In this document: one piece after another, positions 1 through 64,000 of the stretch
Position numbering within the stretch: position 1 is the stretch's first letter
How the letters are laid out: each line of letters starts with the position of its first letter
Source: Phyto melanocephala
Lineage: Eukaryota; Arthropoda; Insecta; Diptera; Rhinophoridae
DNA: 64,000 bases
Direction: 5' to 3'
Assembly: GCA_941918925.1 (NCBI GenBank)
Contig: OW799236.1
Span: 16,281,474 to 16,345,473, forward strand
Translations under genes and position numbers: made by a program
Notes under the pieces: model-generated
Told to the model about the DNA's origin: nothing
Seen by the model: the letters and a program-made list of their open reading frames with translations, nothing else
Databases searched by the model: none

Positions 1-350
1 GCAAAAAAAATAACTAAAAATAAAATAATACCACTAACAAGCTGTCAACACTCACCTCAAATAATGAACAAAACGTTGAATTCTGACGTTCGTAAACTAA
101 ATATTTTTGCAACAAAATGCAACAAAGCTTTCATGTTACACATACTTACATATGTGTGTGTATGTACTTTTTATTGGTTTACCAATATTAATAAGGTGCA
201 AACCATGAAAATTCTATAAGGTAAGAAAATTAAGGAACATTTTGAAGTTTTTACAATGCCAACAACATACGATATAACAAAATGAGAAAAGAAAAACAAC
301 AATGTTGACGAGTAAGACACCAACAACAGCTGGAGTGTAATAAAAGATAG
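1..350. other. AT-rich non-coding flank
   Basis: No coding potential, RNA gene or repeat is recognised here. It is AT-rich intergenic or intronic sequence with a short (GT)n run near 155-165. Confidence 0.5.
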
Positions 351-706
351 TTACTGTATTCACAAGGTGTTCTAATATGTCATATCATAATATTCTAGGA
401 TTTCTCAATAGCTGAAAAAGAAAAACTGTAGTAGCTTTGGAAGTAAAAACTGTCCTAAAATCATACTAGTGTGTATGGTATGTTTTTTGTGCTGTCATAA
501 CTTTTCATCGGCTAAAAATATGCTAAGCCGAGGTAGCAATAATATTTAAAAGCCACTCCTCCGATATCCTTTAACAATTTAGCAAAATCAGCGGCTTAAA
601 TTTGATATTTCACACTCAGTTATGAAGGGTCGTTTACAACAATCATAGTTTTTTTATGTTGTTATTTTAGAACATTTGATTTTAGGACACCTTGTGAATA
701 CAGTTA
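351..706. mobile_element. PIF/Harbinger-like MITE, 350 bp
   Basis: The element spans 354-703 and ends in inverted repeats of about 20 bp that begin CTGTATTCACAAGGTGT on each strand. It is flanked by TTA at 351-353 and 704-706. A 3-bp TTA target duplication is the hallmark of PIF/Harbinger insertions. No transposase fragment is inside, so it would be a non-autonomous element. The superfamily assignment rests only on the duplication and could be wrong. Confidence 0.65.
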
Positions 707-1312
707 TTGTATATGCAATATTATGTGTATTTGCAAGTGTATGTGTGATAATGATATTTGATATTGCATTGTTGGAATACAAAAACTACTACACAAATTA
801 AAGCAGTTTTTTGTTTGTGGTCTCTTTTGGCATGTGTATTATATGGCTGTGAGAGGTAGAGTTTGTTTTAGCAAAGGGTGTTTTTTTCGAAGCAAATATA
901 TTAATTTATAAAGGAATCCAGAAAATGTTAAATGCTAGAAATAAAATTAAACAAAAAGCTTCTCTATAAGACAGATAATTTCAGGGCATTAATGCTTAAA
1001 AATCAATTCGAGTATGTGACCCTTAAATGTACTCAAACATTTCTGATTTGTCGGCATATACAAGCGTTTTTTCTTGTCTTCAAAAAAGGTAATGTTATAG
1101 AGTCAAGTTGCACAAACGAAGTAGGAGGCATATTTGGTAAAAGTTATCATTATTTAAATGCAGATAGCTTCGGGCAGCTATAACACAATGTCTGAAATAA
1201 CAATGCCTTTAAACAGAAGCATGAACAAGATAGTAGTCGTGTCTCGTTATCCCCCATATTCTGACCAGCTTCGTTTTAAACGGTGAATTTTCAGAAAGGG
1301 AAGATATTTGAT
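707..1312. other. Non-coding, nothing recognised
   Basis: AT-rich sequence. The short reading frame at 932-1183 has no recognisable domain and is probably chance. Confidence 0.4.
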
Positions 1313-1638
1313 GATTTTTTTTAATCGGACTAAGATTGTGTATTGAATTTACAGAAACTGATCCATGATTTTCAAAATAAATTTTCAAACAATGTCCATG
1401 AATGTTTTTAATTATTATCAATTGATCAGACTGTCTTCAAAACTACCGAAAGGTCTTATATTAAAGAGTCGGATTTTTTTAATCCGACTTGGATTGTGTA
1501 TTGAATTTTCCTAAACTGAACCATGATTTCTAAAATAAATTTTCAGATGATGTAAATGCAAGTGTTAAATTACTATCAATTGATATGGCAGACTGTCCTC
1601 AAAAATACCAAAAGCTTCTCTATTAAAGAGTTTCTCTA
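1313..1638. repeat. Diverged tandem duplication, about 160 bp x 2
   Basis: Two diverged copies lie head to tail at about 1313-1471 and 1472-1638. Both contain a T-run followed by AATCSGACT, then GATTGTGTATTGAATTT, a CCATGATTT segment and a TATCAATTGAT segment in the same order. Substitutions and small indels show the duplication is old. No function is suggested. Confidence 0.75.
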
Positions 1639-1914
1639 ATTTAAAAGACTTATTATCCAAAAACACAACTTTTGGAGTCAAATTTGTTTTTTCATTACAA
1701 AAAACAATAAAACAGATTTTATAAGTTTAGTGATGACAGAAAAGGGATTTAAAGAAAATATCAAAAACATTTCTTTAAAAATATCTGCAGTTTTCAAATT
1801 CATTTAACATTAGTGGGAAGCTTGTTAATCTTTCATAAAAAGGTGTTTATGGCCTTCAAACTCTTGCATTCAAATCAGTTTTGTATTTTTAACTTCAGCC
1901 TTAAAAAAGTTCTA

Positions 1915-2085
1915 ATTTGATTCTAGTTAAGTTCATGTTCTATCCTGGTTTCATTATCATTTGGTTCTAGCTTACTTTGAGTTTAATTCCTTGTAACTTC
2001 TATTTGAGTTCTAGCTTACTTCTGGTTCAGTTTTACTTCTACTCTTGTTTACCTTCAGTTTATTCTACTTAAATTCCAAGTCATT
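1915..2085 (-). repeat. Degenerate inverted patch of the 11-bp minisatellite
   Basis: The plus strand carries scattered GGTTCTAGCTTACTT, GAGTTCTAGCTTACTT and GGTTCAGTTTTACTT. These are diverged reverse complements of the AACTGAACTAG unit that makes up the large array at about 3.0-4.3 kb. It looks like an old inverted offshoot of the same repeat. Confidence 0.5.
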
Positions 2086-2985
2086 GATTGGTAAGCTTTT
2101 GTATAGATTATTTGTCTTAAGTAATATTTCAGTTAAAGTTGAGATTAACCAGCAGCTGGCGGCAAAAATAAAACTTTACTCTCAGTGCTTTTTACGATAA
2201 ATTAGTCAGAATCGAAAAAAAAATTTTAAAGTCAATATAATCCAAGCCATTACATACATACAGCTGGACCATTTTGAGATGCAGATTTTAAATCGAATCG
2301 CTTCAAATATAAAACGATTTCGTTAATACCTCACTCGCAGCTTATTTTTCTAATATTGTTTTGTTTCATTATAAATGATATTCCAGTTAAAAATTTAAAT
2401 GTTTGTAAAAAAAAGGATTCACAGGAAGAAACTTTTTAAAGATTTTCCAATAGAAAATAGAATTTTGGTTTAAAATGTTTTTAAAGAAAATTGTTTAAAA
2501 AAATACTTTACGTGAGATTATAAACAATGTCAAAAGTAAACGAGTTGAGTTGGATTAACTTTTTTTGTAGCGTATAATTTCCTTAGCACGATTTTCGAGT
2601 TCTTAATTAAACTTGAAGCTTGTGACTTCTTTTGATCTGTTTAAAATCTTTTTAAATACAAAGTAGGCACTAATCCTTTAAACAGCAACCACACTGTGCT
2701 TTAACCATAATATATTAATTTTGAGCTTCTATATTATTCTAAGACTCCCTAAGTCCCAGCATACATCAAATAGCGAGGTTTACTTGCACATAAATACACT
2801 AAACAGTAGTTGTGAAGTATGTTTATATATTTAATAGTGATAAATTTCAAGCTGTTTATTATTGCATATTAGACTGGCTGGCATGACAACATACATATAC
2901 ATATGAGAAAGTAAGTATTTGCATTCATGTGTAAATATATATTTTACATAGAGCAGCAACATTTCTAAAATTAAGCACAGTAGAA
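2086..2985. other. Non-coding, nothing recognised
   Basis: AT-rich sequence lying between the inverted and direct patches of the minisatellite. No gene is seen. Confidence 0.4.
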
Positions 2986-2989
2986 ATAG

Positions 2990-4266
2990 AAGTGAAGTAG
3001 AACTGACGTAAAACTGAACTAAAAGTTAGTTACAACTGAACTAGAACTTAAGGAGAACTGAACTAGAACTGAAACAAAGCTGAACTATAATTTAAGTAAA
3101 ATTAAGCTAGAACTGTAGATGAATTGAAGTGAACTAGATCTAAAATAGAACAAGAGCAGTAGTGAATTGAAAAATTAGAACTAATATAGAATTAAATCAC
3201 AACTAGACCAGAAGTGAAGAAGAACTGAAGTAGAATAAAATTATTAATACACTAGTAGTGTTGTAGAACTGAAGTAAAATTTCAGCACAACTGAACCAGG
3301 ACTGAAGTTTAAATAAAGAAGTACTGAAGTATAAATAAACTAGAACTGAACAAGAATTTAACAAAAACTGAACCAGAACTGAGCTAGAACTGAACTAGAA
3401 CTAAACTAGAACTGAACTAGAACTGAACTAGAACTCAACTAGAACTGAACTAGAACTAGAACTGATCTAGAACTGAACTAGAACTGAATTAGAACTGAAC
3501 TAGAACTGCACGAGAACTGAACTAGAACTGAAGTAGAACTGAACTAGAACTGAACTAGAACTGAACTAGAACTGAACTAGAACTGAACTAGAACTGAACT
3601 AGAACTGAACTAGAACTGAACTAGAACTGAACTAGAACTGAACTAGAACTGAACTAGAACTGAACTAGAACTGAACTAGAACTGAACTAGAACTGAACTA
3701 GAACTGAACTAGAACTGCACGTGAACTGAACTAGAACTGAACTAGAACTGAATTAGAACTGAACTAGAACTGAATTAGAACTGAACTAGAACTGAACTAG
3801 AACTTGACTAGAACTGAACTAGAACTGAACTAGAACCGAACTAGAACTGAACTAGAACTGAACTAGAACTTAACTAGAACTGAAGTAGAACTGAACTTGA
3901 AATGAACTAGAACTGAACTAGAACTGAACTAGAACTGAACTAGAACTGAACTAGAACTGAACTAGAACTGAACTAGAACTGAACTAGAACTGAACTAGAA
4001 CTGAACTAGAACTGAACTAGAACTGAACTAGAACTGAACTAGAACTGAACTAGAACTGAACTAGAACTGAACTAGAACTGAACTAGAACTGAACTAGAAC
4101 TGAACTAGAACTGAACTAGAACTGAACTAGAACTGAACTAGAACTGAACTAGAACTGAACTAGAACTGAACTAGAACTGAACTAGAACTGAACTAAAACT
4201 GAACTAGAACTGAACTAGAACTGAACTAGAACTGAACCATAACTGAACTAGAACTGAACCAGAAAT
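2990..4266 (+). repeat. 11-bp minisatellite (AACTGAACTAG)n
   Basis: The unit AACTGAACTAG is repeated head to tail. The left part (about 2990-3370) is badly diverged, with units such as GAACTGAAGTA and variable spacing. From about 3380 to 4250 it is close to homogeneous, with only scattered single changes. The gradient suggests expansion from an old seed. Each unit is itself a near-duplicate of a shorter GAACT/GAACTA half. The homogeneous part has in-frame stop-like TAG trinucleotides, so it does not encode a repeat protein. Confidence 0.95.
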
Positions 4267-7200
4267 GAGTTTTAACCTTGCCAGAAATAAAATATGACTG
4301 AACTAAAGTAGAATTTAGTTATTATCATGTTTTTACAAGAATTTTGTTCATTTTATAATTTTTTTTTTATTCTGAAAAATATAGCTTTTATAAAAATATT
4401 TTCTGACTGATGGTTTCTTATAATTTTTTTCACAATTGTTGTTTGTTCCCATTTAATTACAGTTTATGATGAATTTGCTCTAAAAAAGTTGTATATAGAA
4501 GTCTGATTTAGGTTAGCTGATTTTTCTTAGTGTTGCTAGTATTGCTGCTTATGATGTAGCGTTTTTACATGCATCAGCTGTTGTATAAAATTCCATTAAA
4601 ATATTTTTTTTACTTCAAGCAAACAGTAGTGCCAAACAATACGAGAATTGTAGCTTAAAGTTTCTCAAAAAAGGCAATACAACTATAAAACATACAGAGT
4701 TTAGCAATATTTTTTTAATTTAACTGTTCGTTGTGGTTGCTATAAAAAAACTGCTAAATTTTGAAATAGAGTATAAATAAAAACTTTGATATGAATGAGT
4801 ATGGAAAACTTTTGTTGTTGGCTTATTAATACTAAATGTATACCGCCAAAAATTCTTTTTACTTTTGCTATTCTTCTCCTGCCACCTTTTTTTTTAAGGA
4901 TACTTTAGTAGTGATCTTAGCTTTTTCCCATAATCACACACCACTCATTCTGACTAAAAATGAAGTTTTGTATGTATGCTTAGTATGCCAAAGTCTATGT
5001 GTGTGAATGTCTGTATATATGAAAGTATGTGTAATTGGCTTTGCCTTTGCTTTGCGTGTGTAGCAGTAGTTGGAAATTTTAATTTTCGTTAAAATTTGCA
5101 GCTTCAGTGGTTAAGCCTGCTGTATACTTGTAGCATGTGATGATGTTTGTTCTTTTGCTTTTTTCCGGTGTGGCTGCTGCAAAAATAAACTTTTGTAGTT
5201 GTTTTTTTTTACATTACTACGACTTTTTCTGGTGTAATGTTGACTGTTAAAAGTGTTTGGTAGTTGAGTAGAGGTTATTAGAGTCTATATTAGTAATTGC
5301 CTTTTTTTAGACACTAACTAACACATATACACATATTTGCACATACACAAAACTCACTTTATCATATGCCTAACACGCTAGTCATTTTGTGGCAAAATGA
5401 TTTTTTCTGTTGCTATTTTTTGACATTTCTAACAAATTCTGGTCTGACTTTTAATAAGAAATCCTTGGTTTGAGTTTTTTTTTTTTTTTGTTAAAGGAAA
5501 GGATCAATTTTTAAAAATGAATAATTATTTTGGTTTTTAAGGATGAGAAATGGTTTTAGTAAGGGAATTTAATTAGAAGATATTTTCGTCATATACACAA
5601 TTTAATATGTAGCATTGCGAGTGACAAGGATGAAGTATGACTGCAATATACTCTGTACATTCATAATTTTTGTAATTAAATTAAATATTTTAAACTATTA
5701 AGTGATTTATATTTTAGCAAATAGAAAGCAATTATATAATTGTAAATAAAAAACATTTACAAAATCGTATAAAATAAAAACCGTATAAAATATTAAATTG
5801 ATACAATCTGTAAGTATTATTTTGTTAAAATTTTACACATTTTCCTTATCGATTACAGACATTATGATTATAGCTACAATATGACATTGACAAGGTGAGT
5901 AAAATCATGACACAAGTCACTTTTTTTACTATACTCCGTTCTGTTCGCTTTGATGTTTTTTTTTACAAATCCAAGAATTCAACGCAATAAAAAATTAACA
6001 CGTATCATACACGATGTATAATAGAGAGATGAGACAAGGGTACAACTATTTTTTTAATTTGTAATGTTTTTTATAAAAATTTACCATTTATTAAGTCATA
6101 AATAACAGTTTTTTTAAGTATTGCTCATTTTATTGAACTGTTTTTGTTAAATTTAATGAATATTAACAAGAATTTTTATATCATATTTTTTTTTTAAATA
6201 ATCTATGAATATTACGTTTTCTATTTAGTCAGTTATATATTATTTACTAGTTGTGATCATAACTGAAATTTTTTTTATTTTGCTATACTACAACGTCACT
6301 TACTATAGCATTCTCTTTAAAGTACTTTCAATATAGTTAAGTGGCTATTGCAATCAATTAATTTTCTGTCATGATTTAAATCTTTCCATTTCAGTGCTTT
6401 CAATTATTCTAAAAAAACAATTTCAATTTTACTAAATTTTATTAATTTTTTTCCCCCCAAAAAAAAAAAATGCCATATCAAATACCAAATACAAATATAT
6501 TCCACTAAAATCTGTTTTTCACTTGTCAACATTGTGCTCAAACACAAACAACAATATCACAAGCGAAAAAAATAAACCGAAAAAAACACACACATACAAG
6601 TTGTTGAAAACCCCTCTCAAAGTGATTGTGGTCCTGGCTAAAAACTTATACAAAATACACCAACAGGAATGTATGGCAAATCTAACACACTTACAAGCAA
6701 CAATACCGGATCAAAAATATCAATGTTGCAGTAGCAACACATAGAAATATGGTAGAAAAAACAAAGAACATGATATTGAAATTTGTTAACCGAAAAAATA
6801 AAAATCAAAATAAATAAAAAAAAACTGTAAACATTTCCATGCATAGAGAAACAACTTCTGTCACATTGCATTGATGGAGGGTAAAAAATAAAAATACTTT
6901 TATTTTTATAAATTTGTTTGGTTTCATAGACAAAGCTTTGGTGTTTTTGTTTTTGTATTGTTTGAAAATTTGTCATAGATTTTTAAAGGGCTTACGTTTA
7001 GCTATTACAGACATGTTTCACAATTCGTTTAGAGCAACGAAAGCACACTGTGCACTGTATTCGGCGACTAGTTTACTTAAGGTAAACCATAATGTAAGGT
7101 ATTTTATATTCGTTGCCGTTATACAGTCGTAATAAACAATTGTTATTCTAGTGCTTTATTTAAAGTTTTTTATCTTTTTCAATATTTTTTTATTCAATTT

Positions 7201-7588
7201 TTTGTCACTCAAATTGTGAAAAGTGAAACCTGTAACACATTACTAAATTTTGGCACTAGAAACAAAAGCTTGTAACACCAATATTGTTATTGAATTCTAT
7301 TTTATATTGATGGATTTTATGGGCAAAAACTCAACTGTCACATGAATGGGTTTTATAAAAAAAAAATATGTTTGTAGTTTGTGTTTTGTTTTCCCTGGAA
7401 AAAGGAGACTGAATTTTTACTAAAAAAAACGATACAAAATACATATATTTTCTGATAGCAGGATAATATCAAATAAACTAAAAGTTGTAAAAACGTATCA
7501 AAGAAATTACTTACGTAACCAATGAGCTTGCTGTAGAAGCTTTAGAATTGCATTAAATCAAGTTTAGTTTAGCTAACTTCGCTACGAA
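4267..7588. other. Long AT-rich non-coding stretch
   Basis: About 3.3 kb with homopolymer A/T runs and no supported gene. Small reading frames at 6523-6744, 6638-6976 and 6914-7132 overlap one another on both strands and show no domain or codon bias. No tRNA, splice-flanked exon or repeat family is recognised. Confidence 0.4.
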
Positions 7589-7846
7589 TTAACCCTAGGA
7601 TTACCGGTAACTTTTTTCTACTAAGTTTTCCTCTTGGTCTGGCCAGACCACATTGATAAAACAGAAAAACAATATAATTTTTTTTGTTGCATAAAGCTTT
7701 TCTACAGTTGTTTACTAACATGAGTGCGCTGATTTCAAATCCACCCTCAGATTTTTTGCAGCAGCTATAGTTAGTGAGATACAGGTACCGTTTAAATTTA
7801 TTATTTCTTTATGTTATTCTAGGTGACAGTCGCAGCAAATGTAGTT

Positions 7847-8935
7847 TCAAATTTCCATACCGTGATGCAGGCACATTGCTTTTCCACATTTACCACAGGT
7901 GAAGCGAGTTTTGCGTTTTGTTTTGAGCGCTAATTTTTGTAAGATGCTGGAAAAGGTAGTGTTGATATGTCCAACATATTATTAAACAAGGCCAATGACC
8001 AGCGGTTGGTGCATGTTAACAGCTATTGTATGATGACTGGTTTATTGTATCAACTCGAGCTTTATTTTGGTTATAGTCAAATATTTGGTTTGGTTTTTTA
8101 GTAGCATTCCATGTGGTTACTCTACCTGCCTCATGTTCCGCGTTATGTTTCCTTCAATGGTATTTTTAAATTGCTCTGTTGATAACAAAACGACAGCTTT
8201 GTTTTGTTCATAAGTATGAACAGAGGGCATATTATTTTTATATATATAGTCTTCCACGCCTAAGATTTACTTGATTTTTATACCCCTCACACAGTGAAAA
8301 AGGGTATAAATAGGTTTGTCATTCCGTTTGAAATTTCTACAATTTTCATTTACAACAACAACATACATACATACATATAAACGTGTATACTGGTTAGAGA
8401 AAACGTGACATCGAATCCCAGCTGAGCCAAAAAAAAAATTTTTTTAAATTTTTTTTTTATTTTTTATTTAATATATTATTTATATTTTTATTATTTGTTT
8501 TTAAATTTTTTTTAATTTTTTTTTAATTTTTTTTTTTTTTGTTTTATATTTTTTATATATATTTTAATTATTTTAAAATATTTTTTTTTAATTTTTTTTT
8601 TTTAATTTTTTTTTAAATTTTTTAAAAAAATTTTTTTTTTGTTTTTTTAACGTGAATTTATAATTTTACAATGGGATGTTTCTATATGTATGTACGTATT
8701 TCATATGGGATGAATGGTGATACAAACAACTGCTATTGCATGACTACACGTTGTGAAGGGTATATAAGATTCGACACGGCCGAATATAGCGCTCTTACTT
8801 GTTTAAACAAATATGGCACAAAAGTTTTATTATAGCGAACGGTTTCAACGAGATCTAAGCGGACCTCCATCAATCTCTGAGCAAGTGTCAGACTTGTAAA
8901 TAAAATGCCGCAATACACAAAACGTCCTGTATGAA
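7847..8935 (-). pseudogene. piggyBac-like DDE transposase, C-terminal half, broken
   Basis: This is the remains of a cut-and-paste transposase. Reading right to left, 8935-8805 encodes FTSLTLAQRLMEV followed by VETVRYNKTFVP, which corresponds to the piggyBac block usually read as FTS..LA..L....VGTVR.NK..IP. A DINE-1-like insertion (8279-8803) then interrupts the gene. Beyond it, about 8100-8000 gives PNQIFDYNQNKARVDTINQ and GHWPCL, matching the family's YN..KAGVD..DQ and RWPL motifs. The end is a Zn-ribbon, TRFTCGKCGKAMCLHH, with a TGA at 7847-7849. Frame breaks and a stop occur between blocks, so it is not functional. The order and spacing agree with a single ancestral gene. Confidence 0.8.
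8279..8803 (+). mobile_element. DINE-1/INE-1-like Helentron remnant (internally deleted)
   Basis: It starts TATACCCCTCACACAGTG AAAAAGGGTAT and ends with a GGGTATATAAGATTCG-type segment, a CGACACGGCCG hairpin and CTCTTACTTGTT. These are the terminal features of INE-1/DINE-1-like non-autonomous Helentrons in flies. Compared with fuller copies at 48002-49480 it lacks the segment holding the CCCCATAAAG box and the GTCT/GTCC microsatellite. The centre is a long A/T homopolymer tract. It interrupts the piggyBac-like transposase remnant. Confidence 0.75.
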
Positions 8936-9053
8936 ATACTGCCTTGATAAATCTATTGCAACTATCGCTCTCTCTCTGGTTGACTTCTTATCGTTTTATT
9001 TTTTTTTGCAAAAACACATACGAAACCAAAAACGACACATAAATAATACGTCG

Positions 9054-10218
9054 CACAGTGAGATAGCCCTAAAGTAACCTCGGCAAAAAATGGGTTTTGG
9101 CGTGTCGTTTAATAATATATTAACAGATATATGAGTTAAAATTCCCTGAAATTTCAGCCTCATAACTTCGTTACTTTTTGGTCTAGAGCAAGTCGAAGTT
9201 GAGGTATGCTAACGCGCTTGAAATATGTTCGTTCAATATGTAATATTCAAAAGCATATCAATAAAAAAATACATAATAAATATAACCTTAAAGTATTTTT
9301 TTAATTAATTTAGTTGTTGTAGAATGAGTAGATAAAAAAATAAATTTAAAAAAGAAACACAGAAAAACATTTCTTTACAACAGAATTGTGGTGTAAAAAT
9401 TTAACATTTTGCATTTTCAATGGACTAGGAAATACAGAGCAGCCACTTACCCTAGGTGCAGACTTATATCGAATGAAAGATTGAAGTCTCAGCTTTCATT
9501 TAAAGTAAAGGACATATAGCAAGTACTGCAAAAGTACTTTAAACATACAAAAAACTAAAAAAAATACGCAACGCGCACATTCTGTCACTATACGTATGTT
9601 AGCATGCAATAGCATGTTTACAAATTTTTAATATTCTATTCTCGTAAAAATTCACGTATTTCTACGAATAAAGATGTAATGCACTATTTGCAAATATAAT
9701 CAGATCCTAATATTAATTCATTTAGAATGAGAATGAAATTGAAAAATTTAGAATACCATGATGATATTAAACAATTATTGATAGAATGAAAAAAAAAAAT
9801 TATTATTTTTTATTGCATTTCAATGGGAGGTGGGCGTAGTAGTAGGTGTGTCATTGTAATTTTTGCATGAAACATTTTAAATGATATAAATTACAGTAAT
9901 ATCAAATTTGAAGGTTGTACCTAAAATATTTTAGAAAATATGGCACTTTTTATGTTCAGGTTGTATGGGTGGTGGGGGTAAAAGTTGGCCGATAATGATT
10001 GTAACAATATAACATTCAAGTGTACCAAAATTAAAAGTTATACCTAAAGTATTACGGACAATCGGCATTTTACAAATTTCGATTGTATTGGAGGTGGGCG
10101 TAAAAGTGGGCGAATTTGTTATTTTTTTTTAAACTGTAATTGTCTCAAAAATAACCTGTGAAAAATTTCAGAACTCTGCAATGACTCCTTGTATTTAATG
10201 CCGGCGTTGTCTCACTGT
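9054..10218. mobile_element. Possible TIR element, about 1.16 kb
   Basis: ACAGTGAGATAGCCC near 9055 faces its inverted counterpart GGCGTTGTCTCACTGT ending near 10218. ACGTC lies just outside the left end and ACGTC also follows the right end, a possible target duplication although two extra bases sit at the left. Inside, three diverged units carry a GGAGGTGGGCGTA-like box (about 9826, 9970 and 10091) spaced by roughly 125-145 bp. No transposase is readable. The limits are uncertain. Confidence 0.4.
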
Positions 10219-10382
10219 ACGTCATGGTCCAGTCAATTGAAGAGGGTATTTTAATACCCCTTCACATACAAATAGAATTTTATCTCACAAATTTGCTTCG
10301 ATCGATTTCAAATTAGTTGCATAATATTGCTCATATTATTTATAGAATTCAGGTACCTGCCTGTTTGAAATTTTGTTATATA

Positions 10383-10395
10383 TGTATGAAAGATA
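10383..10395. repeat. Target-site duplication, left copy (13 bp)
   Basis: TGTATGAAAGATA here matches 15436-15448 exactly and abuts the 3' end of the Jockey-like element. Confidence 0.85.
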
Positions 10396-10776
10396 GTTAG
10401 TTAGTTAGTTAACTTTATTGAGACTTCATTTTTTTCCATTGTACAAGATTTACAAACATTTAATATTAGAATACTTAAAACTATACCGTATTATTTTAAT
10501 AACATAAGTACTTAATGATTATGCGACAGGCTTATCAAAATTTGAGAAATTAAATAAAAAAAAATTTTAAAAAAATTACATTTTTAAAATAAACAATGCT
10601 TGCTCCCGGCATTTTACCAAACTAGTAGAGTAATATCTACTCCTTGTAAACTTAATACTAATAAAAAACTTAAAAACTAAATCTTAAGACTACTTATTAC
10701 TATAAAATTATAATAAAAAAAAACGAAACAAAATGAGAAAAAAAAAATTATAATAATAATGATAAATAAATATAAA

Positions 10777-13674
10777 TTACCCCCTATGTACCCCGGGAGT
10801 ACTACATGAATAAAAGTTTTGACCAGAAACACTATCTGGTCGTTCCCTTAAAATTCCAATCGCGGAAAGATAATTAGTGTTTGACCAACTAAATTCCTGC
10901 TCGCAGGACAAAATATCCTGCATTACACTGCCTTCAAAGTAAGTCAATCTTTCTACAAAATGCCTTAACGAATCAATAGCATAAATGGAAATAGGAGATA
11001 TGTTCGCCTGCTTGTATATAAATTTATTCGAAAACCTTTTCTCAAAAGACTTAAAATTTTTTCCAATGCACTTTCGTACAATATGGCGCTCAAATACCTC
11101 CATTCTTTTCATCATTGTTTTAGAGATGCTAAACCATATTGGAAATGCATATAAAAGAATTGGTCTTATATTTACTTTGTACAAAAGTAATTTTGTGTTA
11201 ACTGGTAAAGATTTACTATTAAACAATCTCGAAAAAGCACCTTTAACTCGATTTGCCTTTTCTAAATTATAAACTACATGCTTATTAAATTTTAACAATT
11301 TATTAAAGTTTACTCCAAGATACTTCACGCTATCCTTAAATATGATTTCCGAACTATTTAACGTTAATTTCAAATTTTTACTTTCTGGGACAACAGTATA
11401 TTTGCATTTTCCAGAAGCATTACGTAAACATAAAGCGTTGCTCTTGGAAGCATTAATTTTTATTCCCCAATGAGAATAATATTCATCAACATATTTAAGG
11501 TGCGATGAAACACGTTGGAGCGCTACTAAAGGAGATTCATCATGAGAATAAAGTAATGAATCGTCAGCATAAAGTGTACCCTTAGAGTTATTAAATTCAT
11601 GGGGAAAATCATGAATAAATATGTTGTACAAAAGAGGTGCCAATACAGAGCCCTGTGGAACACCACAATAAATATCACCCAGAGAAGAAGACCAATCATC
11701 AATTTGAACGTAAAATTTCCTGTCATCAAAAAAGCTTTTAAAAAGTTTTATAATTGCTGCGTTAAAACCAAGTCCTATCATTTTAAAAAGTATGCCATTA
11801 TGATAGGCCTTATCAAAAGCTTTTTCTACGTCAAGTGATACTGCAACAGTGCAATGACCTTTTCGTAAATTTTTAACGACATCAGTGTGAAAACTTAGAA
11901 GAGCATGCACTGTGGAATTACCTTTCTTAAACCCAAACTGTTTCTGAGGGATATATGGCTCATTCAGATCTATATCCATTTTTTCCCGAATTATTTTTTC
12001 AAATAACTTTCCTACATTAGAAAGTAATGAAATTGGTCTTAAGCTGTCAATATCAATTTTACCCTTCTGTTTTGGTATAGGAATTATCCTTGCAATTTTC
12101 CATGAAATAGGAAAATAGGAGTTGTTTAAGCAATTATTAAATAATATAGTAAGGTATTCAAAGGCTTTAATAGGAAGTTTCTTAATTAAATAGTTCGATA
12201 TATTATCCAAACCACACGACTTTTTATTATTTATCTGCCTAGAAATTTCCAAAAGATTATTTAAACTTGTAAACTTTAAATTACCCTCGTTGTTTAATGA
12301 AGTTGTATTGTCATTGTATGTTAGTTGATTTGAGAGTTGTGAAATTGTTTCATGTATGGCTTCATTAACTTGTGAAACATTTCTATTAGGTGGAGAACAC
12401 TGATAAACAGAGGAAAAATGATCTTTTAAAATATCTAATTTGTGATTCACATCTGTAATTTTTACACCGTTAACGGATATATCTTTAACACCAGATCGAT
12501 TCGCATTTCCAATAATCTTAAAAATTCGTTTATAAGCCATTGGTCCAGGTTTTATTTCTTTTAATTTTTCACTAAAAATATTTGCCTGCTCTAACTCAAT
12601 CTGCTCCTTTATAATTATTTTAATTAAATCAATTTGCTTTGAAATTAGCAAGTATTCAGGATGTTTTCTGTTCAGAGTCCTTTTAAATATCCTTTTTAAA
12701 TCTTTCTGCCAGTTATATTTGATACGAAGTAAATTTTTCACTTTATCAGAAACAACATATTTTTCATTTTTCCTTATAAATTTTGTGGAATGAATTTTCG
12801 TCATAAAATTTATTGTGGTATTAAATTCTTCTATAAAACAATCTATTTCTCTATTTGATAAATTTCTATTATCCGGAGGAAAATGATTCAATAGGGTATT
12901 ACTGACGTCAATTTTGAATGTATTCCAATCTGTGCCTTTGAAAGACACAAAATGGTTAGGAATTTTGAAAATAAAGTTAAAATCTAATAATGAAATATGA
13001 AGACCTAAAGGAAGATGATCCGAAAAAGTAGGCAGTGTAAATGTCTTAAAATTTGGAACGAAATTTTCAATAAAATTATTGCTTACTATAAAATGGTCTA
13101 AATGAGAGCATCCGCCTGGATAGGTGGGATGTGAATCACATATACGAGTAACTGAAATGGATTCATCCTGAACCCAATTTGAGAGAATTTCGCCATTAAA
13201 GTTGTTGCTTATATCACCCCAAGAAGAGTGCTTTGCATTCAAATCCCCACCTAATATCAACCCATCATAACTGTTTGAAAAACTCAAAATGAAAGACATA
13301 CCACTATGTATAATTTGACGATTGCAGTTACTTGGAAAATAAATTGACCCACAAAGAATTTTCTTACTGCTACCATTTAACGAAACTTTTATTACAATAA
13401 ATAAATTTGGAAAACGAAGGTTTGGAATGCATACTTTTGAAAAGGAAATAAAGTTTTTAACCGCTATACCTATACCTAATTGACTTTCGTCCCTTAGAAC
13501 TGTATAGTCGTCAAAATACACATTTGCGTTTAAGGGCAGATGCATTTCTTGTAAAAAAGCAATTTCAATGTTAAATTTATTTAATATCATATTAAGCTCA
13601 ATTTTTCTTCCTATATTGACAAGAGAACCAACATTAAAAGTTACTAAATTTAGAGAATTACGGACCATAGACAT
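10777..13674 (-). CDS. ORF2: endonuclease-reverse transcriptase of Jockey-like LINE
   Basis: The 965-residue protein nicks target DNA and copies element RNA by target-primed reverse transcription. The N-terminal AP-type endonuclease shows LVTFNVGSLV, AFLQEMHLP, GGDLNAKHSSWGD and SDHLPLGLHI, which hold the catalytic Asn, Glu, Asp and Asp-His residues. The RT domain shows ARIIPIPKQKG, LRPISLLSNVGKLFE, QFGFKKGNSTVHAL, SLDVEKAFDKAYH, GVPQGSVLAPLLYN and the catalytic YADD (residues 702-705, DNA 11560-11571), followed by the KYLGVNF thumb-side motif. No RNase H follows, as expected of the Jockey clade. Length is normal for the family and no frame breaks are seen. The start ATG overlaps the end of ORF1 (ORF1 stop at 13658-13660), as in coupled translation of related elements. 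Confidence 0.95.
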   Translation of the reverse strand: MSMVRNSLNLVTFNVGSLVNIGRKIELNMILNKFNIEIAFLQEMHLPLNANVYFDDYTVLRDESQLGIGIAVKNFISFSKVCIPNLRFPNLFIVIKVSLNGSSKKILCGSIYFPSNCNRQIIHSGMSFILSFSNSYDGLILGGDLNAKHSSWGDISNNFNGEILSNWVQDESISVTRICDSHPTYPGGCSHLDHFIVSNNFIENFVPNFKTFTLPTFSDHLPLGLHISLLDFNFIFKIPNHFVSFKGTDWNTFKIDVSNTLLNHFPPDNRNLSNREIDCFIEEFNTTINFMTKIHSTKFIRKNEKYVVSDKVKNLLRIKYNWQKDLKRIFKRTLNRKHPEYLLISKQIDLIKIIIKEQIELEQANIFSEKLKEIKPGPMAYKRIFKIIGNANRSGVKDISVNGVKITDVNHKLDILKDHFSSVYQCSPPNRNVSQVNEAIHETISQLSNQLTYNDNTTSLNNEGNLKFTSLNNLLEISRQINNKKSCGLDNISNYLIKKLPIKAFEYLTILFNNCLNNSYFPISWKIARIIPIPKQKGKIDIDSLRPISLLSNVGKLFEKIIREKMDIDLNEPYIPQKQFGFKKGNSTVHALLSFHTDVVKNLRKGHCTVAVSLDVEKAFDKAYHNGILFKMIGLGFNAAIIKLFKSFFDDRKFYVQIDDWSSSLGDIYCGVPQGSVLAPLLYNIFIHDFPHEFNNSKGTLYADDSLLYSHDESPLVALQRVSSHLKYVDEYYSHWGIKINASKSNALCLRNASGKCKYTVVPESKNLKLTLNSSEIIFKDSVKYLGVNFNKLLKFNKHVVYNLEKANRVKGAFSRLFNSKSLPVNTKLLLYKVNIRPILLYAFPIWFSISKTMMKRMEVFERHIVRKCIGKNFKSFEKRFSNKFIYKQANISPISIYAIDSLRHFVERLTYFEGSVMQDILSCEQEFSWSNTNYLSAIGILRERPDSVSGQNFYSCSTPGVHRG

Positions 13675-15322
13675 CTTGAATTTCCTTAATTAAACTCACG
13701 CATTCCTTTCGGGCTTGATCTCTTGTCATAGACTTGTAATTTTTTATAAAATTAGTAATTTTATCCTCTAGCGTCAAAGACTCCGGACCACAAACTTCTT
13801 TAGCGATTTCCAAAAATTCCCGAATCAAAGCTGGTTTTTCGTGCCTGTTTTGTAGAGGAACTTCAGTCAAACCATTAAATAAACTGGCAAAAGATTTATT
13901 TTTGGAAATATGATTAGATGGTTTGAGAGCCATTTCAACATTAGCAGTTGCTGTTACTTTCCTAGACTTTACTTCCTCATAAGATTATCTTCTATAAGAA
14001 ACGTATTTCTTATATGCAGGACACCCCCTATAATTTGATGTATGACCACTCTCATTGCAGTTAACGCAGAACGGTAATATATTATTCTCAGGGACAATAG
14101 CACATTCACCTGGGGCATGCTTTTCATGACATTTTACACACGAAAAAGGGCGACTACAATTTTTAGAATAATGACCCCACCTTTGGCATCTCCAACACTG
14201 TGGAACTTTCGTATTAGTCTTTGGCCGTTCCCATGTCACTGCCTGTCTAAGGATACATTTTACGCCAAGCAACTCATTTACTTTACGATTCGGTTTGAGG
14301 GTTACTAAAAATAAACCTGTGTCAATGCCTTGTTTTCTTGAATATTCCGTCGAAAACTTTGAAATAGAGTCAACTGTGTCTGGGACAATTATGTCAATTT
14401 CCGATTTAATATCATTGATATCAGATTTATAATACAAACCTCTACAAACAATGCTCTGACGTTTAAACTCCTTGGGAGTGTATGTATAAGAAGGAATTTC
14501 CTTTTCCCTTAAAAGCTCCATCATTTCTGAATGTGCAGAAGAGTCTTTGAAGTACAGTTTGCTCTTGTATTTACCCTGATTCTTAATTTTGAATTCTACG
14601 TTTTTGGAATTTAGCTGGTCAATTAAAGATTTAATATTTACATTTTCAAGAAATATAGGAGGGCAATAAGAATTTATGTTTCTTAGAATAGAAGTATTAT
14701 CAATAAATCCTGAATTACTACAATCTAAATTTGTGGAACTAATTGGCCTTTCGGCCTCTACATTTAAGTCACCTAATACAGAATACTTATTTGTTCTATT
14801 TACATTATCAACCAACTTATTTAATTTTTTAAATTGACAATTAGCCAAATCAATTTTTACGTCACCTTGAAATGTTCGTTTTTTGTTTTTGACTGTTTGA
14901 AATTCGACTTCCATTGATGAAATTGACAATCGCTCATGGTCCGTACAGGTTTCAATTTGTTCCTCTGATAGAATTGGTATTTTTATGTTTTCCAAAACTT
15001 GGACGTTGCTATTTACAGATACAAACGATTCTTCTAAATCTCCTTTTGCTTGCGTTAATAGAGACTGTTTATCAAAAGCAGCATCACGAAGTTGTTGGCC
15101 AAGCTGGGAATTTCTGACAACAGTTTCTTTTGCCTCTGGCTTATTTACACTCTGTACATTAGGTTGAGCAATAGGATGATTTGAATTCGCTACAACATGT
15201 GTGCCTTTGGAAATAGCCAATGTCTTCTTTTTAACAGCTAATAATGTTTTTCCAGAATTATTAGGAGGTCGTCCTCCAGTTTGAGAAAGTAAGGGATCCT
15301 TTCCCATCTTATTAATATTCAA
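13658..15322 (-). pseudogene. ORF1: gag-like nucleic-acid-binding protein with one in-frame stop
   Basis: ORF1 begins at the ATG at 15322 and reads 445 residues to a TAA at 13985-13987. The same frame continues for 108 more codons to a stop at 13658, which overlaps ORF2. The first part ends in three zinc knuckles starting at residue 376: CWRCQRWGHYSKNC, CVKCHEKHAPGEC and CVNCNESGHTSNYRGC. The N-terminal half is polar and low in recognisable motifs, as usual for LINE gag proteins. The total of about 553 codons fits Jockey ORF1. The TAA is therefore a premature stop (or a readthrough site). It removes the tail after the last knuckle but leaves the nucleic-acid-binding domain. Confidence 0.88.
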
Positions 15323-15435
15323 TTATTAACACACAAAATATTTTTAAATAAAAACAAAAAAAAATTAATTTTTTTTTTCTCAAAGAAAATTTTAAATTAT
15401 TTTAAAACAATTTTCAAAGCTTTCTTCGCGAAATC

Positions 15436-15448
15436 TGTATGAAAGATA
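15436..15448. repeat. Target-site duplication, right copy (13 bp)
   Basis: TGTATGAAAGATA, the partner of 10383-10395, immediately outside the 5' end of the retrotransposon. Confidence 0.85.
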
Positions 15449-15495
15449 TTGAAAGCACAACTGAAATTTGGTCTGGTCAGTAATTCTAGGGTTAA

Positions 15496-18051
15496 GAAAG
15501 CAACAAATATTTATACTTATATATAGCTGCTCCTATAAATGTTACAAAAACAAAAATTATCTAAAAATTCTTTAGCGTTGGAACTACATAGATTTTTCTC
15601 AAACAGAAAATCTTTACATCCTAAAAATATTCTTCATTTGTCAACCTTACTTTCGCCCCTAAAAACACACACTCAAAAATGTCCAATGTCATCAAACACT
15701 ATTCAGTTAAAATGATTTCAGAAAAATGAAAACAGAAAAAAAAACAAGATAAAACTGTAAGCAAATTGGGATTTCCTGATAATCAAAATTTACTAGATTT
15801 ACTGTTAGACACAAAGAGTAACGAAATAATAGTTAAAAAAAATTTAACAGCAAATGAACACATAAACTTCAATTCTCAATTCGTTTAAACTAGTTTTCCC
15901 TTTTGTTCTATTTTTGTTATGCATACGAGTACGCAAAGGTTTGTATGGGTAAATAACTCGTTTAGTATTAATCGTAACAAGAAATCTAGTTACGCCCACA
16001 CGTATGCTATAAAAATTTAACATTTTGTTTATTTCAAGAAAATACATAAAATCCAATGAGAAAAAAAACGATTTAATTCTTAGAAACGTAACGAATTTCG
16101 GAAAAAGTGCACACAAAAAAAAAATACAACAACAAAAATTGCCCTAGAAAAGATAAACGAGACGTACATACATATGTCTAATAAACAGGACGGTGAATGG
16201 CAATATAGCAATGACTGCTAGAAAATTTTGTAAAAACGCATATAAGTATTTCATACCCTTATGTAGAGCATGATTTGAAGAAGTAATTGTGTCAGTAGTT
16301 GTAGTAGTTAGAAGTTGTAATAATAGTAGTATTTTATGCAGCTCTAGTAGTTGTTGTAACTTTTCTTATACAACAGAAAGGTAAAAATCACATGTTTTCA
16401 AAAAAAATTTTTTGGTTTGGTATTTTGTTTGTGGACTTTTTTTTTGGAGTTTTGATGAAATGAAATGCTATTTATACAGCAAAGGAAAATAAAGTCACAT
16501 AACAGTTGGAACATGAATGGGAAGTAATTATTTTTAAATCTGATTTTTTTCTAAGACAAATACATATGACTTAAAACAAAATTTCTCATAGAGATAATAT
16601 AAACAAAATCAGTTCAAATCTAAAGACATTTGAAAGGTTATTTAACCACCTTGTTCTCACAGTTTTATAGTGTTGTTAAGAAGTAGAGAAAATACATTCC
16701 AATTATTTTATTTATTTCATTTAAAAAACTTGCTTACAGACTGTAGTGTTGCGTGATGTAACGAAGTTACAAAATGCTTTAACATACACTCAAATATAAC
16801 TGTAGACAATTGAAATGTATAGATGTTTGAAAGGACGCATACAGCCTTGCAGAAGGACAGAAAAAAGCATTTCAATTAAAAAGACTTGCAAGGAAAGAAA
16901 TATGTTTACTGTGAGAAAATGTACAAATTTTTATAATTTTTTTAACTGTGCCCTAAAATAAAAACAAAATTATAAAAAAAATTTTATAAAAAAAACTTTT
17001 ATCTACAAATGAGGATAAAAATTTGTCTGGAAAATATATTTGTGTTTTAATAAGAAAACAGTGGTCTCTGCAAAACTTATTGTGCTTCAGCCCTTCTGAG
17101 TTCTTCCGGTACTAAATATTATTAGTTCTCGGGACATTGTTAAGAGTTTCTTGATCCAAACCTGGTGATGGCAAAGCTAAAAATCAAAATAAGCTGTCAT
17201 TGTCCGGCTACTCCAGCAGAGTGCGTAACGTTCGCCATCAAGACATCCACAAGACAGTGAGCAAAACAATATAGGAAAGTAAAAAAAAACTTAAACCCTC
17301 AAATTTGTATCCCATGATTCTCTCATGGCTACGCTCTGATATCTAACTTTCTAGCCTGCAGCTGATTGAATACTGCATTGACCTGTCCCCTAACAATGGC
17401 AAATCTATTTATTCATTGATTTGCCTCTATATTGTCCCTACAGTTTAGTTTTTCTCACTAACCTTGTGTTTTAAGATTACTTCTCCACAACTAACATCAA
17501 CTCTAAAGTCATGTCTAGCTCACCTTGTCGCTTAGACAATAACAATATTTCTCAAATGTGGGACTTTCAATTTCATCACCGAAGATAAAACTAAACTTGA
17601 GCTCGCGTTTTCTCTCGCCACCGCAATAAAGCTAACCTTTGGGGCCAAACAAAAGTGAGTATTAAATTAAATTTTTTTCCCGGCTTGACTTTTTCTATAC
17701 ATTTCAGTCCGTAAAACAAAAGATATGGTTCAGTCTGGTGCTATCACCCCGGTGGTTTGAAGTCTCTGATGTAATCCAAGACTCACCCCTTTGTTGTGTA
17801 TTAAATAGGTGTAACCAGGATATGACGGTGGCGTTTTAATAAGGAGATTTTATAGTGGTGTGTATGGTGTTTGTGTAATAAAAATATGCGTTTATGTTTT
17901 TTTTATATTTTATTTATTAAATTTAATATTTAAGATTTAATGAAACATGTAATTTATTTTTTTTTGTGTCAAAATCATTGTGTGTATATGTATGTATGTA
18001 TGTCTAATTTTTATTCATTTAAATAAAAAACAATCTTTTTTTTATTAACAT
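15496..18051. other. AT-rich non-coding stretch
   Basis: About 2.5 kb with no supported gene. A somewhat less AT-rich block at 17050-17850 has stops in all frames and matches nothing recognised; it could be an old retroelement fragment. Confidence 0.35.
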
Positions 18052-18067
18052 AAAAAAAATATTTAAT
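18052..18067. repeat. 16-bp direct repeat flanking the ribozyme array, left
   Basis: AAAAAAAATATTTAAT at 18052-18067 recurs at 26058-26073, on the other side of the array. It may be a target-site duplication, but the sequence is simple and AT-rich, so chance or A-run slippage cannot be excluded. Its last few bases overlap the start of the inverted monomer. Confidence 0.4.
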
Positions 18068-18226
18068 CATATATTTATATTTATTCGAACTTTTTTCTAT
18101 ATATTAAATTTTAATGTGAACCATTTTTTATTTTGGCTTAAGTTCATTTGTTTATTTATTTAATTTTATAATTCAAATTAAATTAAATTGTTACCATTTT
18201 AGGAATATTCTTTCTAAAAATTATTT

Positions 18227-18294
18227 CCGATATTAGCCGAGTGGAATGCATTTTCGAAATCAGCTACGATTTCATCATCAGCACTCTTTATCGG
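18227..18294 (-). ncRNA. Hammerhead ribozyme, type I, inverted copy
   Basis: The reverse complement is identical over all 68 nt to the plus-strand copies. It is the only ribozyme on this strand and faces the copy at 18792, so a read-through transcript would form a long hairpin in this region. Confidence 0.85.
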
Positions 18295-18791
18295 TATACT
18301 ACTATGTAACTTAAAATTCCTATTTATGTTACAATTGAATGAAATTTGAATTAGTGAATCTTAGTATCATTTTTCATATTTTGTTGAATATTTAATTTCA
18401 CCTATCAAATGACAATTCATAATTCAACATGTTCATATTCTTCTATATTCGTAATACATTTTCGTTATGCTTTCAATATCCATCCTTTGGCTGGAATTAT
18501 TGAAAACAAGGTTGTATTTACATTTTCATTTATATAAGTCCATCTAGGTGATATAAATGAAAATGTAAATACAACCTTGTTTTCAATAATTCCAGCCAAA
18601 GGATGGATATTGAAAGCATAACGAAAATGTATTACGAATATAGAAGAATATGAACATGTTGAATTATGAATTGTCATTTGATAGGTGAAATTAAATATTC
18701 AACAAAATATGAAAAATGATACTAAGATTCACTAATTCAAATTTCATTCAATTGTAACATAAATAGGAATTTTAAGTTACATAGTAGTATA

Positions 18792-18859
18792 CCGATAAAG
18801 AGTGCTGATGATGAAATCGTAGCTGATTTCGAAAATGCATTCCACTCGGCTAATATCGG
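18792..18859 (+). ncRNA. Hammerhead ribozyme, type I (reference copy)
   Basis: The RNA can be read 5' to 3' as: stem I outer CCGAU; loop AAA; stem I inner GAGUG; core CUGAUGA; an extra U; stem II GAAAUC, loop GUAGCU, GAUUUC; core GAA; stem III AAUGCAUU; cleavage base C17; stem I inner CACUC; loop GGCUAAU; stem I outer AUCGG. All Watson-Crick pairs in both parts of stem I and in stem II are perfect. The predicted scissile bond follows C at 18842, in UUC, an allowed NUH triplet. The asymmetric stem I loop sits where natural hammerheads contact loop II. Stem III is a self-complementary 8-mer, too short to fold well alone, as in dimer-acting hammerheads of animal satellites and retrozymes. The extra U between A9 and stem II is non-canonical. 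Activity is inferred. Confidence 0.87.
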
Positions 18860-19333
18860 AAATAATTTTTAGAAAGAATATTCCTAACATGGTTACAATT
18901 TAATTTAATTTGAATTATAAAATTAAATAAATAAACAAATGAACTTAAGCCAAAATAAAAAATGGTTCACATTAAAATTTAATATATAGAAAAAAGTTCG
19001 AATAAATATAAATATATGATTATAACACACATGGCACGGTGTTAATGACACTCAAGAATTCATTGTTCAGTGTCTATCACCGAGATGGACTTATATAAAT
19101 GAAAATGTAAATACAACCTTGTTTTCAATAATTCCAGCCAAAGGATGGATATTGAAAGCATAACGAAAATGTATTACGAATATAGAAGAATATGAACCTG
19201 TTGAATTATGAATTGTCATTTGATAGGTGAAATTAAATATTCAACAAAATATGAAAAATGATACTAAGATTCACTAATTCAAATTTCATTCAATTGTAAC
19301 ATAAATAGGAATTTTAAGTTACATAGTAGTATA

Positions 19334-19401
19334 CCGATAAAGAGTGCTGATGATGAAATCGTAGCTGATTTCGAAAATGCATTCCACTCGGCTAATATCG
19401 G
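19334..19401 (+). ncRNA. Hammerhead ribozyme copy 2
   Basis: Identical to the 18792 copy, at +250 in the monomer starting at 19084 (CCGAG, AACCTG variant). Confidence 0.85.
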
Positions 19402-19875
19402 AAATAATTTTTAGAAAGAATATTCCTAACATGGTTACAATTTAATTTAATTTGAATTATAAAATTAAATAAATAAACAAATGAACTTAAGCCAAAATAA
19501 AAAATGGTTCACATTAAAATTTAATATATAGAAAAAAGTTCGAATAAATATAAATATATGATTATAACACACATGGCACGGTGTTAATGACACTCAAGAA
19601 TTCATTGTTCAGTGTCTATCACCTAGATGGACTTATATAAATGAAAATGTAAATACAACCTTGTTTTCAATAATTCCAGCCAAAGGATGGATATTGAAAG
19701 CATAACGAAAATGTATTACGAATATAGAAGAATATGAACATGTTGAATTATGAATTGTCATTTGATAGGTGAAATTAAATATTCAACAAAATATGAAAAA
19801 TGATACTAAGATTCACTAATTCAAATTTCATTCAATTGTAACATAAATAGGAATTTTAAGTTACATAGTAGTATA

Positions 19876-19943
19876 CCGATAAAGAGTGCTGATGATGAAA
19901 TCGTAGCTGATTTCGAAAATGCATTCCACTCGGCTAATATCGG
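19876..19943 (+). ncRNA. Hammerhead ribozyme copy 3
   Basis: Identical motif in the monomer starting at 19626 (CCTAG, AACATG variant). Confidence 0.85.
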
Positions 19944-20417
19944 AAATAATTTTTAGAAAGAATATTCCTAACATGGTTACAATTTAATTTAATTTGAATT
20001 ATAAAATTAAATAAATAAACAAATGAACTTAAGCCAAAATAAAAAATGGTTCACATTAAAATTTAATATATAGAAAAAAGTTCGAATAAATATAAATATA
20101 TGATTATAACACACATGGCACGGTGTTAATGACACTCAAGAATTCATTGTTCAGTGTCTATCACCGAGATGGACTTATATAAATGAAAATGTAAATACAA
20201 CCTTGTTTTCAATAATTCCAGCCAAAGGATGGATATTGAAAGCATAACGAAAATGTATTACGAATATAGAAGAATATGAACCTGTTGAATTATGAATTGT
20301 CATTTGATAGGTGAAATTAAATATTCAACAAAATATGAAAAATGATACTAAGATTCACTAATTCAAATTTCATTCAATTGTAACATAAATAGGAATTTTA
20401 AGTTACATAGTAGTATA

Positions 20418-20485
20418 CCGATAAAGAGTGCTGATGATGAAATCGTAGCTGATTTCGAAAATGCATTCCACTCGGCTAATATCGG
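20418..20485 (+). ncRNA. Hammerhead ribozyme copy 4
   Basis: Identical motif in the monomer starting at 20168 (CCGAG, AACCTG). Confidence 0.85.
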
Positions 20486-20959
20486 AAATAATTTTTAGAA
20501 AGAATATTCCTAACATGGTTACAATTTAATTTAATTTGAATTATAAAATTAAATAAATAAACAAATGAACTTAAGCCAAAATAAAAAATGGTTCACATTA
20601 AAATTTAATATATAGAAAAAAGTTCGAATAAATATAAATATATGATTATAACACACATGGCACGGTGTTAATGACACTCAAGAATTCATTGTTCAGTGTC
20701 TATCACCGAGATGGACTTATATAAATGAAAATGTAAATACAACCTTGTTTTCAATAATTCCAGCCAAAGGATGGATATTGAAAGCATAACGAAAATGTAT
20801 TACGAATATAGAAGAATATGAACCTGTTGAATTATGAATTGTCATTTGATAGGTGAAATTAAATATTCAACAAAATATGAAAAATGATACTAAGATTCAC
20901 TAATTCAAATTTCATTCAATTGTAACATAAATAGGAATTTTAAGTTACATAGTAGTATA

Positions 20960-21027
20960 CCGATAAAGAGTGCTGATGATGAAATCGTAGCTGATTTCGA
21001 AAATGCATTCCACTCGGCTAATATCGG
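20960..21027 (+). ncRNA. Hammerhead ribozyme copy 5
   Basis: Identical motif in the monomer starting at 20710 (CCGAG, AACCTG). Confidence 0.85.
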
Positions 21028-21501
21028 AAATAATTTTTAGAAAGAATATTCCTAACATGGTTACAATTTAATTTAATTTGAATTATAAAATTAAATAAAT
21101 AAACAAATGAACTTAAGCCAAAATAAAAAATGGTTCACATTAAAATTTAATATATAGAAAAAAGTTCGAATAAATATAAATATATGATTATAACACACAT
21201 GGCACGGTGTTAATGACACTCAAGAATTCATTGTTCAGTGTCTATCACCTAGATGGACTTATATAAATGAAAATGTAAATACAACCTTGTTTTCAATAAT
21301 TCCAGCCAAAGGATGGATATTGAAAGCATAACGAAAATGTATTACGAATATAGAAGAATATGAACATGTTGAATTATGAATTGTCATTTGATAGGTGAAA
21401 TTAAATATTCAACAAAATATGAAAAATGATACTAAGATTCACTAATTCAAATTTCATTCAATTGTAACATAAATAGGAATTTTAAGTTACATAGTAGTAT
21501 A

Positions 21502-21569
21502 CCGATAAAGAGTGCTGATGATGAAATCGTAGCTGATTTCGAAAATGCATTCCACTCGGCTAATATCGG
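21502..21569 (+). ncRNA. Hammerhead ribozyme copy 6
   Basis: Identical motif in the monomer starting at 21252 (CCTAG, AACATG). Confidence 0.85.
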
Positions 21570-22043
21570 AAATAATTTTTAGAAAGAATATTCCTAACAT
21601 GGTTACAATTTAATTTAATTTGAATTATAAAATTAAATAAATAAACAAATGAACTTAAGCCAAAATAAAAAATGGTTCACATTAAAATTTAATATATAGA
21701 AAAAAGTTCGAATAAATATAAATATATGATTATAACACACATGGCACGGTGTTAATGACACTCAAGAATTCATTGTTCAGTGTCTATCACCGAGATGGAC
21801 TTATATAAATGAAAATGTAAATACAACCTTGTTTTCAATAATTCCAGCCAAAGGATGGATATTGAAAGCATAACGAAAATGTATTACGAATATAGAAGAA
21901 TATGAACCTGTTGAATTATGAATTGTCATTTGATAGGTGAAATTAAATATTCAACAAAATATGAAAAATGATACTAAGATTCACTAATTCAAATTTCATT
22001 CAATTGTAACATAAATAGGAATTTTAAGTTACATAGTAGTATA

Positions 22044-22111
22044 CCGATAAAGAGTGCTGATGATGAAATCGTAGCTGATTTCGAAAATGCATTCCACTCG
22101 GCTAATATCGG
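22044..22111 (+). ncRNA. Hammerhead ribozyme copy 7
   Basis: Identical motif in the monomer starting at 21794 (CCGAG, AACCTG), the last of the 542-bp units. Confidence 0.85.
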
Positions 22112-22585
22112 AAATAATTTTTAGAAAGAATATTCCTAACATGGTTACAATTTAATTTAATTTGAATTATAAAATTAAATAAATAAACAAATGAACTTAA
22201 GCCAAAATAAAAAATGGTTCACATTAAAATTTAATATATAGAAAAAAGTTCGAATAAATATAAATATATGATTATAACACACATGGCACGGTGTTAATGA
22301 CACTCAAGAATTCATTGTTCAGTGTCTATCACCTAGATGGACTTATATAAATGAAAATGTAAATACAACCTTGTTTTCAATAATTCCAGCCAAAGGATGG
22401 ATATTGAAAGCATAACGAAAATGTATTACGAATATAGAAGAATATGAACCTGTTGAATTATGAATTGTCATTTGATAGGTGAAATTAAATATTCAACAAA
22501 ATATGAAAAATGATACTAAGATTCACTAATTCAAATTTCATTCAATTGTAACATAAATAGGAATTTTAAGTTACATAGTAGTATA

Positions 22586-22653
22586 CCGATAAAGAGTGCT
22601 GATGATGAAATCGTAGCTGATTTCGAAAATGCATTCCACTCGGCTAATATCGG
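22586..22653 (+). ncRNA. Hammerhead ribozyme copy 8
   Basis: Identical motif in the monomer starting at 22336 (CCTAG with AACCTG, a mixed haplotype), the first 547-bp unit. Confidence 0.85.
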
Positions 22654-23132
22654 AAATAATTTTTAGAAAGAATATTCCTAACATGGTTACAATTTAATTT
22701 AATTTAATTTGAATTATAAAATTAAATAAATAAACAAATGAACTTAAGCCAAAATAAAAAATGGTTCACATTAAAATTTAATATATAGAAAAAAGTTCGA
22801 ATAAATATAAATATATGATTATAACACACATGGCACGGTGTTAATGACACTCAAGAATTCATTGTTCAGTGTCTATCACCGAGATGGACTTATATAAATG
22901 AAAATGTAAATACAACCTTGTTTTCAATAATTCCAGCCAAAGGATGGATATTGAAAGCATAACGAAAATGTATTACGAATATAGAAGAATATGAACCTGT
23001 TGAATTATGAATTGTCATTTGATAGGTGAAATTAAATATTCAACAAAATATGAAAAATGATACTAAGATTCACTAATTCAAATTTCATTCAATTGTAACA
23101 TAAATAGGAATTTTAAGTTACATAGTAGTATA

Positions 23133-23200
23133 CCGATAAAGAGTGCTGATGATGAAATCGTAGCTGATTTCGAAAATGCATTCCACTCGGCTAATATCGG
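23133..23200 (+). ncRNA. Hammerhead ribozyme copy 9
   Basis: Identical motif in the 547-bp monomer starting at 22883. Confidence 0.85.
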
Positions 23201-23679
23201 AAATAATTTTTAGAAAGAATATTCCTAACATGGTTACAATTTAATTTAATTTAATTTGAATTATAAAATTAAATAAATAAACAAATGAACTTAAGCCAAA
23301 ATAAAAAATGGTTCACATTAAAATTTAATATATAGAAAAAAGTTCGAATAAATATAAATATATGATTATAACACACATGGCACGGTGTTAATGACACTCA
23401 AGAATTCATTGTTCAGTGTCTATCACCGAGATGGACTTATATAAATGAAAATGTAAATACAACCTTGTTTTCAATAATTCCAGCCAAAGGATGGATATTG
23501 AAAGCATAACGAAAATGTATTACGAATATAGAAGAATATGAACCTGTTGAATTATGAATTGTCATTTGATAGGTGAAATTAAATATTCAACAAAATATGA
23601 AAAATGATACTAAGATTCACTAATTCAAATTTCATTCAATTGTAACATAAATAGGAATTTTAAGTTACATAGTAGTATA

Positions 23680-23747
23680 CCGATAAAGAGTGCTGATGAT
23701 GAAATCGTAGCTGATTTCGAAAATGCATTCCACTCGGCTAATATCGG
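23680..23747 (+). ncRNA. Hammerhead ribozyme copy 10
   Basis: Identical motif in the 547-bp monomer starting at 23430. Confidence 0.85.
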
Positions 23748-24226
23748 AAATAATTTTTAGAAAGAATATTCCTAACATGGTTACAATTTAATTTAATTTA
23801 ATTTGAATTATAAAATTAAATAAATAAACAAATGAACTTAAGCCAAAATAAAAAATGGTTCACATTAAAATTTAATATATAGAAAAAAGTTCGAATAAAT
23901 ATAAATATATGATTATAACACACATGGCACGGTGTTAATGACACTCAAGAATTCATTGTTCAGTGTCTATCACCGAGATGGACTTATATAAATGAAAATG
24001 TAAATACAACCTTGTTTTCAATAATTCCAGCCAAAGGATGGATATTGAAAGCATAACGAAAATGTATTACGAATATAGAAGAATATGAACCTGTTGAATT
24101 ATGAATTGTCATTTGATAGGTGAAATTAAATATTCAACAAAATATGAAAAATGATACTAAGATTCACTAATTCAAATTTCATTCAATTGTAACATAAATA
24201 GGAATTTTAAGTTACATAGTAGTATA

Positions 24227-24294
24227 CCGATAAAGAGTGCTGATGATGAAATCGTAGCTGATTTCGAAAATGCATTCCACTCGGCTAATATCGG
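24227..24294 (+). ncRNA. Hammerhead ribozyme copy 11
   Basis: Identical motif in the 547-bp monomer starting at 23977. Confidence 0.85.
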
Positions 24295-24773
24295 AAATAA
24301 TTTTTAGAAAGAATATTCCTAACATGGTTACAATTTAATTTAATTTAATTTGAATTATAAAATTAAATAAATAAACAAATGAACTTAAGCCAAAATAAAA
24401 AATGGTTCACATTAAAATTTAATATATAGAAAAAAGTTCGAATAAATATAAATATATGATTATAACACACATGGCACGGTGTTAATGACACTCAAGAATT
24501 CATTGTTCAGTGTCTATCACCGAGATGGACTTATATAAATGAAAATGTAAATACAACCTTGTTTTCAATAATTCCAGCCAAAGGATGGATATTGAAAGCA
24601 TAACGAAAATGTATTACGAATATAGAAGAATATGAACCTGTTGAATTATGAATTGTCATTTGATAGGTGAAATTAAATATTCAACAAAATATGAAAAATG
24701 ATACTAAGATTCACTAATTCAAATTTCATTCAATTGTAACATAAATAGGAATTTTAAGTTACATAGTAGTATA

Positions 24774-24841
24774 CCGATAAAGAGTGCTGATGATGAAATC
24801 GTAGCTGATTTCGAAAATGCATTCCACTCGGCTAATATCGG
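24774..24841 (+). ncRNA. Hammerhead ribozyme copy 12
   Basis: Identical motif in the 547-bp monomer starting at 24524. Confidence 0.85.
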
Positions 24842-25320
24842 AAATAATTTTTAGAAAGAATATTCCTAACATGGTTACAATTTAATTTAATTTAATTTGA
24901 ATTATAAAATTAAATAAATAAACAAATGAACTTAAGCCAAAATAAAAAATGGTTCACATTAAAATTTAATATATAGAAAAAAGTTCGAATAAATATAAAT
25001 ATATGATTATAACACACATGGCACGGTGTTAATGACACTCAAGAATTCATTGTTCAGTGTCTATCACCGAGATGGACTTATATAAATGAAAATGTAAATA
25101 CAACCTTGTTTTCAATAATTCCAGCCAAAGGATGGATATTGAAAGCATAACGAAAATGTATTACGAATATAGAAGAATATGAACCTGTTGAATTATGAAT
25201 TGTCATTTGATAGGTGAAATTAAATATTCAACAAAATATGAAAAATGATACTAAGATTCACTAATTCAAATTTCATTCAATTGTAACATAAATAGGAATT
25301 TTAAGTTACATAGTAGTATA

Positions 25321-25388
25321 CCGATAAAGAGTGCTGATGATGAAATCGTAGCTGATTTCGAAAATGCATTCCACTCGGCTAATATCGG
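25321..25388 (+). ncRNA. Hammerhead ribozyme copy 13
   Basis: Identical motif in the 547-bp monomer starting at 25071. Confidence 0.85.
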
Positions 25389-25867
25389 AAATAATTTTTA
25401 GAAAGAATATTCCTAACATGGTTACAATTTAATTTAATTTAATTTGAATTATAAAATTAAATAAATAAACAAATGAACTTAAGCCAAAATAAAAAATGGT
25501 TCACATTAAAATTTAATATATAGAAAAAAGTTCGAATAAATATAAATATATGATTATAACACACATGGCACGGTGTTAATGACACTCAAGAATTCATTGT
25601 TCAGTGTCTATCACCGAGATGGACTTATATAAATGAAAATGTAAATACAACCTTGTTTTCAATAATTCCAGCCAAAGGATGGATATTGAAAGCATAACGA
25701 AAATGTATTACGAATATAGAAGAATATGAACATGTTGAATTATGAATTGTCATTTGATAGGTGAAATTAAATATTCAACAAAATATGAAAAATGATACTA
25801 AGATTCACTAATTCAAATTTCATTCAATTGTAACATAAATAGGAATTTTAAGTTACATAGTAGTATA

Positions 25868-25935
25868 CCGATAAAGAGTGCTGATGATGAAATCGTAGCT
25901 GATTTCGAAAATGCATTCCACTCGGCTAATATCGG
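25868..25935 (+). ncRNA. Hammerhead ribozyme copy 14 (last, truncated monomer)
   Basis: Identical motif in the terminal monomer starting at 25618. This monomer has AACATG and the TAAAATGG variant downstream. It lacks the extra TAATT and is cut off before the next start. Confidence 0.85.
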
Positions 25936-26057
25936 AAATAATTTTTAGAAAGAATATTCCTAAAATGGTTACAATTTAATTTAATTTGAATTATAAAATT
26001 AAATAAATAAACAAATGAACTTAAGCCAAAATAAAGAATGGTTCACATTAAAATTTA

Positions 26058-26073
26058 AAAAAAAATATTTAAT
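26058..26073. repeat. 16-bp direct repeat flanking the ribozyme array, right
   Basis: AAAAAAAATATTTAAT, the match to 18052-18067, directly after the truncated last monomer. Confidence 0.4.
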
Positions 26074-26474
26074 TTTTTTCCAACACTTGTTCACCGCTCT
26101 CTCTTAAAAAAACAGACTCCCCTTCCAGATTTAAAAAAGATTCCTTTAACCTTAGAAATTTCTTTTATTTTTTTCCCGCCTTTATCTTTTTCTGTTATCT
26201 TTTTCTACCAAATTTTCCTCTTCTTCTTCTACTTTCACTCAAAAGCTTTACCCTAAAATCAGTCACTTGACAACATAATAAGATACTAAACACCAAGTGA
26301 TTAGCGCAAAGATAATGTGAATTCATGTTTGCTCATTCAGTATGATTCTCCAATTTCCAATTTAAAAATCGTTCAAAGTGTTATTCAATTCTGTGTCGCG
26401 ATGTCCAGCTTTTTAGAATGATAAAATTTAATAAATTATGAACAATATAAAACGAATCATTTTTACAAGCAAAA

Positions 26475-26520
26475 TATATATCCCTGAAGAAGTTTAAAAC
26501 AAGCCAACGAAATGTCGGGA
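26475..26520 (+). ncRNA. Hammerhead-like relic of Penelope type (weak)
   Basis: TCCCTGAAGA is followed by a 16-base spacer with a GTT/AAC pair, then CGAAATGTC and GGGA. The layout is that of the minimal hammerheads known from Penelope-like elements: a CUGANGA core (here CUGAAGA), a GAAA box, a very short stem III (AUGU) with C as the cleavage base, and GG/CC plus a G-U pair as stem I. Stem II is only three pairs, so activity is doubtful. It is unrelated in sequence to the array ribozyme. No reverse transcriptase or GIY-YIG remnant is seen beside it. Confidence 0.4.
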
Positions 26521-26779
26521 AAGTTATAAGATTAAAATATAAATCCTTTTATTTAAATTTGAAACAAAAAAATGGCCTTTATTAGTCCGTAGGTAAAACC
26601 CTATTGCTATAACTTAAATACATAATAATAGTCGAAAAATGTAATATTCAAAGCAAGTGCTTTTATAATTTTTTTTTCGAAACTAATAAGCTTAGGCATT
26701 AAAGGGGCATGGGCTATACCACCCTTTCTTCTTCTTTCTACTTCGTTAGGGTTATTTAAATTCGCAGGAGCTTAAACCT

Positions 26780-27340
26780 AATAAGCACATTACCATTCGA
26801 ATGACTTCTTAAATGCACAGAATCGTCGAATTTGGTGCTTAGAAAATCTTAATGCAATCCACAGCCAACAAATGCATCCACAACGAGCAACTGTTTGGTG
26901 TGAATTTTGGTCAAGCGCCATGCTTGGGCCTTACTTTTTTGAAGATAAGGTCGAAATTGCAGTGACTATGAATTACATTTGTTGCAGGAACTTGATTACG
27001 GAATTCTTGCGACGTCAACTGAACGGCATGTATCTGAACCGTTTATGGTTTTAGCAAGACCTGCAACATAACTCATAATCTATTAAATTTAGCAACGATT
27101 TCCATAACAAATCATCAAATTGTGATATCAACTGGTTATAATGATCATGAAATGTAACGCGGTGCTTGTTTTCTTTTAGGGGTTATGTGAAGTTTCGGGA
27201 TCAAATCCGAGATGCAACATATCACTAGTGAGATACAACCATATCATTGTTAAGAAATCATAGAAAATTTAATGAGAAGAATTGTGGCCTGCCATTAAAA
27301 CAGTGGGGGTTATTTAGCGGATATACTATTCCGTACTTAA
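26780..27340 (+). pseudogene. Tc1/mariner-like transposase fragment
   Basis: Frame pieces read RIWCLENL, then HPQRATVWCEFWSSAMLGPYFFED (the first catalytic-region block), NLITEFLRRQLNGMYLNRLWF and a following QD, which is the position of the QQDGA aspartate block. A C-terminal tail resembles that of the copy at 39240-39530 (KKS..., GVI..RIYYSV). Stop codons and frameshifts break it, so it is dead. The same family occurs at 37043-39540 and 44347-45522. Confidence 0.7.
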
Positions 27341-30063
27341 TCAAAGCATATATTCTTCACAATCCAATAATAAAACAACTACTTCAAAAATAAGAGTATT
27401 CATTTTAAAATGAAAATGTGCATTTATACTGAAGCATCCTTTTCTTGTCCTGCGAAAAATACAATCACTATTCAACAATGAATTTAAGGCTTTTACTGTT
27501 AAACTTCTAGAGTGTAGATTATATTTATGAGTGAGATTTAACTCCTGCAGCTGTTAAAGTAAAGTTTACAACATGAAGAAATTAGTTTAGCCATAAGCGG
27601 AAATTATGGTCTATATGTTTTACTCTCAGCTTCGTTTCAGCACCCATACAACATGACAAACATATGACAGATAATGCTGTTGATTGTTGTACAATAACTC
27701 GCTCTCTTTTTCTCTTTTAACGTATCTAGGCAGTTGTTGTGTTTGTTTTTAGTGTTCAGGAAAAAATCATTTTTTTGTTCTGTCTCTCTTTTTTGCGATA
27801 TTCAAAAGTAAACAACCAGAAGGTTAAGGATTTTACGATTAAGTTTTTGTTGTAAAGTGTAGTGTAGAATAACAACAACAGCAGCGAATAAACAACAAAA
27901 TAACGAGGTTGCATGAGGCAAAGTATGTATGTAAATTGGTTTTGCAGACAACCGGATATTGTAGGAAATGTTTACTTCTATTAAATGGCAGGTAAATGCC
28001 CCAATAGATTGTTAGACAAAATGCTGTTTGAAAGTTTGAAGTAAATTAGAAAAGCATTAAGGGAAAATGAAGAAAAGAAAAGCAAGCAGTTTGCAATGAA
28101 AGCTTATTTTCTAAACAAATTAAATTCCATAAAGATTTTAAAAAATATTTTCCAGGATAAGATGGATCGACTTCTCATTAAATACAGTTTTATAACATTT
28201 TCCTACCTGCTAATTTTATACAAAAAATAATTTAAATTTATTTGAAGTAACATGAAAAAAAAAATTTATAGTCTTGGTTACGTTTTTGCTTTTTTTGCTA
28301 TTAATTTACGGCTCCTCCTGTACATCGTTCTGCACAATTCAATCGCTTCTGCGTAGGTGTGGGCGACTGATGTTGTTCCCATTGATCTCATAAATTGTCG
28401 CTTTAAATTTTTCCCCACGGACTGCTGTTGTTATGGGTACATGGTATATCTTTGTTGTTTTTGTTTGTTGCCCTTTGTTATTAAACGTTCGCATGAATCT
28501 CTCTGTGTGTATATGTGTGTGTGTTTGTGTGTGTGAACGTGCATTAACACATAAATTAAATGTAATTACATGCTTCATACAGCATAAAACTAAATTAAGC
28601 CTAAACTCATGATCCATGTGAATTTAACACAAATAAACACATACACTCACTCACGCACAAATACATACATAACTCATGCTCTCTACATTTCAACACATGG
28701 ATACAATGCTACAATAGCAAGCCAACGAAACAGCAAATATTTGTTGGACCCAGCTAAAAACAATATCGTCTATGACATTTTGTGCTATTCAGTATGATTT
28801 AAGAGCTTCTAGGGTTTTGTTTTAAATTAAATTGGTTAAAGCCAAATTGGCCAACAGGCAGACATTTTGTGTGTGTGTGTGTGTGTTTTTTTTGTTTTGG
28901 TTATTTCATAAGCAGCTGATAAATATTTTGATTTTTATATTTAAAACAATTTAATTGCATTTATGTATTTAAATAAATAATGGAACCATTGTTCTCTAAC
29001 ACACAATTGAAAATCGTGATGATAATTTTAAATTGTCTATTTACAAAAGTTTATTTGAACAATAATAATAATAAGCGGACAATGAAATGGAATTTTCGAA
29101 AGCACAACAAAACTACTAAAATTTATTGGAAATTTTAGAAATTTAATAGATTTACTGCAGTGATTCCTAATGTATGGTTCAGATTTGATCACCTTGTTTT
29201 TAAGGATAGTTATTATCCGGTTTTTTCTCAAGGAATGCTTCTTCCAATTTTTTTTTAAATTTTGTATTACTTAGAATTAAGGATTATAAGCTGTGACGAC
29301 ATCTCCATCTCTGAACGTATGAGTAAGGAATTAAACTTTGTCATCGCATAGTGTCAGAAATAAGCTTAAATCTAAGCCTGGGAAAAACTGTCCTGATACC
29401 TGATACGAAAATAATGAACTGTGCAGTGAAAAAGCCCAAATTGAGCAGACTTCATAAAGAATTTTCTTACAATATTTAGTATTAAGGAAGTTATTCTGGT
29501 AAAAAATCTCTCTTGGAGAGCCATTTATGATGTGTGTGCGATGCGGCCATCCGGTATTTCTATATCTATCAGATTTGTTTGTCAATAGTTGATGCCATCG
29601 CTTTTTTTGTGTTACGACACAGAGACAAAATGCTCACGATTTCTCTACACGATTTCAGCAGCTGACAACTTGCAAGTGTAGGGATGAGGAGCTTATTTGA
29701 CAGCCGAACTTCATGGTACATCTTGAACACCCAAAAAGAAAACAAAAAGCTGGAACATTGATGATTAGAAGAAAGCGAATGGTGGTACATGGGCGGGCAT
29801 ATTTATGCCCTGCTTATATATAAATATCATTCAGTATTTTTGGATGGAATTTATGATATCTCTTGCAAGGAGAAACTTAGAGAAAACTCTCATATACATC
29901 TTCTCGGATATCAAAGTGGCCCTAGAGATCCATTATGCATTGACGTTCTTAAGTACTTAAGTAATTTGGATTTCAATTTAGAAACACATTGGGTATAACG
30001 CAAACTTTGGAACATATCAAATTTTGTTTGGACCGGAGTCTTTCTTTAAAATATCACTTGGGT
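27341..30063. other. Non-coding, microsatellites only
   Basis: About 2.7 kb with no supported gene. (GT)n tracts lie near 28505-28535 and 28868-28888. Small frames at 28339-28797 and 29037-29998 show no domain, and several overlap on opposite strands. Confidence 0.4.
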
Positions 30064-30960
30064 ATACTCGGGTTAGGTTATGTTAGGTTGAAAAGGAGGG
30101 GCACTAAAAGCCCAAACCTATGACAGATATACACTTATGCCCAGTTTGCATGTTGTGCGTTCCATGTGGGAAACGGTATTCCCAAACAAAAACCATAATC
30201 ATATATTCCATAAATATCGGACTAGCCCAAGAACTCAGTCCCCTCAATGTTATACCTTATGGATATCCAATTCCCCAGATACTCTGAATTTGGCATAGTA
30301 TCCACTGTAAAATTCTCACGTCTAATATACCCAAACGCAGGACAATGAAAGAGATAGTGTATCAAAGTCTCTTTCTTTTCCTCGCATGCTCTACATTTCG
30401 TTTCCTCAGACAATTTCATGCGAGCTAGATGAGTTCTCAACTCCGTATGACCTGTGATTACACTGGTTAGTCTCCTAAGTGTTGGTCTACTTAGTCTTAG
30501 AATTTCCTTTGATTTCCCAAGACTTGGTTCATCCACTTTGTCACTTTACCGAGATCAGTGCCTTACCATTTTCTGGCATGTTCCTCCGTCGCCCAACATT
30601 TAAGTTCATCCTAGAATCGTTTAAGGGGTTTAGCGTTCTCCAAAGTTATAGTACTCAGAAGAGCTCCCATTTTGGATAATTTGTTCGCTTTCTCGTTTTC
30701 AATCAGCCCGTGATGGCTTGGTATCCATATTATCTCCAGATGTTCACAAATACATATAAGTTTATCTCGCTCATGCAGTGAAGAACGTTCCGGCATTCAA
30801 CCTTCTCCTTTCTCAATGTCTTAATCACTGATTGGATGCTGAGTTTGTTTTCTCCTGGAAATTTTTTCCGTGGCAATAAATAATGGTTTTGTGCCTGATT
30901 AAAGCCAATTTGAGGGACTGGTTTTCCTTAATAGAAAAGATCTCTCTAGCTTTCTGACCG
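30064..30960 (-). pseudogene. 3' fragment of an RNase H-bearing non-LTR retrotransposon
   Basis: On the minus strand, 30796-30611 encodes the end of an RNase H fold, EIIWIPSHHGLIENEKANKLS, matching the family pattern W.P.H.G..GNE.AD.LA. Further on, 30536-30222 encodes LTSVITGHTELRTHLARMKLS and the C-terminal CRACEEKKETLIHYLFHCP, a Cys-Cys-His-Cys motif typical of the ends of I-like non-LTR polymerases. The 3' side ends near 30064 in short AACCTAACATAACC repeats, like the simple-repeat tails of I-type elements. The RT domain is absent. This is a 5'-truncated, frame-broken remnant. Confidence 0.7.
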
Positions 30961-31390
30961 AATCAATTAATTAAACTTAGTATGTATGTCAAATATAGTG
31001 ACCTATCAGTTTTGCAGTATAGAGGAAGACAACGCATAACATGCTGTATAAAAATTTCCGACAGTCTGCACTACGTGATTGCATTTTCTAACGACTTCCG
31101 AATTTAGGTAAAGCGATGTAGATGTTCTTAAGTGATAACGCAACATGCGTAGATAATTTAGTTTTTACAGCTTTTTCAGCAGATCTTTACTTTTGCAAAA
31201 TTACCTAAATTTGCTTATAACAAACTGATGTCTTTATATGCGACACCCTCCTTTTCCCCAAGATTCTCTTTATTTATCATTTATTTTCCTTCGCTATAGT
31301 TTTCTATAAGTTTTTTCTTGAATACAGTTTTAGTTAATACTTGTTTTGTATAAAATTAAAAAATTTTCTATAGAATTTTTTCTTTCTTGT
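30961..31390. other. Non-coding, nothing recognised
   Basis: AT-rich sequence between two mobile-element remnants. Confidence 0.4.
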
Positions 31391-31719
31391 TAGAGTAACT
31401 TCGGGTAATGTGGGCTACCGTTTTGTTTTTTCTTAATTTTTTCCACAATATATATGGATATTAAATAAGTTGTGAACAAATAAATTAGCAAATGTATTCT
31501 CTAGTTGTTTTCTTGTTGAAAATTATTTACGTCAAAGGAAAAAAAAGTTATGAGAAAATATTGTACGAAACCCAAATCCCAGCAATAAAAAAATTGGCGG
31601 GTAATGTGCAATACTAGTCCATATAATCATTTGAATGGCATCTATGGCCCTTCTCATGTCATCTACTTTCCATTTACGAATTTCTCTATTTTTCGGCAAA
31701 ATCTAGACAGGAAAGTACA

Positions 31720-34593
31720 TACACGCAAAGAAAAAATATGGTTGTGGTAACCATAATCGAAGGGCATCATACTATGATTGAATTGTATGATTATGGTTAA
31801 AAATAATTATGGTTGCCAGTTATCATTATTATGTTTTATTAAAGTATCATTCAATAATCATATATATGACTACAATTGAAGTCGACAATTTTTGCTTTTT
31901 TACGGCAAATTATTATCTTTTGCTATGACATACACATATTGATTATACTTACCAATTAAATTGCAATATTTTTTACAAATATTTTTTACATTTTCTCCTT
32001 TGTTTGTAAATCTTCTTTAATTTTTCAAAATTTTTGTTCATTTTTTTGACATCTCAAACATTTAAAATAATAAAAATTTATTCAGCAAGAAGAAGAACAG
32101 TTGAAATCAAATTATTATTAAAAAAAATCATAGCTTTTTAATTTTGTAATCATACTGTTGTCTCGCTTATTATTTAATGATTATTTTTATACCCGCCACC
32201 AAAAAAATGGTGGGGGTATATTCATTTTGTCATTCCGTTTGTAACACATCGAAATATCCATTTTAGACCCCATAAAGTATATATATTCTGAATCAGGGTT
32301 TGATTTTATGACGATCTAGCTATGTCCGTCCGTCTGTCCGTCTGTTCGTCTGTCCGTCTGTCCGTCTGTTGAAAGCACGATAGAGGTCACACCGAAAAAG
32401 CTAGGGGGCTCAAATTTTGCCAGAATCTTTCTTATAGACAAGGTTTGTTTGGTATTGAAAATGGGCTTAATCGGAATATTAGGAAGAGAGTTATAGCTCG
32501 AAAAGCAAGAGTAGGTCGAAAAAACCGTGTCCTTCAAACATCGAATAAAATGGAATTGTGTCCAAACGCATTAACGTAGACTCATGAAACTTCGAATATA
32601 TATTTCCTGAGTAAAAGCACTATTTCTCCCCGAAAATTGTCTAAATATATGCATTAGGAGAGGAGTTATCGATCAAAATGTACGAAAATTTATACCGCAC
32701 AGTGTATTTTTCGGTATATTTAAAAACAAAAACGTCATAAAAGCAACAAAATTGGATGTACGACTCTGAAATTTTGCACACTTTGCTTATTGGTGAGACG
32801 CTTTTTTGTAACGGAAAATCAATGTGCCACGCCCACTTTTACGCCCACCTCCCATATAACGTTTTACCCAAAATTCATATAATTTCTCAATTTATGTAGA
32901 TTTTGGAATAATAAAGGGCTATATTGAAACATCTCAGTTGTACTCATTCGAAAATACAACTTTGACACGCCCACTATAACGCCCACTTTTCACGTTATAT
33001 ACCGTTAATGAAATTTAAAAGCTCATAAAACCACCAAAATAAGAGGTATTATGATAAAATTTGCTGCATATTTCCCCTTAGGCAATGTCATTACTGTGCT
33101 AGAAAATTGAGTTGCCACGCCCACTTTTACGCCCACCTCCCATATAACGTTTTACTCAAAATTCCTCTAATTTCTCTATTAATAATGATTTTGGATTAAT
33201 AAAGGGCTATATTGAAACACCTAAGTTGTACTCATTCGCCAAAACAACTTTGACACGCCTACTATAACGCCCACTTTTCACGTAATCTACCGTTAATGAA
33301 ATTTAAAAGCTCATAAAACCGCCAGAATTAGAGGTATGATGATCAAATTTGCTGTGTATATCCTTCTAATCAATGTTATTGTTGTGCCAAAAAGTTTAGG
33401 TGACACGGCCACTTTAACGCCTACCTCCCATACAACGGCTTACCTTAAATTCATGTAATTTCTCTATTGACAAAGTTTTTGGGAAAATAAAGGGCTATAT
33501 TGAAATATTTAAGTTGTATTTATTAGTAGAAACTTTATTGACACAGCTACTTTAACACACTTTCATTGAATTTTATTTCATTTAAGGACCGATGTTGTAT
33601 TTAAATAAAACACAAATTATTTAAGATATTATTATTTCTTTTTATAATGATAATATTTGTATGGTTCAATTATGTATTTAACAAAATATCGGCCAAATGG
33701 CCCCCCCATCCTTGGCGCCACTCCTCTATCTGATGGTCGAAATTTTCAATGACAATGTTGATGCTCAATTATTGGGCATGATGATGAGTCGAGGTTGACT
33801 GCTCTTTTGCCACACTATCGCAAAAAACAGCAATAGTTCCCATTCAACGAACTAAGAAGGCATTCACAGATTTTCTAACATTTTATACAGACCTGTTTTG
33901 CAGAAATTTAAATATTTTTTACAATTCTCCCGATTGTGGACGAATTTGAACGATTATGTTGATCAAAAGAATTACGAAGTGCACAAAATGCATTTTGATT
34001 TGAACGCCCATTTTTATAAAAAACCTGAATAACTTTAAAGCGTTGCTCATTTGCGTATCTTTCCACGGATCAAAATGAGTAAGTTTGAGATTGAGAAATG
34101 TCAAGTAAAATGCAGAAAACAAACTTAAAGACTAGGTGTAGTTCACCTTCAACTTGGGCCCTTAAAATTTAACCACCCTCTACAAAGAAAGTGATACATA
34201 TTTTATTATAAAGAGATTATTCCATAATGATTAACAAAATAATAAATATTGTGCTTTAAATGTACACAAAATTGGTGGTGGGTATAAAAGATTCGGCACA
34301 GCCGAATATAGTGCTCTTACTTGTTAATTTTTAATGATTTTGAATATAATGTTATTTTTGTCAAATTAATTTTTTTAAATCATACTATTTTTAAATGATA
34401 ACCATTTTGAAATTTTTACGAAAAGTTATCATTAAATGATACAATTCAAACAAATGCTTGATTATCGTAACAAAATATATGATGAAATGAAACAAAAATA
34501 ACTATTACTTGTTTTCGACAACCAAATATTGTTTTAGAAAAAATAATATGACCGTCGTGATCATGTCGTTACCATGGTTTTTCTGTGCGTGTA
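31720..34593 (+). mobile_element. TA-flanked MITE, copy 1 (split by a DINE-1-like element)
   Basis: The ends are TACACGCAAAGAAAAA and its inverse CTGTGCGTGTA. The element proper (31722-34591) is split: 31722-32187 plus 34326-34591 add up to about 732 bp, the size of intact copies at 35664-36396 (inverted relative to this one) and 57751-58480. TA lies on both sides. The interior includes the palindrome-like GGTTACGACATGATCACGAC class of sequence and an AATCATACTGTTGT segment found in all three. Confidence 0.8.
32188..34325 (+). mobile_element. DINE-1/INE-1-like element, 2.1-kb subtype
   Basis: It begins TATACCCGCCACC and continues with TTTGTCATTCCGTTTG, a CCCCATAAAGTATATATATT box and a CCGTCTGTCCGTCTGT microsatellite. 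The middle repeats CCACGCCCACTTTTACGCCC blocks about 145-300 bp apart. It ends in a hairpin, TTCGGCACAGCCGAA, and CTCTTACTTGTT. All are features of the INE-1/DINE-1 Helentron group. Comparison with uninterrupted MITE copies shows it entered a T-run (GATTATTTT/TAATTT), consistent with Helentron insertion between two Ts. It encodes nothing. Confidence 0.82.
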
Positions 34594-35029
34594 GTTATTT
34601 GTCGGGTAATTTGGACCAGTAGTCCACAATAATATACTTTGAGCGGTCCACATTAGACGAACTTTGGTTTCAATGGTAAACAATTTTTTTACCTATTATT
34701 TCTAAATATATTTAAATACTTACCAAATATATTCAAAACTAGTGTTCACTCTAACTGTATAAAACAACCACACATTAAAATATACTATGTAACTGTATCA
34801 AAAATTTATTTTAACTTAAGCCGAAAAAAAAGTTGACCACGCGCATTAACTTTCAACATTAGACTGAAAAGTCCACATATCAATTACTTACGAAAGCGCA
34901 TGTGCAATTTTCGTTTCAAATGAACGGCAAAACGTACTTCAATGCAGTGTTACCATATCTTTAATAGTTTCTGAAAAAAGACACTGGTCCACATTAAACT
35001 CATAGTCCACAATACCCGAAGTTACTCTA

Positions 35030-35661
35030 AGTGACTGGCTTGAAGGTGAGGGAATTTTTTATATTTTTAGATTTTATTTCCAAAAATCTTTTGCAATAAG
35101 TAAATAAGTACAAAGCATTGGTCATTCTAATAGACTAGTTCCCAAAAAATGTTCAAGTTTTACTTTGGTAGCGAGCTCTTTTTACTCTTTTTAATATTTT
35201 CTGAAGGTAGGCAGAAGTTTTAATATAAAATCCTTAATCGCTGCCATTGATTTGCATTTGAAATAATATTGCCATTTATTGTTAGTTCGATAGGGACTAA
35301 AATTAGAGCAACAATAAAAAAAATATCCTGGAGTGAGTAAAGAAAGATGCGATATATCTCGAGAGAGACGAAAGGGGTCTAGAATTTAGACGAGCTTTAA
35401 TACACAAAACTAGATATCAAGAACATTTCTGATGGTGTACAAGGTGACTGAATGCAGCAGGATTTACTATAGTTGTTAAATCCGGAGTTGCTTCAAAATC
35501 AATCGCTTTTGTAGCCAAGAAAATTAATACATAGACAAAATCAATCCAATGTGTGTGAATTGTTGTAAAATTACCGCCATCCAATGTGAAAGAGGATCAA
35601 CAACTAATTTTGGGATTATGGGATAATGCACGTTTAATAGTAAAACTTTTCGCATATGATG
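35030..35661. other. Non-coding, nothing recognised
   Basis: AT-rich sequence between two mobile elements. Confidence 0.4.
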
Positions 35662-36398
35662 TACACGCAAAGAAAAACCATGGTTACGACATGATCACGA
35701 CGGTCATATTATTTTTTCTAAAACAATATTTGGTTGTCGAAAACAAGTAATAGTTATTTTTGTTTCATTTCATCATATATTTTGTCACGATAATCAAGCA
35801 TTTGTTTGAATTGTATCATTTAATGATTACTTTTCGTAAAAATTTCAAAATGGTTATCATTTAAAAATAGTATGATTTAAAAAAATTAATTTGACAAAAA
35901 TAACATTATATTCAAAAGCATTATAAATTAAAAATAATCATTAAATAATAAGTGAGACAACAGTGTGATTACAAGTTAATCAAGCTATGATTTGTTTTAA
36001 ATAATAATTTGATTTTGATTGTTCTTCTTCTTGCTGAATAAATTTTTATTATTTTAAAAGTTTGAGATGTCAAAAAAAGGAACAAAAATTTTGAAAACTT
36101 AAAGAAAATTTAAAAATAAACGAGAAAATGTAAAAAAATTTTGGTATAAAAATTGCAATTAAATTGGTAAGTACAATCAACATGTGTATGTTACAGCAAA
36201 AGACAATAATTTGCCGTAAAAAGCAAAGATTGTCGATTTCAATTATAGTCATATATATGATTATTGAATGATATTTTAATTAAACATAATAATGATAACT
36301 GGTAACCATTATTATTTTTAACCATAATCATACAATTCAATCATAGTATGTTGCTCTTCGATTATGGTTACCACAACCATATTTTTTCTTTGCGTGTA
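35662..36398 (-). mobile_element. TA-flanked MITE, copy 2 (intact)
   Basis: Element 35664-36396, 733 bp, with CACGCAAAGAAAAA ends and TA on each side. It is in the opposite orientation to copies 1 and 3 and serves as the uninterrupted reference for copy 1. Near-empty site matching supports precise insertion of the DINE-1-like element in copy 1. Confidence 0.82.
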
Positions 36399-37042
36399 TA
36401 GTGACACAAAATTTTATTTTTTAAAACTCTTTAATGTTAATCTATGTGAGAATAAATGGCTAATATGTACCCTTTAAACAAACATACATGTAAGTTATTC
36501 AAAACAAAAACCACGTTAAACGCATTTAGTGCTAATATTAAGAGTTTGTAAATCTCTGGCATTATTGTATGCCAAAATACACACACACACACACGTGAAA
36601 ATCCTTTTATTTTTGTATATTTAAAGGCTTTAATAATCTTTTATGTGTATGCGTGTGTTTAAGTTTTTTTTTCCAAAAGCTGTGAAAAATGTTCTGTGCA
36701 ATTTGATAATTTCATTATATTTTGAAAGTAATTAAAATTAATGCTTTAATAATCGCTCTAAAATGATTATAATCCTTAATTAGTTGAAAAGGAAATTAGA
36801 TTGTTTGGCATTTTATAAAAAAAAACAAAATAATAATAGAATCAAGTGTTGTTGTTTCTTTTACACGCATCAAATATCATTAAAATGTTTGGGTAAGAAC
36901 CTACAAAGGATAAACATTGTTTCCAAGAGTTTATGAGGTGCAATGCTAAACAATTTTAATTACCTTTTTTGTAATATTTTTATTTAACTTTTTTTGGTTG
37001 TTACAATGGCTGTCAAAATTGAATAGTGAAATTTAAAAATGT
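36399..37042. other. Non-coding with a short (CA)n tract
   Basis: Nothing recognised apart from a (CA)n run near 36580-36594. Confidence 0.4.
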
Positions 37043-37152
37043 AAAGGGTGTGTCTGTGAGAATGCAATTTTTAAATTTAGTATCACATTTTTTTCCAAGT
37101 GGCAACTCTGAATTACGGCAGTTGTCAAATATATTTAATAACATTATTTAAA

Positions 37153-37700
37153 ATAGAGTTCAAGGCGAATTCAATATCAGGTGATATCATCCCTGCAACA
37201 AACACAAAAAGGCCAAGAGAATGTCAAAACACAAAAAAACAAATTTTTTGTTTACTTTTAATTAAAATTTTATTTTTATAAATTTACGCGAAAATTTTCA
37301 AAAAAAATAAGTATTTTTAATTTATAACATAAATTTGTGCCAGTTTATATTACATATTTGTGTTTTATATCACATTTTTCACAATTTTCACAAGTTTTAA
37401 TCACTAGGACAAACACAACGGAAATTTTGCATTTTCTGAATTAAAAACATTACAAATGTTGTTTATTCAAATTATAAAATGTGTTTTACTTATTTTCCAA
37501 TAAGTTATTGCACAAATATTAGAATTTTTTAAATTTTTTCCCACAATTTTACCACTTTTATAAAAATTTTCAATTAACGCACATACAAATTAATTTAAAT
37601 GTAAACAAACTTTGACATTGAGCCGTAAAAATAAAACGAGCAAAAAACAATCAGCTGGCTTCTTAACATCACCTAATGTTGAATTCGCCTTGATAGAGTT
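37153..37700. mobile_element. hAT-like MITE, 532 bp, with 8-bp target duplication
   Basis: The element covers 37161-37692. It starts CAAGGCGAATTCAATATC and ends in the inverse, GATGTTGAATTCGCCTTG read as ATGTTGAATTCGCCTTG. ATAGAGTT is directly repeated at 37153-37160 and 37693-37700. An 8-bp duplication with CA-starting termini fits the hAT superfamily. The interior is AT-rich with no reading frame. It is inserted in the 5' part of the Tc1-like element. Confidence 0.85.
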
Positions 37701-38339
37701 CTTTACATTAGAACAACTCATTATAATTCTAAGAACTTATTACAAAAATTTGGAAAGTCGATAAAGTGCATCTAATGTGTCGATCTCTCGAAGAGTTGTC
37801 AAAACATTTCAAGCAACTGGGTCCTTTAGGGACAGGAAGACTATTGCACGTCCACATGCTGTTCGGCCTGTTGAAAAATTGCTGTTGTAAACAATAGTGT
37901 AGCAGTAAACACGAAAGCATCAATTTGGTATCGTTTTCAATAACTTCAAATTCCATGAAACACTACGCAGCAGATATTGACAAAAAAAACCTCCGCCTTT
38001 ATGCGCACAAAATTCAACTTACTCAGGAGCTCGAAAACAGCAGACCAAGGAAAGCGCCGGCGATTTGTTCAATGGGTAATTTAGTTTAGTAAAGTCAACA
38101 CCAATTATGCGAAAAAAAGTCTTCTTTTCAGTTGAAGCGCATTTTTACCTGAATGGCTTCGTGAATACACAAAATTGTTGAATTAAAGAAATAAAGAAAT
38201 CATCATGCACTTCATGAGAAACAACTGCACCCACAACGAGCAACAGTCCGATGCAGATTTTGGTCAGACGGCATATTTGGGTCTTACTTTTTTTATGATG
38301 AGGCCGAAATCACAGTGATTATGAATGTCATTCGTTCCG

Positions 38340-39045
38340 TATTGTGGTGCCATAATCAGACGATGGTGTCAGCTTGGGTTTAATTCATAACTCTCATCAA
38401 AAGCCGCTGTGATCATATTGAGCAGCTCAATCATGTCACAGGAAGCAATCTTACATACATTAATTCTTGGTTCGAGTAGATGTACATACCTTGCTAAAGA
38501 GCTCGGAATATCTATCAATTATTACTCTTTTGTCGCTAGAATGGTATAAATTAATCAGCCACGGAATCAAACGTGCAGTCTAAAGTAAACCATAGAACTC
38601 ACTATGTAACTAAATACTACTGTTGAATGATTGGGCTAAGTTCACAGTAGCGCCTCTATATTGTGAGCAGCAGCCATTAAACCATCATTCTCTATTTCTG
38701 TTTTGGCGGCAGTTAACTGATGGCATACCACGGTCAAAAATCAGATATTAAGCCACCTCTGTTGCTATTATCGAACTTAGGAGTAACTTCACCCAACTTG
38801 TATATTATTCGAATAGATTTTACTAATTATTAAACTAGACAAATTTCTTAAAGGTTACTGATTCCCGCGATACCAGAAAACACTCTGGTCAGCTTCGAAT
38901 AATTACCCTGACCAGAGTCTTTATTCTCCTAAGTTATGGCACCAAAGTACCGGAGGTGTTGGTCCTACCACACATTCTAATACTGACAATACATCTTAGG
39001 CTGGGACTAGCCAGAGGTTCATGCCCCCGGGGGATACATTCGTCA
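38340..39045. other. Unclassified insertion in the Tc1-like transposase
   Basis: This stretch separates the VMNVI block from the FWPQ block of the transposase. It is less AT-rich than its surroundings and contains CTCTGGTCAG/CTGACCAGAG as a short inverted pair (about 38890-38920). No terminal repeats or domain are recognised. It could be a fragment of another retroelement. Confidence 0.35.
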
Positions 39046-39237
39046 TAGAAACACGATAATGAATTTCTTCTGGCCTCAACAGGACGGCATGTTATTTCAG
39101 AAAGATGGCGACACCTGCCCTACCGTTCATAAAACAATCCATTTATTGCAGCAACGATTTTCAGAACAAAAAATTCGTATTTCAACTGATCATCACGATC
39201 ATGTGATTAAGCGCCTTTCGATTTTGTCCTTTGTAAA

Positions 39238-39529
39238 ATCTTAGGTGTAGGCAAATAAACTAGAGACAATTTCTGAGTTCAAATCCGATAGCCAAGCATT
39301 AACGATGAGACAGAATCACATTTTTATGAAAAAGTCATGGTAAATTTCATGACATGAATAATGTCCTGTCATTAGAGCCGTGAATCTTAGGTCTATGAAA
39401 ATAAACCATAGACAATTTCTGAGCTCAAATCCGATAGCCAAGCTTTAACGATGAGACACAGTCACATCTCTTTGAAAAAGTCATGGTAAATTTCATGACA
39501 TGAATAATGTCCTGTCATCTGAGCCGTGA
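39238..39529 (+). repeat. 146-bp tandem duplication in the transposase 3' end
   Basis: Units 39238-39383 and 39384-39529 share ATCTTAGGT, GACAATTTCTGAG and TCATGGTAAATTTCATGACA in order with about a dozen changes. Each encodes a broken copy of the transposase C-terminus (RTISELKSDI-like, then VMVNFMT). Confidence 0.8.
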
Positions 39530-39699
39530 ATGCCATTTAACGGATATTTTATATAATACGTAATCGAAACATGTCTTCTTTACTATTTAATAAAAAAAAC
39601 ATCACAACTGTCTAAAAGAATTCTTTTTGTTTTAATAAAAAAAATGCATTCTTAAATCATTGTTGCATAAACAGGTTGTAAATCCTTTCCTTATGGTTT

Positions 39700-40570
39700 A
39701 CTAGCCAAACCCGGCGCGCGTTGCTACGCCCTTTAATGAATCGAAATGCATTCTGAATTTTAATTAAATATCAAGTGCAAAAACCTAAAAATTATAATTT
39801 TTTATGGGCGTGGCATTGCCCACTTTTCTAGTCACGAAATTGTAAAGTCATAACAGCTCAATATGTGTGCAAAGTTTCAGAAGAATCGGACCAGTGCAAG
39901 TACCTCAAAATTAAAATTGTTTTTATGGGCGTGGCCCTGCCCACTTTCCTAATTACGAAATTGTAAAGTCATAACAGCTCAACATGTGTGCAAAGTTTCA
40001 GAATAATCGGTCCAGTGAAAGTACCTCAAAATGATACCTTTTTTTATGGGCGTGGCACTGCCCACTTTTCTAATCACGAAATTATTGAGTGATGACAGCT
40101 CAATATGTGTGCAAAGTTTCAGAAAAATCGGCCTGGTGCAAGTACCTCAAAATTATAGCCTTTTTTTATGGGCGTGGCCCCGCCCACTTTTTTAGTCACA
40201 AAATTATAAAGTCACGACAGCTTAATAGGTGTGCAAAGTTTCAGAAAAATCGGTCCAGTGCAAGTACCTCAAAATTAAAACTTTTTTAGGGGCGTGGCCC
40301 CGCCCACTTTTCTTATCACAAAATTATTGAGTCATGACAGCTCGATATGTGTGCAAAGTTTCAGAAAAATCGGTCAAGTGCAAGTAGCTAAAACTGATAA
40401 CTAATTTTTTATGGGCGTGGCCCCGCCCACTTTTTTTCATCCATAGACACTCCCCGGTATGTGTACAACAACTTACCAAAGTTTGAGCCCGATCGGTTTT
40501 ATAGTTTCAGAGTCTATAGCTAACACACACACACACACACACAGAGTTTCACTTTTATATATATAGATAG
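39700..40570 (+). repeat. Interspersed element with six 122-bp internal repeats
   Basis: A head reading ACTAGCCAAACCCGGCGCGC is followed by six units of 121-123 bp. Each begins with ATGGGCGTGGC (39804, 39925, 40046, 40168, 40288 as AGGGGCGTGG, and 40411) and contains a CCCACTTTT box, a TCATGACAGCTCAATATGTG-like box and AAGTTTCAGAAAAATCGG. The tail is (CA)n, then AGAGTTTCACTTTTATATAT and ATAGAT. The CG-containing head and TATATA-GAT tail look like a defined mobile element that is common in arthropods. I cannot name its family. No coding potential. Confidence 0.75.
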
Positions 40571-41829
40571 ATGTAGGTATTGTGCATATTTTCTATTGCC
40601 TAACTAAAAGGGTGTATAAAAATAAAAAAAATTTACTTGCATACTTTGTCTTATATTTTTTTCTCTATTAAAAAAAAAAAGACTTCTTATAATGTTATTT
40701 ACAACACCTGCTGGTTTTCTTATTAAGTGCTCAATTGGAAGTATTTGTGTTTTTTTTTATTTTGGTTCTCTCTTTTTAAACTTAACTGCCCTTTAAGTTG
40801 CAACTTCCCTTCGTTAAAGTAAGTAGTTTTTAACATTGTGTTTAAGCCCTCTTCACAGCTACTTTTCATGTTTTATCAAGTTTGTGAAGAGAATGAAAAA
40901 AGCGTATAACTTTCTTCTTACACAGTAAGGTCACATATGAGGGTCACTTAACCAGAAAAGGGTTTAAATATTACGGCAGTTTCAGAGTCTTGCTCTTTTC
41001 CACCACTTGCTTGCTATGATATCTACTGACATACTTATTGCTGTAACTGCTACGGTAACAAGTTTTATTTATAGTTGTGGCTACTTGTAGTTAAAGTAAC
41101 AAAATTGTTGCTGTCTGAGCTGTTTTGTAGTTTTTATTAGATTCCCCGTTGTCACTTAATTATTACATTCCCCCAGCAATTACTTACCACTTATGTGTGA
41201 AAATTGCTTTAACTATAACTTGGGGCCCATTTAATGCATTAAATGTTATAAAGCAAGTTATAAACTAAATTTTTTTTATAACTCATAAACAAATTGTTTA
41301 TAAATGTGATGACAAATTATGGGAAGATGCGATTGTTTTAAATTCGTGGGTTTTAAGTTAATTTCTTAAGAATTGTTTGCGGATTTTGTAGCTGGAATAA
41401 ATTAATTTTATTTGTCTACCTTTCCCATATGGATAAAAATTTACCAAGTAAGCTGTATAAGACAAGACGTGTTTAAGTTGCTTTAGTTTATTTCTTTAAT
41501 TTCGTTCATATTTAGTAAATATTTGCCTAAATAAACGAAACCACTTTGTTTCCTTTTGCAAATATTTATTTCTTTACTACTATGTTATCTTTCACACAAA
41601 ATAAAATCAAAGAAGTAATAATAATAAAAAGCACTACTAATTTAATTTTAAGCATTTGTTCAAAAGTTGTCAGCATATCGACCCCTATGCACGAAATAAT
41701 CGTATATTACGCTTTTGTAGAAATCGACTTTTCTGTGCAAATTGGTTCTACATCGATTAGTCAATCTGCTGATAAAATATTATAGCGATAACTGTTTTAG
41801 TTATGGAGATAACACTGTCTGTTTATATG
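40571..41829. other. Non-coding, nothing recognised
   Basis: AT-rich. The frame at 41546-41785 has no recognisable domain. Confidence 0.4.
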
Positions 41830-41893
41830 TTATTGCATGACTGAATTACTGAAGGCTATATAAGATTCGGCACGGCCGAACACTCTTACTTGT
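41830..41893 (+). mobile_element. 3' end fragment of a DINE-1-like element
   Basis: TATTGCATGACT, then TATATAAGATTCGGCACGGC with the hairpin partner CCGAA and CTCTTACTTGTT. Only the 3' end survives, and a few bases between hairpin and tail are lost compared with other copies. Confidence 0.75.
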
Positions 41894-44346
41894 TTTTATT
41901 ATAATTGTAATTTTTAAAATATTCGCTGCAACTTGGCAGGAGCGCCACTGTGGTTTATAGTTTATTCGAACATATGTACGCCTGAAGACAACCCCACCAA
42001 AGTCCAATGGTTATTATATCGCACTTCTCGATAGAAATATTACTTCATCTGCTATGTGGAATGTAGCGATGTCTGGTTAAAATACATATCTCAAGAAAGG
42101 AGCTTTTGAATATTTTAAGCACTGCATTTTTTTAAATAGGACACCGCATATGAAAATCATGCCGTCTAGAAGCGCTTTTGGCAGTTACGTTTTTTGACGT
42201 GATATTTTCGTAGTCTATGTCATCCAATTTAGGCAAAAATAAATTAGTTATTATCAAAACTAATCGCACCCCTTTGAACCGGGTTCATCACGTAGCAATA
42301 TTTAGTGTTGCAATTGTCACATTTTATTGCGTGAATAGAAATTGTAACGTGTAGACCGTATATTGCCATGTGTAGCAATTTATTGCGCAATCATTTCTTT
42401 GCTGATTGCTTCAGCAATTGTTGTATTAGTTCTTTATATATTTAATCTAATAGGGTCTAATATTATTAATGTAAATAAAACAATTGAAGTTTTATTACAT
42501 TTTATTATTGCCGCAATGTTGACAGCTCATTGCTGTAAGTTGCAATAAAGTGCCGTTATTTTGCCGAAGTGTTTGCTTATGCCTAGAAATGAAAATTGCG
42601 TAGTTCTCTGGTCAACGTCGTTCTCAAAGATATATAGATAAATTACAACGTCAGCCTAAAATTCACAACAAACCCTGACTTTTTTGGAATGTATTGGATG
42701 CTCTTAGATCTTATGTGAAGTGGTGTTAACCCATTTTAAAAATTTAATTTGCTTATTAAAAACATGTTCTGGTGGCTAAAGATGATTTTTTTAATACAAC
42801 GGTCCCCAACAGACCCATATTGATAAAACAATTTTATCATCAGTGAATGTTTTTGGACGTTTTATCGGTTCATGGTGAATTACAAAAAAAAAACTGATTA
42901 AATGCCTGACAATTCGGCTATCAATTTGACCGTTATCAATTGTCGAAGTTCACAGGTCCCTGCTGAAAGACCAAAATATTCTGAAATCATGCGTGGAGGA
43001 GAACTACAGTTTTGAGTACATCAGACATATGTATGTATGTTAAAAGCAGAATTGAAAATATTATTTAAATCAATATTTGACCTACGCAGTTTTCATTTAA
43101 GGTAAACTGTACTTATATAGAATTATTTCAAATTAAAGATTTCAAAAAACATGGAAAAAAATTTCGTTAGGGGGGAAGGATCCGAGATATCATAAATGAC
43201 ATATTAAATATGACGATAGATTAAACAGTCAACCAGGGCAAAAATAAAGCCACAGTCAAGCCATAAACAACGATATGCGATACGATGAGATCGAACTTAA
43301 AATGGCAGCGCTATATATAAATAGCAACAATTGCTGTATTTTGGGGCGTGGCAAAATAGTTTTTTACCTGTTTTAGAAACTTTTTTTCGACCCACCTTAG
43401 CATCCACCCTTGTCCATGCCTCACTAAAACTACATTTTTGACATATAAAATTCACTCATTTCAAGAATTTGCTTAAAAAATTCGGTTTCAAAAAAAATAT
43501 GTTTGTACAGACATGCATACCAAAAGCCTCAAATTACAAAATAAGCCTAATTTCTCATGTATGTAACTTCAACCAAAAATATATCTGTATTTATGTCTCA
43601 TATCCTTAAACACATTACAAACATACATACACATTTAATACGGCTGAGATTCAGAAGGTCATTAAAATCAACATATGAGTTACAAAATGCTTTAGCTCAT
43701 TCGTAAATTGATGCCGTTGTTTACAAAAGCCCTAGAATTTTTGAACTCATTTAAAATCGCATTATAAAAAAAGGAGCAAAAACGTAACAAAACATAAATG
43801 TTTGTTAATGGTTAAGCTCATACAAAAATTAAACTAGTCTGTATACAAACAAAAATTGTGAAAACACGAAATCATAAATAAATTCTTAAGCCCTTCTATT
43901 CATATGTGGTGTTGGGAACTTTTTTTTAGCAGTTAAAACGAAATAAAGAAAAAACGAAAGGATTTGGTTATATCCCTTTTACTCTTGTCATTACAGGCTT
44001 TAATGTATGAAATTTTACTCCTTATGAAAACATATAAGGAGGCACACATTAAAACCATTTTATATATTTAACACATGACGTTATAGGGAAACCTCAAAAA
44101 TGTTTTTTAAAAAGGATCTCTTTTTGATGTGTTTGTTTTCATAAAGCCTGCCTAAAATATATTATTTAAAATTCTAAAAATGTATGTATGTGTGCCTGTA
44201 TGTGTGTATGTATGAATGTAGGTACATAAAAGGAAAAAGATTTTTCTTGTATGTGTTTAACAAATTTATAAAATTTTTTTGTCAGTAATTTCTACTTCAA
44301 AGGAGTTCTACATATTTTAAATAAATGTAAACATACACACATATAT
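41894..44346. other. Non-coding, nothing recognised
   Basis: About 2.4 kb of AT-rich sequence. The frame at 42363-42548 is hydrophobic but short and matches nothing known. Confidence 0.4.
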
Positions 44347-45522
44347 AAAGGGTGTCTCAATATGAATTTACTTTTTCATTTAAAAATAAAAATATGTTCT
44401 TTGTAAAGTAGTTGTCATGTTTTTTTAATTGAATTGTAAAGAAGGCATGTTCCGTTTAAGCACAGATTAAGACACTGACCAAATGGCTCCCATCGCTGTT
44501 ACTTTTTTTTTTTTTTTTTAAATTTCCCATTTCTTTTTTACAAAGATGTTGCTGCAACTTATCAATGATGCGTTGAATCTCGGATTTAAGCTCAGAGATT
44601 GTTTCTGTTTTATTGGCATAAACCCGAAATTTCACAAAACACCTAAGAAGAAATTGCATGGCGTTCAATTGGATGATCTGGGTGGCCAGTTGACATCAGA
44701 TTTTCTTTAGAACTTCTTCTGAATGTTACAGGAGTCTGAAACTAATTCCAACCACATGTTGTTCAGATCTATGCTGTTTAGTTAAGCTTACAAGATCTAT
44801 GTCTTTTTGTTCATGTAACTAATGTCATTCATAGTCACTGCATTTTTGCCCTCATCATCATAAAGAAAGGCCCAAGGGCCAAACCCCACACCAAATTAAT
44901 ACTTGTTTTGGGTGAATTTGTATCTCGTGGATTGCTTAAGGATTATCTGAGCCCGAAATTTTACCATTTTTTGTGTACAAGAGGCCATATGATGAAAATG
45001 CGATTTATTATAGAACACGACTGTTTTTTTTTTTTTTCGAAAAATAGAAATTGACTTTGCTATTTACCCATTGAACGAATTGCCGCTTTCCATGGCCTGC
45101 TGGTTTGAGCTCTTGATTAAGCTGAATTTTGTATGCATGAAGGTGGATGTCTTTGGTCAAAATTCGCTCCGTAGTTCTTCGTAAAATTGAGAACGGTGCC
45201 GAACTGATTTTTTCAACAGCACTTTCGTTTGCAATAAAAATGTTTTTAAGGACGCACAAGAGTCTCATTGTTCTTCTGTTGAACATTATTCGAATCTTTA
45301 ACATATTGACAGCACTTTATCCACTAAAAATTCTTCAACGTATGCTAGAGGTCTTGGCATAATTTGGCAATTTTTTTTTTAATAATTTAACACAAATATA
45401 ATGCGTTGCTCTTTTGTAAAGTGCTTCAATTTTAATATTCGGAAGTGACAGTTGCCAAATTTCAGAATTTCCAAAAAAAGTATAATAAATTTAAAAAGTG
45501 CATCTTTACTGACTCACCCTAT
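44347..45522 (-). pseudogene. Tc1/mariner-like transposon, 1.18 kb, decayed
   Basis: The right (5') end, reverse-complemented, reads AGGGTGAGTCAGTAAAGATG and the left end reads AAAGGGTGTCTCAATATG, giving short imperfect inverted termini. On the minus strand, about 45240-45060 encodes RRTTERILTKDIHLHAYKIQ followed by LNQELKPAGHGKRQFVQWV, the linker after the paired HTH domain. Near the left end 44668-44456 encodes FRVYANKTETISELKSEIQ, the conserved tail after the DDE domain. The catalytic middle is frame-broken, although MNDISYMNKKT-like and QHVVGISFRLL-like bits remain. Size is normal for a Tc1-like element. It is not functional. Confidence 0.7.
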
Positions 45523-46170
45523 TCATGCATACTTACGTATACATTTAACCATATAATTTTGAGGTTCTTTACTCAAGTAACTAATTTTTTTTCTTTGCTA
45601 ACTGTGTTCTTTATGTATCCTAATGTTGGCAAAATCATTTGCATATAAAAAACCTTTACAAAATCTGTTAATAATTTAAAAGGGACAAGTTCAAGTGTTT
45701 GTATTTATGTCTCTTATTGCTATAAATGAGGCCACAATGACACATACAATTGTGATTTGTGTTTCATCTTAGATTAGTAATTGAATGCCATTTAAGCATG
45801 ACAAATTTCAGTAAAATTTAATTTTGAAAATTTTACTAAAAACATTAAAGAAATTAATAAATAATGGCATACTTTGAATGTCAACTAAAGAGCTGCTCAA
45901 ATATATTCATTTATTTGCCAGGCTTCAGGTTTAAAGTGCGAAAAAGGTAATAATATTAATATTAATATTACACTCTGAGACATAAAAAATAGAACAATAC
46001 ATGCCACATAAGTTAAATATTTTCCATTAAAAAAATACAATCAGTTTTATATTTACGCTAATTTTATGTTTGAATGTTAATTTTTGGGCGAACGAAAATT
46101 GTAGAAATCTCCATTGTTTAAATTTAAATTTGTCCTCTAACAGCCAAACCTAAGCAAGAGCGTCAAAAGT
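45523..46170. other. Non-coding, nothing recognised
   Basis: AT-rich sequence. ATATTA repeats near 45950-45970. Confidence 0.4.
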
Positions 46171-46175
46171 ACTCG

Positions 46176-46555
46176 GGCCTGTTCGTAAATGCATCACTGC
46201 ACTGCATATTATGCGCACTTCATTAAAAAATGCAAACAATGACAACACTGCAATTGCAATCAACTGTTCGAAAATGCAACACTACTGCATATTAGGCGCA
46301 AACAAACAAAAAATTCTAATCATAAAAATGGCTGATGAAACGAATGAGTAAGTATAAATAATGTGATTTTTTGTTATTTTTTTTTTTTTGATTATTTTAT
46401 TTTTTAAACATTTTTAGCCTGGAAGGTGTCACCTTAGCGTTACCGCTCAGCGGAGTATTACGCAATGCCTGCCGCTCTTGTTTAGGTTGGTCTGTAACTT
46501 TCCTGTACCTGAGTGGTATTACAAGCCGTCAAGTAATTTTTATTTGTGTTTTTTT
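46176..46555 (+). mobile_element. Possible 5' end of a Harbinger-like element with a spliced first exon
   Basis: GGGCCTGTTCGTAAATGCAT at 46176 resembles a PIF/Harbinger terminus. CTGTTCGAAAATGCAAC recurs about 90 bp on, with CTGCATATTA following both. An ATG at 46328 reads MADETN and meets GTAAGT at 46350. After a short T-rich intron ending TTTTTAG near 46419, the sequence continues in frame as LEGVTLALPLSGVLRNACRS and further to about 46550, where DINE-like sequence takes over. The less AT-rich exon stands out from its surroundings. No known domain is recognised, and both element and gene are inferences. Confidence 0.35.
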
Positions 46556-46569
46556 TTTATAAACACAAC

Positions 46570-48001
46570 CAAAAAATTTTGTGATGGTATATTTATTTGG
46601 TCTTTCCGTTTGTATCACATATAAATTTTGAACTCCCCAAATTATATATTTTCTGTGTCCTAATTTCATTTTAGGACAATCTAGCAATATCTATCTAACT
46701 ATTAAACCCGCGATAGAACTCGAACAGAAAATGATAGAGGATGAAATATACTCTAAATATTTTTAATACTTTAGAGATATGTAATATTAATAAAAAAGTA
46801 TTAAATTGATTCACTAGGAAGATAGTTTTAATTTGTAATGAGAGAAAGGTCATAAAAAATTACATTGAATAGATTACGATTGAGTTAAAACGCAATGACG
46901 TAAAATGATAATATTTCCAAAGTATATTTCTTGAAACAACAATTAAGTAAAATAAGCCGAAAAAAAAAATTTTAAAAAAAAATTTAAAAAAAAATTAAAA
47001 AAAAAATTTAAAAAAAAAATAATTAAAATATAAATAATGAATATAAAACAAAAAAAAAATAAATAAAAAAAATAAAAAAAATATAAATAATATATTTATT
47101 AAAAAATAAAACAAAAAATAAAAAAACATTTAAAAAAATTAAGAAATTTTTGTTTTGCTTAGCTGGGATTCGATGCCACGTTTTCTCTAACCAGTATACA
47201 CGTTTGTATGTATGTATGTTGTTGTTGTAATGTTGTTTTTGTGAAAATAAAACGAGGTGGTCGTGGGTTTATGCTCATATCTCAGTGGTTTATGTACCGA
47301 TGTTTCTGATTTTCAACACCAATCTACTCCCGAATATATCTGGTATTTTAATACCTCATTTGAGTCCAAACGATGTCGGATGGCTTCAAAAAGTTTATTT
47401 CAACATACACACGGACAGACGGACAGACTGACAGAGCTTAATCGACTCCCCTATTCATAAGCTTTCAGGGGTCGGAAATGAAAATTGTAGAAATTTCACA
47501 CGGAATGACAAACCTATATATACCCGTTTTCACTGTGTGAAGGGTATAAAAATATACAGAAATAGGCAAATATAGATTTTTTTGTTAATATTATTGTGCT
47601 AACAGAAGATGAAAGTGACACGCACACCTCCCGTATTTCCTTAAATTCATAAAATATTGAAATGGATAAGTTTTTCGACTCATATAGGAACGTGTAATGC
47701 ATAATCTAAGTTGAGTTCAGCAGCAGATGTTACCTTGATATGCCTACTACAACTTCCACCTCCCTTATACAGCATTAGCTAGTATTCTTTGCTTTTTTAA
47801 TTTTTTTTTTTAAAGATTAAGGTCCTATACTATACTTGAAATAAACTGGTTGTTTATATGTTTAACACGCCCACGTTATGCCCAGTTTATTAAATTAATA
47901 TGCCAATTTAGTACAATCTTGAAACACAATTTTCGCCGCAAATGGCTATAGTTACAATACAATAATCTAATTTTAAATTCCGTAAAAAATAAGTGTCTTT
48001 T
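46570..48001 (+). mobile_element. DINE-1-like element (2-kb subtype) interrupted by another DINE
   Basis: 46580-46940 resembles the 5' part of the 32188 element (GTATATTTATTTGGTCTTTCCG, here in pieces GTATATTTATTTGG and TCTTTCCGTTTGTATCACAT, then a GGACAATCTAGCAATATCT box). 47560-47990 resembles its middle (CACACCTCCCGTATTTCCTT, AAATTCATAAAATATTGA). Between them lies a minus-strand short DINE (about 46955-47550). The composite has lost its 3' end, and a further plus-strand DINE starts at 48002. Confidence 0.55.
46955..47550 (-). mobile_element. DINE-1-like element, short subtype, minus strand
   Basis: Read from 47550 leftwards it starts TATACCCTTCACACAGTGAA and has TTTGTCATTCCGTGTGAAAT, a GTCTGTCCGTCTGTCC microsatellite, CCACCTCG and a pure A/T tract (46957-47145 on the plus strand). 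The 3' hairpin and CTTACTTGTT end are missing, so the left boundary is uncertain. Confidence 0.65.
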
Positions 48002-48602
48002 TATACCCTTCACACAGTGAAAAAGGGTATATATAGGTTTGTCATTCCGTGTGAAATTTCTACAATTTTCATTTCCGACCCCATAAAGTATATATTTTCT
48101 GAAAGCTTATGAATAGGGGAGTCGATTAAGCTCTGTCAGTCTGTCCGTCTGACCGTCTGTCCATGTGTATTTTGAAATCAACTTTTTGAAGCCCCCCGAC
48201 ATAGGTTGGACCCGAGTAAGGTATTTAAATATCAGAAATATTTGGGAGTAGATCGGTATTGAAAATCAGAAACATCGGTACATAAACAACTGAGATATGA
48301 GCAAAAACCCACGACCACCTCGATTTTTTTTTCCACAAAAACAACATTACAACAACAACATACATACATACAAACGTGTTTACTGGTTAGAGAAAACGTG
48401 GCATCGAATCCCAGCTGAGCCAAAAAAATTTTTTTTTCAATTTTTTTAATTTTTTTTATTTTTTTTTATTTTTTATTTAATATATTATTTATATTTTTAT
48501 TAATATATTTTTTTTTAATTTTTTTTTTAAATTTTTTTTATTTTTTTTTTGTTTTATATATATTATATATATAATAATTTTTTTTAAAATTTTTTTTTTA
48601 AT
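48002..48602 (+). mobile_element. DINE-1-like element, short subtype, 3'-truncated
   Basis: Starts TATACCCTTCACACAGTG and has the CCCCATAAAGTATATATTTT box, the GTCTGTCCGTCTGACCGTCT microsatellite, an ACATACATACAAACGTG segment and an A/T homopolymer tract. It stops where the next head-to-tail copy begins at 48603 and lacks the hairpin end. Confidence 0.75.
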
Positions 48603-49480
48603 TATACCCTTCACACAGTGAAAAAGGGTATATATAGGTTTGTCATTCCGTGTGAAATTTCTACAATTTTCATTTCCGACCCAATAAAGTATATATTTTC
48701 TGAAAGCTTATGAATAGGGAAGTCGATTAAGCTCTGTCAGTCTGTCCGTCTGTCCGTCTGTCCGTCTGACCGTCTGTCCGTGTGTATGTTGAAATCAACT
48801 TTTTGAAGCCCCCCGACATCACTCGGACCCGGGTGAGGTATTAAAATATCAGAAATATTCGGGAGTATATCGCTATTGAAAATCAGAAATATCGGTACAT
48901 AAACAACTGAGATATGAGCAAAAACCCACGACCACCTCGATTTTTTTTTCACAAAAACAACATTACAACAACAACATACATACATACAAACTTGTATATT
49001 GGCTAAAGTAAACGTGGGATCGAATCCCAGCTGAGCCAAAAAAAAAATTTTTTTATATTTTAAAAATTTTTTTTTTAATTTTTTTTTTTAATTTTTTTTT
49101 TATTTTTTTTTTATTTTTTATTTAATATATTATTTATATTTTTATTATTTTTTTTTTTTTTTTAATTTTTTATTTTTTTTTTGTTTTATATTAATTTTAT
49201 ATATTTTAATTACTTTTTTAAAATTTTTTTTTTAATTTTTTTTTTAATTTTTTTTTAAAATTTTTTTTTTTAAATTTTTTTTTTTAAATTTTTTTTTTTA
49301 ACATACATACGTAAATTTATAATTTTACAATGGGATGTTTTTTATATATGTATATTTTTTATATGTATGTACGTATTTCATATGAGATGAATGGTGATAC
49401 AAACTACTGTTATTGCATGACTACACGTTGTGAAGGGTATATAAGATTCGGCACGGCCGAATATAGCGCTCTTACTTGTT
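48603..49480 (+). mobile_element. DINE-1-like element, short subtype, full length (0.88 kb)
   Basis: This is the most complete short copy. It has a TATACCCTTCACACAGTG start, a CCCAATAAAGTATATATTTT box, a GTCTGTCC microsatellite, a 280-bp A/T tract, GATGAATGGTGATACAAAC, GCATGACTACACGTTGTGAA, the hairpin TTCGGCACGGCCGAA and the end GCTCTTACTTGTT. The arrangement of a 5' subterminal repeat (ACCCTTCACA) matched by an inverted TGTGAAGGGTAT near the 3' end is the DINE-1 signature. Confidence 0.8.
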
Positions 49481-50465
49481 ATTTGTTAAATTTTTTTTTG
49501 TAGTTAGTGGTCGGTAGTCGTTAAAAGAATTAAGTAGCTGGCGACTCGGCTATTTTTGTAGCCAGCTACTTTTGTAGTCGGTAGTCGATGGTCGGTAGCC
49601 TTTGATTGTGTTTATAGCTTTATATACATGAATTTTGGGCAATCGGTTCCTCTTGCGATGTATAGCTCCACTAAGAAGGGATTTTTAGAAATTCGTACTT
49701 TAAGGGGGTAAAAAAGGGTAAAAACGGGTAAAATTGCTAATCTTATATCGGCTAAACTAAAAATGATACAAACAAAATTGAAAAAGCATTGTAATTTGCA
49801 CCAAAATAAATTGACAGGTGTCTGGCTATTCTTTTTAATTTTCAACCGCTAAGGGAAAAAACGGGTAAAAACTGTAATTTGGTACTTTTTTGGTGCCCTA
49901 AGTTACTTTCAAACACATAAAGCTAGAAACAAAATTTTAACTGTATTAGTTAATCCGCGAAAATTATTAATAGGATTTTTGCATTTTTTTTAAATTCGTA
50001 TGCATAAGGTGTAAAAATTGTCCCTCTTTATGGTACTTTTTTTAATATCAACTTTTCTTATATTATTCAATGGAACAAAATTTGATAATTATCATTACTT
50101 AATAATATATGGGAAATTATTTAGTTGAAATTTTTGGAAACTTTTAGGGGGTGCCAAAAACATCGGAAAAACATCGGAAAATGTATATAATTTCTAATTC
50201 GACGGCCAATTTTCATAACATTTTTAATTGGGATTTCACCAGACATAAAAAACTATTTAATTTAGTAAAAATTGAAACACATTCATAACAGGGTAGAAAG
50301 GGGAAAAATCAGAAAAGAGTTTGGTACTTTTTAGAACATAATTACATTTATGCAAAAAAGAGTAGATTTGCTTACTTTAAATCGTGTCTATTAAAATATT
50401 TTGTTACATAGATATGTGAACATTTCAAACTTGGAATTTGGAACTTGTACCAAAAATTTACTTTT
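49481..50465. other. AT-rich non-coding with short GTAGTCGGTAGTCG repeats
   Basis: 49495-49610 holds imperfect repeats of GTAGTCGGTAGTCG and TAGCCAGCTAC. The rest contains scattered GGTACTTTTT boxes. No gene. Confidence 0.45.
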
Positions 50466-50469
50466 TCGC

Positions 50470-50810
50470 TTTTCTATGGTACTTTTTGTATTTTCTACGT
50501 TTATAAAGGTAGAATTGTAAAATAAAGGACTATTGATTCCAGGTAAGACATGTTATGGGTACTTTTTAGAACTTTTATGGTAACTTTTGTATTTTCTACG
50601 TTTATAGAGGTAGAATTGTAAAAAAAAAACTGTTGATTCCAGGTAAGATTAAAAATATTATGGGTGACCAAAAATGTACTTTTTACAATTTTTATGGTAC
50701 TTTTTTTTATTTCTTACGTTTATGAAGCTAAAATTATGAAATAAAGGATTATTGATTCAAGTTGAGAATGAGAATGATATTGGCGACACAAAAGATGCCT
50801 TTTGGATTTT
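50470..50810 (+). repeat. Diverged tandem repeat, about 100-117 bp
   Basis: TATGGTACTTTTTGTATTTTC at 50475 (given as TATGGTACTTTTTG then TATTTTC) recurs at 50576 and 50693. Each is followed by TACGTTTAT, GGTAGAATTGTAAAA and a TTGATTCCAGGTAAGA block. Three clear units, with decayed flanking units on both sides. Confidence 0.7.
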
Positions 50811-51275
50811 TTATTAAACTCCTTGTATTTGTAGGCTTGTGAACATAGATTCTTAAAATTAGTGTTTATTGATCCGAGGTCTAACTTCTAATATTATGGA
50901 CGAGCAAATAATTACTTTTTTTCATTTAGTTTTTATTATTTACATAGAAAAACTGTTACTTTTATTATTTTTAGGGTAATTTTTGCAAATTCTGAATTTA
51001 TGAACCTTAATTTTTTAAACTCAATAGCACTGATCTTGGTCTTAGATAGAAAATATGTACCCGATGTATCCTTACTCTACGTTTTATTTTTCTAGATAAA
51101 TTGAATCAGAGATACAAGTTGTCATAAATTGAACCAAAAATATTTAATAATTAAAAATAGAACTTGAGTATTCAATAAATAGTAAGAACTGCGCTATCGA
51201 AGTGGCGGGTTATATGCTAGTTAAATTATATAATAACAGCAACAGATATCGTACAATCTTAAGGTCTGTGACCGT
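50811..51275. other. Non-coding, nothing recognised
   Basis: AT-rich continuation of the decayed repeat region. Confidence 0.4.
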
Positions 51276-51969
51276 CCCAGCAAAAACCCATTACAAAATA
51301 TTGAGTTAAATGTACAAAAAACAGTTCTTCGCTACTTACAATTTGGCATAAAAACCCATTATTTTAACACGTCGATGTCATTGGAGGCAAGTATTTGCTA
51401 TGCTCGCTTACAAATAGGGACTAAAATAGGTACTTACCACCCTCGCTTACAGAAAGGGACCTATATAAGTACTTATTACGGTCGCTTATAAATAGGGACT
51501 TAAATAAGTACTTACTTTCATAACAATAAGTACGTGATTTAAAAATCCTAAAAATCCTTCAAATTTTATAAACTTACTTTCGTTCTTTTAAGGACGACGA
51601 AAATTCGGTTTAGTTACTTTACGATACTTTAATTTGAAATTTAAAAATCGGTGAAAATCTACAAGTCATTACTTTTATAATGAAATCCTTTGCCGCTGTT
51701 TTCAAAATAATTATTACTTATACCCTAAACGTGTTGAACTAAAATGAGAATTTTAAAAATTTATGAATTTGAATGGCTTCTAGCACATTTCGCAACAAGA
51801 AATTGCATTGTGTGTGCATCTCAGGAAATGTCTGAAAATAAGTACTTACGTATCACATTATAAATTAAATCATTACTAAAATACTTCTTAGTAACACAGA
51901 CGACATGTAATAGTCATTGAAAAGTATGTTACTTAGTAAGAGCAAGTCATTACCTAGTTTTTGCTTGGG
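51276..51969. mobile_element. Possible TIR element with CCCARCAAAAAC ends, about 694 bp
   Basis: CCCAGCAAAAACCCATTAC at 51276 faces GTAATGA-like/CTAGTTTTTGCTTGGG ending at 51969, giving inverted termini of about 12 perfect bases and weaker pairing beyond. The interior repeats GCTTACAAATAGGGAC and AAGTACTTAC boxes. No clear target duplication is seen, so limits and class are tentative. Confidence 0.5.
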
Positions 51970-52465
51970 TGTTTATGGTTGTGTGTAATTTGATATTTTG
52001 TTATCGTAATTTGCAAATGTTCTTGTTGTGTTTTTGGCATGAGCTATACAGTATTTGTTTGTCTATATACTACAGTACATTGAGCGGAAAACTATACTAC
52101 GAAAAATTTTATTAAAAAAAAAAAAATTTGATTTTTATTTTTTGTAAATTAAAACATTTTTTAAGAATTAAAAAGTATTTTTTTTTTCTAAATTTTCCTT
52201 TATTAATGAACTGATTCTTTTCAAGCTGTTGCTACTACTGTCTTTCAATAAATATTTGTTATATACTTGCTTGCGTAGTTGTAATTGATGTTTCATTTAC
52301 ACAGTTACACTTACATTTCCATTGAAAATAAAGTGCAAAAAGTACCATGGAAAAGTGGCAAATCAATGGGATAAAATGGTTGGATATTTCTGTTGATTGC
52401 TCACTTAAAGTTTCATTTAAATTTTTTTGCGCATATTCATGCTAAATAGTACTTTTGTTTTTTTT
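51970..52465. other. Non-coding, nothing recognised
   Basis: AT-rich sequence. Confidence 0.4.
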
Positions 52466-53997
52466 TATACCCTTCACACAGTGAACAAGTAAAAGCGCTA
52501 TATTCGGCCGTGCCGAATCTTATATACCCTTCACAACGTGTAGTCATGCAATAACAGTAAATTCACGTATGTATGTTAAAAAAAACAAAAAATAAATAAA
52601 AAATAAAAAAAAAATTAAAAAAAAAAAATTTAAAAAAAAAATTAAAAAAAAAAAAATTATTATATACATATATAATATATATAAAACAAAAAAAAATAAA
52701 AAAAAAATTAAAAAAAAAAAAATAAAAAAAAATAATAATAAAAATATATATAATATATTAAATAAAAAATAAAAAAAAAATAAAAAAAAAATTAAAAAAA
52801 AAAATTTTAAAAAAATTTAAAAAAAAATTTTTTTGCCTCAGCTGGGATTCGGTGCCACGTTTTCTCTAACCAGTATACACGTTTGTATGTATGTATGTTG
52901 TTGTTGTAATGTTGTTTTTATGAAAAGAAAATCGAGGTGGTCGTGGGTTTTTGCTCATATCTCAGTTGTTTATGTACCGATGTTTCTGATTTTCAATACC
53001 GATCTACTCCCGAATATTTCTGATATTTTAATACCTTACCCGGGTCCAACCTATGTCGGGGGGCTTCAAAAAGTTGATTTCAACATACACACGGACAGAC
53101 GGTCAGACGGACAGACGGACAGACGGTCAGGGCTTAATCGACTCCTCTATTCATAAGCTTTCAGAAAATATATACTTTATGGGGTCGGAAATGAAAATTG
53201 TAGAAATTTCACACGGAATGACAAACCTATATATACCCTTTTTCACTGTGTGAAGGGTATAAAAAGGGTATATATAGGTTTGTCATTCCGTGTGAAATTT
53301 CTACAATTTTCATTTCCGACCCCATAAAGTATATATTTTCTGAAAGCTTATGAATAGAGGAGTCGATTAAGCCCTGACCGTCTGTCCGTCTGTCCGTCTG
53401 ACCGTCTGTCCGTCTGTATGTTGAAATCAACTTTTTGAAGCCCCCCGACATAGGTTGGACCCGGGTAAGGTATTAAAATATCAGAAATATTCGGGAGTAG
53501 ATCGGTATTGAAAATCAGAAACATCGGTACATAAACAACTGAGATATGAGCAAAAACCCAAGACCACCTCGATTTTCTTTTCATAAAAACAACATTACAA
53601 CAACAACATACATACATACAAACGTGTATACTGGTTAGAGAAAACGTGGCATCGAATCCCAGCTGAGGCAAAAAAATTTTTTTTAAAATTTTTTTAAAAT
53701 TTTTTTTTTTAATTTTTTTTTTATTTTTTTTTTTATTTTTTATTTAATATATTATATATATTTTTATTATTATTTTTTTTATTTTTTTTTTAATTTTTTT
53801 TTTATTTTTTTTTTGTTTTATATATATTATATATGTATATAATAATTTTTTTTTTAAATTTTTTTTTTTTAAATTTTTTTTTTATTTATTTTTTTGTTTT
53901 TTTTAACATACATACGTGAATTTACTGTTATTGCATGACTACACGTTGTGAAGGGTATATAAGATTCGGCACGGCCGAATATAGCGCTTTTACTTGT
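52466..53997 (+). mobile_element. DINE-1-like element split by a sibling inserted in its 5' end
   Basis: The first 20 bases, TATACCCTTCACACAGTGAA (52466-52485), are separated from the rest (AAAAGGGTATATATAGG onwards, 53262-53997) by a minus-strand DINE. The 3' end is TTCGGCACGGCCGAA plus GCGCTTTTACTTGTT. The CTTTTACTTG end variant is shared with the inserted copy and differs from the CTCTTACTTG of other copies, so the two are close relatives. Confidence 0.78.
52486..53261 (-). mobile_element. DINE-1-like element inserted in an opposite-strand sibling
   Basis: Read leftwards from 53261 it starts TATACCCTTCACACAGTG and ends with the hairpin and GCGCTTTTACTTG at 52486. With the plus-strand remainder at 53262-53997 it forms a near-identical inverted pair with arms of about 740-775 bp. 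Long frames in this pair (such as 52833-53156) arise from the repeat itself and contain a CMYVCCCCNVVF run. They are not supported as genes. Confidence 0.8.
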
Positions 53998-54222
53998 TTT
54001 TTTTTAGATATTTTTTTTAATTTTTTTTTTACTTTTTTTTTTTTTTTCTTGTTTTTTTTAACATACATACGTGAATTTATAATTTTACAATGGGATGTTT
54101 TTATATGTATGTACGTACTTCATATGGGATGAATGGTGACACAACCTACTGTTATTGCATGACTACACGTTGTGAAGGGTATATAAGATTCGGCACGGCC
54201 GAATATAGCGCTCTTACTTGTT
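53998..54222 (+). mobile_element. Second DINE-1-like 3' end in tandem
   Basis: After the 53997 end there is a T-rich tract, then ACATACATACGTGAATTTAT, CATATGGGATGAATGGTGAC, GCATGACTACACGTTGTGAA, the hairpin and GCTCTTACTTGTT. It is a 3' segment without its own 5' end, joined directly behind the preceding element. Confidence 0.75.
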
Positions 54223-55234
54223 TAATTACTTCTTACCCGATATTTACGAAACTTTGCGGATCCCTATTTTAGTATTTAAAATTTGTATTCAGTTTATGTA
54301 CTTTTCTTAGTCATGTTGTTATTAAAGTAAGAAGAACCATGCCCAGTTTATATACTATTAAGAGAGCCATTGTGGGTATCATAAGGAATGGCTTGGCTGG
54401 TCGTATATACATAGTTAACAAAAAAGAAAACAAAAACTAAAAATCCAACATGCGGCCTTGTCCTCTTTACCCCTACAGAATTTGTATCAAATAAAGGACT
54501 TGATCCGTAGAATACAGCTAACTATGTAAGAATTCAAAATCAATAAAAAAATGGCGACTAACATAAAATCTAGGATCAGCTATGATGTGGTGAAAGGTAT
54601 TATCAGAATACAGCGTTCTAATTTTAAAAAAGTTCACCAATAGACTTCTGTGTAGATTTAGCTTAATTTGCGAATACTGCTAGAAAAATCTTAAAGCGGT
54701 GTACTTACTTTTAAGTGTAGTGTTTTTTTTTTTTTTTTTTTTTTTTTTGTAAATTTCCAATAAAAACTCCTGTTTATTCTTTATAATTTTTCATTTTATT
54801 TTTCTTAATTTTTTCTCATCTTTTTCATTTTTTATTTTTTAATTTATAATTATTATTCACATGCTTTCGTTTAGTTTTTTCAATTATAATTTAGTTTAAT
54901 TTTATTTAAACTTATTTATTTTTTGTGTTTTCGATTTTTTTTTTTTTTTTTAAAATTCGTGTAGTTTATTTTAATTTATATTGTTGTGTTTTTTAAATAT
55001 TTACAAAGTGTTTGTTTTCATTTAATTACTAAAAGATCTTTTTATAATAGAAAACAAAGTCAATGAAATGAAAAGGTAATTTGTATAATTTTAAAAACAT
55101 TTAAATGAATTTTAATTTTTAATGACTGTTAAAAATGTATGTTAAGCTTAAATGTTAACAAAGTAATTAAAGAGAAAAAATTCAATAATTATATATACTA
55201 TTAAGGGAATTGAAGAGCAGTTTAAATATTTTTG
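54223..55234. other. AT-rich non-coding
   Basis: Nothing recognised. Long poly-T tract at about 54720-54749. Confidence 0.4.
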
Positions 55235-55451
55235 TACAGCGCGAGACAAATATGTGTAAGTGTTTGTCGGCATAACATCAGGATCAGTGAGTGTAGCGTT
55301 TTGTTTTCTATAAACGAATTTAGGTACATCAGGTCCAATAAAATTATTTTTAGATTTATCTGTCCAAACTACATGATTTTAGTTATCAAAAAATTAAAGT
55401 AGGAAATTAAATCATATAACAAACACTTACACATATTTGTCTCGCACTGTA
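55235..55451. mobile_element. TA-flanked MITE, 213 bp, Tc1/mariner-like
   Basis: The element 55237-55449 begins CAGCGCGAGACAAATATGTG and ends in the inverse with one difference (CAGTGCGAGAC...), giving termini of about 30 bp. TA is present on both sides. The TA duplication and CAGTG start fit Tc1/mariner MITEs. Confidence 0.82.
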
Positions 55452-57399
55452 TATTGTTCAGAAATGTTGTTAAAAAGGCTTAAATTATTGAAAAGCTGTT
55501 ACAAATGTTAAATTTCAGTTAGGCTTACTAAGCTTTAATAACTGAAGTAAAAGCCAGCATTTAAATGGGGCTATAATATTATTAAAGTATAGAAGAATAA
55601 AAATAAATAAATAAATAAATATTTTGTTAATTTAATCCCCAAAGTATGCAGCAGTATTTTGCATTTAAAGTTTTAAAAGATCCTTGAACAAGAAATTTTG
55701 TTTTAAATTGTTTATATTTCCATGGTTTATTTTTTTAATTAATGTTTTAAAAAAATGAACACTTGTATTAACAAATCCATAGGTTGACAGATTCAAAACT
55801 GTAATAATATCATTCAATGTTAGATAAATGCATCAGTTCTTTTAAGTAAATGTTTTTAATTTCTTTTTTTTCCAAAATATTGTTATATTCGCTTAATAAT
55901 GATTTTTATTTTTTTTATTTTATTTAATTTTTTTTTTGTAGAATTGGACTTTTTATTACTTCTATTTGAATATCTTATATACAAACAACTATGCGTGTGT
56001 TGCTCAAAACAATAGTATAAAACAGGAATCAAAAAAAAATTTTTTTTTAATTGAAATTAATTTGTTTTAGAGGCGAAATATAGGTGTATACATTATAATT
56101 GAAAAAAAGTTACATAATTTGATTTTTTAAAAAAATATTTTTTTTTTGTTTAAATTTATTTTAATTTGTTTTGGTGTCTTTCCTAATTGCAAAAACGTAC
56201 TAAATATGAAGGTGCCAATTATTTTAATTTTCCATTATTATTTCTTCTATCTGTAGTTGCTTCATAAATTTAAAATAAAATTTTTATTTACAATTTATTT
56301 GCTTACTAATTAAAACGTGTCAAAATTATAGAAATTTGTTTTTAAGTTTCTAAATTCTTTTATATTTCGTTATTTAATCTACTGCTATTCATAGTGTCAT
56401 TTGCTTAAATAGATTTTGTTAAGGTATATAAGTATGTATTTATTTATATGTTTGTGTGTGTGTGTGTGTGTATTTTAAGTTTAAATTTTAACTATAAGTT
56501 TTTATTTGTTCTACAATTAGTATCACGATTGTCTTTTTAAAATCAATTTATTTTTTTTTTATTATAAAAAATATTAAAAAAAAAAACTAAGAAATTATTT
56601 AACATTATAATATCTGTATCCACTCTTGGATAACCCACTAGTTGATACGTATATCTATTCAGCTTTAATAATGGCGTTAACATACAACAGCCCTGTATGT
56701 GTGGTTGTGTGAGATGAAAGTTAACATTTTGATAAGTTCTTCATAAAGAGCTGTGCAAAATGTTCTAGAAGTTATGTGTGCTCTCTGACACTATTTAAAA
56801 ACACCTTATTTCAGTAAAAACAATAACAAAACAAAAATAACCAAATATTACACTCTCTAAGAGAAATGAATTATCACTCGAAGATCTTATCTCTACAGAT
56901 TTGTTAGTGTTTGTGTTTTCAAACAAAGTAGGATATCAAAACAAAATGCCACAATAAAATAAAGAAACAGTACAGCATAGCAAAAACCTCGAGTACAATA
57001 GAACACATACCGAAAACGTTAAAAAAATATTAATGGGCAGTGTTATGAAATGACTATATTTAGGGCAGTTTAAAGGGAAAACATCTTCTTATAATCCAGT
57101 TTTTAATATATTTGGATTCACCTTATTGCATAACATTAAAAGTTAAAATCCTTATGCTAGTTTTGTTTTAAATAAGTGTTACGTAAATTTTATATGATTA
57201 AATTTTTTTTTGTTATTATTTTCTCTTTGATGAACTTAAACAACTGGAACACTTATGCCCGTTGTACCAAATCTCCTCAACAGCCTACTCCCCAGCAAAA
57301 AAATTTTAAACTAGTTCAATGTGAATAACATTTTTCATGACTTCTGATTTATAAGTGCAAAAGGAGGCATGTGGAATGACCTCTTCAAGTTCAAAACAC
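55452..57399. other. AT-rich non-coding
   Basis: Nothing recognised apart from a (GT)n run near 56454-56471 and homopolymer tracts. Confidence 0.4.
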
Positions 57400-57624
57400 T
57401 TAGGCCCATTATTACAACTTGCCGTTAGTTAAATTCAGGATTTTTTCGGACCTATAAATGGCTTTGCATTATATATCCTTCATTTATTATTTTTTTGTTC
57501 ATTAAATATTATCATTATTAATAATAATAACAATAAAAAATGGAAGTTGTAATAATGCGAAGCTATTTATCGGGCACAAACAATCCTACCTTTGACTAAA
57601 GGCAAGTTGTAATAATGGCCCTTA
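57400..57624. mobile_element. PIF/Harbinger-like MITE, 219 bp
   Basis: The element 57403-57621 starts GGCCCATTATTACAACTTGC and ends in the inverse form (GGGCCATTATTACAACTTGC on the other strand). TTA flanks it at 57400-57402 and 57622-57624. A second, inner GAAGTTGTAATAATG near 57543-57557 repeats part of the terminus. Confidence 0.75.
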
Positions 57625-57748
57625 GAATTTGTTAATGTGCTTCAAACTACATGCAAAAGCATTAAAAAAATATCTTAAATAGTGCATGTAAAAAAACATT
57701 ATTAACTCATGAAACATGGGATTCTTTTCATCTACTATACATGCGTTC

Positions 57749-58482
57749 TACACGCAAAGAAAAAATATGGTTGTGGTAACCACAATTAAAGAGCGACATA
57801 CTATGATTGAATTGTATGATTATCGTTAAACATACAATGGTTACCAGTTATCATTATTATGTGTAATTTAAGCATCATTCAATAATCATATATATGACTA
57901 TAATTGAAATTGAAAATCTTAGCTTTTTTACGGCAAATTATTGTCTTTTGCTGTAACATACAAATATTGATTGTACTTACCAATTTAATTGCAATTTTTA
58001 TATCAATATTTTTTTACATTTTCTTATTTACTTGTAAATTTTCTTTAATTTTTTAAATTTTTGTTCAATTTTTTGACTTCTCAAACCTTTAAAATAATAA
58101 AAATTTATTCAGCAAGAAGAAGAACCGTTGAAATCATATTATTATTAAAAACTCCTAGCTTGATTGCTTTGTAATCATACTGTTGTTTCAACTGTTATTT
58201 AATGATTGTTTGAAATTTGTAATGCTTTTGAATATAATGTTATTTTTTCGCATTAATTTTTTTTTAATCTCTACTATTTTTAAATGACAACCATTTTGAA
58301 ATTTTTACGAAAAGTAAACATTAAATGTTACAATTCAAACAAATGCTTGATTATCATGACAAAATATATGATGAAATTAAACCAAAATAACTGTTACTTG
58401 CTTTCGACAACCAAATATTTTTATAGAAACTATAATATGACCGTCGTGATCATGTCGTAACCATGGTTTTTCTTTTCGTGTA
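57749..58482 (+). mobile_element. TA-flanked MITE, copy 3
   Basis: Element 57751-58480, 730 bp, same family and orientation as copy 1 (31720-34593). The right terminus has lost a few bases (TTTTCGTGTA instead of TTTGCGTGTA). Confidence 0.8.
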
Positions 58483-58974
58483 TGCACTAAGTAGAATGAA
58501 GTGAATTTTATTAATATCTTCATATAAACACATGTTCTCTTATGATAAGTTAATGTTAAAAACATTTTTGTTTTACCGAAATTGAGCCATTTCATCATGG
58601 ATTGAACTCATGCCTTCATGCATTTTTTTGCATGTCTTTTTCTGCTGGGCTACAGTGAAACTTAAAAGATTTTTTCAACAACATCCGGCAATACAATAAA
58701 ATATTCCGATGTTATATATAATTGCTTTTCAATAATGAAAAAATATGTTGTAAAAAGCCAACGATTTTGTCATAAACTGCAGATAATGAAGTTTTCGCCA
58801 ATTAATACAGCGGGCGTAAATGGGTTAGTGGTTGAAATATTGTAGAAATCGTCGATTTAATAATCTTTTGGAAATATCGATTTAAATATACTGTTTAAAG
58901 CATACAAGCGAAAAATTCTCTACAAGTATCTCCAATGGTAACAGTGTAACGGATCCAAGTATGTAGTCGGTTCT
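58483..58974. other. Non-coding, nothing recognised
   Basis: AT-rich sequence between two transposon remnants. Confidence 0.4.
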
Positions 58975-60337
58975 TTAACCCTAGAAGCCTAACCTATTTT
59001 AGTAATACATAAAGCTTAAACATATGTCTCAGAGGCGTACATGTACTAATAAACCCTGTTGAAAGCGGTGTAAATACTTTTTTTTAATTTGAATCTAATT
59101 TGTATGTATTATCTCCCTTTTTATTTGTTATGAATTATTGTATACTATTGAAGTATTTGAATTTTTATAAAATGTCATTCTTCCCTTCTCTGCACGGACC
59201 ATGCTGAATTCCTTTATTGTAACGAGATAAAAATAACGAGTTTTTTAGCCGAAAGCGCCAAAACTATGAAATTTATTCACTACTATTATTATTAACTTTT
59301 CAACGCTCAACCAGGCCAGACGTCTCTTATAAAGGACTCGTTTAGAGAATATCTCAACCTTTACATACATACATAAGTATTAATAAATAATGTAAGTTCT
59401 TTGATACAAGTTATTTTGTTGTTCATATTTAATTGGCAAAAGCTCAAGTACCCTTTGCTGTTTTCTCATTATCAACGCCCTTTCCCTCTAACCAACTGTT
59501 CATTTGTAATCCCTACAAAATATTTCCCTAATATTATAGATATGTATTTTTGAACAAATTGGTTCGGGTTTATTTATAATTTATACAACCCTTTTTATAA
59601 AAATGTAATCATTGCATTTTTAAACATGGTCCTTCGAACCGGATTTGAACCAGTACTAAATTGCACTTAGTAATATAGTTTGTTTTTAATGAAATTTTAT
59701 ATTGCGCGAACTATGGTCATTGCTTTCTGTGTTCTGTGAGATAATGTGCCCTTACTGGTTGACAAAATATGTCCATTCTTACCACGAAGAATTTTGTCAG
59801 AAATACGATATATTCGTTCGGAACTGAAACGTCAGCAATATCGACATCTTCTTCAGTGCAGGAATTTATTTGTATATCTTCAGTATCGCAGCTGTTTTCA
59901 TCATTGTTTTCAACGTTCTGGACTCAGTTCTCTTCTTCTTCTTCTTCTAAAGCTAAATCGTCTAAATAAACGTGATCTTCTTCGCATAAGATGGCAAAAA
60001 TATCGTCCACGTTCAATTTATTATATCATGACATATTCACAAGTTCTACAAGATTTATACGGAAATAATAAAGCATAAAACAACCAAATATTTAAAGAAC
60101 ACAATCGTAACGAAAACTTACATAAAGCCTAAACATACGTCTCATAGGCTTGTTATACGTCAAAAACTCAAAAGTGGTTGAGTTTGGAGAAGAGCGACAA
60201 GAGCACGATTGGCCAGAAACAATCGAATACTGACTTGACTAAAAAGCACGAGGTGTTAACTTCAATCGTTTAAAAGAGAAAGAGAGTTTTAAAATGTATA
60301 AACGCCTCGCAGACGTAGGTTAGGTTTGTAGGGTTAA
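58975..60337 (-). mobile_element. piggyBac-like element, 1.36 kb, deletion derivative
   Basis: TTAACCCTAGAAGCCTAACC at 58975 faces the inverse of TTAACCCTACAAACCTAACC at 60337. TTAA sites and CCCTA termini indicate piggyBac. Subterminal AAACATATGTCTCAGAGGCG (59019) has related boxes at about 60135 and 60305 (ACGTCTCATAGGC and GCCTCGCAGACG). A transposase N-terminal remnant lies at 59760-60030. The element is of a different subfamily from that at 7589-15495, judging by the terminal sequence after CCCTA. Confidence 0.78.
59755..60030 (-). pseudogene. piggyBac-like transposase, N-terminal remnant
   Basis: On the minus strand 60008-59930 reads DDIFAILCEEDHVYLDDLAL followed by six Glu residues, Asn and a stop. 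Acidic sequence continues (NDENSCDTEDIQINSCTEED), and in another frame ILRGKNGHILST appears, corresponding to the GK.G..W block that opens the conserved piggyBac core. The acidic N-terminus, followed by GKNG, is the usual layout. The rest of the DDE domain is deleted, and a stop and a frameshift break what remains. Confidence 0.6.
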
Positions 60338-61322
60338 TTTAAAGCCGCTCGTTATAACTATTTTGTAACTTCTAGAAGATAATATTCAAAACTTAGAGAA
60401 GTAATTTAAATTTTGTTTCCGTGCTTAATCAGTATTTCGCAATAAGCCTGTTAATTATTTTCAAGTCTAAACTTAGTCAAAAGAATTTGAAATTAGCTAA
60501 TTTTAATAAAAAAATTTTAATTTTCTAAAATGTACATGTGTTTACTTATATATACCACTGTACATTGTTTGTTATTTATATTAATTTAAAACGCGAAAAT
60601 TGTGTTTTATTTATAATACATATTTAATTTTTGTTTAATATTTTTGTTGCAAATTTCTTTTTATTTTAATTATATTGTTGCAGTTGTTGTATGCTTGGCT
60701 AAAGTTTGTTCGGTTTAGGTAACTAAATTTGAATATTATTCATAAACTAATTATACTTAATTAGGGGTTTTAGTTTCTATTATTTCTATATTTATTTTTA
60801 TTTAATTATATTAGTTATATATTTATATATTCATATATTTATCTATATTGTTTTGCAATACAATAGGTATTTTAGGAATCAATGGCCCTTTTTCTCGTTT
60901 TGTTTTTTATTACAATTAATTTTTATTTTTTTTTTTAATTTTAATTACTTATGAAATAAATTCCTTAAATGGCATAACATTCTTACATTATCTATTTACT
61001 TCGTGTGTAGCTAATATATTAAATATTTTTTTTTTATTCAGGGGGGTATAAAACTTTAACAATCTTTTACTTTATTTATATTAATTTTTTTTTTAATTTC
61101 AAACTGTACACCTGTAGCTTTTTATTTTTAATAATTTATACAATAAATACACTGGGGGGAAGGATTTTTTTTATTTTTTGTAAAAAATCTTTAAATCCTT
61201 TTTCATAATATTTCTCTACTATTTCTTCATTGGATTAACACTTACTTGTTTAGAGAAACAGCTTTTTCTTAGTTCTAAATTAAAGTTTTGTTTATAGTAT
61301 TTTTCCACAAGTTCTAAGATTA
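60338..61322 (-). other. Probable 3' UTR or downstream region of the LRR gene
   Basis: AT-rich sequence directly after the stop codon of the LRR gene on the minus strand. Several AATAAA-like signals are possible on that strand, and none can be chosen from sequence alone. No other gene is seen. Confidence 0.35.
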
Positions 61323-61496
61323 TCAAAGTGTTATACAAAACAGCGGCACAATAATCACTACAAATGAAATGAGAAAGAGTTTTTCGCTGGAACTACTTAA
61401 AGCACTGGCTTGGCATAGCAAGTCCTCAGGGAAGATTTCCAATATGGGCAATTGTTTGCCGGAGGTGGGATCATGGCAGGTATTGGCACGGGCTCG
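61323..61496 (-). CDS. LRR cell-surface protein, last coding exon
   Basis: The exon encodes 57 residues and a TGA stop (61323-61325). The acceptor is TTTCTAATTTCAG with the exon starting at 61496. The donor exon at 63398 ends on a complete codon (phase 0), so the frames join as VQ then RARANTCHDP. It supplies the third and fourth Cys of the LRR C-terminal cap (NTCHDP and DLLCQ). The protein then ends in a small-residue stretch (SALSSSSE) and a hydrophobic run, LFLISFVVIIVPLFCITL, that reaches the C-terminus without a basic tail. That is the pattern of a GPI-anchor signal, as in the insect LRR proteins connectin and chaoptin. A terminal membrane helix is the alternative. Confidence 0.85.
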   Translation of the reverse strand, partial: RARANTCHDPTSGKQLPILEIFPEDLLCQASALSSSSEKLFLISFVVIIVPLFCITL

Positions 61497-63397
61497 CTGA
61501 AATTAGAAATAAGAAAATAAATTTATTTTTTTATTATTTAAAAATAAACCAATTCAAAAATAGTGTAATTAGAAAAGTAAAAACAAAAAAAACGCTTACG
61601 CGTAAATCACTGTATATTAGTGGTAGCTGTAAGGTAAGATAAAAAAAGGAAAATAAAAAAATTAAATGTTAAATCAAAATAAAATTAAAATAAAATTTAA
61701 ATAAAATTAAATTTTTCTTTAATTAGAAAATAAAAAATTCCTAACTAGCTAGTATAAATAGTTATTGTGCACACTATTACATATCTTTAGTTAAACAAAT
61801 CTAAAATAGTCTTGGTTTTAGTCTAAATTCAGAACCACAGCCTTATAGTCTGTATTCTAGTCCATAATCTGAGTAGACTTCATCCAAAGGTCTGGGATAT
61901 AATTCAATCAATGGTCTTAACTATACCTATACTAAGTTAGCATTTTGCAATAGAGACAACTAATAATTGTCAGATTATTAAAACTACAACACAACGCAAC
62001 GTTCTGCGTAACGTTAACCCTCCATCATGAACATGTATCAGACCAGACATTTAACGAATTTAACTGTGATTTAAATATATTTCTGATTTGGCTAGGCGTT
62101 TGAGTCTCCAGGTACCCTCTACATATATTGTTAACTCTCGTTTTATGAAAAAACGCATTAAGATAAGAAATAACAAAAATATGTATGTTTTTTTCTTCTA
62201 TACATTACATATGTAGCATATGAGTCTGGCCTGATACACACATATTTTCTATGAATAATAGTGTGTCTGGCCGGAACATGTGCATGACAAAAGTTGAAAA
62301 AAAGCCACAACGAAGAATATTTTTGGATTACTTGTCGAATTTAGGTCGATATCAATTCATTTTAGTACCAGGAGAGTACAATTAATAAATGTTTGGTTGA
62401 CGCAATCATCGTTTCATATTTTCTTAACAGCGACTTTGGTTATATCATCACTCTTAATGGCTAGCGCTATGGTTTGATGATAAAAAACATTTTTCAGCCT
62501 TGGCATTAACGAAATGTGCTTTCAACAAGATGGAGTGCCATATCACATAGATTATTATGCTCGAGCGATTCAAGGGCATCTCACGTGTTATGAACTAGCC
62601 ACTGATCTTGTAATATTTGAACCCGTTTAAGTGAATAAACCGCACGGGTCAAATACAGACTTTTATATACACCAAAGTCATGTGGAATGCGCCATATCAG
62701 AATAGTGTCACCCAGGCAGTCCCGGTGGATATTTTCACGTTCTTTAGAATCAGTAGAAGTTTGTAGCCAATTATGGCCTAGAGGCTTGGTTACCGAAATT
62801 TAAATAAATAAATAAATAAATAAAATTTAATTTAAAATTTATGGCTAGAAGGCAATTAAGGAAAGACCTTTTGTATATATTCCTTTGTTGGTATACTTCA
62901 AATATATAGTCTTCTTCTTCAAGTGTTGGCTATATTGTAATTTAATGGTTCTATAATCACATACTGTTATAGTCTGGGAAATAGTTTAGTTTAGGTAAAT
63001 CATAGTTTTAAATATTATCTATTCTAGTCTGGATAGTAATCTTGTGCTTAACATATAGTCTAGATCAAATTTAGAGCTAAAGCTACATATAGTGGCTAAT
63101 TTAGAGCATAGACGAATTTTAGTAAAAAAAACATGGATAGTCTACTTTGTTTTCCGAACAAAAACAAAGTCAAAAGTTGTAACTTATAGCACGCTACCTG
63201 GTTTACTATGCGTTAACGGCCAACTTAATGTGAAAGAAATATATTTTGATAAGACGTCATGTCTTGCCCACGTTTTCATTGATTTAGAAATTAAATCTAT
63301 TATCTTGCCTATCGTCAATAGGACAATATATCATCCTCTGAATTTCTAGTCCACATCGCAGCAAAACTATATATTTAAAAATTTTTATTTAACTTAC
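61497..63397 (-). other. Intron of the LRR gene (1.9 kb)
   Basis: The GT at 63397 (CAG then GTAAGT) and AG at 61497 bound an AT-rich intron. It contains a mariner-like transposase relic at about 62510-62790 and no other recognised feature. The frame at 63092-63349 on the opposite strand is not supported. Confidence 0.8.
62505..62800 (+). pseudogene. mariner-like transposase fragment in the intron
   Basis: 62514-62625 reads MCFQQDGVPYHIDYYARAIQ then GHLTCYELATDL, resembling the QQDGAP.H....R..L block around the second catalytic Asp of mariner/IS630 transposases. Downstream, FSRSLESVEVCSQLWPRGLV in one frame resembles the C-terminal R.D.C...NG..IE tail. Stops intervene. The match is short, so the call is tentative. 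Confidence 0.45.
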
Positions 63398-64000
63398 CTG
63401 CACCATTTTCTTCATGTCATCCTTTTGTATGACCTTAATTTGTGCCGATTCCCTTAGCCACCGCCTCAGCCAATGACCGAACCACACCAAGCCGCACTCG
63501 CACTCTAAAGGATTATGTGAGGTATCCAAGCCGCCCATAATGCTGCGCGTTCCCACTGTATCCCAATACGTTTTGTTAGGATAAAAACTGTCCGCCGCTA
63601 AGGCGTTAATTTTATTGTGAGAAATATCTATAGATAAATGAGGCACTGAGCGAAGTGTGTAAAAAATGCCCGGAGGTAGGTCGGAAATTTTGGTGTGTGA
63701 TATTTTAACTTGTAGTTTTTGGTTGCGCGCCAGACCCTCAAAAGCATCCGCGGAAATTGTTTGAACATTGCCACCATATAGTTCCACCAATTGTAGTTTG
63801 GTATTGTTGGCCAGTTTCTGGAATAACAGAGGACTTATGTTGGAATCTAAGCAGTGCAGTCTTAGCTCTTTTAGCCCAGGTATGCGAGATACTATGTCAC
63901 CTAGATTAGAATGAGCTGTTAGCTGAAGTTTTCTTAATGACTTTAGTTTGCTAAAGGCCAGAGGGTTGATGATTTTTACATCTAGTAAATTGAGATCTGA
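63398..64000 (-). CDS. LRR cell-surface protein, penultimate coding exon (runs off the window)
   Basis: The exon is open from the window edge (first complete codon at 64000) for 201 codons to the splice donor at 63397. It encodes LRR units with the L..L.L pattern: INPLAFSKLKSLRKLQL, RIPGLKELRLHCL, LFQKLANNTKLQLVELYGG, ISADAFEGLARNQKLQV, DLPPGIFYTLRSVPHLSIDI and NKINALAADSFYP. The start of an LRRCT cap follows: NPLECECGLVWFGHWLRRWL. The cap's last two Cys are in the next exon. The N-terminal part, any signal peptide and most repeats lie beyond the window. The domain order points to a secreted or membrane-anchored adhesion-type protein. I do not recognise the exact orthologue. Confidence 0.9.

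What the first reader, a model, noticed from the sequence alone, without database searches (positions are those of the whole stretch)
18064..26057. Tandem repeat in which every monomer carries a hammerhead ribozyme (retrozyme-like satellite)
Fifteen copies (14 plus, 1 minus) of one 68-nt sequence are embedded in 542/547-bp repeats. The sequence has both hammerhead core boxes (CUGAUGA and GAA), a two-part stem I with perfect pairing on both sides of an asymmetric loop, a 6-bp stem II, and a UUC cleavage triplet exactly where type I topology requires it. Known animal retrozymes and ribozyme satellites (newt, schistosome, cave cricket) have this design, in which tandem transcripts self-cleave to unit-length RNA that can circularise. 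A non-coding ribozyme-bearing satellite of this size in a fly would be worth describing. The structure is seen in the sequence. Activity and mobility are inferred.
Basis: partly seen in the sequence, partly recalled or inferred. Interest (0 to 1): 0.95.

Follow-up and report, generated by a model that had tools for sequence, protein, structure and literature searches.

The report
Fly satellite repeat with hammerhead ribozymes
A fly-like genome carries a block of about fourteen near-identical 0.5-kb DNA repeats, each with a sequence that looks like a self-cutting RNA, flanked by signs that the block was copied in from RNA; similar elements are known in other animals, and the cutting itself has not been tested.

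Summary
At 18064-26058 there are 14 direct copies (spacing 542 x7, 547 x6) and one inverted copy; all 15 carry the same 68-nt type I hammerhead-like motif. The core has an extra U between A9 and stem II, and no Rfam hammerhead model matches, even at E=10. An extra residue there occurs in the active (+) hammerhead of chrysanthemum chlorotic mottle viroid, where U raised trans-cleavage 3-4 fold (review passages). Loop 1 (GGCUA) is complementary to loop 2 (UAGCU), a known hammerhead pseudoknot. The full descriptor appeared 4 times in 16446 shuffled windows. Energies favour an inactive hairpin in the monomer; in the dimer a double hammerhead is competitive but not the minimum. A 16-bp direct repeat abuts both array ends and the first copy is inverted, as target-primed reverse transcription with twin priming would give. 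Best reading: a retrozyme-like non-LTR satellite in a fly, with a variant core. Activity, circular RNA and mobility are untested. The own-genome search did not complete (20 tries), so other copies could not be compared and there is no covariation evidence.

The parts
18052..18067 (.). left copy of 16-bp direct repeat AAAAAAAATATTTAAT (candidate target-site duplication); its last 4 bases TAAT overlap the inverted unit
   Evidence: a shared run >=16 in AT-rich window pairs: 124 of 19719; 16-mer occurs twice on + and once on - strand of the window
18064..18553 (-). single inverted copy of the unit (head-to-head with the array)
18237..18281 (-). hammerhead-like core in the inverted copy
18551..26058 (+). 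array of 14 direct units (7 of 542 bp, 6 of 547 bp, last one truncated)
18792..18859 (+). first direct hammerhead-like motif, 68 nt; type I order
18792..18797 (+). stem I outer 5' strand CCGATA, pairs with 18854-18859
18800..18804 (+). stem I inner 5' strand GAGTG, pairs with 18843-18847
18805..18811 (+). CUGAUGA box (C3 to A9)
18812..18812 (+). extra U between A9 and stem II (position 10)
   Evidence: sequence; only the one-insertion form of the descriptor matches
18813..18830 (+). stem II GAAATC/GATTTC with loop 2 GUAGCU
18831..18833 (+). GAA box
18834..18841 (+). palindromic stem III AAUGCAUU (2 bp + UGCA tetraloop in cis; 8 bp between two copies)
   Evidence: sequence; energies
18842..18842 (+). 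C17; predicted cleavage after this base (UUC)
   Evidence: sequence; cleavage itself inferred
18848..18853 (+). loop 1 3' strand GGCUAA; GGCUA complementary to loop 2 UAGCU (4 Watson-Crick + 1 G-U)
18843..19384 (+). predicted unit-length product, 542 nt, between two cleavage sites
   Evidence: inferred
26058..26073 (.). right copy of the 16-bp direct repeat
10777..15322 (-). neighbouring Jockey-type LINE: 965-aa ORF2 frame (endonuclease + reverse transcriptase) and a 445-aa upstream frame taken as ORF1 by position (no Pfam match); shows such machinery is present nearby, not shown to act on the array

Best explanation
A retrozyme-like ribozyme satellite. Tandem units are read through into multimeric RNA. 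Neighbouring copies pair through the palindromic AAUGCAUU to form a double type I hammerhead, braced by the GGCUA/UAGCU loop-loop pseudoknot, with an extra U after A9. Each hammerhead cuts after UUC and yields 542/547-nt RNA, which a host ligase may circularise. Monomer RNA refolds into a stable inactive hairpin, so products are not cut again. The block at this locus arose from such RNA copied into DNA at an A-rich nick (target-primed reverse transcription with a twin-priming inversion of the 5' end) and was then homogenised or expanded at DNA level. Shown: repeat, motif, complementarities, direct repeats, inverted first copy. Inferred: transcription, cleavage, circularisation, the enzyme used.
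For: 15 of 15 copies carry an identical motif. Descriptor (core with at most one extra base, stem II >=6, inner stem I >=5): 29 hits in 16446 dinucleotide-shuffled windows; with outer stem I >=5 and loop-loop complementarity >=4 as well: 4 hits. The extra residue sits where the active CChMVd(+) hammerhead has A10, and A10 to U raised trans-cleavage 3-4 fold there (PMC3705267 passages). Loop-loop pseudoknots are judged likely in about 40% of hammerheads (PMC3088659 section 7); a 5-bp inner stem I, internal loop and 6-bp stem II with paired loops are described for HDV-like hammerheads, with structurally similar ones in dipteran genomes (PMC7936874 sections 9 and 10). Weak stem III with palindromic tetraloop is described for axolotl HHR_Amex1 (PMC7229834 passage). 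Energies: monomer hammerhead -9.9 vs alternative hairpin -16.9; 610-nt dimer with double hammerhead -116.1 vs two alternative hairpins -114.7. 16-bp direct repeat abuts both ends; the complement of the left junction reads TTTTTTTT/AT, like the L1 endonuclease site TTTT/A given in PMC2837659. Inverted first copy, 4-nt TAAT overlap at the left junction and ATA overlap at the inversion point fit twin priming. Unit is 25% GC with no stop-to-stop frame over 49 codons.
Against: No Rfam hammerhead model matches even at E<=10. The monomer's minimum-energy fold is not a hammerhead. The 610-nt dimer's minimum (-119.0) is 2.9 kcal/mol below the double hammerhead and forms no hammerhead at either motif; nor does that of a 1084-nt doubled unit. 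All copies are identical in the motif, so there is no covariation. The 16-bp repeat is AT-rich: 124 of 19719 AT-rich window pairs share a run as long, and the 16-mer also occurs once on the minus strand elsewhere in the window. No clear poly(A) tail. No RNA data. No other genomic copies could be examined: the genome search did not complete. The two end copies differ from the interior, so the array has changed since it formed.
Confidence: 0.6

Rival explanations
1. An ordinary AT-rich satellite whose most stable hairpin happens to resemble a hammerhead; no self-cleavage.
For: No Rfam hammerhead match; the predicted fold of the monomer is a plain hairpin and dimer minima hold no hammerhead; one motif per family means one independent observation, and many windows are presumably read in such a scan.
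Against: Full descriptor expected about 2.4e-4 times per window (4 of 16446), and that count ignores the compact 8-nt palindromic stem III and the placement of the extra U at a tolerated position.
Confidence: 0.2
2. A decayed retrozyme: the lineage once self-cleaved, but the extra U or the weak stem III has inactivated this family, which now spreads only as satellite DNA by unequal exchange.
For: Core departs from consensus; six 547-bp units are identical and so look recently amplified at DNA level.
Against: Core boxes, stems and loop complementarity are intact in 15 of 15 copies, though recent homogenisation alone could explain that; U at position 10 is the favourable choice in the CChMVd study as reviewed.
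Confidence: 0.15
3. Ribozyme real, but the block was made at DNA level (excised circles, rolling-circle DNA or unequal crossing-over); the flanking 16-bp repeat and the inverted copy are not signs of reverse transcription.
For: AT-rich repeat has about 0.6% chance among AT-rich window pairs and the 16-mer has a third, minus-strand occurrence in the window; unit variants in the cleavage frame read X Y X X Y X, one mixed unit, then 547-bp units (read by hand), as local duplications would give.
Against: Repeat abuts both array ends exactly; inversion lies at the 5' end with TAAT overlap at the left junction, as twin priming predicts.
Confidence: 0.32
4. A protein-coding relic: the motif lies in a 48-codon open frame (..IKSADDEIVADFENAFHSANIGNNF stop) and the hammerhead likeness is incidental.
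For: That frame is the longest stop-to-stop segment on the plus strand of the unit and runs through the motif.
Against: No Pfam match at E<=10 and no PDB match at E<=10, though a 48-residue query is weak; coding would not explain nested pairing plus complementary loops.
Confidence: 0.04

Closest known systems
Animal non-LTR retrozymes with type I hammerheads (Cervera and de la Pena 2020, PMC7229834)
   Same: type I order; non-coding tandem units of a few hundred bp, low GC, multimers; target-site duplications longer than 4 bp when present
   Different: unit 542/547 bp against 150-450 bp reported there; extra U in the core; no RNA evidence here
Axolotl/newt satellite hammerheads (HHR_Amex1; satellite 2 in newts)
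   Same: weak stem III closed by palindromic tetraloop; amphibian motifs need dimeric constructs for efficient cleavage
   Different: extra core base here; Watson-Crick loop-loop pairing here; sequences were not aligned
pDo500 satellite of Dolichopoda cave crickets (PMC2808323)
   Same: insect satellite of about 500 bp (length from the name, recalled) with a hammerhead-like region (passages)
   Different: orthopteran; sequence not compared here; its hammerhead region is reported no more conserved than the rest
HDV-like and dipteran type III hammerheads (PMC7936874)
   Same: 5-bp inner stem I, internal loop pairing with loop 2, 6-bp stem II; similar motifs in flies
   Different: type III there, type I here; whether the fly motifs lie in tandem repeats is not said in the sections I read
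Chrysanthemum chlorotic mottle viroid (+) hammerhead
   Same: one extra residue between A9 and stem II (review passages)
   Different: A there, U here; an infectious plant RNA, not a genomic repeat

Membership tests
Hammerhead ribozyme | CUGANGA and GAA boxes, A15.1-U16.1, NUH site, in a three-way junction | tested here: met
   descriptor, 15 of 15 copies, with one extra base after A9
Hammerhead ribozyme | no insertions in the catalytic core (consensus) | tested here: not met
   extra U at 18812; tolerated precedent CChMVd
Hammerhead ribozyme | match to Rfam hammerhead models | tested here: not met
Hammerhead ribozyme | predicted fold is a hammerhead | tested here: inconclusive
   not the minimum for monomer or dimer; double hammerhead within 2.9 kcal/mol of the 610-nt dimer minimum; tertiary contacts not modelled
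Hammerhead ribozyme | loop 1 - loop 2 tertiary contact | tested here: inconclusive
   GGCUA/UAGCU are complementary; chance 0.056 for >=4 Watson-Crick pairs, 0.016 with >=5 including G-U; the contact itself is inferred
Hammerhead ribozyme | site-specific self-cleavage | not testable with these tools
   needs in vitro transcription
Hammerhead ribozyme | covariation of stems among homologues | not tested
   all copies identical in the motif; own-genome search not answered
Animal non-LTR retrozyme | tandem non-coding units with type I hammerhead, GC below 50%, no LTR/PBS/PPT | tested here: inconclusive
   tandem, 25% GC, longest frame 49 codons; hammerhead is a variant; PBS/PPT not searched
Animal non-LTR retrozyme | target-site duplication longer than 4 bp (when present) | tested here: met
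   16 bp at both ends; AT-rich, chance about 0.6%, third occurrence on minus strand
Animal non-LTR retrozyme | many dispersed copies in the genome | not tested
   The genome search unanswered in 20 of 20 tries; no other copy within this 64-kb window
Animal non-LTR retrozyme | unit-length linear and circular RNA | not testable with these tools
   no RNA data
Twin-primed LINE-type insertion | direct repeats bounding two mutually inverted fragments, with junction overlap | tested here: met
   enzyme not identified
Twin-primed LINE-type insertion | 3' poly(A) tail and internal deletion | tested here: inconclusive
   right end runs into nine A that overlap the 16-mer; a deletion cannot be seen in a tandem array
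Twin-primed LINE-type insertion | empty site with a single 16-mer | not tested
   no related genome reachable

The most novel reading that the evidence does not exclude
A fly retrozyme whose genomic hammerhead has fixed the extra U10 that viroid mutagenesis found favourable, acts only as a double hammerhead on multimeric RNA, and is integrated by LINE-type target-primed reverse transcription, with a twin-priming scar showing how animal retrozyme arrays enter chromosomes.
Probability: 0.24. Interest if true: 0.72.

Novelty: new variant of a known kind. Interest (0 to 1): 0.52.

Why it matters
Which enzyme moves animal retrozymes is an open question in the papers I saw: the 2020 review says the repeats show no conserved motif that reveals the partner and names Penelope-like elements and Terminons as likely candidates (PMC7761336 passages). 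A locus with long direct repeats and a 5' inversion points to target-primed reverse transcription and can be tested by an empty site. The Rfam hammerhead models do not report this motif, so similar ribozymes with an extra core base may be undercounted in flies (inference from one case).

Tried and rejected
Rfam searches of the whole window and of two narrower stretches gave no hammerhead. The weak C/D snoRNA rows (for example SNORD98, 14.5 bits against a cut-off of 50) rest on the UGAUGA letters and were rejected. The Phe_leader row and most microRNA rows match the palindrome at the head-to-head junction and were rejected. A Penelope-like element in the window was not looked for beyond the ORF list. 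A type III hammerhead scan of both strands found nothing. Pol III A-box and B-box patterns (typed from recall) found nothing in the unit. No further copy of the unit lies elsewhere in the window; the blastn rows are short AT-rich matches. Pattern scans of the viral and prokaryote collections found nothing; both answers warn that records of the window's own genome may be left out. A covariance model was not built because all copies are identical in the motif. Literature searches behind statements about what is in print: (open-licence PMC only; one search listed 20 of 23, 15 of 18, 8 of 36, 6 of 15).
Full report
What is there. The array is real. Fourteen direct units with spacing 542 (seven times) and 547 (six times) run from 18551 to 26058, and one further copy lies inverted at 18064-18553. 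The 13 complete units differ at only two single bases and one 5-bp indel. The 68-nt motif is the same in all 15 copies, 14 plus and 1 minus. Outside the array the window holds no further copy of the unit. The unit is 25% GC and has no stop-to-stop frame above 49 codons. The genome looks dipteran on thin grounds: the best-scoring named protein like the Jockey-type LINE beside the array is from Lucilia cuprina (48% identity over 94%), while unnamed database proteins reach 70% and a shorter named match is from a moth, Eumeta japonica. The species was not identified.

The motif. In window numbering of the first direct copy: stem I outer 18792-18797/18854-18859 and inner 18800-18804/18843-18847, CUGAUGA 18805-18811, an extra U at 18812, stem II 18813-18818/18825-18830, GAA 18831-18833, palindrome AAUGCAUU 18834-18841, C17 at 18842. 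This is type I order. No Rfam hammerhead family matches, at gathering scores over the whole window or at E<=10 over the array or the motif alone. That is a real negative: by the model test this is not a recognised hammerhead.

Is it chance? I searched for CUGANGA, at most one extra base, stem II, GAA-A, a short stem III, UH and stem I. Only the 15 known places match in the window. In 16446 dinucleotide-preserving shuffles of the window, 29 hits had stem II >=6 and inner stem I >=5; 16 of these also had an outer stem I >=5, 5 had loop-loop complementarity >=4, and 4 had both. With looser stems (both >=4) plus outer stem and loop pairing there were 75 hits. An earlier run gave 4 hits with stem II >=6 and inner stem I >=5 in 3028 shuffles. 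Expectation is therefore about 2e-4 per window for the full pattern. The descriptor was written after seeing the motif, and many windows are presumably read in such a scan, so this is good but not overwhelming evidence. It does not count the compact palindromic stem III.

Does the extra U matter? A review of chrysanthemum viroids (PMC3705267, passages seen) states that the plus hammerhead of CChMVd carries an extra A between A9 and G10.1, that it lowers trans-cleavage moderately, that C or G there is very harmful, and that U raises the rate 3-4 fold. The primary paper (De la Pena and Flores 2001) was seen only as a reference. The satellite here carries U at that place. Perreault and colleagues (PMC3088659, sections 7 and 8) discuss other core insertions, some with low activity, and report that about 40% of hammerheads probably use a pseudoknot between stems I and II. 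Here GGCUA just after the inner stem I is complementary to UAGCU in loop 2; among 40000 random sets of flanks from this window, 5.6% reach four Watson-Crick pairs and 1.6% also reach five with G-U. A similar layout (5-bp inner stem I, internal loop, 6-bp stem II, paired loops) is described for HDV-like type III hammerheads and related motifs of flies (PMC7936874, sections 9 and 10).

How it probably works. Stem III in cis is two A-U pairs under a TGCA loop. With nearest-neighbour energies the monomer prefers an inactive hairpin (-16.9) to the hammerhead (-9.9). In a transcript of two neighbouring copies the eight-base palindrome can pair between copies, and the double hammerhead (-116.1) is slightly better than two inactive hairpins (-114.7). 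The overall minimum is -119.0 and forms no hammerhead at either motif; a doubled unit of 1084 nt also keeps the inactive hairpin at both. These energies leave out tertiary contacts, so dimer cleavage is a prediction, not a result. It would match amphibian retrozymes and differ from most invertebrate ones (PMC7761336 passages). The circular unit folds more stably than each of 200 shuffles (z -2.9).

How it got there. The 16-mer AAAAAAAATATTTAAT stands at 18052-18067 and 26058-26073, touching both ends of the array; it occurs at no other place on the plus strand and at one place on the minus strand. Among 19719 random pairs of AT-rich windows 124 share a run at least as long, so chance is about 0.6% before asking that the repeats abut the ends. 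The first copy is inverted, its outer junction shares TAAT with the 16-mer, and the inversion point shares ATA. This is what twin priming predicts for a sense-strand RNA copied from an A-rich nick (PMC2837659, abstract and passages). A clear poly(A) tail is not seen. The enzyme is unknown. A LINE with an endonuclease-reverse transcriptase frame of 965 aa lies 2.7 kb away, which shows only that such machinery exists here; Penelope-like elements, a partner suggested in print, were not excluded. The end copies share a base (TAAAATGG) that the interior lacks, so later homogenisation at DNA level is likely.

Known or new? Type I hammerhead repeats in insects are mentioned in PMC7229834 (section 14), mosquito repeats with hammerheads in PMC3088659 (passage), and a cricket satellite in PMC2808323 (passages). 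I saw no described fly satellite of this design in the listings of searches of open-licence papers; most subscription papers are not held. I therefore file it as a retrozyme-like satellite with a variant core: on the evidence at hand it is built like a retrozyme, while membership is open because activity, circular RNA and genome-wide copies could not be tested. The whole-genome search was requested 20 times and never answered (calls listed in Tried and rejected).

Noticed in passing
10777-15322 (-): Jockey-type LINE: 965-aa frame with endonuclease and reverse transcriptase domains, and a 445-aa upstream frame without Pfam match; best-scoring named relative Lucilia cuprina, 48% identity over 94%.
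   Followed up: partly
18551-26058: Unit variants read in the cleavage frame run X Y X X Y X, one mixed unit, then 547-bp units, suggesting a three-unit duplication and a recent burst; rests on two single bases and one 5-bp indel, read by hand.
   Followed up: partly
18064-18553 and 25627-26058: The two end copies share TAAAATGG where interior units read TAACATGG, so the edges keep an older or different variant.
   Followed up: no
18064-19022: Near-perfect 472-bp head-to-head palindrome with a 15-bp spacer; would form a very long hairpin in RNA or single-stranded DNA.
   Followed up: no
3323-4268: 946-bp array of an 11/22-bp unit (ACTGAACTAGA-like), 92% matches.
   Followed up: no
39774-40434 and 32824-33518: Two other tandem repeats, period 121 and 288, 85% matches each, share the word CGCCCACTTTT: 3 and 4 exact copies.
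   Followed up: partly
window, many places: Repeated blocks of A/T-rich low-complexity sequence (period 11-13) and GTCCGTCT-like microsatellites.
   Followed up: no
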